NCBI GenBank assembly: GCA_903862655.1
Contig: CAIOZA010000095.1
Coordinates: 1-64,000 of the forward strand
Length of the DNA stretch: 64,000 nucleotides
Source of the DNA: an uncultured Ignavibacteria bacterium
Lineage (GTDB): Bacteria > Bacteroidota > Ignavibacteria > Kapaibacteriales > UBA2268
Direction: 5' to 3'
Of this stretch, positions 1 through 64,000 are shown piece by piece (position 1 is the stretch's first letter; every line of letters begins with the position of its first letter). The position numbers and the translations under genes were made by a program. The notes below the pieces were generated by a model, which was given only the letters and a program-made list of their open reading frames with translations, made no database searches and had not been told where the DNA came from.

Positions 1-129
1 AACTCATTGTGGGAAATATTCCACACTGTTTAATTAATCTGACTAAATAATCTGACACTTTTCGCTTAACATCATTAGTATAGCAAATAAGTTATTAGTA
101 TTTTTGCATTTAAAATTCTTCGTAATTCA

Positions 130-1851
130 ATGAAATCAATCTGGGAAATACCATTTATCGTAGTTGATGTTGAGACAAGCGGTTCGCATCCACAGAATGA
201 CAGAATAACCGAAATTGCCTGCGTCACGACTATTGGTGGCGAAATAACAGATACTTTCAGCTCATTAATCAATCCACATCAGCCTATTCCATATTTCATA
301 TCAACAATGACTGGAATATCTAATGAAATGGTGTTTAACGCTCCTGAATTACAAGAAATCATGCCAAAAGTTGAGGCAATTTTCAATCAGACAAATGCTG
401 TGTTTGTTGCCCACAATGCAAGATTTGACTGGTCGTTCGTTCTTGAGTCCTTTAGTATTGCAGGGCTGAGGCAACCTAAACTTCCAAGAATTTGCACATT
501 AAAATTATCCCGAAGACTTTTGCAGAAAAGCCTGAAAAAGAATGTAGGTTCATTATCCAACTTCTTTGATATTCAGATAATCAACAGGCATAGAGCAGGA
601 GGAGATGCAACGGCAACGGCACTCATTTTGAATGAGTTGATGGCTCTGGCTGAGCAGGAACACAACATAGAAGATATAGATCAATTACTTCACTTTCAGA
701 ATAAGCCAATAAAAAATTTCAAAGCTCCTTCTGTTTCCTTTAGTCGTGTAGAAATCAAACTTGGTGAATTGCCAGTTGAACCGGGTGTTTATCAATTTCT
801 GGGAGAAGACGGCTCAATATTGTATATAGGTAAAGCTAAATCATTGAATGACCGCGTTAAATCATATTTTAACAATGAAATGATGACATCAAAGAAAATC
901 ACTGAAATGATCAGAATGATTCATGATTTGCGGTGGACAACAACAGAAACTGAACTGCTAGCTTTGCTACTTGAATCAAAATCGATCAAAACTCACAGAC
1001 CACATTACAATACAGCTGATAAAGTTTATGGACAATATCCATTCATTCGTATTACAACATTCGAGGAATATCCGATTGCAGATTTGACTTTTAATGTCAG
1101 AAATGATGGTTCGGAATATTATGGTCCCTTTAATTCTATTTCATTTGCGCATGAATTGATACTAACCATTGAAAAACAATTCAAACTTAGAAAATGTAAG
1201 GATGAATTTAGTGTTTCGGCAGAGAATAAGCCATGCTTCTATAATCAGATAAAAAGATGTGATGCTCCATGCGCTATATTAATAACAAAAAGTCAGTATG
1301 ACGAAGAAGTAGCTAAAGTAAGATTATTTCTCAGTGGTTACTCTGATGGTGTAATCAATCAGCTTGAAAAGAAAATGCTAGAATTGTCAGAAAATCTTGA
1401 ATATGAGAAGGCGGCTGAACTGAGTTTCAGAATAAAAGAACTAAAAAAATTATTTGGAAGAAAATATATAAGTAATAATTCCATAGCCTCCAATAATATG
1501 ATCTTTTTTATTCCGATTTCAGATAAAGAGAGACTTTTTGAACTCTACCTGATTAATTCAGGTAAATTGGTACACCATCAGATAATAGGAAGGAAAGCAC
1601 CCCTTAGTGATTTATTCTCGGTTATAAAAGGAGAATATTTTCTTAGCAGTAATCCACAATCAGAATTGACTGACGAAGATATCGATGAGATTAGAATCAT
1701 CAATTCGTACATTTACAAAAAAAGAAATACAGGGAAATTCATTTATCTGATCGGGCAGAGTGAATCAGAATTTTATAAAGAGATAGAAAACGAGATCAGA
1801 AATTACATGTTCGAAGATGAATTAAATAATGATCCAGAATTTATTGATTAA
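130..1851 (+). CDS. DnaQ-type 3'-5' exonuclease fused to UvrC-like GIY-YIG nuclease
   Basis: This is a two-part DNA-repair nuclease of 573 residues. Residues 8-175 form a DEDDh exonuclease, with D13 and E15, D100 in the HNARFD motif, and H154/D159 in the HRAGGD motif. Residues 215-300 form a GIY-YIG endonuclease, with GVY at 219 and YIG at 232. Cysteines at 356, 369, 377 and 381 (CX12CX7CX3C) closely match the spacing of the UvrC iron-sulfur cysteines. A UVR-like helical hairpin follows at 410-444. The C-terminal RNase H-like and HhH domains of full UvrC are absent, so it resembles the Cho or DnaQ-UvrC fusion type. A role in nucleotide excision or crosslink repair is inferred. It stands alone at the window edge. 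The start is the ATG directly before the exonuclease fold. Confidence 0.88.
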   Translation: MKSIWEIPFIVVDVETSGSHPQNDRITEIACVTTIGGEITDTFSSLINPHQPIPYFISTMTGISNEMVFNAPELQEIMPKVEAIFNQTNAVFVAHNARFDWSFVLESFSIAGLRQPKLPRICTLKLSRRLLQKSLKKNVGSLSNFFDIQIINRHRAGGDATATALILNELMALAEQEHNIEDIDQLLHFQNKPIKNFKAPSVSFSRVEIKLGELPVEPGVYQFLGEDGSILYIGKAKSLNDRVKSYFNNEMMTSKKITEMIRMIHDLRWTTTETELLALLLESKSIKTHRPHYNTADKVYGQYPFIRITTFEEYPIADLTFNVRNDGSEYYGPFNSISFAHELILTIEKQFKLRKCKDEFSVSAENKPCFYNQIKRCDAPCAILITKSQYDEEVAKVRLFLSGYSDGVINQLEKKMLELSENLEYEKAAELSFRIKELKKLFGRKYISNNSIASNNMIFFIPISDKERLFELYLINSGKLVHHQIIGRKAPLSDLFSVIKGEYFLSSNPQSELTDEDIDEIRIINSYIYKKRNTGKFIYLIGQSESEFYKEIENEIRNYMFEDELNNDPEFID

Positions 1852-1997
1852 TTATTTTGTTTCAAGAAAATTCAACTAATTACTTACAACTTTCTAATTA
1901 TATCATTTATGCTCAACCAACCAAGAATAAAATTTTAGCGTTAAGATTTCGTTTTAGAAATTTCTGAAATCAACTATCGTATTTTGTTTTGAAATTA

Positions 1998-4283
1998 ATG
2001 AAAAATATTAATATTGTAATAATTTCAATGCTGGTTTTTACCAGCATTTTTAATTGCTTGTCCGCACATGAGATTAGTGATAATTCTGCAAGTTTAAGTG
2101 GCTTTATAAAAGATTCAAAAACCGGCGAAACTCTAATTGGAGCAACTATTTCACTCGAGGGTACAAAATTAGGAGCATTTACCAATAAGAGTGGATATTT
2201 CTCTGTAACTAACATACCACCAGGTGAATACAAGATTAATGCTTCATTTATTGGTTATGAAAAGCTTTCAAAAAAAATCAGATTTAAAGAATCTCAATCA
2301 CTGAGGGAGAACCTACAGCTAAAGCCAACCAATGTATCTACACACGAAGTTCAGGTTGAAGCAGAAAGAGAAGTCGAAAAAAGAGAGATTTCTATCAGTA
2401 AAATTAATGTGCCAATCCAACAGATTAAGAAAATAAGAATTGGTGGTGAATCGGACGTATTTCGCTCACTTCAGTATTTACCAGGAATATTGACTTCTTC
2501 CCAAATATCATCAGGATTATTTGTCCGCGGCGGATCACCGGATCAGAATCTTGTTCTGCTCGACGGTGCAATTGTTTATAATCCTTCTCATTTATTTGGA
2601 TTCATTTCAACTTTCAATTCAGACGCTATCAAAGATGTTGAGTTGATTAAGGGAGGTTTCCCTGCCGAATATGGAGGCAGGTTGTCTGCAGTATTGAATT
2701 TGACTCAAAAAGACGGGAACAGAAATGAAATAGAGGGTGTTGGCTCAATTGGAGCAATATCATCACGGCTTTCTGTTCAGGGACCTTTATTTGATGGATC
2801 TTGGTTTGTCGGAGCCAGGAGAACATATCTGGAACTGATCAAAGCAGTTATACCATCAGACCCAACCTCACCTCTCCCCGATTTCGCATTTTATGATGTC
2901 AATGTTAAGTTAACTCAGAATATTGGGAATGATGACCATATATCAGTTTCCGGATTTTTAAGTAATGACGGACTTTTGCTTGGTGCTTCAGGTGTATCTC
3001 TGGATCTGACGGTGGGCAACAGAAGTTTTGCAGGGAATTGGACTCATATATTCAATGATAAATTTTTTACTACAGTGGTTCTAAGTTCAAGTTATTATCA
3101 AAATTCGTTTATTGGCGACCAGGCAGGTTTTGGCTTCCAGATTGACAATTCAATCAATGACATAACAGGTAAAGCATCATGCGACTGGTTTATCAGCGAT
3201 GCATTAACTTTGAAATCAGGTTTAGAAGTTACAAGATACAATTTTCTTTATTACCAGAATCTTACCGGACAAACAGATACAATTATTAAATCCGGTACAA
3301 ATAATCCTGGTGCATTGAATCTGGACTTTGTTGACTGGAATTATTCAGCGTATAGTCAGTTAAATTACAATGTCAATGATCTGTTCTCTATTCAAGCAGG
3401 TTTGAGATACAACAATTGGGAAATCAGCAAAAATGTTCTTTTGGATCCTAGGTTAGCAATCAGATATAGATTCTCAGAGAATCTTGCTGTCAAAGCAGCA
3501 TGGGGTATGTTCTCGCAGAATTTAAGATTAGCTTCCCAGCCTGATTTTGCATTCTTTGACACATGGCTTCCAACAGATTCTACAATTGCTCCAAGCAGAA
3601 GTATGCATTATATACTAAGTATAGAAACAGAGCCTCTTCCCGATATTGATGTCAATCTCGATGTATATTACAAGAAAATGAATAGTATCAGCGAGCTTAA
3701 TCCTAATGCTATTGCATCCAAATCCTTATCCGATATTTTCTTAACTGGCAATACTGAATCCTGGGGTTTCGAAATTTTTGCTCAACGTAAGTTCGGAAAC
3801 TTTGTAGGATGGATAGGATACGCTCTTGGATATATACAATCAGTATTTCCGGATATTAATGGCGGTCAGCCATTCCGTCCGAAATATGACCGCAGGCATG
3901 ACTTCAAGGTTGTGGCTCAATACCAGATTAATGAAAAATGGGATTTAGCTGCTACTTTCACTTTTCAGTCAGGACAATCATACACTGGAGCTACTTCGAG
4001 ATTTCTTTCGAGATTACCGGGTCAGGACTTTGGACGCGGTAAAACTGTACCTTCACAAAGATATGGGCTCAGATTGCCGGCTTCTCATCAGTTAAATTTA
4101 ACTGGAAGCTATGCTTTCAAAATGTTTAAACTGGATTCAAAAGTGATTCTCGATATTTATAATGTCTACAATCACCGCGACATCTGGTTCAGATATTATG
4201 ACACAAGATCAGAAGAAACAAAAGTAATTGATGTTTACTTATTACCAATAATTCCAACACTCTCACTTGAGGTTAAATTCTAA
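1998..4283 (+). CDS. TonB-dependent outer-membrane receptor with carboxypeptidase-like N-terminal domain
   Basis: This is an outer-membrane receptor, probably for active uptake of an unknown ligand. A signal peptide is followed by a carboxypeptidase-regulatory-like beta domain (about residues 30-110, DSKTGETLIGATISLEG), a plug (GGSPDQNLVLLDG, then KGGFPAEYGGRLSAV) and a long beta-barrel ending in the aromatic/charged terminus LSLEVKF. The frame opens at a TTG at 1989, but ATG 1998 gives a cleaner signal peptide (MKNINIVIISMLVF) and is chosen. The stop is only 2 bases before the DUF4249 lipoprotein gene, so the two are probably co-transcribed. This receptor-DUF4249 pairing is common in Bacteroidota. 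The substrate cannot be told from sequence. Confidence 0.9.
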   Translation: MKNINIVIISMLVFTSIFNCLSAHEISDNSASLSGFIKDSKTGETLIGATISLEGTKLGAFTNKSGYFSVTNIPPGEYKINASFIGYEKLSKKIRFKESQSLRENLQLKPTNVSTHEVQVEAEREVEKREISISKINVPIQQIKKIRIGGESDVFRSLQYLPGILTSSQISSGLFVRGGSPDQNLVLLDGAIVYNPSHLFGFISTFNSDAIKDVELIKGGFPAEYGGRLSAVLNLTQKDGNRNEIEGVGSIGAISSRLSVQGPLFDGSWFVGARRTYLELIKAVIPSDPTSPLPDFAFYDVNVKLTQNIGNDDHISVSGFLSNDGLLLGASGVSLDLTVGNRSFAGNWTHIFNDKFFTTVVLSSSYYQNSFIGDQAGFGFQIDNSINDITGKASCDWFISDALTLKSGLEVTRYNFLYYQNLTGQTDTIIKSGTNNPGALNLDFVDWNYSAYSQLNYNVNDLFSIQAGLRYNNWEISKNVLLDPRLAIRYRFSENLAVKAAWGMFSQNLRLASQPDFAFFDTWLPTDSTIAPSRSMHYILSIETEPLPDIDVNLDVYYKKMNSISELNPNAIASKSLSDIFLTGNTESWGFEIFAQRKFGNFVGWIGYALGYIQSVFPDINGGQPFRPKYDRRHDFKVVAQYQINEKWDLAATFTFQSGQSYTGATSRFLSRLPGQDFGRGKTVPSQRYGLRLPASHQLNLTGSYAFKMFKLDSKVILDIYNVYNHRDIWFRYYDTRSEETKVIDVYLLPIIPTLSLEVKF

Positions 4284-4285
4284 TA

Positions 4286-5164
4286 ATGAAAACATTAAAA
4301 CATATATTCCCTTTGTTATTGGTTATTCTGACAGTCATATTAAATTCATGTCAGGATGCTCCACCGAATGTTTATATCGAGCAGAACTATGTAGAAAGCT
4401 ATTTGATTGTGGACGAACCTATCCGTTTCGTAAAATTGATGAAAACATCTCCGGTTTCAGATTCATTCAAATATGATAATGCATTTATTAGGGATGCCAG
4501 AGTCCTCATTAAAGTCGATGGACAGACAATACAGCTGATATGTGATGCTGCCGGATCGAATGGATACTACAATCCCGACACAACTCTATTAGTTCAGCCA
4601 AGCAAGAAATATGATCTTGAAATTACTTTGAAGGATGGAACATTAATGACAGGATCAACAAGAACACCGGCTCGTTTTAATTGGATTAATTCTCCTCCTG
4701 ATTCTTTGTATTATCCAAAAGACACATTAAATTTAACTGATGGAACTAAAGAAAAAATATCCTGGGAAAAGAACCCTGATGTAAAATTCTATTATATTAT
4801 CAGGATAAAATCACTTGACACACTAGAATACGGAAAGTATTTACCGACTCCGACAGAGGAGAAAAACAGAAGAATATATACATTCTTCGGGGGTGGAAAA
4901 AACTCCCCTGATTACCTTGAATCAACACGTTGGGCTATGGTTCCGGCTCCTGAAACTCCAATTGTTTGGACTACATTCAAATGGTTTGGACTGAACGAGG
5001 TTACGATTATGGTAGCTGATGCAAATTTTATGAAATGGTCATTGCAGTATTTTAGAACCAATCAGTACAATACATTGTTAGGAAATATTAATAATGGCAT
5101 TGGTTCATTTGGTTCAGCATCTCAAATTTCGAAGAGAACATTTTTATACAAGAATCAACCTTAA
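4286..5164 (+). CDS. DUF4249-type lipoprotein partner of the TonB receptor
   Basis: This 292-residue protein has a lipoprotein signal peptide with a lipobox at LNSC (Cys22). It is therefore expected to be anchored in the outer membrane. The region after the Cys (VYIEQNYVESYLIVDEP, then a domain with an LMKTSPVSD stretch) has the look of DUF4249, a family usually coded beside TonB receptors. The rest is beta-rich, consistent with a surface or periplasmic accessory domain. It starts 2 bases after the receptor stop and is followed by a terminator hairpin at 5237-5272, so the two genes form a closed unit. A role in ligand capture is inferred from context only. Confidence 0.75.
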   Translation: MKTLKHIFPLLLVILTVILNSCQDAPPNVYIEQNYVESYLIVDEPIRFVKLMKTSPVSDSFKYDNAFIRDARVLIKVDGQTIQLICDAAGSNGYYNPDTTLLVQPSKKYDLEITLKDGTLMTGSTRTPARFNWINSPPDSLYYPKDTLNLTDGTKEKISWEKNPDVKFYYIIRIKSLDTLEYGKYLPTPTEEKNRRIYTFFGGGKNSPDYLESTRWAMVPAPETPIVWTTFKWFGLNEVTIMVADANFMKWSLQYFRTNQYNTLLGNINNGIGSFGSASQISKRTFLYKNQP

Positions 5165-5236
5165 AAAATGGGAGATCTCTCAAATGAGATTATTCATATC
5201 TAGACCTTGATAAATTGAATCAATCCCTGCTAAAAA

Positions 5237-5272
5237 AAAGAGCCAATCATTGTTTTTAGATGTTGGCTCTTT
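5237..5272. terminator. Bidirectional intrinsic terminator
   Basis: A perfect 10-bp stem (AAAGAGCCAA at 5237-5246, TTGGCTCTTT at 5263-5272) has a 16-base loop. It is preceded by a run of A and closes with T, so it can terminate from both sides. It lies between the convergent DUF4249 gene and the aldehyde dehydrogenase gene. Confidence 0.85.
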
Positions 5273-5292
5273 AATTGAATCTTCAATTATTC

Positions 5293-6774
5293 TTAATAAT
5301 TATCTATCTGAGCTCTCTGAAGCTTATCAGAGAAATCGATATAAACTGTCTTCCATTCTGTAAAGATATCAAATACAGTCCAACCACCTTCACGATGACC
5401 GTTACCTGTACCTTTAACACCACCGAACGGCATGTGGGCTTCTGCACCGATTGTTGGAGCATTGATATAAGTAATTCCTGCTTCGATATCTCTGATGGCT
5501 CTGAAAGCATCGTTAACATTTCTTGTATAAACAGAAGAAGAGAGACCAAAATCGACTGAATTGGCAAGCTCAACAGCATGATCGAAGGATTCAGCTTTTG
5601 TTACTGCTAACACAGGTCCGAAAACTTCTTCCTGGAATAATCTCATATCTTTAGTAACATCAGCAAAAATTGTTGGTTCGTAAAAGTAACCCTTTGCTAA
5701 ATCGCCTTCAATGGCTCTTTTTCCACCTATGATTAATCTTGCTCCTTCTTCTAACGCTACTTTTGAGTAGTACTCGCATGTTTGAAGTTGTTTCTCGTGA
5801 ATCACCGGACCTACCTGAGTATCAGGCAATAATCCATAACCAAGCTTCAATTTTGAAGCCTTCATTGCAAGTAAAGTAATGATTTCTTCGTAACAATCTT
5901 TGTGGACTATAAGTCTGGAGGTTGCTGTACATCTTTGCCCTGTCGTACCGAACGCACCCCATAGTACTCCTTCAATAGCTAATTCAAAGTTTGCATCGGG
6001 CATGATAATCTGAGCATTCTTGCCACCCATTTCGAGGGAACATTTTTTATTTGTTCTTCCGCAAATTTCGCCAAGCTGGAATCCGATGTTAGTCGATCCT
6101 GTGAAGGCGATAAGATTAACATCAGGATGTTCAACTATCATATTACCCATGTTACCCTTACCAAGTACAACATTGAATACTCCGGGAGGAACTCCGGCTT
6201 CATCCATAACTTCAGCAAAGCATACACCAGCTTGTGGGACATCCTTGGATGGCTTGTAAACAACTGTATTGCCGGCAGCTAAAGCAGGGAGAATTTTCCA
6301 TGATGGAACAGCTACAGGAAAGTTGAATGCTGTTATAACACCGCAAACACCAATTGGCATACGGAATGACAGATTCATTTTATTTTCCATTTCACTGGGG
6401 GCAGTATGACCGAAAAGTCTTCTTGTCTCACTAGCGGAGTAGTAAGCAGTATCGATGGCTTCTTGTAGGTCCCCCATAGTTTCGAATACAGGTTTACCCA
6501 TTTCGCGGGTCATAATTTTTGCAATTTCTTCTTTTCTTCTTGCAAAAATATCTCCGACTTTTTTGAGGATGTCGCCACGTTTGGGTGCCGGCATCATTTT
6601 CCATTTTTTAAATGCTTCACGTGCTGATTTGACTGCATCATTTACATCTTCCTGACCTGATTCGGGGAATTCCCCGACTATATCACTTATATCTGCTGGG
6701 TTAATATTATTAAAATACTTACCTGTTTTTGGCTCTACCCATTGACCATTAATGTAATTACGGAACCTATCCAT
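5293..6774 (-). CDS. NAD(P)-dependent aldehyde dehydrogenase
   Basis: This 493-residue protein is a full-length ALDH-superfamily enzyme that oxidises an aldehyde to its acid. The family motifs are present: N151 in TAFNFP, FTGST at 224-228 for cofactor binding, the general base E248 in LEMGGKN, and the nucleophile C282 in GQRCTATSR. The C-terminal PFGGVKGTGNGHREGG stretch recalls semialdehyde dehydrogenases (ALDH7 or ketoglutarate-semialdehyde type), but the substrate is not determined. An AGGAG ribosome-binding site precedes the ATG. The gene is monocistronic, with a terminator on its 3' side and a divergent gene beyond a 194-base gap on its 5' side. Confidence 0.92.
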   Translation of the reverse strand: MDRFRNYINGQWVEPKTGKYFNNINPADISDIVGEFPESGQEDVNDAVKSAREAFKKWKMMPAPKRGDILKKVGDIFARRKEEIAKIMTREMGKPVFETMGDLQEAIDTAYYSASETRRLFGHTAPSEMENKMNLSFRMPIGVCGVITAFNFPVAVPSWKILPALAAGNTVVYKPSKDVPQAGVCFAEVMDEAGVPPGVFNVVLGKGNMGNMIVEHPDVNLIAFTGSTNIGFQLGEICGRTNKKCSLEMGGKNAQIIMPDANFELAIEGVLWGAFGTTGQRCTATSRLIVHKDCYEEIITLLAMKASKLKLGYGLLPDTQVGPVIHEKQLQTCEYYSKVALEEGARLIIGGKRAIEGDLAKGYFYEPTIFADVTKDMRLFQEEVFGPVLAVTKAESFDHAVELANSVDFGLSSSVYTRNVNDAFRAIRDIEAGITYINAPTIGAEAHMPFGGVKGTGNGHREGGWTVFDIFTEWKTVYIDFSDKLQRAQIDNY

Positions 6775-6968
6775 TTTAAAACTCCTGATAAAAAAATATA
6801 TAAAAATTTAAAAAGCAAATAATTAAGACTGAAAAATTAATGAATTTTTTCCGATTTTGATATTAATTTAATTTCATTGAATTAATCAATTTATAAGTTG
6901 TTGTTTCGGAATATAAAATAAAACTGTATATTTGAACAAAGTAAAACAATGGGTTCGTAGGAAATCTT

Positions 6969-7625
6969 ATGGCTAAAGCTTTGGTTATCGGTGCTACCGG
7001 TTTGATTGGAAGAGAACTTATTGATCTCTTAATTTTAGATGATTATTTTTCCGAGATCGAAATCTGGGTACGAAAGCCTTCCTATTACATGCATCCGAAA
7101 ATAAGTGAGACAATACTAGATTTTGACACTTTGAAGAGCATTCCCAAAATCTCACATGATGTTGTATTCTGCTGTATCGGAACAACAATAAAAAAAGCCG
7201 GATCCAAAGAGAATTTTCGCAAGATTGATTATGATATTGTTGTGAATATTGCCCATCTTGCTGAAAGATCAAACGTTACTAGCCTGATCGCTATATCATC
7301 TCTTGGTGCAACAAGCAAAACAGGAAATCTCTACTTAAAGACTAAAGGAGAGATGGAAGAAGCCATACTGGATCTGGTGATTCCTTCAATATCGATTCTG
7401 CGTCCTTCTGTATTGTTTGGTAATCGTTTGGACTTCAGGTTAGGTGAAAAAATAGCTATCTTTGTTCTTAAAATATTTGGAATATTTTTGTTTGGATCAT
7501 TACGTAAATACCGAGGAATTGAGGCTACCAAAGTGGCTCAAGCTATGATTAATTTATCATCAGATGAGTGGATGGGCTTAAATATTCTGGAATCAGATGA
7601 AATCGAACGAATAGCAAAATTATAG
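6969..7625 (+). CDS. NAD(P)-binding Rossmann protein, HTATIP2/epimerase-like
   Basis: This 218-residue protein belongs to the atypical short-chain dehydrogenase group. The dinucleotide-binding motif GATGLIG lies at residues 8-14. A central ISSLGA strand carries the usual Ser region, and a YLKTK pattern (Y122, K126) matches the catalytic YxxxK. The size and the conserved ILRPSVLFGNR stretch resemble small HTATIP2/YwnB-like oxidoreductases. The substrate is unknown. It is the first gene of a likely three-gene unit, as the next gene starts 8 bases after its stop and the third overlaps the second. Confidence 0.8.
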   Translation: MAKALVIGATGLIGRELIDLLILDDYFSEIEIWVRKPSYYMHPKISETILDFDTLKSIPKISHDVVFCCIGTTIKKAGSKENFRKIDYDIVVNIAHLAERSNVTSLIAISSLGATSKTGNLYLKTKGEMEEAILDLVIPSISILRPSVLFGNRLDFRLGEKIAIFVLKIFGIFLFGSLRKYRGIEATKVAQAMINLSSDEWMGLNILESDEIERIAKL

Positions 7626-7633
7626 ATTTAATC

Positions 7634-8128
7634 ATGAAATTAATAATATTTTCCTTAGTCATATTCTCGATATTTGCCGGCTCTTTAAAAGCAGAGCAAG
7701 GTTTAAGCCACGAACTAGGTATCACTTCCGGTAGTGTTTATATTAACAATAAAATTTCGGTATCTCCGGATATCGGTTTGTTTTATAATATTTATTTTCC
7801 TAAAATTAATAACATTCATTTTGGTTTGGCAATTGACAAAGGGTTTGGTGAAAAGGACTTTCTGTTGTCGTTACTGACATTATTTTTTAAGTTCGGCGAT
7901 CATTTTAAATTTGGTGCATCATTAGGCTATTATTCCGATTCCAAGTATTATAAAAGTCAATTTTATGATGAAACGATAAGATATTATGGAGCTTTCTTTC
8001 GAGGGAGTTTCAATTTTCTAATCCATGTAAATAAATTTACTATTTCTCCTGTTTTAAATATAGATCTTTTCAGAAGAGACTATTTTGCTTCAGTATCATT
8101 AAACGTTAGCTATCCACTACCGAATTGA
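7634..8128 (+). CDS. Small secreted protein, probable beta-barrel, function unknown
   Basis: I do not recognise this 164-residue protein. It has a clear N-terminal signal peptide (MKLIIFSLVIFSIFAGSLKA). After it come alternating aromatic/hydrophobic strands such as FKFGASLGYYSDSKYY and FASVSLNVSYPLPN, which suggest a small outer-membrane beta-barrel. It sits between the Rossmann protein and the GH57 glycosidase in the same short operon. No catalytic motif is visible. Confidence 0.6.
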   Translation: MKLIIFSLVIFSIFAGSLKAEQGLSHELGITSGSVYINNKISVSPDIGLFYNIYFPKINNIHFGLAIDKGFGEKDFLLSLLTLFFKFGDHFKFGASLGYYSDSKYYKSQFYDETIRYYGAFFRGSFNFLIHVNKFTISPVLNIDLFRRDYFASVSLNVSYPLPN

Positions 8129-8133
8129 ATATT

Positions 8134-10191
8134 ATGACACCATTAAAAATTGCTTTTTTATGGCATCAGCACCAACCATATTACAAAATTGAGGGAGAAT
8201 TTTTTCTGCCGTGGGTGCGATTGCATGGTATCAAGGATTATCTAGATATTATACTTCTTCTATTTGATTATCCTGAAGTAAAGCAGACATTCAATTTGGT
8301 TCCATCCTTAATGATGCAAATTGATGAATATGTATCCGGTGATACAGAAGATAAAATTCAGAGATTAACCAATCTGGATCATTCTAATCTTTCTTCAGAT
8401 GAGAAGACTGAAATCCTTCAATCTTTCTTCATCTGTAACGAAGAAAACATGATAACGCCCTATCCTCGTTATTCAGAAATATTCAACAGAAGTAGAAAAG
8501 AAAATTCAGTTGAAACTTTTACCGATCAGGATTGGCTTGATCTTCAGGTATGGTATAATCTGACGTGGTTCGGTCCGATTTCACGTCAGCGTCCTGAAAT
8601 AAGGCGCTTATTCAATAAGGGTAGAAATTTTACAACTGTTGAAAAGCAGATGATGATGGAAATCCAGAATGACATATTATCTTCAATTATGCCCAGCATG
8701 AAAAGGCTTCAGAACCTTGGTCAAATTGAACTTAGTGTCTCTTCTCTATATCACCCGATTCTCCCGTTGCTTTGTAATTCAAACTCTGCTTTGGAAGCAA
8801 TGCCCGGGAATAAAGTACCCAATCCACCATTTAGCTTTCCTGAAGATGCAGAATATCAGCTTGAGCAAAGTGTAAATTTTTATAAACAGAATTTTGATTG
8901 TAAACCGCAGGGAATGTGGCCATCAGAGGGTTCAATATCGGATGAAGCAATAGATCTTATTGTCAAATCTGGCATTAAATGGATAGCTACCGACGAACAG
9001 GTAATGATGGAAACACTGAACAATTCAGTCAACAGACTCGAAAGATTTTTTCCGAGAAAGTTTAATTCTAAATCCGGGGATATAACCATCTTGTTCCGTG
9101 ATCATTTTCTATCCGATATTATTGGTTTTAATTATTCAAGATGGGATGCAAAAGATGCTGCAACTGACTTTATCAACCGCTTGAAGTATGTAAGGTGGGA
9201 AATTTCAAGTCAATATGGCGAAGATAGTATAAAAAACGCAGTTGTACCAATCATCCTTGATGGTGAAAACTGCTGGGAATTTTTTAAGGAAAACGGTAAA
9301 CCTTTTCTGGAAGAACTTTACAAGCAATTCTCTGAATGTTCAGAATTGAAGACCGTAACAGTTTCAGAAGCAATTCTTGAGGCAGGTACTGCTTATGTTG
9401 AGCCGATAAGTCATGTTAGAGCAGGTTCATGGATAAATGCAAACTTTCATATCTGGATAGGTCAGGATGAGCATGTAAAAGCTTGGGAGATGCTCAGAGA
9501 GGCAAGAATAGCCGTGGAAGAAAGAAAGGACCTAATTACCTCGGATGCCTACGATAAAGCCATGAAAGAGATTTACATTTCTGAAGGTTCTGACTGGTTC
9601 TGGTGGTATTGTGATTCTCATCAGGCACCTAATAAAAAGGACTTCGATGTTATTTACCGGAAACATCTTGTAAATATTTACAACCTAATTGGCATAAATC
9701 CACCTGAAATACTGAATTATCCAATCGGAGCTAATATTGAACGCAAAGCTTTAAAAATGCCTGAGAGTGAAATAAACCCTGCAATAAATGGGTTGAAGGA
9801 AGATATTCTTTGGGTCGGAGCAGGAGTTATTGATGCAGGTGCAGGGATGGATGCGATGCACTCGAGTGGTGAAATTCTGGATAAAATTTTATTTGGAACA
9901 AATAATAACAAGATATTTTTTAGAGTTGATAGTAAAAGGAAGCTAAGAGCTGATGAGACTGTAATCTTAAATTTTAATTCTAATAAATATAAGATTGTAA
10001 TTTCTAATGAGTCTGTGACTTTAGACACTCAAGCTGAGATTTCTGAATTGATGTACTCGATTGCGGAAACCTGTACATTTTCGATAGATCGGAATCTAAT
10101 CGGCAAAGAATTTGAACTGTCCATTAAAACAAAAATCCCTGACGGAGAAGTGTTTTACCCGCGTCAGGGATATTTTCCTATAAAAGTTTGA
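8134..10191 (+). CDS. GH57-family glycoside hydrolase
   Basis: This cytoplasmic enzyme (685 residues, no signal peptide) belongs to glycoside hydrolase family 57, which acts on alpha-glucans such as glycogen by hydrolysis or glucanotransfer. GH57 signature regions are visible: HQHQPYY at 11-17, GMWPSEGS holding the likely nucleophile E265, IATDEQV, ILDGENCWEFF with likely acid/base D376, and INANFHIWIGQDEH. The open frame begins at a TTG at 8125 that overlaps the upstream stop. ATG 8134, three codons in, gives the normal GH57 N-terminus and is chosen. The exact substrate (amylase, transferase or branching type) cannot be set. Its last codons contain a hairpin (see 10135-10171). Confidence 0.9.
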   Translation: MTPLKIAFLWHQHQPYYKIEGEFFLPWVRLHGIKDYLDIILLLFDYPEVKQTFNLVPSLMMQIDEYVSGDTEDKIQRLTNLDHSNLSSDEKTEILQSFFICNEENMITPYPRYSEIFNRSRKENSVETFTDQDWLDLQVWYNLTWFGPISRQRPEIRRLFNKGRNFTTVEKQMMMEIQNDILSSIMPSMKRLQNLGQIELSVSSLYHPILPLLCNSNSALEAMPGNKVPNPPFSFPEDAEYQLEQSVNFYKQNFDCKPQGMWPSEGSISDEAIDLIVKSGIKWIATDEQVMMETLNNSVNRLERFFPRKFNSKSGDITILFRDHFLSDIIGFNYSRWDAKDAATDFINRLKYVRWEISSQYGEDSIKNAVVPIILDGENCWEFFKENGKPFLEELYKQFSECSELKTVTVSEAILEAGTAYVEPISHVRAGSWINANFHIWIGQDEHVKAWEMLREARIAVEERKDLITSDAYDKAMKEIYISEGSDWFWWYCDSHQAPNKKDFDVIYRKHLVNIYNLIGINPPEILNYPIGANIERKALKMPESEINPAINGLKEDILWVGAGVIDAGAGMDAMHSSGEILDKILFGTNNNKIFFRVDSKRKLRADETVILNFNSNKYKIVISNESVTLDTQAEISELMYSIAETCTFSIDRNLIGKEFELSIKTKIPDGEVFYPRQGYFPIKV
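10135..10171 (-). terminator. Minus-strand terminator inside the 3' end of the GH57 gene
   Basis: A perfect 10-bp stem (ATCCCTGACG at 10135-10144, CGTCAGGGAT at 10162-10171) is followed on the minus strand by TTTTTG. It begins about 20 bases beyond the batA stop. It therefore looks like the terminator of the bat operon, placed within the last codons of the convergent GH57 gene. Confidence 0.7.
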
Positions 10192-11184
10192 TTAAGGGAA
10201 TTTCCTGAGATAAAAATATCTAAGAAGTATTTCCAAAAGTAAAATTCCTATAGCAGCGATTGCAAATGGATGGAACTTCTCGTCGTGCCGTGAGAAAATA
10301 GATTCATCAATTTTAGTCTTCTCTAGTGTGTTAATTTCTTTATAAACACTTTCCAAGGCTTTATTACCTGTTGCTCTGTAATACTTTCCACCGGTACTGG
10401 TTGCTATGTCTTTTAGCAAGGCTTCATCGATTTGTACATCCACGTTGATGTATTGTTTGCCAAAGGGCGTTTCGACGGGATACGGTGCCTTCCCGCGCGT
10501 TCCTACCCCAATCGTATAAACTCTCACTCCAAAGGTCTTTGCAATTTCTGCTGCAGTCATCGGTGCAACTAGTCCGGTATTATTAATTCCATCAGTAAGA
10601 AGAATAACTACTTTACTTTTTGCTTTACTATCCTTGAGCCTGTCAACTGAAGTTGCCAATCCCATTCCAATTGCTGTGCCATCCTGAACCATGCCGGATT
10701 TAATAGATTTAAAGAGATTCTTTAGAACATCGTGATCAACTGTAATAGGACATTGTGTAAAGCTCTGTGCAGAGAAAATAACAAGCCCGATTCTGTCGTT
10801 CAGTCTGTCATCGATAAACTCCATAGCTGTTTTCTTAGCTGCTTCCAGTCTGTTTGGTTTAAAATCTTCAGAGAGCATTGAACCGGAAATATCCAAAGCT
10901 ATAACGATATCGATACCTTCAGTCTTAACAGAACGACTGCTCGAGCTGGATTGAGGTCTTGCAAGAATAATTACTATCAAACTTACTAAAATCAATCTTA
11001 AAATAAATGGAAGATGAATCAACTTTTGTTTCAAAGTTGCGTCGTTTTTCTCAAATGGCCTGATTGAAGGAAAAGTGAGTGATGTATATTGTTTCTTATG
11101 CTTGAACACATACCAAACAATCATCAATGGAATTAGTACAAACAACCAGAATAATTCGGGGTTAGCGAACTGATATGGTGTCAT
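10192..11184 (-). CDS. batA: BatA-like von Willebrand factor A membrane protein
   Basis: This 330-residue protein has two N-terminal membrane segments (about 11-27 and 58-76), a VWA domain, and a C-terminal membrane helix (about 306-325). The metal-binding MIDAS motif is intact: DISGS at 98-102, a Thr in QDGTAIGMG, and LLTDG. This is the standard layout of BatA/BatB proteins from MoxR-linked aerotolerance operons, where they may act with the ATPase in envelope stress or complex maturation. The start overlaps the upstream BatD-like gene by 4 bases (ATGA), with an AGGAGG ribosome-binding site inside that gene. It is the last gene of the operon. Confidence 0.88.
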   Translation of the reverse strand: MTPYQFANPELFWLFVLIPLMIVWYVFKHKKQYTSLTFPSIRPFEKNDATLKQKLIHLPFILRLILVSLIVIILARPQSSSSSRSVKTEGIDIVIALDISGSMLSEDFKPNRLEAAKKTAMEFIDDRLNDRIGLVIFSAQSFTQCPITVDHDVLKNLFKSIKSGMVQDGTAIGMGLATSVDRLKDSKAKSKVVILLTDGINNTGLVAPMTAAEIAKTFGVRVYTIGVGTRGKAPYPVETPFGKQYINVDVQIDEALLKDIATSTGGKYYRATGNKALESVYKEINTLEKTKIDESIFSRHDEKFHPFAIAAIGILLLEILLRYFYLRKFP

Positions 11185-12128
11185 TCCGTACCTCCTGTTG
11201 TCTCCGGCACTGCTACTTGAGACTGACGTGCAGTACTTCTGACGAAGTCTAATGAAGAATTCATGCAGAATGAGTTTTCGTCCGGCAAAGGCGAATATTT
11301 TGCAAACTTAGCTAAATCAGCAATCGATAGAGTGTTTTTTAGGTCATTAATGAGATTACTACTTAATTTTATTTCCTGTAAGGATGAAATAATCTCAGCG
11401 GTTGTCATTTCCATAGCAATAAATGAAAACCGTCTTTCAATATAAGTCCTAACAATATCAGATAAACGAATGTGATATGTTTTAACAGATCCTTTTTGCC
11501 AGAGCTTCTCGTTATCCAGTTGTTTTAAAGCTTCCAATGCTATAATATGTGGATCTATATGAGGATCATAGCCGTCAATCAGCAATTTAGATTTGTGATA
11601 CTTTTTAACTAAAAAGTAGCCGATTCCAATCCCCAACAACACAACTAAACCAGCAATGATATAATAAATATAATCCCAGATTGAGAACGGGATTTCAGCA
11701 GGAGGTTTGATATCTTTAAAACCGGAGGCAGTATCCACCTTCATTGTATTAAATTTGAGCTGGACTAAATTTGACTGAACCGTTACAAAAGAATCACCAT
11801 TGTTGTAGGCTGCTTCAAATGGTGGCAGAGAATATACACCTGAATCAAAGCATGTAATCACAAAACTCTGTGATAATTGAAATGCATTATTTAAATTTGA
11901 TGTATCTATGTTCGTTCTAGCAAGAAATTCTATCTTACCTATTGAATCAGGCACAGCCGGGAACCTGACCTCAAGTTTCTTATCCGATTTAAAAATAAGC
12001 TTGATTTTTGCCTGATCACCGATCATCAGATTATTAGTATCGAGGACAGCTCTAAAATTTACATTCTGAGCATTAAGAACATTAAAAATCAGAAGAGCTA
12101 TTGATACGCTTAAAAATTGTCTAAACAT
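11181..12128 (-). CDS. BatD-like membrane protein
   Basis: A signal peptide (to about residue 20) leads into a beta-rich extracytoplasmic domain of about 110 residues. A single membrane helix follows near 153-175 (YIIAGLVVLLGIGIGYFLV), then a helical cytoplasmic region. This is the shape of short BatD or DUF4381-like proteins that accompany BatA. At 315 residues it is shorter than many BatD proteins. The stop overlaps the batA start by 4 bases, and the large T9SS protein gene ends 6 bases from its start, so all are translated from one message. Function is inferred from the neighbourhood. Confidence 0.7.
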   Translation of the reverse strand: MFRQFLSVSIALLIFNVLNAQNVNFRAVLDTNNLMIGDQAKIKLIFKSDKKLEVRFPAVPDSIGKIEFLARTNIDTSNLNNAFQLSQSFVITCFDSGVYSLPPFEAAYNNGDSFVTVQSNLVQLKFNTMKVDTASGFKDIKPPAEIPFSIWDYIYYIIAGLVVLLGIGIGYFLVKKYHKSKLLIDGYDPHIDPHIIALEALKQLDNEKLWQKGSVKTYHIRLSDIVRTYIERRFSFIAMEMTTAEIISSLQEIKLSSNLINDLKNTLSIADLAKFAKYSPLPDENSFCMNSSLDFVRSTARQSQVAVPETTGGTE

Positions 12129-12134
12129 AAGATT

Positions 12135-15100
12135 CTACTTAATAATTGATATCTTTTGTGAAATTATTTTTCCATTAAAGCAAATAGCCAATGAATAAAA
12201 GCCCTGATTTATGTTATTCAGATTAAAATCTATAAAATTGTTACCATTAGTGAAGAATTTCGATTCCAACGGTATTTGTCGAACCCCCAATAGATCTATC
12301 AGCACAAAATCAACTTTACCAGATTTAGGTATGTTAAATTCAACAGAAAGATCACCTTTACTCGGATTTGGATAAATAATATTTATTCTAAACTCAGGAT
12401 TGTAATTTGCGGTTACCGATGCAGATATAATTGTCTTAAAGTTAATGTTCTTAGAGCTGATCCCTTCTCCATCAGCATCTTTAGAACTGACTCGCCAGTA
12501 ATATCTTCTGTTTTCTTCCAGATTTGAAAGAGAGAAGGTTGTGCCGGTAATACTTGTATCAATAATCATTGTACCAAAAGTCAAAGATTTTGATACCTGA
12601 AGGTGATACATTGTAGCACCATTGGCTGCATTCCAAGATAAAGTTACATTTAATGGGATATTTTCTGATGTTGCCGGTGGATAAGTAAGTTCCGGCGGAG
12701 CAGGCAGAGTTAAAAAGCTCCAAACAACAGACGGAAGACTAAGACCACCTGAATTTACAGCAAAAATCCTCCAATAATATTTAACTATACCTTGCTCCAG
12801 ATTAGAAGCCAAGTACATTGTATCCTTTATTCCACCAATAGTTTGAACAATATTTGCAAAGGCAGGATCCTTAGAGATTTCGATTTTATACACATAAGCA
12901 TTCGGAACAGCTAACCATGACAATTTTACATCTGTCTTTATCCCTCTTTTACCATCAAATGGTAAAGACAGGACAGGGACAGTCGGAACAGCAGGCAGAT
13001 CAGTAACATTTGCAGTAAAAGTTCCCAAGCCATGAGTACCAACGGCTACCAAACCATCAAGATCACGAACATCCATCATATCTACAACAGAATTGCCAAT
13101 TGACTCTGATCCTTCCTGAATCCAGACAGTATTCATACCATCAAGATAAGCTGTTGCGTAAAGCCCGGTGCTTGTTCCAGCAAGAAATAAATTCTTCCCT
13201 TTTACCGGAAGTATGCTAATCCAGTTTACAGCTGGCCCATTGCCACCACCAAACTGATTTTCCTCCAGATTTCCGGAAACTGGTACCCAGTTTGTACCGG
13301 CATCTGTAGTCAAAAAGATACTCAGAATACTGTAATTATTGTAAGAAATCAGAACCATTTTTGAATCATTGGGATTAACTGCGATAGAACTGATATATCC
13401 TTTAGGTAGATTGGATGTTGTAATATTCGATACTTTTGCAGTAGTATTTGAATTATCAATTCTAAATATCCCACCTAATGAAGTGCCATAGTATGTAACA
13501 TTTGCCGGAACTTTTGAAATGCCAACGGCTGTGATGAATCCATCGGGTATCCTTGTTTGCCCCAGACTATCCCACCCAATTGAAGTAGAGTCCTTTGTAG
13601 TTTGCATTGGAATACTACTGAGATTATTATTCCGCCATAGAATTTTTCCGCCTGCCAGATACATTCTGTTATTGTCAGCAGGGTCAAGTTTAAATGGGGT
13701 ATTCCAAATAAAATCTCTTCCACCATCAGGATCAATTCTTGTTTTTGTAACTACATTGCCATTGTTATCGAGCTTTAGTCTCCAGACTTTGATCTTAGGC
13801 TGAGCCATTGCATTGTGTGATGTATAAATGATATTAGGATCGGATGAAATTGCACAATTGAAACCATCACTACCAGTTGGGCTTGTCCATGCATCATTAA
13901 CATTTGAAGATTTAGTGAGAAGAGTTCCATTATCCTGCAAACCGCCCAAAATCCTATCATCCACCTGAGAATGATCAATAGCAATTGAATAGAACTGTGT
14001 TGTATAATAGGCATTGTTCAGATCAACATATTTCATTGCTGGTTCCAAGCAGTCTAATGTTTTGTGAACTCCGCCATCTGAACCTGTGTAAAGAACATTT
14101 GAATTATTTGGATGAAACACTAAAGCATGAATATCAGGATGGTGATTAGGATAAACGCTATAATCAGGTGTCCAGAATTTATCATTATTATAACCACCTA
14201 CCCAGGTGTAATTTTCCGGTGTATTGAATCCGTCAGTAGATCTATACACATTGGTACCGCCAATGAAGACTACTTCAGGATTGTCAGGCTTTACAGAGAT
14301 TACGAGATCATAACTACCCTGAGAACTAATTTGTCCGCGGATATTCTCAAGTGGTTTGGGTAAATTTAGTGATCTGTCTTCCCAAACAGCTCCGGCACCT
14401 GTTCCATCCCCGGATTTGTAGGTATATTTCCAGAATCCATGCCAAAGACTGTCACCCTGTATGCTGATTGTTAAAATACCGCTACCGGGAGTCTCAGCAA
14501 GGAAATACACCTGATTTTCATCGGAAGGAGAAACACCAACTACAATACGATTGTATTTGGCTGGCATGAATTGCGGTGTAATGTTTATCCATTTAACACC
14601 ATCGATAGAACGATAAATCCCTTTAGTTACAGAGCCCTTAACGTCATAAGCTTTTTGACTAAGAGTTGCGTAGAATACTCCATTTGGAGAAATTGTTATG
14701 TCGGAAAAATAACTTCTGTCATTACCATATCCGCCAAGAACAGTTGCCCAGGTTTTTCCACCGTCAGTACTTCTCATAATTGCACCGCCACAGGTTGCGG
14801 CTAGAATTTCATCCTGAGTTACATTTTTATGATTCACAACCATGTTCCAAACATAATCGAAAGGATTATCCCAGGATACAGGGGATCCAATTGCAGTTGA
14901 AGGCAACACGTTCCATGTTAGTCCGGCATCAGTTGATTTGAAAATTCCATTACCAGAAATATCAGCCGAGTTGCCCCAGAATTCTCCCGTTCCATAATAC
15001 CAAATGTTTTCTTTGCCAGAACGCTTATCCTGAACTACACAGCTCACAGAACTCAGTTGATTAAGGGCTGTGGTTCTCTGCCACGATTGTCCATCATTGT

Positions 15101-15488
15101 TTGACAGCCACATTCCACCTGAGACGCCTCCGGCAAGAATTCTTGAAGTATTTTTCAAATCAATGGCTAAAGCCCTTGTTCTGCCTCCAACATTTATAGG
15201 ACCGCGCTGATTCCATTGATTTGATAATTGATTGTTATTTCTGAATTTTGAATTATTAAGTGAACCGGGAAGTGTAGAAGCAAATGCAAGCTCTTTAGCC
15301 CTGATATCATGAGGAATCTCGCCTGTAGAAATGTCCCTTAGCCGAAGAGTCATCCACTTGAATTTATCACTAATACCATAGTCATCCATAGGTGAAGAAC
15401 TTTGCTTAATGTTCAGCACTTTGTTAGCAAAAAAGAATGCCACAACAAAAGCACTTAGAAATAATAATGATAACAACAGCTTCTTCAT
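12135..15488 (-). CDS. Large secreted sialidase/VPS10-like beta-propeller protein with Fn3 domains and T9SS sorting domain
   Basis: The frame extends to 15536, but the ATG at 15488 (MKKLLLSLLFLSAFVVAFFF) gives the signal peptide, leaving 1,117 residues. The N-terminal two-thirds carries repeated Asp-box motifs (SNNDGQSW, STDAGLTW, STDGGKTW, TTDAGTNW), typical of sialidase- or VPS10-like propellers. Sialidase catalytic residues are not evident, so an enzyme call is not justified. Two fibronectin-III-like domains follow (near LSWLAVPNAYVYKIEIS and LSWNAANGATMYHLQVS). The C-terminus (IIYPNPSKGDLSVEF to the end) is a type A T9SS sorting domain, so surface display or release is expected. It lies inside the moxR-bat operon, 13 bases after the DUF58 gene and 6 before the BatD-like gene. 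Confidence 0.85.
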   Translation of the reverse strand: MKKLLLSLLFLSAFVVAFFFANKVLNIKQSSSPMDDYGISDKFKWMTLRLRDISTGEIPHDIRAKELAFASTLPGSLNNSKFRNNNQLSNQWNQRGPINVGGRTRALAIDLKNTSRILAGGVSGGMWLSNNDGQSWQRTTALNQLSSVSCVVQDKRSGKENIWYYGTGEFWGNSADISGNGIFKSTDAGLTWNVLPSTAIGSPVSWDNPFDYVWNMVVNHKNVTQDEILAATCGGAIMRSTDGGKTWATVLGGYGNDRSYFSDITISPNGVFYATLSQKAYDVKGSVTKGIYRSIDGVKWINITPQFMPAKYNRIVVGVSPSDENQVYFLAETPGSGILTISIQGDSLWHGFWKYTYKSGDGTGAGAVWEDRSLNLPKPLENIRGQISSQGSYDLVISVKPDNPEVVFIGGTNVYRSTDGFNTPENYTWVGGYNNDKFWTPDYSVYPNHHPDIHALVFHPNNSNVLYTGSDGGVHKTLDCLEPAMKYVDLNNAYYTTQFYSIAIDHSQVDDRILGGLQDNGTLLTKSSNVNDAWTSPTGSDGFNCAISSDPNIIYTSHNAMAQPKIKVWRLKLDNNGNVVTKTRIDPDGGRDFIWNTPFKLDPADNNRMYLAGGKILWRNNNLSSIPMQTTKDSTSIGWDSLGQTRIPDGFITAVGISKVPANVTYYGTSLGGIFRIDNSNTTAKVSNITTSNLPKGYISSIAVNPNDSKMVLISYNNYSILSIFLTTDAGTNWVPVSGNLEENQFGGGNGPAVNWISILPVKGKNLFLAGTSTGLYATAYLDGMNTVWIQEGSESIGNSVVDMMDVRDLDGLVAVGTHGLGTFTANVTDLPAVPTVPVLSLPFDGKRGIKTDVKLSWLAVPNAYVYKIEISKDPAFANIVQTIGGIKDTMYLASNLEQGIVKYYWRIFAVNSGGLSLPSVVWSFLTLPAPPELTYPPATSENIPLNVTLSWNAANGATMYHLQVSKSLTFGTMIIDTSITGTTFSLSNLEENRRYYWRVSSKDADGEGISSKNINFKTIISASVTANYNPEFRINIIYPNPSKGDLSVEFNIPKSGKVDFVLIDLLGVRQIPLESKFFTNGNNFIDFNLNNINQGFYSLAICFNGKIISQKISIIK

Positions 15489-15501
15489 ATATTTCTCATT
15501 T

Positions 15502-16377
15502 CTAAATCCGGTTACCTCTTTTTTTGAAAAATTCAATCAGAGGAGATATGTAAGATTGATTAGTTGCAATGCTAATTTTATCAATTTTGTTTCTGGATAA
15601 AATCTCGTTTAACTCTTTTTGTCTTTGATTCCATGTGGTGGTGAAGTTATTCCTGACTTTTTCACTGGAAGTGTCAACCCAAATTGATTTACCTGACTCA
15701 GAATCTTTCATTAAAATCAATCCGGCATCCGGAAGTTCGAATTCTCTCGGATCGAATATCTGAACAGCGATCGTATCATGTTTCTTACTGGAAATTTTAA
15801 GGGCTTCATTAAATCCATTGTCAATAAAATCAGACAGAATGAAGACGATACCACGCTTTTTGATTACATTAAGAGTGAATTTGAGTACTTGAGATATATC
15901 CGTGCCGGAGCTTTGAGGTTCAAAATTCAAAAGTTCCCTGATTATCCTCAGAATGTGACTTTTGCCTTTCTTTGGAGGTATGAATTTTTCAATCTTATCG
16001 CTGAAAAAAACAACACCTATTTTGTCATTGTTCTGTAATGAAGAAAACGAAAGTACTGCACATAGCTCTGTGATCAGATCCTTCTTCTGCTGAACAGTTG
16101 TACCAAACTTGCCGGACGAGCTAACGTCAACAAGTAGAACAACAGTAAGTTCTCTTTCCTCTTCGAATACCTTTACATAAGGATGAGTATATCTCGCCGT
16201 AACGTTCCAGTCAATATTTCTGATATCGTCACCATACTGATACTCACGTACTTCGCTGAAAGACATACCCTTGCCTTTGAATGCACTATGGTATTCCCCG
16301 GAGAAGATATTACGGGATAATCCTCTGGTTCTGATTTCTATTTTTCTTACTTTTTTTAAAAGTTCAGATGTTTCCAT
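15502..16377 (-). CDS. DUF58-domain protein (MoxR-associated, VWA-like)
   Basis: This 291-residue soluble protein belongs to the DUF58 family that pairs with MoxR ATPases. The signature region YGDDIRNIDWNVTARYTHPYVK lies near residues 48-70 (the visible core is DIRNIDWNVTAR). It is followed by a VWA-like fold with DVSSSGKFG in the MIDAS position. In the family, DUF58 is thought to link a MoxR ATPase to VWA targets. The gene is 16 bases downstream of moxR and 13 bases upstream of the T9SS protein gene, so it is co-transcribed with both. Confidence 0.88.
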   Translation of the reverse strand: METSELLKKVRKIEIRTRGLSRNIFSGEYHSAFKGKGMSFSEVREYQYGDDIRNIDWNVTARYTHPYVKVFEEERELTVVLLVDVSSSGKFGTTVQQKKDLITELCAVLSFSSLQNNDKIGVVFFSDKIEKFIPPKKGKSHILRIIRELLNFEPQSSGTDISQVLKFTLNVIKKRGIVFILSDFIDNGFNEALKISSKKHDTIAVQIFDPREFELPDAGLILMKDSESGKSIWVDTSSEKVRNNFTTTWNQRQKELNEILSRNKIDKISIATNQSYISPLIEFFKKRGNRI

Positions 16378-16393
16378 TATTATCGCCTGATTA

Positions 16394-17380
16394 TTAGGGC
16401 ACTTCGATAGTGTTTAAAATTTTATTGATAATGTCTTCAGTTGTGATATTATCAGCCTCAGCTTCATAAGTTAGTCCGATTCTGTGCCTGAGAACATCGT
16501 GAGACAATGCTCTAATATCCTCCGGTATGACATAGCCTCTTCTCTTTATAAAAGCATAAGCCTTTGCAGCCAATGCCAGATTAATTGAGCCTCTGGGTGA
16601 AATTCCATAAGAGATAAGTGGTTTTATTTCTCCAAGTTTATAATCATCCGGAAAACGAGTCGCAAATACTATATCAAGTATATATCTTTCAATTTTATCA
16701 TCCATATAAACATCTTTAACTATATCCCTTGCAGTTATGATGTCCTGTGGCTTAACAACCTGACTAATCAAAGGAATCAAACTGGATAGATTCTGTTTCA
16801 TGATTAAAGATTCTTCTTCACGGCTTGGATATGTGATGATAAGCTTCAACATGAACCGGTCAATCTGTGCTTCCGGCAAAGGATAAGTTCCTTCCTGCTC
16901 AAGAGGATTCTGTGTAGCCATAACCAGGAATGGATCGGGTAGTTTATAAGTCTCATCACCGATCGTAACCTGACGTTCCTGCATAGCTTCGAGCATAGCA
17001 CTTTGAACTTTGGCTGGAGCTCGGTTAACTTCATCTGCTAGAATGAAGTTTGCAAAGATTGGACCTTTGCGAACGGCAAATTCTTCTCTTTTCTGATTGT
17101 AGATCAATGTACCTATCAAGTCAGCAGGGAGTAAATCGGGAGTGAATTGAATTCTCTGGAATTTTGCATCAATAGCGCTCGCCAGTGTTTTGATGCTCAA
17201 AGTTTTGGCTAATCCCGGAACACCTTCGAGCAGGATATGACCATTGGATAATAGTCCAATCAGCAATCTTTCAACCATTTGTTTCTGACCAACGATCACC
17301 TTGGAAATCTCCATCATTAGGATGTCAACAAATGCGCTTTGCTGTTGAATTTTTTCGTTAAGTTCTCTGATGTCTGTCAT
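16394..17380 (-). CDS. moxR: MoxR-family AAA+ ATPase
   Basis: This 328-residue AAA+ ATPase has Walker A GVPGLAKT at 53-60, Walker B FILADEVNRAP at about 112-122, sensor 1 ATQNP at 155-159, and the LPEAQIDRF motif typical of MoxR. MoxR proteins act as chaperone-like ATPases with VWA proteins. It is the first gene of a five-gene minus-strand operon: moxR, DUF58, T9SS propeller protein, BatD-like, batA. The 106-base AT-rich gap upstream of it separates the operon from the glycosyltransferase gene and probably holds its promoter. Confidence 0.93.
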   Translation of the reverse strand: MTDIRELNEKIQQQSAFVDILMMEISKVIVGQKQMVERLLIGLLSNGHILLEGVPGLAKTLSIKTLASAIDAKFQRIQFTPDLLPADLIGTLIYNQKREEFAVRKGPIFANFILADEVNRAPAKVQSAMLEAMQERQVTIGDETYKLPDPFLVMATQNPLEQEGTYPLPEAQIDRFMLKLIITYPSREEESLIMKQNLSSLIPLISQVVKPQDIITARDIVKDVYMDDKIERYILDIVFATRFPDDYKLGEIKPLISYGISPRGSINLALAAKAYAFIKRRGYVIPEDIRALSHDVLRHRIGLTYEAEADNITTEDIINKILNTIEVP

Positions 17381-17486
17381 AATTATTTACCAAAAATATT
17401 CATTTAAATTTTTTAACAACTTTTTAACGAAGAATGATACGAAAAATTATAAAAAAAGTTTTCTTTTTTTTAAAGATATGTAATTT

Positions 17487-18971
17487 CTATTTAAAATTGT
17501 TTATTGGTATCATCATTTCTTCAGCTCTGGTATTATATCCTGTTTTCATCCAAAGTAATTGAGGGTTATGATTTACTTTAGACAGAATCTTATAATATTC
17601 TGAAATCTTTGGAGATACATTGAGCATGTCTGAATAAGTTACAATCATATCAAACTTGTGATTTTGTAAAGCTGAAACCAGATCATGTTCGATAGACTTA
17701 TTGAATTTAGTTGAACTTTGCATCAAATCTAAAATCAGGAGAAAGTGAGCAAAGACTTTCTTCCCGGCTAAACGTGCATAATATATATTGCCACCAATAT
17801 AGACATCACCCTTGGTATTCTTGAGTTTCCCTACGAGTTCCCACCCGGCTTTAACATCCTCTTTTGTGGGAATCATTAGAAATGGAGAGTATATTAAAAT
17901 AATAAACTGAAAAATCATACCAATTAAGAATATCCTTTTTAAAAATACATTCAATTCAGTATTCTTCATCATTTCCAATACTTTACTTAATCCGATAGGA
18001 GCCATTAAGCAAAGAATTAGATATATTGGGATAAGTACATTCAGCCAACCGCCATAATGCAGTCGGGACAGCCAGGAAGCAATTATGGCTCCCGATAAAA
18101 GAGAGAGAAAAAAGTAAAATTTATCGGTGAGTTTATTTTTATAAAAAATTATCAACAAAGCAATTGTCAACAAAAGAGAAATAGCCATCGGACGAATTAC
18201 ATCGAAAGTCCAGAACAGAATAAATACTTTTTTAGTCCATCGATGGTCGGCAGGTAATGTAAAATTCCAGAAATAATACCATCCATTAGACGAATAAATA
18301 TAATATGCTGTGCTAAGAACTGCAATCATAGCCAGAATGATGTTAAACCACCAGCTTAATTTTCTTTCTCTAAAAAGTAAGTATAGACAAATTGGAGCTA
18401 TAAGCATTAATGTTGTCTGTTTCGTAAGAAAGGAAAGCCCTATCAGAATTCCGGCAAACAGATAAGATTTTGGGCTTTTGTGAAAATAAAGTAAATATAT
18501 ACCAGCAATATAAAACATAAGCCAAAGCATGTCCACACGCGCCAAATCATACCATGCACCACCTATCCCAAATGCAGCAAAGAATAAGCCAGATGCCATC
18601 ATACCACTAAGTTTATCTCCTGTTTCCTTGCGAGCAAAAAAGAAAAGAATCAGTCCAATAATCAATGTTGACACAAGGGAGATAATTCTCATGGGCAACA
18701 GACTAACTCCTGTAAAACTGGCGACAGCAGCCGAGACGTAATAAAACATGGGAGTATAGATGTATGGGATATATTCAATCGAGGGAGGTGTATAAATTTC
18801 CTGTCCTTTCATTAATCTATCCATTTGCTCAACAGAGCCACCTTCCATCCATTCAAGTTCAAACGGAAATGCTATCCTGGATAATGAAACATATAAGAAT
18901 ACCAGGAAGAAGCAGATTGATGCTGTCCATAATACTAACCGATAAACTTTTATTTCATCAATCTTTAGCAT
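17487..18971 (-). CDS. Membrane glycosyltransferase, ArnT/PMT (GT39/GT83)-like
   Basis: This 494-residue protein has roughly 11-12 hydrophobic segments and a short soluble C-terminus. An acidic loop after the first membrane helix (FPFELEWMEGGSVEQM) matches the position of the conserved acidic residues in GT-C enzymes that use polyprenyl-phosphate sugars. The family transfers a sugar to lipid or protein on the outer face of the inner membrane; donor and acceptor are unknown. Its ATG overlaps the stop of the serine hydrolase gene by one base (TAATG), showing translational coupling. Confidence 0.72.
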   Translation of the reverse strand: MLKIDEIKVYRLVLWTASICFFLVFLYVSLSRIAFPFELEWMEGGSVEQMDRLMKGQEIYTPPSIEYIPYIYTPMFYYVSAAVASFTGVSLLPMRIISLVSTLIIGLILFFFARKETGDKLSGMMASGLFFAAFGIGGAWYDLARVDMLWLMFYIAGIYLLYFHKSPKSYLFAGILIGLSFLTKQTTLMLIAPICLYLLFRERKLSWWFNIILAMIAVLSTAYYIYSSNGWYYFWNFTLPADHRWTKKVFILFWTFDVIRPMAISLLLTIALLIIFYKNKLTDKFYFFLSLLSGAIIASWLSRLHYGGWLNVLIPIYLILCLMAPIGLSKVLEMMKNTELNVFLKRIFLIGMIFQFIILIYSPFLMIPTKEDVKAGWELVGKLKNTKGDVYIGGNIYYARLAGKKVFAHFLLILDLMQSSTKFNKSIEHDLVSALQNHKFDMIVTYSDMLNVSPKISEYYKILSKVNHNPQLLWMKTGYNTRAEEMMIPINNFK

Positions 18972-20170
18972 TATTGCTTCTTAAGATATTGAATTAATCT
19001 TGAAACCAGGAGAGTGAACTCGTGATCTTTATCTACATTATCCTCGTGATTATTTATACTGGCGGAAATTGCATAAATAGGTTTATTCTTGTCTTTAACC
19101 AGTATATGAGTATAATTAAGAACACCCGGCTCGCTTCCACCCTTAAAACCAACGTATTTCCATTCAGATTTATCAGCCAAACCCGGGTTAATCGCAATTT
19201 GCGGAGCATTATTGAGACTCATAATGACTTGGCACATTTCATCAGTCGATGCTAACCATTCAATGTCAATAAAAATTGGTTTTGAAAATTTCGCCACATC
19301 AAGATCACCTGTAACCTTTTTATCAATTTCTTCTAAAAATTTTCTCTTCCCAGCAACATCCAGTATTTGGAACGATTTTATTGATTCATCATCTAGCCCA
19401 AGTTTGATTTTAAATAATTCTTTTGTCATGTAGAATGGTCGCATTGTCTGGGGAGCTATCTTTTCAATATTGTCTCTGCCAAGTTGGCGGATAAGAATAT
19501 CTGTTGCAGTATTGTCACTTATTGAAATCATAAGATTAGCCAATGTACTTATAGTAATTGGGCTACCATCGGGCCAGTTCTGCAATATACCTGAAGGGAG
19601 AGATTTCTCATTTTCTTTAAGTAATATCACATCATCTAGTTTAATTTTACCATTATCGATCTGATTTATCAATGTTCTTAGCACAAAGAGTTTGAATGCT
19701 GAGCCGATACCAAGAGGTTTATCTTTATTAATTTCGAAAATAATTTCATTTCCTTTGTAGATGCAGACTGATACATCGCCTTTAAGTTTCATTAATTCAG
19801 CTTTGATTGAAGATATAGAATCGCTTATAAGAGTTGGCATACCGAACCATAAGCCAACAACCTTGCCATCAGTGTCAAACGTAAGGCTCCCGGGCATTTT
19901 GGCATTTTCATATATAACATCAAGCATGTTGCCTGATTTGATTAAAGCTTTCTCAAATTTCCCATATTGTTGATCAAAATCAGTTGATATTTTAATGATT
20001 TGAGACGCAGGTACTTTATCGATAAATGATTTTGCAAAAAGTACCTGAAGATTGTCTTTGTTAGTGGCTGTAAACTTCTTAAAAAAATTGTCTACCTGAT
20101 CCTGAGTTAACTGAGCGTTCAATAGCATTGATTGAAGCAATACGGCAATAATCAGCAGTAATTTTTTCAT
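18971..20170 (-). CDS. Secreted serine hydrolase with class A beta-lactamase fold
   Basis: This 399-residue exported protein has a signal peptide (to about residue 20). A helical N-terminal domain (about 21-120) resembles the helical bundle next to lactamase folds in ORF12-type proteins. The class A serine hydrolase motifs follow: S157xxK160 in GSAFK, SDN at 218-220, and a KGG triad in GFKGGSEPG in place of KTG. It may be a DD-peptidase, an esterase or a true lactamase; the motifs alone do not decide. It overlaps the TPR gene by 4 bases upstream and the glycosyltransferase by 1 base downstream, so the three are made together. Confidence 0.82.
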   Translation of the reverse strand: MKKLLLIIAVLLQSMLLNAQLTQDQVDNFFKKFTATNKDNLQVLFAKSFIDKVPASQIIKISTDFDQQYGKFEKALIKSGNMLDVIYENAKMPGSLTFDTDGKVVGLWFGMPTLISDSISSIKAELMKLKGDVSVCIYKGNEIIFEINKDKPLGIGSAFKLFVLRTLINQIDNGKIKLDDVILLKENEKSLPSGILQNWPDGSPITISTLANLMISISDNTATDILIRQLGRDNIEKIAPQTMRPFYMTKELFKIKLGLDDESIKSFQILDVAGKRKFLEEIDKKVTGDLDVAKFSKPIFIDIEWLASTDEMCQVIMSLNNAPQIAINPGLADKSEWKYVGFKGGSEPGVLNYTHILVKDKNKPIYAISASINNHEDNVDKDHEFTLLVSRLIQYLKKQ

Positions 20171-21936
20171 AATTTCACCTTTTGATTAAGTAATTTTTTT
20201 GCTTGTTTAAGGTTTTCCTGCACTTCATTGTCATTTGAATTTAGTTTCAGCGATTTCTCGAAATACGAAACTGCGCTGTCTAATTTGTTCATAGACGCAA
20301 AGTAAACCCCGATTCTGTTGAGTAAATCTGGTTGATCTGAATTGATTGACAAAGCATGTTTGAAATCAATGACGGCAGATTCCATCTGATTCATTTCATA
20401 ATAGGCAATTCCGCGATTTGAGAATGCATTTACATCTTTAGGATTTAGCAATAATGCCCGTGAATAATCCCTAACAGCCTTGTCATATTGTTTAAGATCC
20501 AGGTAGGCATTGGCACGGTTGTAATAGCATCTATATTCATTCTTGTTTAATTCAACAGCTTTTGTAAAGTCCATAATTGCATTAGAATATGAGCTATTCA
20601 CAAGATAATATTCACCTCTGCCCAGATATGCCTGGAACGACGCTTCAGGATTATGTTCAATAACCCTATTCCATAGACTGAGTTCGTTCACCCAGGTGTT
20701 AGAAAATGATGTAGTCTGATAGCTTAAGAATATACCGACAATCAGAACTATGATATATTTAAGATTAGTTTTCTTTAGACGCACCAAACCATTACCAATC
20801 AGGATGATTAATCCAAACATACTGATGTAAAAGTACCTATCGGCTACATTTGAAAATGATTGGTAATAGAAATCAATAATTCCGGACACAGGCAACAAAC
20901 CAATGATAGTTATAAGATATGCAGGCACAAGCCATTCATTTTGTTTTCTGAAATACCACACTGAGAAAGTAACAACCATGAAAATTAGAGTCGATACAAT
21001 CAAGGATATACCGGAGCTTAGCATAGCCACAGTTCTTCCATAAACAGGAGAAAAGTCGAGAGGAAGAATAATTTTCCCGAGATAAAACATAAAAGAATCG
21101 ATAGCAACAATAGGTTTAAGATAAAATGGCGTTTTAATAACTGCCGATGCGGTTTCTTCTGACATCATTGAGATAATAACAATAGGCAGAATCAGAACAA
21201 TAGAGATACCGAAATTATAGATAGATTTCTTTAAGTTATCTTGTGAAACTAAATAATAATCCAGAATGAAAATTATTACCGGGAAAACAATTGCTGTAGG
21301 CTTAGATAACATTGCCAGAATAAGCATAACATAAACTAGCACATTTTTAAGGATTGAATTATCAGGTTTGATATTTTTCTTTTCATTATTCTTCTTGGTT
21401 GTCTTATGAGCAGCAACAAACTCAGCCCCAGTAATAGTGGTCAAATGAATATAAACCGCCAGAAAGCCGAAAAATCCTGCCAATAACCCTCTGAATTCTG
21501 AGATCCAGGCTACTGATTCAACTTGAATCGGATGCAGAAGAAAAATCAATCCTGCAATAAATGCTGCAAGATTATCTTTCAACAATCTTGATATTATCAA
21601 CAGAATCAACACTGAATTCAGAATATGAAAAAGCAGATTTACAAAATGAAATAGCTTTGGATTCAGTTTGAAATCATTTGAATCATCAGTTGAAGATAAT
21701 TGAGCTATTATACCCCACATTGTGTATGTCACAGGTGCATACATGGGCATTTTGCCTGGCTGCCATAATTTGCTGATATTTTGGAGTCTACCATCCTCAG
21801 GATAATTGCCTTTGTTGAGATATAGTTGATTATCATCCCAAACAAAACCAAAATCAAGCACCTTGATGAAAACTACAATTCCGATGATTACCAATAGTAA
21901 AATATAAATCTGTTTCTTCCAGATTTTGTCAAACAT
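20167..21936 (-). CDS. Polytopic membrane protein with C-terminal TPR repeats (TMTC/GT-C-like)
   Basis: This 589-residue protein has about 11-12 membrane helices in its first 420 residues. An early acidic loop (LDFGFVWDDNQLYLNKG) recalls GT-C glycosyltransferases. At least four tetratricopeptide repeats follow (about 430-580; for example FQAYLGRGEYYLVNSSYSNA, CYYNRANAYLDLKQYDKAV, AFSNRGIAYYEMNQMESAV). The layout resembles TMTC-type O-mannosyltransferases, which attach sugars to protein; activity here is inferred only. It opens an overlapping three-gene set with the serine hydrolase and the second glycosyltransferase. Confidence 0.72.
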   Translation of the reverse strand: MFDKIWKKQIYILLLVIIGIVVFIKVLDFGFVWDDNQLYLNKGNYPEDGRLQNISKLWQPGKMPMYAPVTYTMWGIIAQLSSTDDSNDFKLNPKLFHFVNLLFHILNSVLILLIISRLLKDNLAAFIAGLIFLLHPIQVESVAWISEFRGLLAGFFGFLAVYIHLTTITGAEFVAAHKTTKKNNEKKNIKPDNSILKNVLVYVMLILAMLSKPTAIVFPVIIFILDYYLVSQDNLKKSIYNFGISIVLILPIVIISMMSEETASAVIKTPFYLKPIVAIDSFMFYLGKIILPLDFSPVYGRTVAMLSSGISLIVSTLIFMVVTFSVWYFRKQNEWLVPAYLITIIGLLPVSGIIDFYYQSFSNVADRYFYISMFGLIILIGNGLVRLKKTNLKYIIVLIVGIFLSYQTTSFSNTWVNELSLWNRVIEHNPEASFQAYLGRGEYYLVNSSYSNAIMDFTKAVELNKNEYRCYYNRANAYLDLKQYDKAVRDYSRALLLNPKDVNAFSNRGIAYYEMNQMESAVIDFKHALSINSDQPDLLNRIGVYFASMNKLDSAVSYFEKSLKLNSNDNEVQENLKQAKKLLNQKVKL

Positions 21937-22052
21937 AATTTTAATTTCTATAAGTTAAATAAACATCAAATATAAGGAGAATTTGTCAATGTTCTGTCAA
22001 TTTTTAGGCAGATTATGTAATTAGAAATGCAGGTGAATTTCTATTAAATTTA

Positions 22053-23162
22053 TCAGAAATCTGAACGAAGATGATCGTTAAAAAAATGTTTCGGGTCACC
22101 CCAAGCATCTTTAGCAATTGTTCTTCCTGTTGATTCAATTCTTCGTTGAATGCATTCAAAGCAATCTGATGAGAATTCATCGAGACATGGTTTCCCTTCA
22201 TATAACTGATATTGCTCTCTTACTCCGGTTGGAGTCAAAAGAGGCATAATTATATTTGCTCCGTACATCAATCCAGCTTCTCTGCCCATAGGATACATAG
22301 CCTGTAATGCAGTTGTAGCTGCTATATTAACATCTTTTAAAACAATTCTAGTAATTGCTATCATTTTAAGAGCCAGTTGATAAATTTCCTGTTTTCTTCC
22401 CTTGTAAATATCTGATAGGTCACTCATTGGAGTCTGGTTATGAACGATGTAAGGTCCCATCCCAATCATGTCAATATCCATTTCTTTGAAGAATAGAATA
22501 TCATTTGCCAGATCTTCTAAAGTTTGATTAGGGAAACCGATCATAACACCAGTACCAACCTGGAATCCTGTCAGTTTTAATAGTTTTAGACACTCCACTC
22601 TTTTCTGAAAACTCTGATAATCAGGATGAAGTTCGGCATAGAGTTTCTCAGAACTGGTTTCAATTCTCAGTAGATATCTGTGGGAACCGGCATTATATAA
22701 GCGTTTATAATTCTCAAGAGTTTGCTCACCAACGCACAATGTCACTCCAAGTCCTTCTGGAAGCTTTTGTGAGCGGGTTTCTGTCTTTATAGTCCGAACA
22801 ATATCTTCAATAAAATCGATAAACTGGTCATCAGTTCTTTCTCCTGATTGAAGTACCAGTGATCCATAACCATTATCTGCACACCATTTTGCAGATTCAA
22901 TAATTTCATCCTTATTTAGAATGTATCTTTCAACATTTGAATTGCTCTTCCTGATTCCACAGTAATAGCAATCATTTATGCAATAGTTGGAAAATTCAAT
23001 CAAACCGCGTAGATAAACCTCTTCACCACAGTTCTGCTTCATGATCTCATAAGCTCTTAACCGGATTTTATCAATTTCACCTTTGTCTTCAACTGATAAG
23101 AGCTCAATTATATCACTTTTAGTGAATCCAGTTTGATTCAATATGTTATCAATATCATACAT
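22053..23162 (-). CDS. hydE: [FeFe]-hydrogenase H-cluster maturase HydE (radical SAM)
   Basis: This 369-residue radical SAM enzyme helps build the diiron subcluster of [FeFe]-hydrogenase. The SAM cluster motif CINDCYYC (C61, C65, C68; CX3CX2C) is followed by GIRKSN, as in known HydE. Near the C-terminus a second set, CLDEFSSDCFEC (CX7CX2C), matches the optional second cluster seen in Thermotoga HydE. Length is normal for the family. Its start overlaps the 3' end of the MFS gene by 8 bases. With hydG upstream, the order on the message is hydG, MFS, hydE. No hydF or hydrogenase gene is in the window. Confidence 0.93.
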   Translation of the reverse strand: MYDIDNILNQTGFTKSDIIELLSVEDKGEIDKIRLRAYEIMKQNCGEEVYLRGLIEFSNYCINDCYYCGIRKSNSNVERYILNKDEIIESAKWCADNGYGSLVLQSGERTDDQFIDFIEDIVRTIKTETRSQKLPEGLGVTLCVGEQTLENYKRLYNAGSHRYLLRIETSSEKLYAELHPDYQSFQKRVECLKLLKLTGFQVGTGVMIGFPNQTLEDLANDILFFKEMDIDMIGMGPYIVHNQTPMSDLSDIYKGRKQEIYQLALKMIAITRIVLKDVNIAATTALQAMYPMGREAGLMYGANIIMPLLTPTGVREQYQLYEGKPCLDEFSSDCFECIQRRIESTGRTIAKDAWGDPKHFFNDHLRSDF

Positions 23163-24408
23163 TTTTATGCTGATGTTTTAGTTGGCTGTGATATACGCGT
23201 ATAAACATTATCCATGCAATCAATGCACAAACTGCTCCCAATAAGATAGGATAAGATAAATGAGCAGCAACAATACCACCTCCGATTAAAGCCGGTGCAG
23301 CTTGGGATAATGCATTCATTGATGATGATATCCCCATTATCTCTCCCTGAGTGCTATTATCTGCCAGATTCGAGATAACCGTTTGAATTGATGAGTTAGC
23401 CGAACTATACGAAAAAGACAAAAGAGGTATAATCGCGTAGAGATATACCGGATTATCAGGTATTAAAAGAATAATCAATGATATCACTATCAACGGGAAA
23501 GTCCATAACGCAATCTTCGAAGGTTCCATCCTGTTTGATAGTGGTCTTAAAATAAGTCCCTGCGAGATGGCAACCCAGATACCGAGATATCCGTATATCA
23601 TACCAATATTTTCTTGTTGATAATTATACTTTTGAAGCAATAAAACAATAAAGAATTGAGTAAAAAAAGCAAAACCGAAATTATTTACAAAGACGACAAA
23701 AAACAATGTCCTTAAGGATGGTATAGTGAAAGCTCTTTTAATGTTCTGAATGCCCGTTAAAAAGGATAATTTGTGAACTCTTTGCTCTTTCAAAGTTTCA
23801 GGAAAGAATTTATATGCTAAAATTAAATTAAAAACTGCCAATATTGAAGCCGCGATAAAAGGTGTGTCATAGCCAAGAAAAGGGAGCAGTTTCGGATTGG
23901 ATAATTGTCCTCCAACGAAAGGACCGATAACAAAACCTAGACCAAAAGCCATCCCAATCAATCCAAAATTCTTTTGTTTATTAGATGGTTCGCTCACATC
24001 GGCAAGCGAAGAATAAGCAATTGTCAGATTGCCCGAAGCTAGACCCGGCAAAATTCTTCCAATAAAGACTAATAATAGACTACTTGCATAGATTCCTGCT
24101 GTTAAAAGAGTATAGCCTACTATTGTTCCAACAAGTGAGTATAAAAGTACTTTTCTTCTCCCGAACCTGTCGGAAAGAGCCCCAACAATGGGGTTGCTGA
24201 AGAACTGTGCGAATGAATAAGATGATAAAAGAATACCGAAGATTATTGTTCTTAGCGCGAAATCAGAATTGAGAGGAAATATCCCGGATTTATTAGCCAG
24301 AAGTAAAGGTGCTAAAACGGGAATAATAAGCCCTACACCTAATAAATCAATAAATACTGTAATAAATATTACGAAAATTATTTTACTATTTGATTTTGGT
24401 TTTGTCAT
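23155..24408 (-). CDS. MFS transporter between hydG and hydE
   Basis: This 417-residue protein has about 12 membrane helices. The MFS motif GALSDRFGRR follows helix 2, and the N-terminal DLLGVGLIIPVLAPLL segment resembles the TetA/drug-exporter branch. Substrate unknown. Its ATG lies 9 bases after the hydG stop and its 3' end overlaps hydE by 8 bases. It must therefore be expressed with the two maturases. Whether it exports a by-product of the HydG reaction, such as p-cresol, or is unrelated is not decided by sequence. Confidence 0.88.
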   Translation of the reverse strand: MTKPKSNSKIIFVIFITVFIDLLGVGLIIPVLAPLLLANKSGIFPLNSDFALRTIIFGILLSSYSFAQFFSNPIVGALSDRFGRRKVLLYSLVGTIVGYTLLTAGIYASSLLLVFIGRILPGLASGNLTIAYSSLADVSEPSNKQKNFGLIGMAFGLGFVIGPFVGGQLSNPKLLPFLGYDTPFIAASILAVFNLILAYKFFPETLKEQRVHKLSFLTGIQNIKRAFTIPSLRTLFFVVFVNNFGFAFFTQFFIVLLLQKYNYQQENIGMIYGYLGIWVAISQGLILRPLSNRMEPSKIALWTFPLIVISLIILLIPDNPVYLYAIIPLLSFSYSSANSSIQTVISNLADNSTQGEIMGISSSMNALSQAAPALIGGGIVAAHLSYPILLGAVCALIAWIMFIRVYHSQLKHQHKNV

Positions 24409-24417
24409 AATTTCTTT

Positions 24418-25821
24418 CTACAAATATACATCCCGCAGACCTTGCTCGATATCAATTAAATTCTTCCGAGTAATTTCACGGATATTTTCTTTATCAATTT
24501 TTAATAGTTCTTTCTCAATCAGATCATTACCCATTTTGATTGTATCAGAATCGGCATAGTCTACAAGATATTCTTTCAATGTTGTCAGACCGTTTGGATG
24601 ACAGAACAATTTTATTAGTCCTGGTTTTGCCTGATCCATAAAATCCTGTCCGACTCTTCCCAATCGATAACAAGACGTACAAAAGGATGGGATAAAACCT
24701 CTTTTGATAACATCCTTGATAACTTCACCAGAGGATCGGCAATCATTAAGTTCAAACTGCCCCGGATTTTCCAATTCAGCTTGGAGAGCCTGTTTATATC
24801 CACCTATGTTGGTCTTTGAGCCGGCACTTATTTGCGAGATCCCAAGATTAAAGATTTCAGATCTTAAACTTTCACTTTCACGTGTTGAAAGAATCATCCC
24901 TGTGTACGGGACTGCACAACGAATAATGGCGATCAGCTTTTTAAAATCGACATCGGACACTGCCCATTGTAAATCTTTAGAGTAGGGAGCATTATCTGCC
25001 GGTTGAATTCTTGGAACAGATATTGTATGCGGGCCGACACCAAATTCTCTATCAAGATGTTTAGCATGGTCTATCATCGCTAATACTTCGAATTTATAAT
25101 CATAAAGTCCGAAAAGTGTACCAATTCCAACATCATGCATTCCATTTTGCAATGCTCTATCCATAGTGAATAGTCTGAATTCATAGTCAGACTTTGGTCC
25201 GGCAGGATGCATTTTTGCATAAGTCTCCTTATGATATGTTTCCTGAAATACAGTGTATGTTCCAATCTTAACTTTGTTCAGTATCTGAAATTCTTCATCC
25301 GATAATGGAGCTATCTCAATGTTGATTCTCCGAATTGAACTTCCCTTTTCGTCGGTTACACCATAAATCGCTTCAAGAGTTTCGATTAGATACTCCATCG
25401 GAGTATTTTTATGGGATTCGCCCATTAGAAGCAGAACTCTTTTATGTCCATGTCTAAGAATTTGGAGTGTTTCATCTTGGATCTCTTCTTTCGATAAAAC
25501 TCGTCGGTCAATATCCTTATTATCAACTCTAAACCCACAATAAAGACAATTATTGGAACAAAAGTTAGAAACATATAGCGGAGCAAAAAGAACCAGGCGT
25601 GATCCATAAATTTCTTCTTTAATTCTGAATGCAGTATCAAACAACATCTGCATATCTTCTTGGTTATCAATATTAAGAAGCGTTGCTACATCCTCAGACT
25701 CTAATCCTTCTAAACTCAGGGCTTTATCGAGAATTGCTCTTACTTTAGCTTTATCGGGAGCAATATTTCTCTTAATCAGCTCATGAATTCTTTGATTATC
25801 GATAAAATTCATATTATTCAT
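24418..25821 (-). CDS. hydG: [FeFe]-hydrogenase H-cluster maturase HydG (radical SAM tyrosine lyase)
   Basis: This 467-residue enzyme cleaves tyrosine to give CO and cyanide for the hydrogenase H-cluster. The SAM cluster motif is CSNNCLYC (C88, C92, C95; CX3CX2C). The C-terminal cluster motif is CX2CX22C, exactly as in HydG (CTSC, then Cys in KLFCHPNG). This separates it from ThiH. It is the first gene of the minus-strand unit with MFS and hydE. A 250-base AT-rich region upstream separates it from the divergent OmpA-like gene and should hold both promoters. Confidence 0.95.
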   Translation of the reverse strand: MNNMNFIDNQRIHELIKRNIAPDKAKVRAILDKALSLEGLESEDVATLLNIDNQEDMQMLFDTAFRIKEEIYGSRLVLFAPLYVSNFCSNNCLYCGFRVDNKDIDRRVLSKEEIQDETLQILRHGHKRVLLLMGESHKNTPMEYLIETLEAIYGVTDEKGSSIRRINIEIAPLSDEEFQILNKVKIGTYTVFQETYHKETYAKMHPAGPKSDYEFRLFTMDRALQNGMHDVGIGTLFGLYDYKFEVLAMIDHAKHLDREFGVGPHTISVPRIQPADNAPYSKDLQWAVSDVDFKKLIAIIRCAVPYTGMILSTRESESLRSEIFNLGISQISAGSKTNIGGYKQALQAELENPGQFELNDCRSSGEVIKDVIKRGFIPSFCTSCYRLGRVGQDFMDQAKPGLIKLFCHPNGLTTLKEYLVDYADSDTIKMGNDLIEKELLKIDKENIREITRKNLIDIEQGLRDVYL

Positions 25822-26071
25822 TGAAATCTTTCAAAATTCTGCCAACGTATTAACGTAATTTCTAAATCTTTATTAAACGCATAAAAACAAATCAAAACTA
25901 TCTCTCGAATTGCAATACAAACTTAACTGCTTTTTAAGACTTTTCAATCTTATTTTAGTTAACAATTTTAAGTATTTGATTTGAGTAATTTAATTGATAA
26001 ATTTTATTCTAATCATTAATTTTCTTAAATTAATTTCTTGTACTGTTTATTTCTTATTATTATAGAATTTA

Positions 26072-28174
26072 TTGAAAACAATTACGAAAATAATTATCCT
26101 TTCATTTGCTTTTTTAAGTGTTATTTCTGAATTGAAAACAGCTGACTCAGCTGTTACAATGCCGACTTACAGTCTATTCGTTAATATTACCCGCAACTAC
26201 GGAAAAGCAAATTTCCAGCAATTACCTGGCGTTGCTTCCTGTTGTCCAAAATTTTCTAATGGTGAAGGTAATGGTTTTGGGGTTGGAATGGAACTGAGTT
26301 ATCCCCTACCCTATAATTTTTCAACTGGATTGGGAATTGGGTATTTTATTTTTGATAACAAGCTGATTGCACCTGAATACAAACTCATAAGAATTGACAA
26401 TGCTCCATTCATGGCTAAGATAGAACACATAATAGATGCAAGGATATCAGATATTGGTTTCTCTCCATTTATTTCATATAACCCGTTTGGAGGGCTTCAC
26501 CTAAAAGCTGGTGTACATCTGGGAGTATTAGTTCAAAACAAGTTTTATCAATGGGAAGAGTTAATCGAACCGGCAGGCCGGGGAGTATTTGAGGATACAG
26601 GTTCACGAATCCGGAACGATACAAGCGGAACGATTCCTAATTCACAAACTGTCTTAACCGGATTATCACTTGGTATGAGTTATGATCTTAACCTAAGCAA
26701 AAATGCTAGCTTTATTGTCTCACCAACAATATCATATCTGTTTGGCATGAGTAATATCTCTAAAAATCTTGACTGGAAGATTGACGCCATGTTGTTTGGA
26801 TTGGAGATGAAGTACACCCCTGTTTATACACCACCAAAAGTAAAGATTATCGAAGAATTTAAGGAAAATTATAGAATCGATACGATGGAAGTCCTAAGCG
26901 AGGATATAGACAGAAACACAATTGTCAAAGGTCAGACTAAATCCGAAACAAAGATAGATAAATCAGCTCTGAAGATTGTGACAACTACCTTTTTATCAAG
27001 GAAGGACACTCTGTTCAAACGTCCTTTGCCAAAAGTTAATGTTGCAATCAACGCTACTGATCTCAAGCTAAGCGGTCAATTCGTAACTCAGGCTTTTCCA
27101 ATCGTACCTGTAATTTTCTTTGATTTAGAATCTTCGGTAATTAATCCATTTTATGAACAATCAGTTAACAAATCAACCTTTGACGAGTCAAAGCTAGACA
27201 TTAATTCAATCAATTATCAGAGAAATTTATTGAACATTATTGGCAAGCGGTTGATCGATAAACCCACTTCTACACTTGAAATCAGAGGTTATTCTGACTC
27301 TACTACCGAAGGAAATGATTGTGGATTGGCACAAAGGAGATCACAAGCATTTAAAGATTTTCTGGTAAATACTTGGTCTATTAGTGATGATCAGATATTG
27401 ATTAGGACTTTCAAGAAGTGTACACCACCTGAACCAACGAGTTCCAAAAATGATAGTGGTTATGCCGACAACAGAAGAATTGAATTTCATTCCGATGACG
27501 AATCAGTGTTAGGACCAATTGTCCGCAAGCATTACCTTGAGCCAAAGGCAGTTAATCCACCAAGTATTACTTTCGATCCCGATGGGTCAACGAATAGAGG
27601 TATTGAAAGTTGGAAGCTCACAATCAGACAGGGTGACAGTATTATTTATAACGACCATGGAAATGGCTTTCCAGGGAAAAAGGAATTCCCGATTTCGCCA
27701 ACTGATTTTAGAAAAATCTTTAATAATGAACCACTCTCTGTGGAATTTTCATTAAAAGATTTTGAAAATCAAACATCCAGCATTAATAAAAAAGTTAACG
27801 TAATTGCCGATACAAACCAATACGAACTTCAAAGACTTTCTTTAATATTGTTTGGAGTGTCCAGCGAACAGTTAAGCCAGAAAGCAAAAAATGATCTCAG
27901 ATTATTTACTAAGGATATCAAACCAGAATCAATAATTAATATAACTGGCTACACTGATGCTCTCGGTTCTCCGGCACTGAACAAGCAGCTCTCTAATAAA
28001 AGAGCACAAAATACAGCTCAGTTTATTCATCAAATTGCCCCTGAAATCAATATTGAAAAAGTTAGCGGAATTGGATCGATTGAATTCCCTCCCGGAATCG
28101 AAAGCTATTCTCTTCCTGTGGAAAGATTTCTATCCCGAACAGTTTTCATCGAAGTGCTGAATAAAATTAAATAA
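26072..28174 (+). CDS. Outer-membrane protein with two OmpA-like peptidoglycan-binding domains
   Basis: This 700-residue protein starts at a TTG. That start is preferred because it gives a signal peptide (MKTITKIIILSFAFLSVISE), while the first internal ATG lies after it. About residues 30-260 look like a beta-barrel porin domain. Two OmpA-like modules follow. The first is at about 350-475, with LEIRGYSDSTTEGNDCGLAQRRSQ and NRRIEF; the second is at about 590-697, with ITGYTDALGSPALNKQLSNKRAQ. OmpA domains bind peptidoglycan and anchor the outer membrane. The gene is divergent from hydG. Confidence 0.8.
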   Translation: MKTITKIIILSFAFLSVISELKTADSAVTMPTYSLFVNITRNYGKANFQQLPGVASCCPKFSNGEGNGFGVGMELSYPLPYNFSTGLGIGYFIFDNKLIAPEYKLIRIDNAPFMAKIEHIIDARISDIGFSPFISYNPFGGLHLKAGVHLGVLVQNKFYQWEELIEPAGRGVFEDTGSRIRNDTSGTIPNSQTVLTGLSLGMSYDLNLSKNASFIVSPTISYLFGMSNISKNLDWKIDAMLFGLEMKYTPVYTPPKVKIIEEFKENYRIDTMEVLSEDIDRNTIVKGQTKSETKIDKSALKIVTTTFLSRKDTLFKRPLPKVNVAINATDLKLSGQFVTQAFPIVPVIFFDLESSVINPFYEQSVNKSTFDESKLDINSINYQRNLLNIIGKRLIDKPTSTLEIRGYSDSTTEGNDCGLAQRRSQAFKDFLVNTWSISDDQILIRTFKKCTPPEPTSSKNDSGYADNRRIEFHSDDESVLGPIVRKHYLEPKAVNPPSITFDPDGSTNRGIESWKLTIRQGDSIIYNDHGNGFPGKKEFPISPTDFRKIFNNEPLSVEFSLKDFENQTSSINKKVNVIADTNQYELQRLSLILFGVSSEQLSQKAKNDLRLFTKDIKPESIINITGYTDALGSPALNKQLSNKRAQNTAQFIHQIAPEINIEKVSGIGSIEFPPGIESYSLPVERFLSRTVFIEVLNKIK

Positions 28175-28257
28175 TTTTTGAACTTACCCAACTTTTTTTA
28201 TTTTCAATCGTAATACTGTTTTACGATTTACAAATTCTATACTTTATTGGACTTATT

Positions 28258-30303
28258 ATGAATAATTTTTTATTGCAGTTAGCAGGATTGACACTGACTC
28301 TGTTCATTTCAACAGGAATAACTATGGCTGGTAATCCCAAACAAACAAAACCAATTGACCCCGCGAATATGAATACGGCTGTTAAACCGGGCGATGATTT
28401 CTTCCAATATGCAAATGGTGGATGGATGAAAAACAATCCTATTCCCGATGAATACGCAATTTTCGGTGCTTTTGCGCAGATATCCGAAGACAATCTGAAT
28501 AAACTCAAATCTATGTTCGATAAGGTATCAGTTAAAGCAAAAGCCAAAAAAGGTTCAATTGAACAGCTTATTGGTGATTATTATTTTGCTGGGATGAACA
28601 ATGATAATATCGAAAAATTAGGTTATGCACCCGTAAAACCCTGGCTAGATGAAGTGGATAAAATTAAATCAAAAGAGGATTTGATTAATGAAATTGTAAA
28701 ACTTCATAGCTATGGTTTATTCCCGCTCTTTTATCTCTACTCTGCTCCGGATGAGACTAACAGCAGTCTCGTTATTGCTAACCTTTTTCAGGGCGGATTA
28801 GGACTTCGTGACAGAGATTATTATTTCAAAGATGACAAAAGATCTAAGGAAATACGCGAGGAGTATGTAAAACACTTAACTAATATGTTTGAGTTGATCA
28901 AATATAACAAGAAAGATGCTCAGAAAACAGCTAACACTATTTTCAATCTGGAAAAGGGATTAGCCGAATTTTCAAGGACCAAACTTGAATTGAGAGATCC
29001 CCAGGCAAATTATAATAAGATGGATGTTAATAAATTAAATTCTGACGCCCAGGGTTTTGCATGGAATGATTATTTCAAGGGATTGGGAATTACATATACC
29101 AAAGAGATTAATGTCGGACAGCCAAAATTCTTTGAAGGAATGTCAAAACTAGTACAGACTCTTCCAATCAACGATTGGAAAGAATATCTGAAATGGAACA
29201 TTATAAGTTCAACATCTTCTTACTTGAGCAGTAAATTTGTTGACGAGAGTTTTAATTTTTACGGAAAAGTTATGACGGGCAAAGAGAAGAACCAGGAAAG
29301 ATGGAAAAGAGTACTTGAACAAACAAGCGGCGATCTCGGAGAAGCTGTTGGACAGATTTATGTAAAAGAATACTTCCCACCGGAAGCAAAAGATAAAATG
29401 CTCAAACTTGTGAATAATCTGAAAATTGCATTAAGAGACAGAATTAAGCAACTCGAATGGATGAGTGATGGCACAAAAACAGAAGCCGTTGCTAAACTTG
29501 ACAGAATCAATGTAAAAATTGGTTATCCGGATAAGTGGATCAATTATTCATCGGTTGACATTACAAGAGATAATTACCTTCAGAACTCAATCAATGCTGG
29601 CAAGTTCAACTTCCAGAGAGATCTGAAGAAAATTGGGAATCCTCCTGACCGTGAGGAATGGGGAATGACACCGCAGACTGTTAATGCTTACTATAGCCCA
29701 AACATGAACGAAATCGTTTTCCCCGCAGCCATACTTCAACCTCCTTTCTTTGATCTGAAAGCTGATGACGCTGTGAATTATGCCGCTATCGGTACGGTCA
29801 TCGGACATGAAATGACACATGGTTTTGACGATCAGGGCAGACAATACGACAAAGAAGGCAACCTACGTGATTGGTGGACAGCTGAAGATGCAGCTAAATT
29901 CGACAAGAAAGTTGAAATTCTGGTAAAACAATTTGACCAATTTGTGGCAATTGATACATTCAGAGTAAACGGCAAACTCACTCTCGGTGAAAACATAGCC
30001 GATTTAGGCGGTATTACAGTATCATTCGAAGCATGGAAGAATTCAAACGGAGGCAAAATCCCAACCGAGAAAATCGATGGCTTTACTCCAATCGAAAGAT
30101 TCTATTTATCTTATGCACAGGTTTGGAGAAACAATATCCGTGACAAAGAATTAATGCGCCGGTTGAGAGACGATGTCCATTCACCAGGCAAATACAGAGT
30201 AATCGGTACTCTGCCAAATGTTCCTCAGTTCTATGAGACATTTAAGATTAAAAAGGGCGATAAAATGTATATTCCCGAAAGCGATAGAGCTAAAATCTGG
30301 TAA
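28258..30303 (+). CDS. M13-family zinc metallopeptidase (PepO/neprilysin-like)
   Basis: This 681-residue secreted peptidase has an N-terminal signal peptide. The zinc site is HEMTH (H517, E518, H521), with third ligand E578 in ENIADLGG. The NAYYSPNMNEIVFPAAILQ region binds substrate in the family, and the protein ends in a Trp (AKIW) as M13 enzymes usually do. Such enzymes cleave small peptides on the amino side of hydrophobic residues. It is followed by a clear terminator at 30337 and appears to be monocistronic. Confidence 0.94.
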   Translation: MNNFLLQLAGLTLTLFISTGITMAGNPKQTKPIDPANMNTAVKPGDDFFQYANGGWMKNNPIPDEYAIFGAFAQISEDNLNKLKSMFDKVSVKAKAKKGSIEQLIGDYYFAGMNNDNIEKLGYAPVKPWLDEVDKIKSKEDLINEIVKLHSYGLFPLFYLYSAPDETNSSLVIANLFQGGLGLRDRDYYFKDDKRSKEIREEYVKHLTNMFELIKYNKKDAQKTANTIFNLEKGLAEFSRTKLELRDPQANYNKMDVNKLNSDAQGFAWNDYFKGLGITYTKEINVGQPKFFEGMSKLVQTLPINDWKEYLKWNIISSTSSYLSSKFVDESFNFYGKVMTGKEKNQERWKRVLEQTSGDLGEAVGQIYVKEYFPPEAKDKMLKLVNNLKIALRDRIKQLEWMSDGTKTEAVAKLDRINVKIGYPDKWINYSSVDITRDNYLQNSINAGKFNFQRDLKKIGNPPDREEWGMTPQTVNAYYSPNMNEIVFPAAILQPPFFDLKADDAVNYAAIGTVIGHEMTHGFDDQGRQYDKEGNLRDWWTAEDAAKFDKKVEILVKQFDQFVAIDTFRVNGKLTLGENIADLGGITVSFEAWKNSNGGKIPTEKIDGFTPIERFYLSYAQVWRNNIRDKELMRRLRDDVHSPGKYRVIGTLPNVPQFYETFKIKKGDKMYIPESDRAKIW

Positions 30304-30336
30304 ATATTGTAAGTTTATCCGAATTAATGAATAAAT

Positions 30337-30373
30337 AAAGTGAGTTGCAGGTTTAATCAGTAACTCACTTTTT
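30337..30373 (+). terminator. Intrinsic terminator of the M13 peptidase gene
   Basis: A perfect 10-bp stem (AAAGTGAGTT at 30337-30346, AACTCACTTT at 30362-30371) runs into a T tract. It begins about 34 bases after the peptidase stop. Confidence 0.85.
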
Positions 30374-30536
30374 ATTACAAAGGCTAAATAAATCAGCAAC
30401 AACAAATAACACAGAAAAAAGATAATAGGACCGTTAATTTTAAAACAATTTGGATAATTCCATTAATTTTTTGAAATTGAAAAGTTATCTGTAAGTAATT
30501 CTTTACAAGAAACAAATTATCTATTAGGAGCTTTTA

Positions 30537-32792
30537 ATGAAAATCAGAAAAGAAGACGCCCTTGAATATCATAGTATGGGGCGAAAGGGTAAAATTGAAG
30601 TCATTACTACAAAACCATGTGTTACTCAAAGAGACTTGTCATTGGCTTATACTCCGGGGGTAGCCGAACCCTGCCGCGAAATCCACCACGATGTTGACAA
30701 AGTTTACGAGTACACAGCCAAGGGCAATCTTGTCGCAGTTATTTCGAATGGAACGGCAGTTTTAGGACTTGGAGACATCGGTCCGGAAGCCGGGAAACCG
30801 GTTATGGAAGGTAAAGGTGTTTTATTCAAAACTTTCGCAGATATTGATGTATTTGATATAGAACTAAACTCCAAAAACGTGGACGAAATCATTCGTGTTT
30901 GCGAAGTGCTTGAACCAACTTTTGGCGGTATTAATCTAGAGGATATAAAAGGTCCCGAATGCTTCTATATTGAACAAGCTCTAAAAAAATCGATGAAAAT
31001 TCCTGTTTTCCATGACGATCAGCATGGGACAGCAATCATAAGTGGTGCAGCATTGATTAATGCTGTCGAGCTTGTCGGCAAAAAAATGAGCGAAATAAAA
31101 GTTGTTTATAATGGTGCAGGGGCTTCAGGTATTGCCTGTTCGAAGTTCCATATCAGTCTTGGCCTCGATCCCAAAAATGTAATCCTGTGCGATACTAAAG
31201 GAGTTATCTACAAGGGTAGAACTGAAGGCATGAATGAATTCAAAAAAGATTTTGAGGTTGAAACAGATGCAAGAACACTTGAAGATGCACTTGTTGGTGC
31301 CGATGTTTTTGTAGGTCTGTCTCAGGGCGATTGCGTAACAAAGAAAATGATCAAACCAATGGCAGAAAATCCTATTATCTTTGCGATGGCTAACCCCGAT
31401 CCTGAAATTACTTATAATGACGCTCTTGAAGCCAGACCTGATGTAATCATGGCAACAGGCCGCTCTGACTATCCCAATCAGGTAAATAATGTTTTGGGAT
31501 TCCCATTCATCTTCAGAGGAGCACTCGACGTTCATGCTACAGCTATCAATGAAGAGATGAAACAGGCAGCCGCTTATGCACTTGCTAAATTAGCGAAGGA
31601 AGACGTCCCGGAATCTGTGAAACGTGCTTATAGTGTTACTGAAATGAGCTATGGTCGCGAGTATATTATTCCAAAACCATTTGACCCTAGAGTACTAACA
31701 TGGGTAGCACCTGCCGTTGCAAAAGCAGCAGTTGACTCCGGAGTAGCACGCAGGCCAATTACCGATTTTGAAGAATACAAAAGACAGCTTAACATAAGAA
31801 TGGGACGTGCAAACGTTATTATGAATCCTATATTCCGCAAAGCTGCGTCCGCACCTAAAAAAATTGTTTTCCCCGAAGGCGAGGAACCTAAGATCATTCG
31901 CGCTGCTCAGCAGGCTGTTGACACAAAAATTGCTTCTCCTATCCTGATTGGTAACAAAGAGAAGATCACAAAAATTGCTCACGAATTCAATTATGATCTC
32001 GAAGGCATTGAAATTATTGATCCAATAAATAATCCTAAACATTCGGAATATACAGAATCATATTTCAAGCTTCGCCAAAGAAAAGGTACTACAAAAAATC
32101 ATGCACACGAAAGAATGAATTCTGTTAATTACCTTGGTGCAATGATGGTTCATTTGGGCGATGCCGATGGCATGATTTCAGGTTTAACATCCCACTATCC
32201 ATGGACAATCAAACCAGCACTTAAAATTATTGGAAAAGACGAGAGATATCAAAAAGTGTCTGGTCTGTATGCTATTACGACAAAGGTTGGAACTTACTTC
32301 CTTGCTGATACAACAGTGAATATGAATCCAACAGCTGAGGACATTGCCGATATCGCAATTCAGGCAGCTGAGTTTGTTAAAATATTTGATATTACTCCCA
32401 AAGTAGCACTTTTGTCATATAGCAATTTTGGATCAGCTACAGGTGAATCCCCTACGAAGATGCAGTCAGCACTTAAGATTATCAAAGCAAGAAAACCTGA
32501 CATGATTGTTGATGGTGAAATGCAGGCTGATACAGCCGTGGTTCCCGAGATATTAGATATGATATTCCCCTTCAGCAACATCAAGGATGGGGCTAATGTT
32601 TTGATCTTCCCGAATCTCGATGCAGGTAATATCGCTTATAAGCTACTTGCCAGAATCGGTGGATCACATCCGATTGGTCCGGTACTTCTTGGAATGAAGA
32701 AATCAGTCCATGTTCTCCAACGAGATGCCGAAGTCAATGAAATCCTCGATATGATTGCTATCGCAGTTGTCGATGCACAGCAAAAAAGATAA
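30537..32792 (+). CDS. maeB: NADP-type malic enzyme with C-terminal phosphotransacetylase domain
   Basis: This 751-residue enzyme decarboxylates malate to pyruvate with reduction of NAD(P). The malic enzyme part (1-430) has the [13 protein letters not shown] motif, the metal-site region EDIKGPEC, and Rossmann [12 protein letters not shown]. The C-terminal 320 residues form a phosphate acetyl/butyryltransferase domain ([28 protein letters not shown]), typical of MaeB, where it is mostly regulatory and binds acetyl-CoA. Length is normal. A strong AGGAG precedes the ATG and a strong terminator follows. It supplies pyruvate and reducing power at the TCA-acetate node. Confidence 0.95.
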
Positions 32793-32798
32793 AATCAT

Positions 32799-33041
32799 TT
32801 AATTGAATTTTACTTGAGGGTTGCCGGTCAAGCAACCCTCTTTTTTTTTGTTCATTCTGTAATCTTGTGACCATATAAAACCCCAAGAAAATTTTGTAGT
32901 TTTAAAATCGCTTGAATCAGCAGAAATATAATAATTATTATTTGTTCCAATTCTAAATGGTCTTTGAGCAGGTTCTCTGTTTTGTGAATAACATGACGAA
33001 ATGATAATCAGAGATAAAACTAGTGATAAAATTGTTTTCAT
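32799..33041 (-). CDS. Small secreted protein, possibly 3'-truncated
   Basis: This 80-residue protein is not recognised. Residues 1-20 form a signal peptide or lipoprotein signal (ISSCYSQ, Cys17 in a lipobox-like site). The rest (FRIGTNNNYYISADSSDFKTT, WGFIWSQDYRMN) has no known motif. The last 16 or so residues are coded by the complement of the maeB terminator hairpin. The natural end of the gene may therefore have been lost, leaving the open frame to run into unrelated sequence. It starts 3 bases after the stop of the secreted protein at 33045 and is probably co-transcribed with it. Confidence 0.5.
   Translation of the reverse strand: MKTILSLVLSLIIISSCYSQNREPAQRPFRIGTNNNYYISADSSDFKTTKFSWGFIWSQDYRMNKKKEGCLTGNPQVKFN
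32816..32849 (+). terminator. Strong intrinsic terminator of maeB
   Basis: A 9-bp GC-rich stem (GAGGGTTGC at 32816-32824, GCAACCCTC at 32832-32840) is followed by nine T. It lies 24 bases after the maeB stop. The convergent small gene at 32799-33041 reads through it in its last codons. Confidence 0.92.
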
Positions 33042-33044
33042 TGA

Positions 33045-34346
33045 TTACCTCGTTATGATAAATTTGTAAGAAATATTATTAATAATCAGGAAATAAGCTC
33101 CCGATTGAAAATCTTTTAGGTATATCCTGCCCTGTCCTTCAATCATTTCTAATTTTCCAGATTGAACAATTTTTCCATTAATGTTCGTTATGGAATAGGA
33201 ATATAGAATATCCATTAATGACCGATCAGTAATCAATAATTCATTCTCTGGCAAGTTTAGTGTTATTTTTGGCGTACTGACTGTGTTATCAACAACAGTG
33301 GTATAATTAATGCAAGATTTTGATTTAATTAAATTATACGTTGACCCATCATATATAAATATATATACATATTTATCGTCAATTGACATTTTAAACGTTC
33401 CGGTACTTTGTATTGGCTGAGTACAACGCAAACCAAAATTTGAGAAATTAAAATATTCGAGAACTGGGTCTAAATTTATTACAAAAAAATCTTTATTTGA
33501 TGTGAAATCAATACATCTTGTTGCATCTATCTCTTTAAATATTGAAAAATCTTTTGTATCATAAATGCGTAATTTATCAAATCTAAAAAAGAAATATTTA
33601 CCGTCCGGTGAGAATGTGAATATTTGGAAATTGTTGCCTGCTGCACCTACTTCTGCTAGTATTTTATTAGTTGGCTGAATTTTCAGCATGTCCCACACAA
33701 TTGTCTTCTGCCAAGTTGGTGGATCCGGTACTTGTTCAAGACTTTGATATAGTTGTTGAATCACACATAAATCATTCTTTGGAGAAATAGCAATTGATCC
33801 TGCTCCAAATATATTATCACTTACTGAATGAGTTAATTTTTTATTAATTATTTCCAGATTATTAGCATCTAAGACTACAAATAAATATTTACCGAATAGC
33901 AGTGTGACTAAAATTCTATTATCATTTGTTATTTTAAAATCTTGTATTGTGACTAATGGAGATAGTGGGAACAAGGGATTGAATTCGGATACATCACCTA
34001 TCATATCAATACTGTCAATTGCTTGAAATGTATTAATATCCAGCTTTTTGATAGATTCTAATGTATTTCCTCTTGTGTAAAGGTATTTATTATCTTTGGA
34101 AATCCCCATAACCATCCCTTTATTATAAATACTGTCAACGATGATACCTGTTCTGGCGTCGATCTTAGCAAATCTTTTTAATTGATTTTGATTAATAAAA
34201 ATAAAGTTTGAATCAGGATGATTAAAAATTTCATTCACTGGCCATATATTAGTTGACCAAACTACATTGCTGTCCTGTACGGCATTCATCGACGTAAAAA
34301 ACAGTGTCAAAAATCCAATAACAAGAAATGCAAAATACTTTTTCAT
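33045..34346 (-). CDS. Secreted WD40/YVTN-like propeller protein with probable T9SS sorting domain
   Basis: This 433-residue protein has a signal peptide (MKKYFAFLVIGFLTLFF). Its body contains repeats such as VVLDANNLEIINKK, AISPKNDLCVIQ and FSPDGKYFFFRFDKLRIYDTKDFSIFKEID, which suggest a YVTN/WD40-like beta-propeller. The final 75 residues (SITNINGKIVQSGKLE, FQSGAYFLIINNISYKFIITR) have the usual pattern of a T9SS sorting domain: a strand, a charged turn, then a G.Y.. strand and a Lys/Arg end. It is probably exported to the surface. Ligand and role are unknown. Confidence 0.65.
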   Translation of the reverse strand: MKKYFAFLVIGFLTLFFTSMNAVQDSNVVWSTNIWPVNEIFNHPDSNFIFINQNQLKRFAKIDARTGIIVDSIYNKGMVMGISKDNKYLYTRGNTLESIKKLDINTFQAIDSIDMIGDVSEFNPLFPLSPLVTIQDFKITNDNRILVTLLFGKYLFVVLDANNLEIINKKLTHSVSDNIFGAGSIAISPKNDLCVIQQLYQSLEQVPDPPTWQKTIVWDMLKIQPTNKILAEVGAAGNNFQIFTFSPDGKYFFFRFDKLRIYDTKDFSIFKEIDATRCIDFTSNKDFFVINLDPVLEYFNFSNFGLRCTQPIQSTGTFKMSIDDKYVYIFIYDGSTYNLIKSKSCINYTTVVDNTVSTPKITLNLPENELLITDRSLMDILYSYSITNINGKIVQSGKLEMIEGQGRIYLKDFQSGAYFLIINNISYKFIITR

Positions 34347-34513
34347 ATCCTACTTTATCATCATATAAAAAAGAAAAATAAGCTATTTTTATGAAATATT
34401 CTAGTAAATAAAATTATATATATAGTCCGAATTGTTGGGACACATTGCCTGTGTCTGCAATAATACAGGATACACGCAGTGAATCCCTGCAATGCAATGA
34501 TTTATATAATTTT

Positions 34514-34570
34514 TATTTCCTTTTAAAACCGTTTCTTTGTTATATCATGCTCTATTTTGCATATTGCATT
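34514..34570 (+). repeat. Copy 1 of a dispersed repeat (pair with 45312-45368)
   Basis: Bases 34514-34539 (starting TATTTCCTTTTAAAACCG) are identical to 45312-45337. Both copies are followed, after the same 19-base spacer, by GCATATTGCATT (34559-34570 and 45357-45368). The spacer itself differs. Confidence 0.85.
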
Positions 34571-34846
34571 TGGAGCAAAAAATCCCGCTAGGGGTGACAT
34601 AAAAAATATTAACCCATAATACTGGTATGCGTCATCCCTACGGGATTACAATCAATTTTATATATGATTTTCTATACATATTCCATCCCTAAAGGGATTA
34701 AAAATTCAAAAAACATGATGCAATTAGTGCAATTGTGTTTTTTTCCCATTATCATCGAGGTGGGTTGACCGTAGGGGGGTTGGTAGACATTCCACGGTTT
34801 TCACCCTCGGTTATTCATATTCAGCCACTTTGTGGCAAAAAGAATA

Positions 34847-34868
34847 GGGGTTCAAAATTTTGAACCCC
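34847..34868 (-). terminator. Probable terminator of leuCD
   Basis: A perfect 22-base palindrome (arms GGGGTTCAAAA and TTTTGAACCCC) lies 30 bases past the leuD stop. On the minus strand it is followed by TATTCTTTTT. Confidence 0.7.
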
Positions 34869-34897
34869 TGCAATTTAATATTCAATAATAATTAATC

Positions 34898-35386
34898 CTA
34901 TTTCGCCAGCAATCTCATTCTGGTAAAAGCAATCAATCCGCCTGCATCAATGATTTCCTGTCTTGACTTTGGATGTGGAATAATCCCAAATTCTTTGTTC
35001 TTTGTTTTGTTGATGACTTTATCATCTGAAATTTCAATCTCATCGCCTTCATCAGCATCGATTTCGGGACATACAACAGTTCTCAGCCCAAGATTGACGC
35101 TGTTCTGAGTGAATATTCTGGCAAAGTTCTGAGCAATAATAACAAGCTCATATCCCTTAAGAGTTGATACTGCCTGCTCACGCGAGGATCCGCAACCGAA
35201 ATTCTTGCCGGCAATAATTATACTTTCTTTCTCAACCTTGCCATCAACCAGCATCTTGTTCAGATCTTTCTGGTCAGCAAAAGCAAACTGCGGTGTCTCC
35301 GTTGGCAGAACAGTCGCCATGAATCTGCCTGGATAAATAATATCGGTAGAGATATCATCTTCGAGTTTATATATTACTTTTGACAT
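34898..35386 (-). CDS. leuD: 3-isopropylmalate dehydratase family small subunit (LeuD/HacB-type)
   Basis: This 162-residue protein is the swivelling small subunit of an aconitase-superfamily dehydratase. It carries the GKNFGCGSSREQA motif that contacts the substrate carboxylate, and ends with a short helix. It is the short HacB/thermophile-type form. The specificity loop after the first strand reads GRFMATVLPT, where isopropylmalate isomerases of this subgroup usually have YLRT and homoaconitases YLVY. The substrate is therefore uncertain: isopropylmalate, citramalate or dimethylmalate types are all possible. The gene begins 1 base after the leuC stop, so the subunits are co-translated. The symbol names the family and does not settle the reaction. 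Confidence 0.75.
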   Translation of the reverse strand: MSKVIYKLEDDISTDIIYPGRFMATVLPTETPQFAFADQKDLNKMLVDGKVEKESIIIAGKNFGCGSSREQAVSTLKGYELVIIAQNFARIFTQNSVNLGLRTVVCPEIDADEGDEIEISDDKVINKTKNKEFGIIPHPKSRQEIIDAGGLIAFTRMRLLAK

Positions 35387-35387
35387 A

Positions 35388-36680
35388 TTAGTTCATTTCC
35401 TTTCTTGGATCTGTGATTACTCCGGTTAATGCACTGGCGGCGGCAACAGCAGGCGAACAAAGATATACTTCAGAATCAGGATTGCCCATTCTTCCTTTGA
35501 AGTTACGATTTGTAGTTGAGAGTGCTTTTTCACCATTTCCAAGTGCGCCCTGATGTATTCCAAGGCAGGGACCGCATCCCGGATTGACTATGACGGCTCC
35601 TGCAGTCATCAAATCCATCAGATAGCCTTTTTCCATGGCTTCACGGTAGATTTTACCAGATGCCGGAAAGATTAACATTCTGGTTCCCTTCGCCACTTTC
35701 TTATTTCTAACTATATTTGCAGCAATTTCAAGATCATCAAGTCTGCCGTTCGTGCAAGAACCGATAACGATCTGATCGATTTTAATTCCCAAAAGATCTG
35801 TAACCGGTTTGACATTATCAACTGTATGAGGACATGCCAGCTGTGGTACTAAAGTATCTGCATTGATTTCAATGATTCTTTCGTACTGAGCGTCTTCGTC
35901 AGGCATTATCAGTTCTAACTCATCTGTTACTCCTGCTGTCTCTCTAAGATACTTCACTGTTTCTTCATCGGGAGGCACAATACCTGAAGTAGCTCCTGCT
36001 TCAACACTCATATTGCAGATGGTCAATCTACCTGAAGTACTCATACTCCTGATGGTTTCCCCATGAAATTCAATAACTTTAAAATTTGCGCCTTCTGCAG
36101 ATATGATTCCAATCAGATGTAGAATTAAATCCTTTGGTAGTACATTTTCAGCAAGTTTACCATTAACAACAACTTTAATTGTAGCAGGTACCTGAACATT
36201 CAAAGCGGTTCCAAGTGTCCAGACTGAAGCCATTTCTGTTGCACCAATTCCGAACGAGAAGGCACCTAGAGCACCATGACTTGTGGTATGGCTGTCAGTT
36301 CCAACAACTACGAAACCTGGTCTCACATAACCCATCTCCGGGAGAATCTGATGGCAAATCCCCATCTCGTCACCACGAATGTCATGGAATTTTGTAATAT
36401 TCTGTTCTCCGATAAAAGTCCGGACTTTTTTATGGTTGGTTGCAGTCTTTGAGCTTTCAGCAGGAACGCGGTGATCGAAAATAATTGCGATTCTAGTAGG
36501 ATCCCAGACATTTGCTTCAAGATTAGTTTCTTTATAAATTTCCTGAAACTGATTAATAACTAATGCAGCATTTTCGTGTGACATAGCCAAGCTGACAGCC
36601 GGTTCAACAATCTCACCAACCTGAACCGATTCTCTGCCACAAGCTTTAGCCAGTATTTTCTGAACAATCGTTTGATTCAT
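35388..36680 (-). CDS. leuC: 3-isopropylmalate dehydratase family large subunit (LeuC/HacA-type)
   Basis: The frame extends to 36728, but ATG 36680 has an AGAGG ribosome-binding site and gives the family N-terminus MNQTIVQKILAKACG, for 430 residues. The iron-sulfur cysteines are in GSCTNGRLDD and PGCGPCLGIHQGAL (CxxC). The GTDSHTTSHGALGAFSFGIGATE stretch is the conserved substrate-cluster region. This short type is shared by LeuC, homoaconitase and dimethylmalate dehydratase, so the name marks the family. It forms an operon with leuD. Upstream, a terminator at 36733-36764 isolates it from the receiver gene. No leuA or leuB lies beside it. Confidence 0.78.
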   Translation of the reverse strand: MNQTIVQKILAKACGRESVQVGEIVEPAVSLAMSHENAALVINQFQEIYKETNLEANVWDPTRIAIIFDHRVPAESSKTATNHKKVRTFIGEQNITKFHDIRGDEMGICHQILPEMGYVRPGFVVVGTDSHTTSHGALGAFSFGIGATEMASVWTLGTALNVQVPATIKVVVNGKLAENVLPKDLILHLIGIISAEGANFKVIEFHGETIRSMSTSGRLTICNMSVEAGATSGIVPPDEETVKYLRETAGVTDELELIMPDEDAQYERIIEINADTLVPQLACPHTVDNVKPVTDLLGIKIDQIVIGSCTNGRLDDLEIAANIVRNKKVAKGTRMLIFPASGKIYREAMEKGYLMDLMTAGAVIVNPGCGPCLGIHQGALGNGEKALSTTNRNFKGRMGNPDSEVYLCSPAVAAASALTGVITDPRKEMN

Positions 36681-36732
36681 AAATTCCTCTGTTATCAAAA
36701 ATAATATTGACAATGATCTAACATACAAAAAT

Positions 36733-36764
36733 AAAGGTAAATACGATATCTTGTATTCACCTTT
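36733..36764 (-). terminator. Terminator between the receiver-protein gene and leuC
   Basis: A 12-bp stem with one G-U pair (36733-36744 and 36753-36764) is followed on the minus strand by TTTATTTTTG. It lies about 25 bases after the receiver gene stop. Confidence 0.75.
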
Positions 36765-36787
36765 TGAAAAAAACTCATAATATATTA

Positions 36788-37189
36788 TTATTTTGTTATT
36801 ACAACCATATTCTCATCGCCTAATACTTCAAGAATTTTATCAAGTAAAACTTCTCTTGTAAATGGTTTGGTAATAAATCCTTTTGCCCCTATTTTATATG
36901 TTTTAGCTATTACCGAGGCATCTAAATGTCCGGACAGTATGATAACAGGTATATTCACTGTTACATCAAGATTCTTCATAATATGAAGAAGAATATCTCC
37001 ATTAAAAGTTGGTATAAAGATATCGAGAAGAATCAAATCGGGTTGTTTATTAATTGCTTGATTCAATCCGACGAACGGATCTCCGGCACTAATAGTTCTG
37101 TAGCCACCTTTCTCAAGTGCATTAGTAATATACACCTGTGTCCAGTTGTCGTCATCAATTATTAATACTGTTTTTCCTAATTCGTTCAT
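36788..37189 (-). CDS. Single-domain response regulator (CheY-like receiver)
   Basis: This 133-residue protein consists of one receiver domain with no output domain. The acidic pocket is D12/D13, the phosphoacceptor D56 in LLDIFIP, the switch residue S86, and the conserved K108 in TKPF. Proteins of this kind relay phosphate or bind a partner protein. No histidine kinase is adjacent; the nearest is the orphan kinase at 45884. It is flanked by a terminator on its 3' side and lies about 105 bases downstream of the CoA-transferase gene. Confidence 0.9.
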   Translation of the reverse strand: MNELGKTVLIIDDDNWTQVYITNALEKGGYRTISAGDPFVGLNQAINKQPDLILLDIFIPTFNGDILLHIMKNLDVTVNIPVIILSGHLDASVIAKTYKIGAKGFITKPFTREVLLDKILEVLGDENMVVITK

Positions 37190-37293
37190 AAATCAAAATC
37201 ATTGTGAAACATCAATATCCATCTAGAAAATACCATACCAAAAAACCATATTATGATACCAATATACGAGTATACGAGAAAACTCAAAATAAA

Positions 37294-38487
37294 TTATATT
37301 ATTTTGCTTTTCTTCAATTGAAGAATATCATCTATTGAATAACCTAATGTCTTTAATATATCTTCAGTATTCTGTGATAGCAATGGCGGTGGCGATTCTA
37401 CAAAACACGGTGTCTTTTCGAATTTTGCAGTCATATTGAACAATTTTACTTTTCCTATCCCCTGAACATCAATTTCGTTGAAAGTCTGTCTGTGATCAAT
37501 TTGAGACTGATTCAATGAATCTTCAAGAGATAAAATTGCGCCGGATGGTATATCACTTTTATTAAGAGTTTCGACCCAAAAATCCGTTCCTTTTAAGACT
37601 AAAACATTTTCTAGTAAAGGAGTTAATTCTTTCCTGTTTTTTTTGCGCGTGTCTCTTTCCTTGAACCTGAGATCTTCTTTCAATTCTGATAGACCGAGGA
37701 CATCAGCAACGGATTCCCATTGTTCCTGTTTATTTGCGGCTATATTTATAAAACCATCCTTTGTTCTGAATACACCCGATGGTGCCGCTGTGAAATTATC
37801 GTTGCCTAGCAGCTGCGGCTCCTGATTACCGATCATAAGATTAGCCACTACCCACCCCATCAATGGCATTACAGAATCAAGAAGAGAGACATCAATGAAT
37901 TGTCCCTCACCGGATCGTTCGCGGTGGAATAGTGCAGACATCACAGCAAAAGCAGCATTAAGGCCTCCAACTGTATCGCATAACGGAAAACCGGCTCTCA
38001 AAGGATTAAGGTTTTCATCTCCATTGATTGCCATTACTCCGCTCAATCCCTGAATAATCTGATCATAAGCAGGTTTCTTGGCATCAGGTCCAGTCTGACC
38101 AAATCCCGAAATTGCACAATATATAATTTTGTCATTTACTTCCTTAATCTTGTCATACCCAATACCAAGTCTGTCCATAACACCTGGCCGAAAGTTCTCT
38201 ACAACCACATCTGCGGTTTTTGCTAATTCGAGAAAGATTTCCTTGGCTTTGCTTTCTTTGAGATTTAATGTAAGTGATTTTTTATTAGCATTTTGAGCAA
38301 GGAAGCTAGTTCCCATTAGTAATTTATTGTATTCTGGAACACAACCCAATTTGCGGGCAAGATCACCATCGACAGGATTTTCAATTTTTATTACTTCAGC
38401 TCCAAGCCAAGCCAGATGCAGAGTACAAAATGGTCCGGAAAGAACATTTGTCAAATCAAGAACTCTTATACCTTCTAAAATTTTCAT
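37294..38487 (-). CDS. CaiB/BaiF family III CoA-transferase
   Basis: This 397-residue enzyme moves CoA between carboxylic acids through an aspartyl-CoA anhydride. The nucleophile is D171 in GFPLCDTVGGLNAAF, and the N-terminus LEGIRVLDLTNVLSGPFC is typical of the family. The pairing with HMG-CoA lyase resembles the mammalian SUGCT-HMGCL chemistry, in which a dicarboxylic acid such as 3-hydroxy-3-methylglutarate is activated with CoA and then cleaved. The substrate is inferred from context only. The gene starts 21 bases after the lyase stop and is co-transcribed with it. Confidence 0.88.
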   Translation of the reverse strand: MKILEGIRVLDLTNVLSGPFCTLHLAWLGAEVIKIENPVDGDLARKLGCVPEYNKLLMGTSFLAQNANKKSLTLNLKESKAKEIFLELAKTADVVVENFRPGVMDRLGIGYDKIKEVNDKIIYCAISGFGQTGPDAKKPAYDQIIQGLSGVMAINGDENLNPLRAGFPLCDTVGGLNAAFAVMSALFHRERSGEGQFIDVSLLDSVMPLMGWVVANLMIGNQEPQLLGNDNFTAAPSGVFRTKDGFINIAANKQEQWESVADVLGLSELKEDLRFKERDTRKKNRKELTPLLENVLVLKGTDFWVETLNKSDIPSGAILSLEDSLNQSQIDHRQTFNEIDVQGIGKVKLFNMTAKFEKTPCFVESPPPLLSQNTEDILKTLGYSIDDILQLKKSKII

Positions 38488-38508
38488 AAAATCACTATTA
38501 GTTTATTA

Positions 38509-39411
38509 TTAATGATTAATAGGTCCGGATTTATAAATATAACCGGGTAAATGCTTTTCGAAGAAAATGGAAGCTTCTTCAGCAAGCGAGATAAGTGTGT
38601 TTAAATTTATGTTAGAAGGTCGATTCATATTCTGCATCATATGAGCAAAATCTTCTGTTGAGACATTTCCCGAAGCTAATTTTGTGAACGGGCAGCCACC
38701 GAGTCCACCAAAAGCTGTTTCAATATATGTCGCTCCTGAATCGATTGCTGTAAGAGTATTTACTAGTCCCATACCGTACGTATTATGGAAATGGCAGGCA
38801 ATTTGAATGTCCCCATTCAAAGAATTAATTTTATTAAACATTCTTTTAACCTGAGCAGGATTAGCATGACCAGCTGTGTCAGCTAAACTTATTTTTGTAA
38901 TACCAGCTTCTAAATATTTTTCAACAATTGAATATACCTTGTTTTCATCTATTGCCCCTTCAAACCCGCAACCAAATGCAGATTGTACAGATACCTGAAT
39001 ATTTTGCCGGGATCTTATAGCTTCTTTAGCAATATTAATAATTCTATCAGTGGCTTCGTCAGTTGTCATTCCCGTGTTTTTCATTGAATGAGTATCGCTA
39101 GCAGATACTCCCATACAAATCATGTCAACGTCAGCAGAAACAGCTCTCTCATAACCTTTCTCGTTGAGGATAAGAGCTGAAAGATAAACATCCTTTGTAA
39201 CATTGCTTTGCTTGAAATGCGCGAATATGTCAGATGTATCCTTCATCTGTGGCATTTTATCAGGATTAACGAATGAGCCAACCTGTATGAATTTTATACC
39301 GGATTCGATAAGTGTTTCAATCCATTTAATTTTAATTTCAAGTGGGACGATTTTCTTCTCCATTTGGAGTCCGTCCCGCATACCAACTTCATGTATGATT
39401 ATATCTTTCAT
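38509..39411 (-). CDS. Hydroxymethylglutaryl-CoA lyase family enzyme
   Basis: This 300-residue TIM-barrel aldol lyase has the HMG-CoA lyase residues. These are R12-D13 in EVGMRDGLQ, the metal-binding H207 and H209 in CHFHNTYGMG, and the catalytic Cys C240 in GGLGGCPFTKLASGN. The usual reaction is HMG-CoA to acetyl-CoA and acetoacetate, which serves leucine breakdown or ketone metabolism. Citramalyl-like substrates are also possible within the wider family. It lies 17 bases after the transporter gene and 21 before the CoA-transferase gene, so the three form an operon. Confidence 0.9.
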   Translation of the reverse strand: MKDIIIHEVGMRDGLQMEKKIVPLEIKIKWIETLIESGIKFIQVGSFVNPDKMPQMKDTSDIFAHFKQSNVTKDVYLSALILNEKGYERAVSADVDMICMGVSASDTHSMKNTGMTTDEATDRIINIAKEAIRSRQNIQVSVQSAFGCGFEGAIDENKVYSIVEKYLEAGITKISLADTAGHANPAQVKRMFNKINSLNGDIQIACHFHNTYGMGLVNTLTAIDSGATYIETAFGGLGGCPFTKLASGNVSTEDFAHMMQNMNRPSNINLNTLISLAEEASIFFEKHLPGYIYKSGPINH

Positions 39412-39428
39412 ATTCCTTTTGCCAAAAA

Positions 39429-40808
39429 TTAGTGCTGTTCTTTAAAACCTTTGAGCATCCACTTTCTTGCAAGAATCAATCCTACAGGGCTTGCTATTGC
39501 GATGAAGCCGTATATTAGCCACATAAATTCAGTATGTGTTGCCTGAGGTGGAACTCCTGTGGGACAATACTTTGTTAGAAACCATCCTGAGTAAAAACTT
39601 GTTAATACCTTTGTCAGGAACCATGGAAATTGACCAAGTCCCATATAGATACCTGTCATATCTTTAGGCGCGATTTCAGCGACCCATTGCAGGAAACGTG
39701 GCTGCCACATAGCTTCACCAATTGTAAGAACGATAATATATAACATCAATATTGTGGTATTTGGACCTAAAACAAGCAAAAATGGTGCAGAAGCCATCAC
39801 AATTGTACCATAAATCATCATTTTGTATGTATGCTTCTTTGAAGTCAATGCAGCAATAGCAGGAGTAAGTATAAAAATAAATATCGGATTGAGATTAACG
39901 AAAAATTCAAAGTACTCACTCACAACTCCACTGAATGCTCTTGAGCAGTACTGTGGAAGAGTCAGCCAGTTATGAGCAAATAATGTTTGCACAGGAATTA
40001 GGATAAATATAAAGAAAAGAAAACGATAATCATTATAAGGGAAACGTTTTGCATAATTGAAAATTCTTTGCTTTAAGGGTGCTTCAGCTTTCGTTTCTTT
40101 CTCTTCAATTTCGATAGTCTGGTTCTCATCTAAAGCTTTTTTTAAAGAAGCTTTTGTGAGAAGAAACATTACTACAATTATCCCAATAAATGTCAAAAGG
40201 ACATATACCCAAAATACACCTGAAATTCCAAATTTATCTCTTACCGGAGGAGAAATAAAACCAGGTAGGAAGCCTCCAAGATTCATCAATGCATAAAGCA
40301 TTGCATAACCCATCGCTGAGGTTTTAGCATTTGTCAACTTCTTTACTGCAGTGTAGCAAGCAGGTTGATAGATACCGTAGCCAATAATTATACCAACAAT
40401 ACCACCCATTGCTATCAGATGTGAATTTGACCACATACCCGTATCCCCACCAATAAGTGGGGATAGAGTAACTATGATTCTTCCGACCATCATGGTGGAT
40501 AGAGCAATCAATAAGGCTTTGCGAATACCCATAAAATCCACTGTTGCTCCGAGGAAAAGCATAGCAATTGTTATTCCGCCGGTGAGAAAGCCCACCATAG
40601 GACTTGCCTGTATATCAGTCAGTTTTAGTGACTGATTGAAAAACAATGCCAGCAAGGTCAGCATTCCAAAATAGGTCAGACCTTCCAATAAGTAGGAAAG
40701 ATTTATACCAAACAGTGCCTTCGATGTTTTGAACAAATCCTTAAATGGAGTAGTGACTTCATTGATTGTCTGGCGGATAATGCCTGTCTGGTTCTGGGTA
40801 TCGCTCAT
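39429..40808 (-). CDS. MFS transporter, POT/PTR-like
   Basis: This 459-residue protein has about 12-14 hydrophobic helices and a charged cytoplasmic loop in the middle (KKALDENQTIEIEEKETK). The GYAMLYALMNLGGFLPGF segment resembles the proton-dependent oligopeptide transporter branch. The ligand is unknown; since it leads the HMG-CoA lyase and CoA-transferase genes, uptake of the acid they use is a fair guess. The POT hallmark ExxER is not obvious, so the assignment to MFS is firmer than to POT. Confidence 0.78.
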   Translation of the reverse strand: MSDTQNQTGIIRQTINEVTTPFKDLFKTSKALFGINLSYLLEGLTYFGMLTLLALFFNQSLKLTDIQASPMVGFLTGGITIAMLFLGATVDFMGIRKALLIALSTMMVGRIIVTLSPLIGGDTGMWSNSHLIAMGGIVGIIIGYGIYQPACYTAVKKLTNAKTSAMGYAMLYALMNLGGFLPGFISPPVRDKFGISGVFWVYVLLTFIGIIVVMFLLTKASLKKALDENQTIEIEEKETKAEAPLKQRIFNYAKRFPYNDYRFLFFIFILIPVQTLFAHNWLTLPQYCSRAFSGVVSEYFEFFVNLNPIFIFILTPAIAALTSKKHTYKMMIYGTIVMASAPFLLVLGPNTTILMLYIIVLTIGEAMWQPRFLQWVAEIAPKDMTGIYMGLGQFPWFLTKVLTSFYSGWFLTKYCPTGVPPQATHTEFMWLIYGFIAIASPVGLILARKWMLKGFKEQH

Positions 40809-40913
40809 AATTATTTACATAAATTATTATTAAATATATTTTTCTAATTAACTTGATAACAGATTCGCATCTGCGAGATAGTGATAAAATTCAGTCCAGT
40901 TGATCATTCTGAA

Positions 40914-42050
40914 TTACAATTTCTCTGCTATAGCTTTTGCTAAGTCAAGTGTTGATGATGAGCCACCCATGTCATAGGTACGGACTTTGCCATCAGCTAT
41001 CACCTGAGCAGTAGCTTTTTCAAGTCTTTCAGCCATCTCAAATTCACCAAGATAATCAAGCATCATCTTTCCGGCAAGAATAGTGGCGATTGGATTAACT
41101 TTGTACAAACCGGAATATTTCGGAGCTGAACCATGTGATGGCTCGAAAACACCTAATTTCTCACCGATGTTGGCTGAGCAGGCAAATCCGAGTCCACCAA
41201 CCAATTGTGCTGTTAAATCCGAAATAACATCTCCATAAAGGTTTGGTGCAACCAGTACATCATAATTAAATGGATTCTTAATCAACCACATTGTCATTGC
41301 ATCGATGTTCGCTTCATCGTAGATGATTTCAGGATAATCCTTTGCAACTTCCTTGGATATTTCAAGGAATAATCCGTCTGTAGCACGAACCACATTTGCT
41401 TTATGAACAATAGTAACTTTCTTACGTCCATTGTTCTTAGCAAACTCAAATGCTTCACGTATAATTCTCTCAGAACCAAAACGAGTATTGATCTTGCATG
41501 ACACAGCAAATTCATTACCTTTGAGTTCTGCAAACTTCGAAAATGGGCTACTAAGCTTGGTGAGAGTTGCTATTAGTTCATCAGGTACCGGATTAAATTC
41601 AACACCGCAGTATAGATCTTCTGTGTTTTCACGGAAAACTACGATATCAATATTCTCTTTGAAATTTAATGGATTGCCGGGGTAAGCTTTGCAGGGTCTG
41701 AGGCAGTTATAAAGATCAAATAGCTGTCTCATCCTTACGATTGGAGAGCGATAAATCAGATTTTTGCCTTGTAATTCCGGAACAAGTTCTTCTTCTGCCT
41801 GCTTCATAGGTTTGGAAGTAATTGCTCCAAACATAGCGGCATCGACATTGCCAAGAATATCGATGGTTCTTTGTGGAAAGGCATCACCCTCTTTGCACCA
41901 GAATTCCCATCCAATATCAGCATGGATATATTCTGCATTAAGATTTAATTTGTCAAAAACAATTTTAGCGGCTTCAAGAACCTCAACGCCAACGCCATCG
42001 CCCGGAAGCCAGGCAATTTTGTAATGGTCTTTTTTTCTTAAGATCGACAT
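40914..42050 (-). CDS. NADP-type isocitrate/isopropylmalate dehydrogenase family enzyme
   Basis: This 378-residue enzyme belongs to the beta-decarboxylating dehydrogenases. The frame opens at a TTG at 42065, but that codon lies within the AAGGAAAG ribosome-binding site of the ATG at 42050, which is chosen. Catalytic residues are present: Tyr in ENTEDLYCG, Lys in VHKANV, and Asp residues in NLYGDVISDL. The cofactor site HGSAPKYSG has Lys-Tyr where NADP-isocitrate dehydrogenases do; NAD-dependent isopropylmalate dehydrogenases have Asp-Ile. The substrate loop RSPIVRMRQ keeps the isocitrate-type Ser. It is most likely isocitrate dehydrogenase, but a related substrate is possible. It is 105 bases upstream of the transporter gene. 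Confidence 0.8.
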   Translation of the reverse strand: MSILRKKDHYKIAWLPGDGVGVEVLEAAKIVFDKLNLNAEYIHADIGWEFWCKEGDAFPQRTIDILGNVDAAMFGAITSKPMKQAEEELVPELQGKNLIYRSPIVRMRQLFDLYNCLRPCKAYPGNPLNFKENIDIVVFRENTEDLYCGVEFNPVPDELIATLTKLSSPFSKFAELKGNEFAVSCKINTRFGSERIIREAFEFAKNNGRKKVTIVHKANVVRATDGLFLEISKEVAKDYPEIIYDEANIDAMTMWLIKNPFNYDVLVAPNLYGDVISDLTAQLVGGLGFACSANIGEKLGVFEPSHGSAPKYSGLYKVNPIATILAGKMMLDYLGEFEMAERLEKATAQVIADGKVRTYDMGGSSSTLDLAKAIAEKL

Positions 42051-42595
42051 AACTTTCCTTTTCAATAATTAAATAACTCTTTTAATAAGATGCAATAAAG
42101 CAATATGCAAAATAAGAGTTTAAATGTTAAAAGAAAAAGTAAAAAATTATTCTTCATCTATTTAACACTTATTAACTGATGCAACACATTGAATTAATAA
42201 TAGTGAATGTGATAAATTCACTTATTGATGATTTTTCTTAAAGATTAGGTAGCGAAGACATGCAAAGAATATAATGGATTACAATCTTACTTTGAACAAA
42301 ACCAACCTAAATATATTTTAGTTTATTCAAATATAATTATCATCTATCATAAAAGCACAACTAAAAGATTATATTTTAATATTACATTTGTTTTATAAAT
42401 TATATTATTGTATGTTTGAATAGTAAGAAAAAAACACAAAAAGCTTTGGTTAGTGGTATATCTCTGATTTTGTATTTATTGTTTTAATATAGATTTAATC
42501 ACATTTCAAACGAGTATATTATGCTACTATCCACACTAAAGAGCGTATTGAGTCGTCTTCAATTCAATCTTTACCTAATTAGAAAAGACACTCCT
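42051..42595. other. Gene-free AT-rich divergent region
   Basis: This region of about 545 bases separates the minus-strand dehydrogenase gene from the plus-strand T9SS gene. It is very AT-rich, with stops in all frames. I see no palindromic element of the kind found in other gaps and no RNA gene. It must hold the promoters of both flanking genes. Confidence 0.5.
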
Positions 42596-43912
42596 ATGAT
42601 TCATAAAAATATACTTTTTTGCATTTTGTTTCTTGTTTCTTTACTAGGTTCTTCGCATTCAGAAACACATAATTGGGCTGTTAACTTGAAGCTTCCCTAT
42701 TCCTCCAATTTTACTGGCATTTCAAAAGCTGATTCTTTGAATATCATGGCTTGTGCCAACTTTGAAACTTATCCCTCATTTAGACAAATCATCAAAACAA
42801 CTAATGGAGGTATAACCTGGAAAATGGTATATAATTTTAATGATAATAATTTAGGATGGTTTGAGGTTCAAAATATATGTTATCCCACTAAAAACTTCTG
42901 TATTGCCTCATGTGATTCCAACTATTTCTTGAAAACCACCGATGGAGGCGAAACATGGGTTCAGTTCCAAATTAAAATGGATTTGTTTACTAATGGCTTA
43001 ATTCATATCAGTTTACTCGATTCTTTAAATGGTATTATGGGTACTTATCGTAATATTGCTTTTTCAGATGATGGTTTTAAAACATATAAAATTTTGAAGC
43101 TTCCAAGACCATTAGTCATTGGAGATATAAAATTAGTCTCTTCGACTAAACTGTATCTATTGGCAGATAGTCCAATCAGTTTTTTTCAGTACGATATAAA
43201 AGAAGACTTATGGACTGAATATCCTGAATCTTTTCCGAAATATGATCCTGAATATAGAACACCTAATGGTATGTTTTTTTCTGATTCTCTTTTTGGTTAT
43301 GTAACAGGCAATAGGAGAGCAGATATTGGCGATGCATCTTATGACATGATTCACAAGACAACTGATTGCGGTAAAACCTGGGTAGAAAAATTTAATGCAT
43401 TAGTAAGTCCAAGAGGTGGTTTGACAGAAGTAGATTTCTGCGATAAAGAAAATGGGATAGCAGCGGGACCACAGGGCAAAATCTTCTGGACACATGATGC
43501 CGGAGAAACATGGTCTCAGGATTCAACACAAGCATTAATCAAAGCAACACCAGCGGTCATGCATGTTGCTAAGATAAACAAAAGCACAGCTCTAATCGCA
43601 GATTTCTCTGGAAATATGTGGAGAACACCAATAGGGACTGATATACCTAAAGTAAATGATGATGAATCAATGATATATCCCAATCCGGCTACGGATTTCA
43701 TAGAAATCTCCGTAGGGACACAGCTTGCTGTGTCCGATCAAAGCGATGTGAGGATTTATAATGTATTGGGTGAAATACAGACCACCCCGTCACTTCGTGA
43801 CACCCCTCCTTGGAAAGGAGTGGAAAAAGTAAGAATCAATGTTTCCAGCTTGGCACCGGGGATGTATTTTGTGAGGATAGGAGATCGAGTCAGTAAATTT
43901 GTCAAGTTGTAA
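42596..43912 (+). CDS. Secreted Ycf48-like propeller protein with T9SS sorting domain carrying two in-frame palindromic inserts
   Basis: The frame opens at 42521, but ATG 42596 gives the signal peptide (MIHKNILFCILFLVSLLGSSHS), for 438 residues. The body has Asp-box repeats (TTNGGITW, TTDGGETW, TTDCGKTW, THDAGETW) of the Ycf48/BNR propeller type. The C-terminus has the T9SS sorting domain (IYPNPATDFIEIS, then LAPGMYFVRIGDR). Two segments in that domain, coded at about 43712-43735 and 43781-43823, are palindromic elements related to intergenic repeats in this window. They add VGTQLAVS and TTPSLRDTPPWKGVE relative to the paralogue at 43979. The reading frame stays open. Confidence 0.8.
   Translation: MIHKNILFCILFLVSLLGSSHSETHNWAVNLKLPYSSNFTGISKADSLNIMACANFETYPSFRQIIKTTNGGITWKMVYNFNDNNLGWFEVQNICYPTKNFCIASCDSNYFLKTTDGGETWVQFQIKMDLFTNGLIHISLLDSLNGIMGTYRNIAFSDDGFKTYKILKLPRPLVIGDIKLVSSTKLYLLADSPISFFQYDIKEDLWTEYPESFPKYDPEYRTPNGMFFSDSLFGYVTGNRRADIGDASYDMIHKTTDCGKTWVEKFNALVSPRGGLTEVDFCDKENGIAAGPQGKIFWTHDAGETWSQDSTQALIKATPAVMHVAKINKSTALIADFSGNMWRTPIGTDIPKVNDDESMIYPNPATDFIEISVGTQLAVSDQSDVRIYNVLGEIQTTPSLRDTPPWKGVEKVRINVSSLAPGMYFVRIGDRVSKFVKL
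43712..43735 (+). repeat. Palindromic element inside the sorting-domain coding region (copy of the 53332 family)
   Basis: The 24 bases start with GTAGGG and contain a 9-bp stem, GGACACAGC with GCTGTGTCC. They match the complement of 53332-53355 except at three positions. Two of those differences are a compensatory pair in the stem (G-C to A-T), and the third is in the loop. The length is a multiple of three, so the frame is kept. Confidence 0.8.
43781..43823 (+). repeat. Second repeat element inside the sorting-domain coding region (copy of the 45378 family)
   Basis: This segment reads ACCACCCCGTC, a short CACTTCGTG palindrome, then CACCCCTCCTT and a GAG-TGG end. The complement of 45378-45426 has the same head (ACCACCCCGTC) and tail (CACCCCTCCTT, then AAA and GAGGGG), with a longer middle part. 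It codes for extra residues absent from the neighbouring paralogue. Confidence 0.7.
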
Positions 43913-43927
43913 TACATACATTTTATC

Positions 43928-43965
43928 ATCAACCCTATGGTTAACCCTAGGGTTGATTGATTTTT
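43928..43965 (+). terminator. Hairpin between the two Ycf48-like genes, probable terminator
   Basis: A 10-bp stem (ATCAACCCTA at 43928-43937, TAGGGTTGAT at 43948-43957) is followed by TGATTTTT. It lies 16 bases after the first gene's stop and 14 before the next gene's start, so it may end or attenuate transcription. The next gene has its own AGGAGAG site. Confidence 0.65.
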
Positions 43966-43978
43966 CTAGGAGAGACAA

Positions 43979-45307
43979 ATGAAAAAAATTTCTATAGGTT
44001 TGATTTTATTATTATCCTTTTGTAATTCAATCCATTCTCAAGACAAAGACTGGAAGAAAGTTGATACAAGACCAGATTACTCAACAAAAATGACCTATAG
44101 TTCATATAGATCAATAAAATGTTTCGATTCATTAAATTGCATGATATACGGTGCATTATATGGTGCAGGTGGCTATTATTTCAGGAGAACAACAGACGGG
44201 GGGGATTCATGGAATACAATCTTTTCGGATTCTGCATATTTTATTGATTTTGGAAATGAGTATTGGGTGCCTGATTTACATGATATAGCTTATCCCAGCA
44301 GAAAAATATTTATTGCTGTGGGTGATTCAGGTTTAATAGTTAGAACAGCTGATAGCGGCAAAACTTGGCATAAATCAACCTATATAAAGAATTGTTATTT
44401 GTTCAGAATTAGAATGTTTGACGAAAATTATGGTATTATTGAAGGTTGTAAGAGACCATGTAATAATGATTCAGATGGTTTTTACTTAGAAACAATTGAT
44501 GGTGGCGAAACTTGGAATAAAATGATCAGACCGCCAGGCATTAGTTTTGCTGAATTTGAAATTGTAAATAGAAATCTAATTTGCGGTTTAACATGGTTAA
44601 CAACTCCAGACTCATTAAGGAAAGAATATATAATTTGGGTTCATGATGGGTGGAAATCGTTTGATACAGTTCCCAAGCCTACCTATGGATTTCATTTTGA
44701 CTTTATTAATGAAAAAAAAGGATGGATATCCGGTGGAAAAAAAATACTATATCAAGGGTTTAATGTTTGGACACAAGTTATATATCATACATCAGACGGT
44801 GGAAAAACATTTGATATTCAAAGAGATACTATGTACAATGGAGTACCTATTGATGATATAAAATTTTATGATGAAAATTTCGGAATAGGTGCAAGCGAAG
44901 TTAGTCATGTAGTTATGACAGATAACGGAGGTAAGAATTGGAGAAATGTTAAAATTGCCTATACAAAACCCAATGATGGTTATTCATATATCGTATTGAG
45001 CATTCAAATTCCCTCATATACTACTGCTTATGTAATTCTTGAATATGATTATATATACAAATACACCCGCGACTGGACAGATGTGGTGGAAGAAAAAATC
45101 GATACTGATTTTGAGGTTTCCCCCAATCCGGCTACGGATTTCATAGAAATAAAGCAGGTAACAACTAAACCAATTGCAATATATTCAGTTCTAGGTATTA
45201 AACTTATCGAATCTGAATACAAAGAGAAAATAGACGTCTCCGGCTTGGCTCCGGGGATGTATTTTGTGAGAATAGGGGATAAGGTTAGCAAGTTTATAAA
45301 AATATAA
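43979..45307 (+). CDS. Secreted Ycf48-like propeller protein with T9SS sorting domain (paralogue)
   Basis: This 442-residue protein has a signal peptide (MKKISIGLILLLSFCNSIHS). It carries five Asp-box-like repeats (TTDGGDSW, TADSGKTW, TIDGGETW, TSDGGKTF, TDNGGKNW), which suggest a Ycf48/BNR-type propeller. The type A sorting domain (SPNPATDFIEI, then LAPGMYFVRIGDKVSKFIKI) marks it for T9SS export. It is a paralogue of the preceding gene. The sorting-domain DNA of the two shares 29 identical bases (43679-43707 and 45122-45150), which is closer than the rest of the genes. The ribosome-binding site AGGAGAG is strong. Confidence 0.82.
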   Translation: MKKISIGLILLLSFCNSIHSQDKDWKKVDTRPDYSTKMTYSSYRSIKCFDSLNCMIYGALYGAGGYYFRRTTDGGDSWNTIFSDSAYFIDFGNEYWVPDLHDIAYPSRKIFIAVGDSGLIVRTADSGKTWHKSTYIKNCYLFRIRMFDENYGIIEGCKRPCNNDSDGFYLETIDGGETWNKMIRPPGISFAEFEIVNRNLICGLTWLTTPDSLRKEYIIWVHDGWKSFDTVPKPTYGFHFDFINEKKGWISGGKKILYQGFNVWTQVIYHTSDGGKTFDIQRDTMYNGVPIDDIKFYDENFGIGASEVSHVVMTDNGGKNWRNVKIAYTKPNDGYSYIVLSIQIPSYTTAYVILEYDYIYKYTRDWTDVVEEKIDTDFEVSPNPATDFIEIKQVTTKPIAIYSVLGIKLIESEYKEKIDVSGLAPGMYFVRIGDKVSKFIKI

Positions 45308-45311
45308 TATA

Positions 45312-45368
45312 TATTTCCTTTTAAAACCGTTTCTTTGAAAAATTACCTTCTTTTTCGCATATTGCATT
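45312..45368 (+). repeat. Copy 2 of the dispersed repeat (pair with 34514-34570)
   Basis: It shares 26 identical bases (45312-45337) and a downstream GCATATTGCATT block at the same spacing with 34514-34570. It begins right after the stop of the T9SS gene. Confidence 0.85.
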
Positions 45369-45377
45369 GTATTCTTT

Positions 45378-45426
45378 CCCCTCATTTTTAAGGAGGGGTG
45401 GATCGACGCAGTCGAGACGGGGTGGT
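45378..45426 (-). repeat. Dispersed repeat related to the insert at 43781
   Basis: It contains CCCCTCATTTTTAAGGAGGGG, then a GATCGACGCAGTCGAGAC palindromic middle, then GGGGTGGT. Its complement has the same two ends as the element coded inside the T9SS gene at 43781-43823. Confidence 0.75.
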
Positions 45427-45784
45427 AATAGCATTAATTCCCTCTCCAATTGTCGGAGAGCGTTAGAGTGAGGAAAATTCTGTATTTATTGCCCATTAAT
45501 CCTTGCTCGTTGTTCCTTGAAATGAGCTACGTAGTAGCGTACTGTTTGTAGAAAAAAAATAACAGAACGAACCAAATCTCCATCGGAGCGACCTGAAATC
45601 AAAAAAAGCGTTGAAATTGATGCAAAAGTGCAAACCCAAAAGAAATGTCATTGAAATATAAAGAGGTTACAAACATTTTATATAACTTATTATTCATTAA
45701 AATAGTGCAAAAGATGCAAAAAAAAATGCAAAAGATGCAGTAATATAATGCAAATAGTCTAACTATCTTCCCCTCTGCGGACAA
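45427..45784. other. Gene-free repeat-rich stretch with TGCA-rich tracts
   Basis: I see no gene. A small palindrome, CTCTCC-AATTGTC-GGAGAG, lies at 45442-45460. A CTACGTAG-centred element is near 45528-45535. From about 45617 to 45757 the sequence repeats TGCAAA/TGCAAAAGA units (for example GTGCAAAAGATGCAAAA near 45706). Short frames in this tract are compositional. Similar TGCA-rich sequence follows tamB at 52325-52361. Confidence 0.6.
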
Positions 45785-45895
45785 AGAATCGATGTCTCCG
45801 GCTTGACTCCGGGCATGTATTTTGTGCGGATTGGGGATAGAGTTAAAGAATTATTCTTATATCTGTTTGAGATAAATTTACTATTAATGCTTTAG
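45785..45895 (+). pseudogene. Orphan remnant of a T9SS sorting domain
   Basis: In the plus frame, 45785-45844 reads RIDVSGLTPGMYFVRIGDRV, then runs into KELFLYLFEIN and a stop at 45893-45895. It is almost the same as the C-terminus of the protein at 43979 (KIDVSGLAPGMYFVRIGDKV). No signal peptide, propeller or start codon precedes it, only TGCA-rich sequence. It is therefore the last piece of a lost third cargo gene, or a stray sorting-domain cassette. Its end overlaps the last bases of the convergent histidine kinase gene. Confidence 0.78.
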
Positions 45896-47470
45896 TTTAA
45901 GCCGAATCGTAAATTTTGTACCTTTGTTGACTTCACTTTCAACAAAAATTTTGCCGTTATGACCTTCGATTATCCATTTAACAATTGCCAGACCAAGTCC
46001 AACACCAAAGATGTTGCTTGAACGTGCTTTGTCAACACGATATAATCTGTCAAAGATATAAGGGAGATCATCAGCCGGAATGCCGTTCCCTGTATCTGAA
46101 ATTACTATTTCTGCGCTATCCTTTGTTTTGATTAATTGAATTAATACGCTTCCACCTTTCTTAGTATATTTGATAGCGTTATCGACAATGTTCAATATCG
46201 CCTGATGCATTCTCGCACCATCAAAAGGAAGTTCAACATCTGTTTCGATCTCAGAAGTAACATTCACCCCTTTTGATTCTGCTAAAATCTCTGCATCTTC
46301 GGATATATCATTTAAAAGTTTAGTTAAACTGCCGACTGTCAGGTTCATCTTAACCTGACCACTTTCTGCTCTTGATAAATCCAACAGGGTTTCTACAACG
46401 TTCGTCAATCTAGCAACTTCTTCGAGGGCACTGATTATTATATCCTCATATTGGGCCGGAGTCTTCTGACTGTGAAGAGCTATTTCGAGTTCTCCCTGAA
46501 GAATTGTTAGAGGTGTACGGAGTTCGTGAGAAGCATCAGAGGTAAATTTCTTAATTTGATTGAATGAACTTTCCAATCGTTCTATCATTTGATTTAGGGT
46601 TCGTGTTAAATGCCCTACTTCGTCATTTGTGTTGATGACAGGCAACCTGTTACTTAGATTGCTGGCTGAGATGGCGTCAGCTTCCTGAGTGATGTTCTCT
46701 ATTGTTTTTAATGAAATTTTTGAAAGCAAAAGCCCACCAATAACCGAAATTATCAAGATGAACGGGAAAGCTATAATCTGAATGGCAAACAGCTGATTTG
46801 TAGTAGAATTTATGTCTGACAGAATATAACCAATTGATATGATGGCATTGTCAGTTCGCTTCACTAATAATCTGACAGCTTCTCCATGAATATTAAGGTT
46901 AGCAAATAGAGAATCGATTTTTACTGAAGCATCTTTATCATAAGTTAGGGTAATTAAAGAATCTTTATCTTTTAGTGCGATTGTGTCCTTTCTAAGAAAC
47001 ATTTCAATATCATCCAATTTTGGCAGTGAATCATTAGCTAGATTCTTTGATCTCCAGATGATTTCATTACTAGTGTCTGCAACCTGAATGAAATAATTTC
47101 TTGGATTTAAAAGGATATGTTCATAAACGGCAGACCACACTATATCCGGCGTTTCTTCAGATTCTGCTGATTTAGAAATATTAGGACGCAACGGACCAAC
47201 GAATCTGGCACGTTCACTCTCCCGAAATAATTCGAATTTATCATCATTCTTTAATTTGTCTGATTTATTTTTTCTAAATTCACTTTTAGGTTTCTTCTTT
47301 ATCACATAGTCCAAAGAAGTAGCAACCCTGGCAAGTGAAGCATCAAGATTGGAGTGTAGATCATTCATAACAGAGAAATAGGTATATGCTCCGAATGCAA
47401 GTAAAGATATTGCAACGATAGCACTATACCATATCGAAAGACGAACTCTGAGCGATAATTTAGATGCCAA
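45884..47470 (-). CDS. Membrane sensor histidine kinase (HAMP, HisKA, HATPase)
   Basis: This 528-residue kinase has a first membrane helix at about 11-33 and a periplasmic sensor domain at about 35-225. A second helix (about 228-250) leads into a HAMP linker. The HisKA domain has phosphoacceptor H315 in SHELRTPLTIL. The ATPase domain has the N box (NIVDNAIKYTKKGG), G1 box (DTGNGIP), F box and G2 box (GVGLGLAIVKW). It is a standard transmembrane kinase of the OmpR/EnvZ-partner class. No response regulator is adjacent, so its partner is elsewhere. It is divergent from tamB across a 205-base gap. Confidence 0.93.
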   Translation of the reverse strand: MASKLSLRVRLSIWYSAIVAISLLAFGAYTYFSVMNDLHSNLDASLARVATSLDYVIKKKPKSEFRKNKSDKLKNDDKFELFRESERARFVGPLRPNISKSAESEETPDIVWSAVYEHILLNPRNYFIQVADTSNEIIWRSKNLANDSLPKLDDIEMFLRKDTIALKDKDSLITLTYDKDASVKIDSLFANLNIHGEAVRLLVKRTDNAIISIGYILSDINSTTNQLFAIQIIAFPFILIISVIGGLLLSKISLKTIENITQEADAISASNLSNRLPVINTNDEVGHLTRTLNQMIERLESSFNQIKKFTSDASHELRTPLTILQGELEIALHSQKTPAQYEDIIISALEEVARLTNVVETLLDLSRAESGQVKMNLTVGSLTKLLNDISEDAEILAESKGVNVTSEIETDVELPFDGARMHQAILNIVDNAIKYTKKGGSVLIQLIKTKDSAEIVISDTGNGIPADDLPYIFDRLYRVDKARSSNIFGVGLGLAIVKWIIEGHNGKIFVESEVNKGTKFTIRLKLKH

Positions 47471-47675
47471 TTGTATCCCTTAATGATAAAAGAGTTTTTA
47501 AGGTTTTCAAATTTACTTAATTTATATATCTATCACGAAAAAAACATCAATTTCTTTTCTTAATTTAAATTAATGTAAATCTAATATTTAAATTGCATCA
47601 TATTTATTAAATTACAAATCTACTAATACGTATCTAAGTAATAAGTTTATTATAAAGTGAAATTTCTATTTGTGA

Positions 47676-50600
47676 ATGTCCGAAAACGATAAAAATAATA
47701 TAGAGCCAGATGATCGCGTAGAAGATACTGCTGAACAAACGAATGAACCAGGAAAAAAATCTGGATTTGCCCGATTTCGCAAAATTCTTCTACGTTTTGC
47801 TGTTTTTATTCTATTGATCTTTACAATAATATCAGCTGCTTTTATTGGGCTATCTCAATCCAAATGGTTTAGAGCTACATTTTATGGATGGGTTCTTAAT
47901 GTCGTCAATAATCAATTGGAAGGTAGGATAGAAGTCTCGGACATAAAAATACTACCATTCGAAGGTATTCAAATTTGGGATTTAAGGTTGTTAGCAGCTG
48001 GGGATACTTTAGCTTTTGTTGATAGAGTCCAGATAAAATATTCCTTTAGTCCCATTCTAAGTAATTACCTTTATATCAAATCGATAGAATTGGATAACCC
48101 ATCTATAAAGTTAATCAAGAACACACAAGATAATTCCTGGAATTTTGCCCATTTCACAAAACCAAGCACTGATACTTCTGCGTCAAAAAAGCTTAATTGG
48201 ATATTTGATCTGCAAAAATTAGAGATCATCAACGGTAAAATGATAGTCTATGACCCGACACCGAGGGATTCTAATAATAATTTCAACTTTTCTGATCTTA
48301 AGCTAAAGAATCTAAATGTCAAATTAAAAGCCAAAGCAGAGTTATTGAAGGATATTATATTCGCCCAGATTGATAAATTTGAATTCGAAGAGGTAAATAA
48401 CAATTTCAAAGTGAAAAACCTAAGTCTAGAGTTAGTTGCTAAGAATCCGGGTGTCGAGATTCGTCGTATGCAGTTATTGACCAATGTTGCCGATGTTAAT
48501 ATTACTGCTTCCAGCAAGGAGTTTAATATCTTCAAGTCAATATCTGATTCGTCGATACAGAACTCCATTTATAATGGGAATATTGCACTAAAAAATATAA
48601 CTCTAAGATCACTTAATAAATTTGTTAACAGCATCCCTCCTTTGGATGAATCAATTGATTTGAAATTTATCGCTTCCGGGAAACCGAATAATCTTGACTT
48701 TAGTAATCTTGAAATTGACAAAGGCAAAAGTCATATTTTCATCAATGGAAAATTAAAGGAAGCCATTAATTCAAAAGGCATGCAGGCTACGGCTACAATA
48801 AGTCATTCAGAGATCGTACAGAATGATTTCAAGAAGATTCTTGAATATTATCAAGTCGATCTCCCTTACTTTGATGTTGTTGAAATTGAAAATATCTCGG
48901 CAGTTTATACAAATGATTCGCTTTATTCTAATCTGAAAATTAAGACACCAAACGGCAAATTCAATGGACAAATAGGAATAGGCTTCCACGAGAAATTGTT
49001 CTATAAAATCAATCTTACTTTCGAAGATTTCAATCTTGGTGGATTACTAGAAAAAAATGAGCTAATAAGCAACTTTAATGGTGATGTAAATCTCACTGGA
49101 AGCGGTACAGACTTTCAAAAAATGAATTCAAAAGTGTATCTAAAAATCACTAATTCTGATTTTAACAAATATAATATCGGACAAATGAATCTATATGCTC
49201 AAGTTTCAACGGGTGCCAAGATAAATATAGATACTCTTCGCCTAGCACTGAGACACGGCTATAAGGATTCAACCATCCGTTCCTCCGATTATTCAAAAGT
49301 GAATATTACTGGTAATCTGGATTTTGCTGATCTAAAAAATCCTGCATATAATCTTATTCTGAAACTAGATGAATTCAATATGGCGAAAATGTTCGTGAAT
49401 GAGATGGCTCCGGAGTATGTTGAATCAACAATTAAAATTGCCGGCGTAGGATTTAATCCCGATGAAATGAATACAAAACTTAATGCTCAGATCGACAATA
49501 TGGTATTCAAAAACCGAGCATTAATGCCTTTCGACTTAGATGTGGACGTACAGAAATTTGAAGATGGCAATAGATCAATAATCGTAAATTCAAATCTGTT
49601 TGAAATTGATTTGTCCGGCAGATTTGCTGTTGCTGACTTTGCGTTTATCTCCGATTATCCGGTTGGAGAACTTGTTACGTTGATTAATAAAAAGGTTTTC
49701 GGACTAACAAGTAATTCTGATAATAACAATTCCCCTTATGAGTTCAATTACAGGCAACATGGGAGTTTTAAGCCATTCGCTATGAACCTGAAAGCAACAG
49801 TTAAGGATATAACGCCTATAGCAATTGCAATTCACCAGGATAAACTTTCCTGTAAAGCAAAAATTGATATGACAGTCAACGTAGATGAAAACTCGAGTAT
49901 AATGGATTTGAAGAGTCTGGAGGTTACTAATTTTCATTATCAGAATTCATTGGCCAATATTTCTTTAAATCCTATGGATATTTCGGCTAAGGTTGTTATG
50001 AATCTTCAAGATTCTCTCCCAAACTTCGATGAAGTATCTTTAAAATTAGATGGACACACAGAGAGCTTAATAAATTCGCTAATATTTGAAAAGCCATACG
50101 CTGAGTTCTTTTACCGGAACGATAAAATGACAATGAAAATGTCATCGGTGCTGAATGGATTTCTGGACTTCAGTACTCGAGGGCTCCTGACGTTCAATAC
50201 AGACAACTATGAATTCAAAATTGATTCACTTAAAACGGCATTCATCAACAAGTTTTACTGGAATAACAGTGAACAGATTAATATGCAGTTAACAAGATCA
50301 GGTCTGGATATTGGAAATATTACAATGCACAGAAGTGGAGCCGAAAAGATCCTGATAAGTGGCATGATCAATCCAGATTATGCAAAGAATTTTAGCGTCA
50401 CAGTTAGTGATTTCCCGATAAACGAAATAAACTATTTTATTCCAGATAATTACAAGAGATATACTCAGGATCTCTCAGGTTCTCTTAAGAAATTCAATCT
50501 TGTTATTAATGACAGTCTGAACTCTCCAGTAATGAGCATGAAGCTTGAAACTGGCGATTTAATGTCCAAGGACAGCTATCTGGGCTGGCTGAGCGGATCG

Positions 50601-52304
50601 GCAGATTATTCTAACAAGAATTTAACCGGGTTTGTTCATTTACAGAATACTACCACAAAAAAGGAAATCTTGAATATTGGGGTAAAAACTCTTCCTGTTG
50701 ATTTAGCTATTTATGGCGAAGGAGACAGGTTTATTGATGGAAGACAGGTAATAATAATCGCAAAGGCTTACGACCTTCCTCTAGCAATCGTTGGACCTTT
50801 CATTCCTCCTGTAATTACCAATATGAAGGGCACGGCTGACGCTACAATCAATGTTACCGGCACCAAACAGGACATATTCTATGGTGGATTGATTACAGCC
50901 AAGAGGGCCAATTTTCTGATGGTGACTAATAATCTGTATTACACCGCAAGTGGAGACATAAATGTCATAAAGGATGATCTTACATTAAAGAATGTAGTTT
51001 TGGAAAACAATCCTGCTGATCTTCTAAATGGCAAAGCCTATATTGATGGAACTGTTAAACTAAAGAATTTTGATATTGAAGGATTTGATTTTTACACAAA
51101 GTCCAAAGGAATAAAACTTCTCGGAATGCAGTCTATCAAGAACATGCCCACATTATATGGTGATTTCATAATTGCTTCGGGAAAAGCTCCAATAAGATTC
51201 TATGGTTCATTTTCTGACCCTTATTTATCTGGTGATGTTTCCATTCTTAAATCCCGCATCAACATGCCTGTAGTAGAAACCAGAGATCAGCTGCAGAATA
51301 CAGGTCTTAAATATGAGATAAAAGGTTCTAAGCTGATCGTGAATGAATTCAATAAAGATTCAATCGATAAAGCTATAACCGACAACGAAAAGAACAGGAA
51401 ACAAGAGGATAAGCAAAAGTCTGCTAATGCCGGTAAAAGTTTTGCGGATATAATTCATTACGACATGTATGTAAACTTTGTTAATCCGATGGAAGTTCTT
51501 ATGGAAATAAACCGATTCGGTCAGGTTTACGCTGTTGTTACAACAAAGGATCCGAATACGGCTATTCATTATTATGTTGATCCTGCCAAAAAGCAGAATT
51601 TAATTATTGGCGATTTGATATTAAAACAAAATTCAACGATGAAATTTATCAAAGTATTTAATATCGGTGGCAATGTCAGCTTTCCGACAGGCTCTATGGA
51701 TAATCCCGGATTGAATTTAAAAGCTACATATCGTGGTCAGACAAATCTCAAGAATAGAACGAGAAACTTTACGGTTGATATGTACATCTCCGGTTCGAAA
51801 AACAGTCCGCTTGTAACATTTGACTATAATCTAGATGGTGAATCAGCCAGGGGTGATTCTACAAAAATTCGGGAGAATGCTCTTTTCCTGCTAGGTTTCG
51901 GTATGACCAAAACAGAATTCGAGACACCGTCCAATGGAGGTAAAGCTCTCGGCGTTGATGAAATTGGTGCCTCGACTGTAGCGGCTATGCTTTCGAAATC
52001 AGTTACAGAAATGCTTCAGGGGTCTTTTATCTCTAGTGCAGACATTGATCTGCAGGGAGGTTCTTTCCAAAATGCAAAGCTGAAACTTACAGGTCAGGTA
52101 GGCGGTATAACGTGGAATGTTGGCGGTACTGTCGCTGACTTCATGAATAATAATGAATTTACCGCTGAAATCCCAATTGGAATGATATTATATCCCGATT
52201 TGCTCAAATCTCTATTTTTTCAATTCAGCAAATCTGTTAATCCTCCATCAAACGTATCCCGCAACCAGAAAGATTGGGAAGTCCGACTCAAGTTTGATTT
52301 TTAG
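47676..52304 (+). CDS. tamB: TamB-like translocation and assembly module protein (AsmA/DUF490)
   Basis: This 1,542-residue protein is anchored in the inner membrane by one helix (about 38-60) after a charged cytoplasmic N-terminus. A very long stretch of beta-strand repeats follows. The C-terminal 350 residues (from about IRFYGSFSDPYLSGDVSI to the terminal KDWEVRLKFDF) form the DUF490/TamB domain. Such proteins bridge the periplasm and take part in outer-membrane protein assembly or lipid transport. Length is normal for Bacteroidota TamB. No BamA/TamA-like gene lies next to it. It stands alone, divergent from the histidine kinase. Confidence 0.88.
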   Translation: MSENDKNNIEPDDRVEDTAEQTNEPGKKSGFARFRKILLRFAVFILLIFTIISAAFIGLSQSKWFRATFYGWVLNVVNNQLEGRIEVSDIKILPFEGIQIWDLRLLAAGDTLAFVDRVQIKYSFSPILSNYLYIKSIELDNPSIKLIKNTQDNSWNFAHFTKPSTDTSASKKLNWIFDLQKLEIINGKMIVYDPTPRDSNNNFNFSDLKLKNLNVKLKAKAELLKDIIFAQIDKFEFEEVNNNFKVKNLSLELVAKNPGVEIRRMQLLTNVADVNITASSKEFNIFKSISDSSIQNSIYNGNIALKNITLRSLNKFVNSIPPLDESIDLKFIASGKPNNLDFSNLEIDKGKSHIFINGKLKEAINSKGMQATATISHSEIVQNDFKKILEYYQVDLPYFDVVEIENISAVYTNDSLYSNLKIKTPNGKFNGQIGIGFHEKLFYKINLTFEDFNLGGLLEKNELISNFNGDVNLTGSGTDFQKMNSKVYLKITNSDFNKYNIGQMNLYAQVSTGAKINIDTLRLALRHGYKDSTIRSSDYSKVNITGNLDFADLKNPAYNLILKLDEFNMAKMFVNEMAPEYVESTIKIAGVGFNPDEMNTKLNAQIDNMVFKNRALMPFDLDVDVQKFEDGNRSIIVNSNLFEIDLSGRFAVADFAFISDYPVGELVTLINKKVFGLTSNSDNNNSPYEFNYRQHGSFKPFAMNLKATVKDITPIAIAIHQDKLSCKAKIDMTVNVDENSSIMDLKSLEVTNFHYQNSLANISLNPMDISAKVVMNLQDSLPNFDEVSLKLDGHTESLINSLIFEKPYAEFFYRNDKMTMKMSSVLNGFLDFSTRGLLTFNTDNYEFKIDSLKTAFINKFYWNNSEQINMQLTRSGLDIGNITMHRSGAEKILISGMINPDYAKNFSVTVSDFPINEINYFIPDNYKRYTQDLSGSLKKFNLVINDSLNSPVMSMKLETGDLMSKDSYLGWLSGSADYSNKNLTGFVHLQNTTTKKEILNIGVKTLPVDLAIYGEGDRFIDGRQVIIIAKAYDLPLAIVGPFIPPVITNMKGTADATINVTGTKQDIFYGGLITAKRANFLMVTNNLYYTASGDINVIKDDLTLKNVVLENNPADLLNGKAYIDGTVKLKNFDIEGFDFYTKSKGIKLLGMQSIKNMPTLYGDFIIASGKAPIRFYGSFSDPYLSGDVSILKSRINMPVVETRDQLQNTGLKYEIKGSKLIVNEFNKDSIDKAITDNEKNRKQEDKQKSANAGKSFADIIHYDMYVNFVNPMEVLMEINRFGQVYAVVTTKDPNTAIHYYVDPAKKQNLIIGDLILKQNSTMKFIKVFNIGGNVSFPTGSMDNPGLNLKATYRGQTNLKNRTRNFTVDMYISGSKNSPLVTFDYNLDGESARGDSTKIRENALFLLGFGMTKTEFETPSNGGKALGVDEIGASTVAAMLSKSVTEMLQGSFISSADIDLQGGSFQNAKLKLTGQVGGITWNVGGTVADFMNNNEFTAEIPIGMILYPDLLKSLFFQFSKSVNPPSNVSRNQKDWEVRLKFDF

Positions 52305-52324
52305 CTAACAAACACTGCTTCATT

Positions 52325-52361
52325 TTTTGCATTGATTGCACTTTTTGCATCATTTGCATGT
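52325..52361. repeat. TGCA-rich tract after tamB
   Basis: A run of TTTGCAT/TTGCACT/TTTGCAT units follows the tamB stop. It resembles the tract at 45617-45757. No stem suitable for a terminator is seen. Confidence 0.45.
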
Positions 52362-52457
52362 TTTTTTTCTAATTTTCTTCAAAAAGATTACATTTACACG
52401 GAGAGCCACAGAAAAATTCAGAATTGCAATATTTACACAAATTGCAATTTGGTAAAT

Positions 52458-53234
52458 TTAGAACAAAACATCCAAAGAGAATAGAATATTCTGAAAATAT
52501 TTTTGGATTTTTGAACTAATCATTGGTGTAAATGTAATATTTGCTATTTTGAACTCGGTTCCAATTCCAAGAGATAAACCAGTACCAAATACCGGAATGG
52601 ATTTATCCGAGCCTTCTCCGAAAACTGCAGTTCGGAAATTATCTTCATATCGGATAATGTATGGCTTAATAGGAAAATTACTTTTCAATGTGTCTAACCG
52701 TCCTGCGTCGCCACTATTTATATTTAGCTTCCGTATTTCATGATTTTGTGTTGTATAATACACCAGAGATCCAACATTAAGTACCAAATAGATTTCTGGT
52801 AATTTGACGGAATACTGCAATTCAAGATTTACTCGACTGAAATCTTTGTTTATCGTATAAATAGTTCCGAAAGAACGATCGTAAGTTTCTCCATTACTAG
52901 TATAAAGGCTTGGATAACTAGCACCATACTTTTCAGACTTTAAATCTTTATAATAGTCAAAGCTAAGGCTCATTCTTAGTCTGGACTCCAGATAATAATC
53001 GCTTAAATAGTTGATAGGCATCAATACGGCACCTCCAATTGAAAAACCATTTCCAACCGCATTTACAAAAAAGGGCAATAATGGATCATTGGGGTAACCT
53101 TCATCAGTATTAAAGCTACCTCGAAGAGAAGCCGCTGTGAAACCATATTTGGTAGTTAGTATCTCAGCCGAGAAAGCCTGATTGGAAAAGAAGATAATAC
53201 AAAAAATTGCGAACAATAATTGTGGCTTTTTCAT
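52458..53234 (-). CDS. Probable outer-membrane beta-barrel protein, function unknown
   Basis: This 258-residue protein has a signal peptide (MKKPQLLFAIFCIIFFSNQAFSA). It has alternating amphipathic strands (YLESRLRMSLSFDYYKDL, VNLELQYSVKLPEIYLVLNVGSL) and ends in a hydrophobic/aromatic terminus, FSLDVLF. This is typical of a small outer-membrane barrel, but I do not recognise a family. A CCGGAGGGTTAAGCC region precedes the ATG. It appears to be monocistronic, and repeats lie upstream of it. Confidence 0.65.
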   Translation of the reverse strand: MKKPQLLFAIFCIIFFSNQAFSAEILTTKYGFTAASLRGSFNTDEGYPNDPLLPFFVNAVGNGFSIGGAVLMPINYLSDYYLESRLRMSLSFDYYKDLKSEKYGASYPSLYTSNGETYDRSFGTIYTINKDFSRVNLELQYSVKLPEIYLVLNVGSLVYYTTQNHEIRKLNINSGDAGRLDTLKSNFPIKPYIIRYEDNFRTAVFGEGSDKSIPVFGTGLSLGIGTEFKIANITFTPMISSKIQKYFQNILFSLDVLF

Positions 53235-53331
53235 GGCTTAACCCTCCGGTAATGATTTATTTATACGAAAGTAAATAAAAGAAAGGGGAAATCCAAGAGA
53301 AAAATTTATGGGTAGTGATGAGAGAATACTA

Positions 53332-53396
53332 GGACACGGCACGCCGTGTCCCTACAGGATGAAAATGTCAAGGGCGGGTTTAGAACCCGCCCCTAC
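53332..53396. repeat. Two adjacent palindromic elements, each with a CCTAC/GTAGG end
   Basis: The first palindrome (53332-53351) has stem GGACACGGC with GCCGTGTCC and ends in CCCTAC at 53355. The second (53372-53392) has stem GGGCGGGTT with AACCCGCCC and ends in CCCTAC at 53396. The first is the same family as the insert inside the T9SS gene at 43712-43735. They lie between the cysS gene and the outer-membrane protein gene. Confidence 0.85.
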
Positions 53397-53460
53397 ATGA
53401 AATTTACTAGTTTCGGTTTTACTTTGTGATTGCAGGAATGAATGCATTTTATATCTATAT

Positions 53461-54915
53461 TTATATTTTCTCTAGTGTGTAGCCTTCTTTGTTGTCCTTT
53501 ACGAGCCAGCCATCTGCTTTCAGCTTGTCACGCAATTCGTCGGATTTTGCCCAGTTTTTTTCTTGCTTTGCTTTGAGTCTTTCTTCAGCCATATCTTTGA
53601 TGTTCTGAGGGATAAGAATTTCTACTTCGGCTCTGGGATTGATCTCCCAGACACTGAACACTCGGTTGAGATCCTTGAAGAACTCAATCAATTCAGTTCT
53701 GGTTGTAGAATTTAATGTTTTTGCAGGGTTGTTATTGATGAAGGAGAAAACCTCAGCTAAAGCCTGCGGTGTGTGAAGATCATTGCCAAGATGCTCATAG
53801 ACTCTGTTTTTTAGGCTTACAGCGTCTGCTGATTCACTTCCGGCATTATTATCGAATATATCATAAATAAAATCCTGAACGCGCTGACGTGCCTTTCCCG
53901 AGGCTGTAATGCCATCGAAAGTAAAATTAAGTACAGATTGATAGTGAGATGAAAGCATAAGATATCTTACATCTAGGGAGTTCAATCCTTTGTTCATCAG
54001 ATCTCTGACGGTGAAGAAGTTGCCGAGAGATTTGCTCATTTTCTCCCCTTCGACCTCAAGAAATTCATTATGACACCAAAACAATGTAGGTTCAATACCG
54101 TAACCGGCTTTGCTCTGAGCGATTTCATCCTCGTGATGAGGAAATTTGAGATCGACACCACCTGTGTGAATATCAAAAGGTAATCCAAGAATTTCTTTTT
54201 CCATTACGGAACATTCAATGTGCCATCCGGGGCGTCCGTCACAGTTTTGACCATCGAGATCAAAGCTCCAGAAAGGTTCACCTGGTTTCTTTAGTTTCCA
54301 TAAAGCAAAATCACTGGCTTGCTCGCGTTCGTATTGATCGGTATCGACGCGGGTTCCGGGTTTGAAATTCTCAAAATCAATTTTGAATAATTTGCCGTAA
54401 GTATCAACCTGTCTCCATTTGTTTACATTGAAATAAACAGACCCCTCGGAAACATAAGCCAGACCTTTGTGGAACAGATCGGTGATCAATCCTTTCATCT
54501 GCTCGATATAGTCAGTGGCTCTCGGCATAGCTTCGAAATCTTCAGCTTTTATTCCGAGAGTATTAATATCCTCAATGAAGGATTTTGTGTAAAAATCCGT
54601 GAATTTTAACAGATTATCTATTGGATCATCAGATTGGCTGCCCATTTCGGATTTCCAAGTGTTAGCATTAAGTGCACTATCGCGGATAGTTTTATCGTCA
54701 ATGTTTGTAATATTCATCACCCATCTGACAGGATATTCGCCCACGACTCGCAAGACTCTCTGAAGAATATCAGCAAAAAGAAAGGCTCGCATATTGCCGA
54801 TATGGGCATAATTATATACTGTAGGCCCGCATGAATACATTTTTACTGTATTAGTTTCCACAGGCTGAAAGGGTTCAATGGTCTTTGTCAGAGAGTTATA
54901 TAATTTAATCTGCAT
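53461..54915 (-). CDS. cysS: Cysteinyl-tRNA synthetase
   Basis: This 484-residue class I synthetase charges tRNA-Cys. The HIGH-type motif is HIGN (38-41) in YNYAHIGNMRAF, and KMSKS lies in EGEKMSKSLGNF. Zinc ligands are C29 in YSCGPTVYN and the Cys, His and Glu of NCDGRPGWHIECSVME. The C-terminal DALR and anticodon-binding region is present (AEERLKAKQEKNWAKSDELRDKLKADGW). Length is normal. It appears to stand alone, with repeats on its 5' side. Confidence 0.97.
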   Translation of the reverse strand: MQIKLYNSLTKTIEPFQPVETNTVKMYSCGPTVYNYAHIGNMRAFLFADILQRVLRVVGEYPVRWVMNITNIDDKTIRDSALNANTWKSEMGSQSDDPIDNLLKFTDFYTKSFIEDINTLGIKAEDFEAMPRATDYIEQMKGLITDLFHKGLAYVSEGSVYFNVNKWRQVDTYGKLFKIDFENFKPGTRVDTDQYEREQASDFALWKLKKPGEPFWSFDLDGQNCDGRPGWHIECSVMEKEILGLPFDIHTGGVDLKFPHHEDEIAQSKAGYGIEPTLFWCHNEFLEVEGEKMSKSLGNFFTVRDLMNKGLNSLDVRYLMLSSHYQSVLNFTFDGITASGKARQRVQDFIYDIFDNNAGSESADAVSLKNRVYEHLGNDLHTPQALAEVFSFINNNPAKTLNSTTRTELIEFFKDLNRVFSVWEINPRAEVEILIPQNIKDMAEERLKAKQEKNWAKSDELRDKLKADGWLVKDNKEGYTLEKI

Positions 54916-55251
54916 AATTTTACATCCATAATTTTAATTGATTTTATCAGAAAGTTCAAGTTTGTCATTCTGATGGGGCGTAGCGACTGAAGAATCCAGT
55001 ATTTATTCGGACTAGATTCCTGCATTCGCAGGAATGACAGCATTTTAGTGAATTGTGATTAGTGTTTAGTTAATACAAATACACTGTATTCACTTCGTCA
55101 GGCTTCCGGCACTTCACTGCGTTCAGAATAACTGCCTTTTACTGTATTCAACTTCGTTATTCGGTGTTCAATATTCGATATTCATCCAGATTCCTCACTT
55201 CGTTCGGAATGACAATACAGTTAGATTCCTGCATACGCAGGAATGACACCG
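54916..55251. repeat. Repeat cluster between cysS and osmC
   Basis: No gene is seen. Elements include GTCATTCTGA plus GCGTAGCGAC (54964-54997), a palindrome AGATTCCTGCAT/CGCAGGAATGAC (55014-55038), and a 60-base composite at 55188-55247 that ends with the same palindrome. The composite recurs at 55814-55873 on the other side of osmC with 5 mismatches in 60, in the same orientation. Confidence 0.85.
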
Positions 55252-55671
55252 TTATGGTCTTGTCAATACACACTCATAAGAGACATTGCAACCAGATCTT
55301 TTGAACATATTCGCAACTCCGCAGTATGTTTCCTGTGATAACTGAACAGCTCTTTCCAGTTCTGCCAATTCAGCATCGGGACTGATCAGTTCTACAATCA
55401 TCCAGACATCAGTTATTACCATAGGATGGTCTTTCGCGCGTTCAGCCTTCAGGTTAATTTTGAGATCGACAACAGTTTTTCTCTTTTTACGAATTATTGA
55501 AATCACATCCAGATAACCGCACGCTCCCATAGCTTCGAGAGCAATTTCCATTGGAGTAGGCGCAGAATCATCACCACCTGATTGAGTATGAGTATCGAAG
55601 TAAGTTTCATGCCCTAGAGCATTAGTACCTATGATACGCATGTTTTTGTCTAATTTTAGATTTACTTCCAT
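55252..55671 (-). CDS. OsmC/Ohr-family peroxiredoxin-like protein
   Basis: This 139-residue protein belongs to the OsmC family, which reduces organic hydroperoxides with two cysteines. Both are present: C51 in EAMGACGYLDVISI and C117 in SQETYCGVANMF. The PTPMEIALEAMGACG stretch is typical of the YhfA-like OsmC branch rather than Ohr. The enzyme is cytoplasmic. Its stop lies only 4 bases from the end of the repeat at 55188-55247, and a second copy of that repeat lies upstream, so the gene is bracketed by direct repeats. Confidence 0.88.
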   Translation of the reverse strand: MEVNLKLDKNMRIIGTNALGHETYFDTHTQSGGDDSAPTPMEIALEAMGACGYLDVISIIRKKRKTVVDLKINLKAERAKDHPMVITDVWMIVELISPDAELAELERAVQLSQETYCGVANMFKRSGCNVSYECVLTRP

Positions 55672-55889
55672 AATACAAATTTAATAAGAATGATAATTAT
55701 CGTTTAAATAGATTCCTGTATTTGAGATTCTATAAAAATTACGATTACGTCATTCTGAGGGAGCGTAGCGACCGTGAGAATCCAGGCTGATTTACAGGAA
55801 AATACAAATACATGGATTCTTCACTTCGTTCAGAATGACAATACAATTAGATTCCTGCATGCGCAGGAATGACGTGTACTTAACGCTAA
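55672..55889. repeat. Repeat cluster upstream of osmC
   Basis: It holds a copy of the GTCATTCTGA/GCGTAGCGAC element at 55749-55783. The 60-base composite is at 55814-55873, in the same orientation as the copies in 54964-55247. No gene is seen. Confidence 0.85.
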
Positions 55890-56180
55890 CTAATACTTAA
55901 CTTCAAGATTAAAATTATTTCTAATACTTAATGTTCGAATCTCTTTTTCGATGAAATCCCTAACAACCGGCTTCAAATGAATATTCTCTGCATGATTGGC
56001 TAATCCCTGAGCAATAATGGAAGCCAGAGTTTCGACCGGAGTAGATTTATTGAGGATAAAAATCTCTTTATCATTGACAACGCAATGTCCACTCTTGAAA
56101 TTTCCTTTTTCTTTGCGGACAGGGATACCCACAGTTCTTGTAACTTCCAGAAGTTCGGCATACATCTCACGTATTTTCAT
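55890..56180 (-). CDS. Small conserved-looking cytoplasmic protein, function unknown
   Basis: I do not recognise this 96-residue protein. It has no signal peptide or membrane segment and looks mixed alpha/beta (KSGHCVVNDKEIFILNKSTP, then the helix VETLASIIAQGLANHAEN). A strong GGAGG ribosome-binding site 6 bases before the ATG supports it as a real gene. It lies 21 bases after the stop of the membrane protein gene at 56202, so the two may be co-transcribed. Confidence 0.65.
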   Translation of the reverse strand: MKIREMYAELLEVTRTVGIPVRKEKGNFKSGHCVVNDKEIFILNKSTPVETLASIIAQGLANHAENIHLKPVVRDFIEKEIRTLSIRNNFNLEVKY

Positions 56181-56201
56181 ATAATTACCTCCAAATCAAT
56201 T

Positions 56202-56783
56202 TTATTCGGTAATGCCGGACACTTTATCAGTCCGGTCTGCAAGTTCATCCAAAACATACTTCATCTTATCTAATGGTCGCCAAATGCATATCAAAACACC
56301 GGTAATAGACATTAAATATGATATTGATCCCCAAATTGAGAGCTTGGTAAAACGAATCAGAAAGAAATCTTTAATACCGGGGTCATTGAAATTAATTCCC
56401 GGATATTGCAATAAGAAATATAATTTCATATCTAAATAAAGCTCAAAAAGACCGTAAGGTGTAGCAAGAGCAAACATCATTAATGCCATGAATATCCAGC
56501 CATGCAATTTGAATCTATCGGATAGTAATAATCCAAGGGATATATAGCCAATAAAAAACAAAGTGAAGCCAATACCTGTATATAGTGCAGAATTGGAATA
56601 TATCTGAACAACATAAAGTCTTATTGCATCATCATAAGATGTTTTCAATATCATATTAGAAAATGGAACATACATATCGAATGCTATTCCGGTTCTGACT
56701 ATTGATCCGCCAATCCACATGATCAGACCTGAGACTAAAAATGTTAAGAAGAACTTCTCTCTAAATGATTTTTTCTGCATCAT
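56202..56783 (-). CDS. Four-to-five-helix membrane protein, function unknown
   Basis: The frame opens at a TTG at 56789; the ATG at 56783 or 56780 is the more likely start, giving about 193 residues. Hydrophobic segments appear near residues 12-30, 60-80, 90-110, 125-140 and 150-170. No catalytic motif or family is recognised. It is followed at 21 bases by the small cytoplasmic protein gene. Upstream a 117-base AT-rich gap separates it from anmK. Confidence 0.6.
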   Translation of the reverse strand: MMQKKSFREKFFLTFLVSGLIMWIGGSIVRTGIAFDMYVPFSNMILKTSYDDAIRLYVVQIYSNSALYTGIGFTLFFIGYISLGLLLSDRFKLHGWIFMALMMFALATPYGLFELYLDMKLYFLLQYPGINFNDPGIKDFFLIRFTKLSIWGSISYLMSITGVLICIWRPLDKMKYVLDELADRTDKVSGITE

Positions 56784-56900
56784 ATACAATGGATTTTTTG
56801 TTTGACTTAACTAAGCAAAAATAATAAATACTTATCAAAAAAAAGACTTGTTTAACCCAATGTGGAAAAATAAATATTTTTAAAATAACTGAATAATCAA

Positions 56901-58064
56901 TTAAACAGCTATAACCCCTAAAATTGTTTCTTTTGTAGCTCCAGTTACGGAAGGTATATTACCCGGTAATCCACCGAGGGTTCTGTATGCTAAATAAGCG
57001 AAGCAAACAGCTTCTTTTGAGTCACCGGGCAGATTATAGACATCTGATTTCACTAATTCACAAGCAGGGATCATTTCTTTGAGTTTTTTCATTAGATATT
57101 TATTGTTTGCACCGCCACCGGAACAAATAATACGATCGGCCGGCATAGAGAATAGTTTTATGTTCTCAGCGATTGAAAGTGCAGTAAAATTAGTAAAAGT
57201 AGTTATAAAATCTTCCTTTTGAATTTTGTAGGAATATTTATTAATCAGATCCTTCGTATAGTCCAGAGTAAACATCTCTCTCCCTGTTGATTTGGGGGGT
57301 TTTTGGGAAATAAATCGATTGCTTTTCAATTCATTAGTTAATTCACTCGATATTATTCCGGTTTCAGCGATTTGACCGCTTCTGTCGTATGAAAGATCAA
57401 ATAGGATATTCATTGTATTATCAATCAAAACGTTTCCTGGACCTGTGTCGAAAGCCTGAAGATCAGTCAGTGTGCAATTCTTGGGTAAAATCGTAATGTT
57501 GCTTATTCCACCAATGTTCAAGCATATAATATTTTCTTCTGTGCTTCTAAAGAATTCATAATCAAAAATTGGGACCAATGGAGCTCCATGACCGCCTAAT
57601 GCTGTGTCAGCTTCCCTGAAATTACCGACGACAGGAATCTCCAACCACTTAGCCATTGCCGAAAATGAAATAGCCTGAAGTGAAGCAGGATGTGTATAAA
57701 TAGCTCCTCGAGTGGGTTCTCCTCTGTGCCAGAGTGTTTGCCCGTGTACTCCGATTGCATCAATTTTTAAATCAATTTTGGACTTAGCAATCAACTGTTT
57801 AACTGAATCAGTGTATGCTCTTGCTAGTAAATAACTGAATTCTGAAAATTCTGAGATATGGATCTGTTCATGAATAATCCTCATGGCAAGAGATTTTAGT
57901 TCTGCCGGAAAATCAAAAGTATAATAATCTATTAGTTCGTATTGATGCTTTCCATCAAAATCAGAGAATCTGGCAACAGCAACATCTATTCCATCTAGCG
58001 ATGTCCCGGTCATTATGCCGCAGACTGTTCTAGGGGCAGAAAGCCAATCTTTAATATTCATCAT
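56901..58064 (-). CDS. anmK: Anhydro-N-acetylmuramic acid kinase
   Basis: This 387-residue sugar kinase opens and phosphorylates 1,6-anhydroMurNAc, giving MurNAc-6-phosphate in cell-wall recycling. The GTSLDGIDVA motif at about 20-29 is the phosphate-binding loop of the AnmK family. Other family motifs are GVHGQTLWHRG, NIGGISN, FDTGPGN and CSGGGANN. Length is normal. A terminator hairpin at 58085 separates it from nuoAB, so it has its own promoter or depends on read-through. Confidence 0.93.
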   Translation of the reverse strand: MMNIKDWLSAPRTVCGIMTGTSLDGIDVAVARFSDFDGKHQYELIDYYTFDFPAELKSLAMRIIHEQIHISEFSEFSYLLARAYTDSVKQLIAKSKIDLKIDAIGVHGQTLWHRGEPTRGAIYTHPASLQAISFSAMAKWLEIPVVGNFREADTALGGHGAPLVPIFDYEFFRSTEENIICLNIGGISNITILPKNCTLTDLQAFDTGPGNVLIDNTMNILFDLSYDRSGQIAETGIISSELTNELKSNRFISQKPPKSTGREMFTLDYTKDLINKYSYKIQKEDFITTFTNFTALSIAENIKLFSMPADRIICSGGGANNKYLMKKLKEMIPACELVKSDVYNLPGDSKEAVCFAYLAYRTLGGLPGNIPSVTGATKETILGVIAV

Positions 58065-58084
58065 ATCATAATCTCAAAAAAAAA

Positions 58085-58108
58085 GGATATCCAAGTTTAC
58101 GGATATCC
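58085..58108 (-). terminator. Terminator after nuoB
   Basis: Two copies of GGATATCC (58085-58092 and 58101-58108) form an 8-bp stem. On the minus strand it is followed by a long T run. It lies 25 bases after the nuoB stop and ends the nuoAB message before anmK. Confidence 0.8.
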
Positions 58109-58132
58109 CCCTTAAATATTCTATTAGTAAAT

Positions 58133-58687
58133 TCAGGATTTTACACCCGTTAATTTAGAATCAAACGGAATTCCTTTGGGAACATAGGAAACATCTTTTC
58201 CAAGATTAAAGAGCGAAGGCTTATGTGCTTTATCGACCTTTTCCTGAATAGTCATCAAAGCTTTAATTACGGCTTCGGGACGTGGTGGGCATCCGGAAAT
58301 ATAAGCATCAACAGGTAAAAATTTCTCAATTCCCTGAACTACATTATAACTTCTGAACATGCCGCCGGTAGAGGCACAAACCCCCATAGCAACAACCCAT
58401 TTAGGATCGGGCATCTGGTCATAAATTTTACGTACAACCCATGACATTTTATACGTTACTGTTCCAGCTACAAGTAATAAATCGCTTTGCCTGGGTGACA
58501 TGCGGAAAACTTCAGAGCCAAAACGTGAAACATCAAATCTGGCTGAGGCAAATGCCATCATTTCAATTGCACAGCAAGATATGCCAAGAGGCATGGGCCA
58601 CATAGAATTTTTCTGAGCCCACTTGAGGACTGCATCAACAGACGTAGTAAGGAAGCCTTCCTTTTGAACTAAAGTATCTAATCCCAT
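58133..58687 (-). CDS. nuoB: NADH-quinone oxidoreductase subunit B
   Basis: This 184-residue complex I subunit binds the N2 iron-sulfur cluster. The four ligands are C38 and C39 in [11 protein letters not shown]104 in GVCASTGG, and C133 in [10 protein letters not shown]2 is the last electron carrier before quinone. The start overlaps the nuoA end by 10 bases. No nuoC follows, because a terminator and anmK come next. The rest of complex I must lie elsewhere, or this is a duplicate pair. Confidence 0.95.
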
Positions 58688-59034
58688 TTTAATGCTCCCT
58701 TTTTAATAACATAGATATAACCAGACAACAAAAGAACTATGAATAACATCATAGCGATAAAACCGGTTGACCCGAGTTGTTTGAATTGGACAGCCCAAGG
58801 ATACATGAAAACGATTTCGATATCAAATACCAGGAACAGCATAGCAACTAAATAAAACTTTACAGAGAATCTGTCTCTGGCAGTTTTGAAAGGTGTCATA
58901 CCACTTTCATAAGTTGTATTTTTTTCTTTTGTAGAGCGCTTTGCACCTAATATTTCTGAAAGATACATAAAAACTGTAGCTATTCCGAACCCGAAAACCA
59001 GCATAAAAACTAAGGGTATATATTCTAATGTCAT
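58678..59034 (-). CDS. nuoA: NADH-quinone oxidoreductase subunit A
   Basis: This 118-residue membrane subunit of complex I has three helices: about 4-26, 60-82 and 90-110. The family stretch [32 protein letters not shown] has the conserved ESG and FDIE. It overlaps nuoB by 10 bases, so the two are coupled. It is the first gene of this short unit; the 210-base region upstream holds its promoter and the SusD terminator. Confidence 0.95.
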
Positions 59035-59195
59035 ATTTATCCTAAGATATTTTTCAATTTTTACTTATTTAAAGATTTTAAATTTAGCCTTTTTAGTACA
59101 AATATCCAATTGTTTATTATAAAGAACGGCAATGAATCATCAAAAAAATAATTTTTAATATAAGACTTAAAATATCCTGCATTATTATAAAAAAA

Positions 59196-59220
59196 AAACC
59201 GCTCCTTTTGAGAGCGGTTT
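59196..59220 (-). terminator. Terminator after susD
   Basis: A 9-bp stem (AAACCGCTC at 59196-59204, GAGCGGTTT at 59212-59220) has runs of A before and T after, so it can act on both strands. It lies 25 bases after the susD stop. Confidence 0.9.
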
Positions 59221-59244
59221 TTTTAATCTAAATTAATCTGTTGA

Positions 59245-60615
59245 TTAAGGTAGTAGATATTTTACAAGTGCATCATCATCTGCAGGAACATTAGGATTAG
59301 AATTCTTTTCGCTTTGCGGATACATCCAGCGAACATTCTTTCCTTTTACAACTTCCGGCATTGTACCAGTTCTTCTCATGTCATGATAAACCTGACCTTC
59401 GAGGAACAATTGTAAGGTTTTTTGCTTTAAAATTTCTGAAATCGTTTTAGCGGGGTCAGCACTCGAAAAAGCAGCTAAGCCAGCTGCTGTTCTAATGATA
59501 TTTACATCAGTTACTGCACCGGCAACATCAGCTGTTCTTGCTTTTGCTTCTGCACCGATGAGAACATTTTCTTGATATGAAACCATATTCAAGCCATCGG
59601 CATAACCTCTGTATTTTTTCATTGTAACGACCATAGCTGCATTAGCATCATTTGAATCTGTAGAGGCGGTATGCTGCGAAAAGCCATAGAATTTTCCACC
59701 AGCGTCAGCAGAAGGATTAAAATATGCGGCTAAACGTTTATCGCCAGCTTCTGATTGAAGTGCATCGATAAATGATTTTTCTGCACGGATTGGCTCGCCT
59801 ACTTCAGTATTTGCCCAATGTCCCCAAGGTGAATATTCACCTACTGTTTCGCTATGCTGACCAATTACTTCAACTGCAGGATCGGAAATACCTAATCCAG
59901 CCTGTGTTTTAGCATTAGCATAATCTTTCATGTGAAGATAGAATCTTGCTTTGAGAGTATGAGCAACAGCCTGCCATTTTGCAGCATCGCCTTTAAAATT
60001 CAGATCGCGGTCGAGTGAAACTCCACCTGCCTGAAAATTAACAATGGCTTCGTCGAGTATTGTCTGAGCTGCAGCATAAGCAAGATTTTGTTCAACAAAC
60101 TTAGCAGGATTCAATCCCTCAACAACTATAGGAATTGAACCGTAACAGGCGGCTAATTCACCGAATGCCATTGCTTTAAATACTTTTGCCATACCAACCA
60201 TAGTGTTAGCTGTTTTTGGATCAGCTGTAAAGACACCTGGAGCATAGTCAATAATATCATTGCATATTTTGATTCCACGATAAGCTAATTTCCACTGATC
60301 GTCAGTTGGACCATCTGAGGTCATAACATAAGTGTTCCACTGAACTGGCTGTGGTCTGCCAAGACCACTTGGTGCGCACATAGTCCATGTCCAGATACTG
60401 TTGATTCTGGAACGGTCTCCTGCATACCAATCGCTGAATGCGACCTGCATTGCTATAACAAGACCTTTGATTCCGTCGGGTGTTTTGACTTTTGATTCAT
60501 TCACAGCATTTGGTGAATTATTCAAGCTATCATCTATGCAAGAAGTAAACATCACACCCAACAGGACAAAAGCCGGAATTACAACTAATAGTTTTATTAA
60601 TTTATTTTCCTTCAT
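59245..60615 (-). CDS. susD: SusD/RagB-family nutrient-binding lipoprotein
   Basis: This 456-residue protein is an outer-membrane lipoprotein that captures ligands for a SusC channel. The frame opens at a TTG at 60627, but ATG 60615 (MKENKLIKLLVV) leads directly into the lipoprotein signal with lipobox FTSC. The helical body (AYRGIKICNDIIDYAPG, FKAMAFGELAACYGSIPIV, HTLKARFYLHMKDYANAKT) is a SusD-like TPR fold. The gene lies 12 bases after the susC stop, so the pair is one operon. No glycosidase is beside it, so the substrate (glycan, peptide or other) is unknown. Confidence 0.9.
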   Translation of the reverse strand: MKENKLIKLLVVIPAFVLLGVMFTSCIDDSLNNSPNAVNESKVKTPDGIKGLVIAMQVAFSDWYAGDRSRINSIWTWTMCAPSGLGRPQPVQWNTYVMTSDGPTDDQWKLAYRGIKICNDIIDYAPGVFTADPKTANTMVGMAKVFKAMAFGELAACYGSIPIVVEGLNPAKFVEQNLAYAAAQTILDEAIVNFQAGGVSLDRDLNFKGDAAKWQAVAHTLKARFYLHMKDYANAKTQAGLGISDPAVEVIGQHSETVGEYSPWGHWANTEVGEPIRAEKSFIDALQSEAGDKRLAAYFNPSADAGGKFYGFSQHTASTDSNDANAAMVVTMKKYRGYADGLNMVSYQENVLIGAEAKARTADVAGAVTDVNIIRTAAGLAAFSSADPAKTISEILKQKTLQLFLEGQVYHDMRRTGTMPEVVKGKNVRWMYPQSEKNSNPNVPADDDALVKYLLP

Positions 60616-60627
60616 AAATTGCCCCAA

Positions 60628-63600
60628 TTAATAAGTTAGAGATATACCTAATCTAAAAGTACGAAGCTGTGGCAGTGTAAAGTAGTCATATCCACGTCCT
60701 TCTGCCAAAGAGAATGTGTTTACTTCAGGATCGAAACCAGTATAATCAGTAATTGTATAAAGGTTTCTAACAGATGCCTGAATAGCCAATCCAAAGCCTA
60801 GAGTCTGCTTTAGACCTGAGAATCTGTATTCAATTGATAATTCACGGATTTTAACAAAATTACCTTTTTGTACATGTGGCTCATTAATATAAAAACCATT
60901 TGCATAGTATTGATAATAATTCTGTCTTGTTGCCTGAACTGGTGCATTTGGATCTGAGTAATCCATAACAGCTTTTCCTTCGAAATTAAACCAAGGATCA
61001 AGTCTGTCCTTTGTATCACCTGATGTACCAAAGTTATATAGAGCACCATTAGTACCGTTCCAGACATCAAATCCGAAAACGCATTCAATTAGAAATCCAA
61101 TTGTAAGATCGCTAAATAAAGTAATATCATTTCTCCATCCAAATGAGAAACTTGGGTTTGAATTACCAATATTCAACATATCTGGAGCCTGCATAGGTGC
61201 TCCTACCAGATTCATTCCATAATCATCACCAACAACTTCTTTATTTTCCGCATCCCAAGTGGAATATCTGATATTGCCATTAGCATCTCTCAGCCAGCCA
61301 TAACCACGGAATATACCTAAAGGTTGTCCGACCATGGCTACGTTTGTAATGCCAGTGAATCCACCGTTCAAGCTATAAAATTCATCACCGGTTGCAGGAA
61401 ATCCATCAGGTTTTACCTGAAGTTTTGTAACCTCATTTGAATATTTTGTGTAGTTTAGCGATGAGTTCCATGAAATATTCTCAGAGTTTAGAACATTTGC
61501 CTTCAAAGTAACTTCTATACCTTTATTCCACATTTCAGCGGCATTTTTCATTTGTCTTTCATAACCGGTTGAAGAGGGAACGTCAACACCGATAATCATA
61601 TCGGAAACTGTTTGGTCGAAATAAGTTAATTCAAGTTGTAATGCATTTTCAAAAAACCCAATATCGATACCGGCTTCAATTTCTGTTGTCTTTTCGGGAA
61701 GGATGTCTTTGGTGCCAGCCACTATGTATTCATCTGTTGTTCCGCCACCTTGACGTAGACCGATGAAGCCTTTACGTGAGGCATGGGAAGCTCTGTCCCA
61801 AGGATCAAAGAAACCAGATGTACCGTATAGGAAGTTTGTAGCATAAGCTCCGGGCAGGCTAGGCGAACCGGCAATACCAAAAGCACCACGAAGACGGAAA
61901 TTATTCATGGTAGTCTTCATTGGTTTCCAGAATTCTTCTTCCGACATGGTATAAGACAAACCAAGTTTTGGATAATAATGATACTTCTGAGATTCACCGA
62001 ATGTGGAACTACCGTCACGACGGATAGCAGCAGTCAATGAGAATCTATCTAGATAAGTTAAAGTCAGCTGAGTAAAATACCCGACTAACTGAGTTTGATA
62101 TAAACTAGAAGAAGCATCTTTGCTTGAGCCAGCACCAATTTGATCATAGAATGACAATGTTGGCTCAGAACTGCCACCAATTGATGTTCTGTCTGTGAAA
62201 ACATCCTGAACACCAACAACAAGGTTAGCATAAAGCTGGTCATCCATAAATTTCTGAGACAAGGTGGCTGTCAAGTCAAGATTAGTTGCCTGATTTGTAA
62301 TTCTGGAATATTCGATATAACCGCCACGGCTAGGTGAAGCGGCAGAACCAACCTGCAAGCGTTCCTGATTGGCGTATTCGTAACGGTCATAACCAATTCT
62401 ACCAGTCAAAGTAAACCAATCCAAAGGTTTGTATTTGGCTTCAGTAGAAGTTATAAATCTTCCAATTTTAGAATTATAGGTATTGTTATTTTGTGTCCAA
62501 AGAGGATTATCATAACTGGCAAATCTTCTTTGTGAACCATCAGGTTCTAAATAAGAAGCATTATCGAATTCAGGAGGAGAACGTAATGCACCTAGCAATA
62601 TACCCGATGTATTAGATCCATCCTGAGGAAGGCTATTATCAATGCTGATAAAATTACTATTAGACTGAAGTGTTAATCCGGGTAAAATTGAAGCACCAAG
62701 ATTAACTCTTAGGTTTGTACTTGTATAATCGGATCCGATAACATATCCATTGATCTTATTATATTTTCCTGAAATATAATAATCAAACTGAGGTATACCA
62801 CCTGAAATTGAGAGAGTATTCTCTGTACCAATATGAGTACGGAAAGGAACATCATCTTGTACATAGGTTTTTGTTCCTGCGGGAAGTGCAGCACCATAAG
62901 ATGTAGATGAGCCAGGTTTACCGGCTGTATATGGTTTTGTCTGTCCGAAGGTTGTCTGTAGTGGATATGATCCGTATTTTGTACCAACATCTAAATTAGA
63001 TGAGAATGTAATAGTAGCTGGTTTGTCAAGAGAAGATAGATGACCTCTCTTTGTTGTAATGAGAACTACACCATTACCAGCCTGAGTACCATAAAGAGCT
63101 GCGGCAGAAGCGCCTTTCAAGATTTCAATTGATTCGATATCCGATGGATTTATATCCATAGCACGATTCGAGAACTGCTTTGTTCCACTTGGATCATAGA
63201 GTGATGAATTGTCAATAAGAACTCCATCAACTACGTAGAGAGGTTCAGATGAACCGGAAATAGTTCTGCGACCGCGCATTGTGATGTAGGTACCAGAACC
63301 CGGGGTACCGGAACTCTTACTAACCTGAACTCCAGCGACTCTACCACTAAGGGCATCAATAGCAGAAGGAGAAACGACGTTATTGACTTCAGCAGAAGAA
63401 ATTTGAGTAATAGTATTACCCAATCTGTTTCTGTCAACTTCGCCAGATAAGCCAGTGACAACAACTTCATTAGTTGTTACACCACGTTGTGTAATATCTA
63501 ATGAGTAATTATAAGTCTGACCTGCTTTTAGGTATGCTGATTTCGAAAGAGGCTGATATCCAACGAAACTGACTTCAACTACAACGTTACCAGCGGGCAC

Positions 63601-63864
63601 GTCAAACTTGAATTCGCCTTTGTCATTTGTCACAGCACCTACTCTTTGAGCAGGTACAGATACGGTAGCTCCAACTAATGGTTTGTTGGATTCTTTGTCT
63701 TTAACCACACCTTTTACAGTTGCTTTTGCTCCCTGAGCAAAAGAATCAACATTCATAGCCAATGAAAAGAACAAAATAAGCATTGGCAATTGCACGAAGA
63801 ATCTCCTTGAGAGTCTTCTAAGAAGGTGTAATTGTTTTTGGGAGGGCGCGTACATAATTCCCAT
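60628..63864 (-). CDS. susC: SusC/RagA-family TonB-linked outer-membrane channel
   Basis: This 1,078-residue outer-membrane transporter works with the SusD partner. The frame opens at a TTG at 63870, but ATG 63864 has AAGGGA at 6 bases and is chosen. The signal peptide (about 24-45) leads to a carboxypeptidase-like beta domain (GVVKDKESNKPLVGATVSVP), then a plug with SGRVAGVQVSKSSGTPGS and SIEILKGASAAALYG, and a long barrel. No STN (FecR-linked) domain precedes the beta domain, so FecR-type regulation is not expected. The C-terminal aromatic end is RLGISLTY. Its ligand is unknown. Confidence 0.93.
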   Translation of the reverse strand: MGIMYAPSQKQLHLLRRLSRRFFVQLPMLILFFSLAMNVDSFAQGAKATVKGVVKDKESNKPLVGATVSVPAQRVGAVTNDKGEFKFDVPAGNVVVEVSFVGYQPLSKSAYLKAGQTYNYSLDITQRGVTTNEVVVTGLSGEVDRNRLGNTITQISSAEVNNVVSPSAIDALSGRVAGVQVSKSSGTPGSGTYITMRGRRTISGSSEPLYVVDGVLIDNSSLYDPSGTKQFSNRAMDINPSDIESIEILKGASAAALYGTQAGNGVVLITTKRGHLSSLDKPATITFSSNLDVGTKYGSYPLQTTFGQTKPYTAGKPGSSTSYGAALPAGTKTYVQDDVPFRTHIGTENTLSISGGIPQFDYYISGKYNKINGYVIGSDYTSTNLRVNLGASILPGLTLQSNSNFISIDNSLPQDGSNTSGILLGALRSPPEFDNASYLEPDGSQRRFASYDNPLWTQNNNTYNSKIGRFITSTEAKYKPLDWFTLTGRIGYDRYEYANQERLQVGSAASPSRGGYIEYSRITNQATNLDLTATLSQKFMDDQLYANLVVGVQDVFTDRTSIGGSSEPTLSFYDQIGAGSSKDASSSLYQTQLVGYFTQLTLTYLDRFSLTAAIRRDGSSTFGESQKYHYYPKLGLSYTMSEEEFWKPMKTTMNNFRLRGAFGIAGSPSLPGAYATNFLYGTSGFFDPWDRASHASRKGFIGLRQGGGTTDEYIVAGTKDILPEKTTEIEAGIDIGFFENALQLELTYFDQTVSDMIIGVDVPSSTGYERQMKNAAEMWNKGIEVTLKANVLNSENISWNSSLNYTKYSNEVTKLQVKPDGFPATGDEFYSLNGGFTGITNVAMVGQPLGIFRGYGWLRDANGNIRYSTWDAENKEVVGDDYGMNLVGAPMQAPDMLNIGNSNPSFSFGWRNDITLFSDLTIGFLIECVFGFDVWNGTNGALYNFGTSGDTKDRLDPWFNFEGKAVMDYSDPNAPVQATRQNYYQYYANGFYINEPHVQKGNFVKIRELSIEYRFSGLKQTLGFGLAIQASVRNLYTITDYTGFDPEVNTFSLAEGRGYDYFTLPQLRTFRLGISLTY

Positions 63865-64000
63865 AAGCAATCCCTTATTAATTATGAATAAAGTTAATTA
63901 AGGTAGAACAAGAAAGATATATTTATAAATAATATAAAGCAATTTCAAACTTCCAAATAATTGTGGATAATCTAAAAAACCCTAAAATATAGAAACAAAC

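Follow-up and report, generated by a model that had tools for sequence, protein, structure and literature searches.

Why should a gene for a putative secreted protein carry, in frame and within its C-terminal sorting domain, short DNA palindromes that recur between genes elsewhere on the same contig? The question arises from a stretch of 64,000 nucleotides (the window) of an uncultured Ignavibacteria bacterium. A sequence-only reading of the window had pointed to two inserts in the gene at 42596-43912 and likened them to Rickettsia palindromic elements (RPEs). Here, we trace the two inserts through this genome and its relatives, and weigh the explanations for their presence.

Palindromic DNA in the window gene

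The features of the window that bear on the question are as follows.

42596-43912, forward strand: putative T9SS cargo gene, with PSII_BNR/Ycf48-like beta-propeller repeats followed by Por_Secre_tail; the mechanical ORF reaches 42521
43673-43909, forward strand: T9SS type A sorting domain (CTD) with both palindromic inserts, from PF18962 and TIGR04183 matches and an AlphaFold2 model
43712-43744, forward strand: site A insert, a GTAG-type palindrome (43712-43735) plus a tail, read as VGTQLAVSDQS, between predicted strands 1 and 2
43781-43823, forward strand: site B insert, a two-hairpin element, ACCACCCCGTCACTTCGTGACACCCCTCCTTGGAAAGGAGTGG, in frame, between predicted strands 3 and 4
43979-45307, forward strand: tandem paralogue, its CTD without palindromic inserts
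45378-45426, reverse strand: intergenic two-part element with ends in common with the site B insert
45779-45871, forward strand: orphan CTD 3' end that breaks off at site B and is part of no long ORF
53332-53355, reverse strand: intergenic copy of the site A palindrome
53372-53392, unstranded: second intergenic palindrome, GGGCGGGTTTAGAACCCGCCC, of a family that fills loops of other CTDs (AGLEPAPT / AGSEPALT)

The C-terminus of the gene product matches PF18962 above the curated cut-off (44.6 bits against 27, E 1.8e-11) and TIGR04183 likewise (36.3 bits against a curated cut-off of 23), and the reading frame stays open through both inserts. The palindrome of site A, GTAGGGACACAGCTTGCTGTGTCC, differs at three positions from the complement of 53332-53355, GTAGGGACACGGCGTGCCGTGTCC, and two of these differences form a compensated change of an A-T to a G-C pair; dinucleotide shuffles of the window gave an expectation of 0 for such a match. 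The site B insert and the complement of 45378-45426 have both ends in common, namely ACCACCCCGTC and an CCACCCCTCCTT-like sequence. To this extent the initial description of the locus was accurate, as it was in finding the paralogue at 43979-45307 free of inserts, its CTD loops being short and non-palindromic. The nearest relatives of the second insert, however, lie in two other sorting-domain genes and not at 45378-45426. Elsewhere in the window, a further repeat, TAGATTCCTGCATNCGCAGGAATGAC, is present in three close-set copies (55013-55049, 55222-55258 and 55848-55884).

Filled loops across the genome

The assembly (4.07 Mb in 148 contigs, 98% complete) was sampled in 100 stretches that contain 147 of the 150 scored CTDs, and 16 further stretches were added later. 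Searches with both elements recovered the additional copies that the sequence-only reading anticipated. The first palindrome has 17 genomic copies, six of which (the window gene included) occupy the same sorting-domain site while 11 lie outside CTDs; the second element has three strict copies, again counting the window gene, and all three are at the same CTD site. Another palindrome, GTAGGGGCGAACGGCCGTTCGCCCTTAC, is present in about 27 copies, nearly all at one CTD site and in the same frame.

The domains with palindromic loops belong to a CTD subtype that can be written NPASDFIEIS - loop A - VRIYNVFGQ - loop B - RIDVSGLAPGMYFVRIGDRVSKFVKL. Peptides found at site A include VGANGRSPLQS, VGTRRAVSEQS, VGAGSEPALTG, YPPLERGSGGV, INPMLKHGVEYS and LSENFQFSES, and those at site B include VGVIHELPLR, VGVQNLEPLR, WAGLEPAPT, LTPTLSTSGEG, NPTPTLPASREG, VCSADTPASGG and SLRDTPPWKGG. 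Among the 56 automatically anchored domains of the subtype, both loops are filled in 48, neither in eight and a single loop in none, where a filled loop is one whose peptide comes from a recognised family, the stem having decayed in some copies. At least two decorated domains (C24:69865 and C33:9244) lie beyond the automatic anchors. The window gene is thus one of at least 48 genes with in-frame palindromic DNA in both CTD loops, and the occupants, drawn from at least 10 palindrome families, form 20 different combinations of loop A with loop B.

Within 571 kb (14% of the genome), hairpins that are rich in GC and have stems of at least 9 reach densities of 0.965 per kb in CTDs, 0.425 per kb in non-ORF DNA and 0.017 per kb in other ORFs, an excess of about 57-fold in the CTDs over other ORFs; these stretches were picked around CTDs, and the non-ORF value may therefore misrepresent the whole genome. 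Elements of the GTAG type start on a codon boundary (phase 0) in 63 of 64 cases from the CTDs of six genomes, a bias that is partly forced, because one alternative phase would read the TAG as a stop, although the third phase would be open. The CTDs at G000:C31:157-372 and C53:45762-45977 are nearly identical and both lie at contig ends, possibly as one repeat that broke the assembly.

Position of the inserts in the domain

The first description placed the inserts in turns, and the AlphaFold2 prediction for this CTD, made from 63 sequences with a pLDDT of 75.5, agrees with this by assigning both to inter-strand loops. The model has six strands of at least 3 residues, where a type A sorting domain is a seven-stranded Ig-like beta-sandwich. 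Insert A corresponds to residues 20-30, between strands at 15-19 and 32-35, and insert B to residues 44-55, between strands at 41-43 and 58-62; the mean pLDDT is about 54-69 around the loops and reaches 93 in the core. Foldseek matches to 8qb1 and 8glk had a TM of about 0.6 with weak E-values (0.03-0.1), and the matches, also weak by E-value, include the T. forsythia mirolase CTD and a chain of the T9SS NucA complex. The domain shares the conserved C-terminal signal of T9SS type A CTDs (PF18962 / TIGR04183) such as that of RgpB (PMC4804311), from which it differs in that two inter-strand loops are enlarged by repeat-derived peptides. We read these loops as the counterparts of s1-s2 and s3-s4 in RgpB.

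How could a secretion signal accommodate such changes? Decorated CTDs keep the core strands and the export motifs. The P. gingivalis CTD is a beta-sandwich export signal that is removed by PorU (PMC4804311), and if the same cleavage applies here, the mature protein would lack the inserted peptides, and this would account for their tolerance. Peptides such as VGTQLAVSDQSDVR would then exist in the precursor and be missing from the mature surface protein.

Relatives and probable exchange between sites

Among 40 relatives, the subtype is abundant in genera of the same family, with 71 matches in Loclat_bin-16206 (G009), 49 in G018, 31 in G020, 25 in G017, 23 in Candidatus Kapaibacterium LacPavin_0818_WC55_MAG_34_17 (G008) and 20 in G014, while genomes from other families of the order have 0-4. 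Decorated CTDs are also present in GWF2_33_9 (G050), RIFOXYC2_FULL_35_21 (G049) and WY4.bin46 (G048). The named relatives found by way of isocitrate dehydrogenase are MAGs of Kapabacteria/Ignavibacteria, and it is on this footing that we call the family Kapabacteria-like. The loops of the relatives are palindromic as well, often with palindromes other than those of this genome, and they encode different peptides: SPAGGGRGWT, VGAGSKPAL, SPSIKRGQGGV and VISNEVRNPG in G009, VETGLRPVST and VETQHAVSLQ in G018, and NKGACSLVP in G014. These different peptides come with palindromic DNA of their own, and the same peptides without the repeat, the outcome that would have spoken against inserted elements, were not encountered. 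An assembly artefact is ruled out, since independently obtained genomes from several genera show the pattern again. The relatives include no further genome of this genus, so that the insertions cannot be dated.

One perfect palindrome of 28 nucleotides, GTAGGGGCAATTCATGAATTGCCCCTAC, is present in sorting domains of three genera: it fills site A in G009, and site B both here and in G050. Across the phylum it was present in 10 of the 296 genomes sampled, this genome and nine of other families; among those ten loci, that of the present genome is a CTD and that of G062 falls in a transposase gene, while no CTD is seen at the remaining eight, most of which are intergenic. Three CTDs of G009 (L210, L211 and L223) have a loop A that reads VGAGSKPALENPG and retains the tail of VISNEVRNPG, which looks like a newer element that has replaced most of an older one.

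A tree was built from the CTD core without its loops, about 45 residues. Genome labels need 12 changes on this tree against a shuffled mean of 42, and the distinction between decorated and undecorated domains needs 2 against 7.7. The types of element within this genome are placed close to randomly (20 changes for site A against 19.7 in shuffles, 25 for site B against 28.6), with the reservation that a core this short may resolve the within-genome tree poorly. In four of five palindrome families tested, the element has diverged less between CTDs than the CTD sequence that flanks it. Taken as sequence comparisons, these results suggest that the elements move INDEPENDENTLY of the host domain.

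A proposed pathway and a possible transposase link

The account that we favour, as probable though well short of assured, is that in one CTD lineage of this Kapabacteria-like family two loops exchange in-frame REP-like palindromes, which are tolerated in an export tag. The domain would have multiplied with its loops already filled, as we infer, and the occupants would then have been replaced repeatedly, either by insertion of a new REP or by recombination between copies that share GTAGGG...CCCTAC ends. The GTAG-type elements were probably moved, now or formerly, by 'MPNH' Y1_Tnp/RAYT-like HUH transposases, whose genes carry them. Tolerance of such replacement would come from the place of the loops, away from the conserved core, and from the role of the CTD as an export tag that is cut off after translocation in P. 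gingivalis.

The genome contains 14 matches to Y1_Tnp (PF01797). Two MPNHxH ORFs, at C6:82403 (L028) and C22:44468 (L030), contain the GGGCGGGTT..AACCCGCCC palindrome in frame, in degenerate form in C6, with the derived peptides RAGLESAPT and VSAGSEPAPT in the C6 and C22 ORFs, and the C6 gene has in addition an intact GTAG palindrome, GTAGGGGCGGGTTCCAAACCCGCCC, 5' of its ATG. A similar MPNH ORF at G050:C30:44620 (L391) encodes VETGLRPVS twice, and one at G062:C2:2142359 (L398), in a genome of another class, encodes VGAIHELPLP. In these IS200/Y1_Tnp-like MPNHxH ORFs (L028, L030, L391 and L398), the GTAG palindromes lie in frame in the stretch right behind the motif and are read in the phase used in CTDs. 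The other Y1_Tnp genes are not flanked by a CTD-type palindrome as C6:82403 is. At G000:C97:9740 (L023), the one Y1_Tnp gene with palindromes on both sides has CCACGAGCTNNAGCTCGTGG hairpins, which recur between other genes and were not seen in CTDs, a point against the transposase link; to judge from this arrangement, the locus looks like an ordinary REPtron.

These genes suggest MPNH-type Y1_Tnp transposases as movers of the CTD palindromes, although the transposase gene could be merely another insert-tolerant gene. Perhaps the MPNH-type HUH transposases insert and swap REPs directly in two fixed export-signal loops of dozens of secreted proteins. This cassette exchange is a tentative idea that we hold to be rather improbable; if it were true, mobile DNA would be continually rewriting the loops of a secretion tag.

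Other explanations for the filled loops

If one ancestral CTD acquired both palindromes and was then copied onto many cargo genes, there would seem to be no need for any traffic of elements: the variety would come from mutation and recombination among CTDs only. The all-or-none occupancy of the two loops fits such inheritance, as does the way in which decorated CTDs group together on the core tree, and two pairs of tandem duplicates (C58:9946/12142 and C31:5291/7216) do retain an identical element pair. Moreover, several palindromes hardly occur elsewhere than in CTDs. Palindrome A1 of this genome and GTAGAGACA of G018 occur almost only in CTDs or CTD remnants, including nine of nine copies of one palindrome in G018, and for A1 and GTAGAGACA the duplication or conversion of CTDs suffices and transposition is not needed. 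Orphan sorting-domain 3' ends, broken at or near loop B and outside long ORFs, were seen at 45779-45871 in the window and at C76:34085, C142:2765, C140:4843 and C6:69619 of G000. Considering these isolated ends at several places together with the G018 palindrome, duplication and decay of CTD pieces are part of the picture. Inheritance alone, however, leaves several facts unaccommodated. The occupants have unrelated sequences (GTAGGGACAC.., CCCCCTCTTGAGAGGGGG.., GTCATTTCGAACGAAG..), the sets of elements differ between genera, the exact 28-mer changes site from one genus to another and turns up between genes in other families, and the first palindrome of the window is mostly outside CTDs. As the whole explanation, we find it doubtful.

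Could the palindromes instead be selected, as RNA hairpins near the gene 3' end, as DNA sites or as a source of surface-loop diversity, rather than being tolerated parasites? Both loops are almost always occupied, the hairpins lie near the gene 3' end, where REPs commonly lie (PMC3733652), and perfect pairing is kept in some copies. Against this, eight CTDs of the subtype are without palindromes and have intact cores. Covariation in the one palindrome family tested was weak, with two pairs changed on both sides and 36 of 500 shuffles reaching as many, and is too little to argue for selection, which we judge unlikely.

The remaining explanations fare worse. The inserts in the window gene are real, but their interpretation as two independent, recent insertions of RPE-like elements into this gene alone did not survive the genome-wide comparison. 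It drew on the undecorated tandem paralogue next door and on the related intergenic repeats in the window, but 47 further CTDs have elements at both of these sites, and the strict copies of the second element are, all three, in CTDs at the same position, so that we regard it as very improbable. Chance, or protein-level convergence on loop peptides that happen to have palindromic DNA, has nothing in its favour except the short length of each loop and is ruled out, to our satisfaction, by the shuffles (no match expected in the window; stems of at least 8 in 54% of site A loops and 34% of site B loops, where shuffled loops give about 0.4%) and by the exact DNA copies outside CTDs.

Relation to known repeat elements

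GTAG-type REPs are hairpins of 20-40 bp that start with GTAG (Di Nocera et al. 2013, PMC3733652). The present elements resemble them in forming short GTAG hairpins (for example GTAGGGACACGGCGTGCCGTGTCC) of several families per genome, and intragenic copies of REPs are known. By the definition of 20-40 bp with GTAG at one end, the palindrome at 43712-43735 (24 nt) and families A1, A3 and B6 belong to this type, and families A4 and B2-B5, without GTAG, fall outside it. REPs are also multicopy and mostly intergenic; of the first palindrome, 11 of 17 copies lie outside CTDs, and A1 is found mostly in CTDs. The intragenic REPs published so far are spread over unrelated genes (uvrA, recB, dnaE2 and others) and share few sites (PMC3733652), whereas those described here sit in the same two loops of a single domain in about 50 paralogues, where the families are exchanged.

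The likeness to RPEs stands insofar as these, too, are palindromic repeats that add peptide segments in frame. In Rickettsia, however, RPEs lie in a range of unrelated genes, and those of the RPE-1 class are longer elements (Di Nocera et al. 2013, PMC3733652), in contrast to the single secretion domain and the GTAG-REP look seen here; the elements are closer to GTAG-type REPs than to Rickettsia RPEs. With the RAYT / REPtron system (Nunvar et al. 2010, PMC2817692) they have in common the Y1_Tnp genes, among them the C6 gene with its intact GTAG palindrome 5' of the start codon, and differ from it in that the 'MPNH' ORFs also hold palindromes in frame inside the gene. Palindromic repeats in T9SS cargo were thought at the outset to be undescribed, and our searches of the literature on Kapabacteria and T9SS, on T9SS and palindromic repeats, and on RPEs found no description of them.

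Implications

A class of repeats that is usually intergenic appears, from the copies compared here, to have repeatedly colonised a secretion tag. REPs have been seen mainly as intergenic elements and their intragenic cases as scattered accidents; in this family, the copies are gathered in one domain, in dozens of paralogues and in several genera. The system opens to test the choice of sites by REPs, their present mobilisation by RAYT-like proteins and the tolerance of a secretion signal to sequence change, and the decorated domains constitute a natural set of loop-insertion variants with which recognition of the T9SS signal could be mapped.
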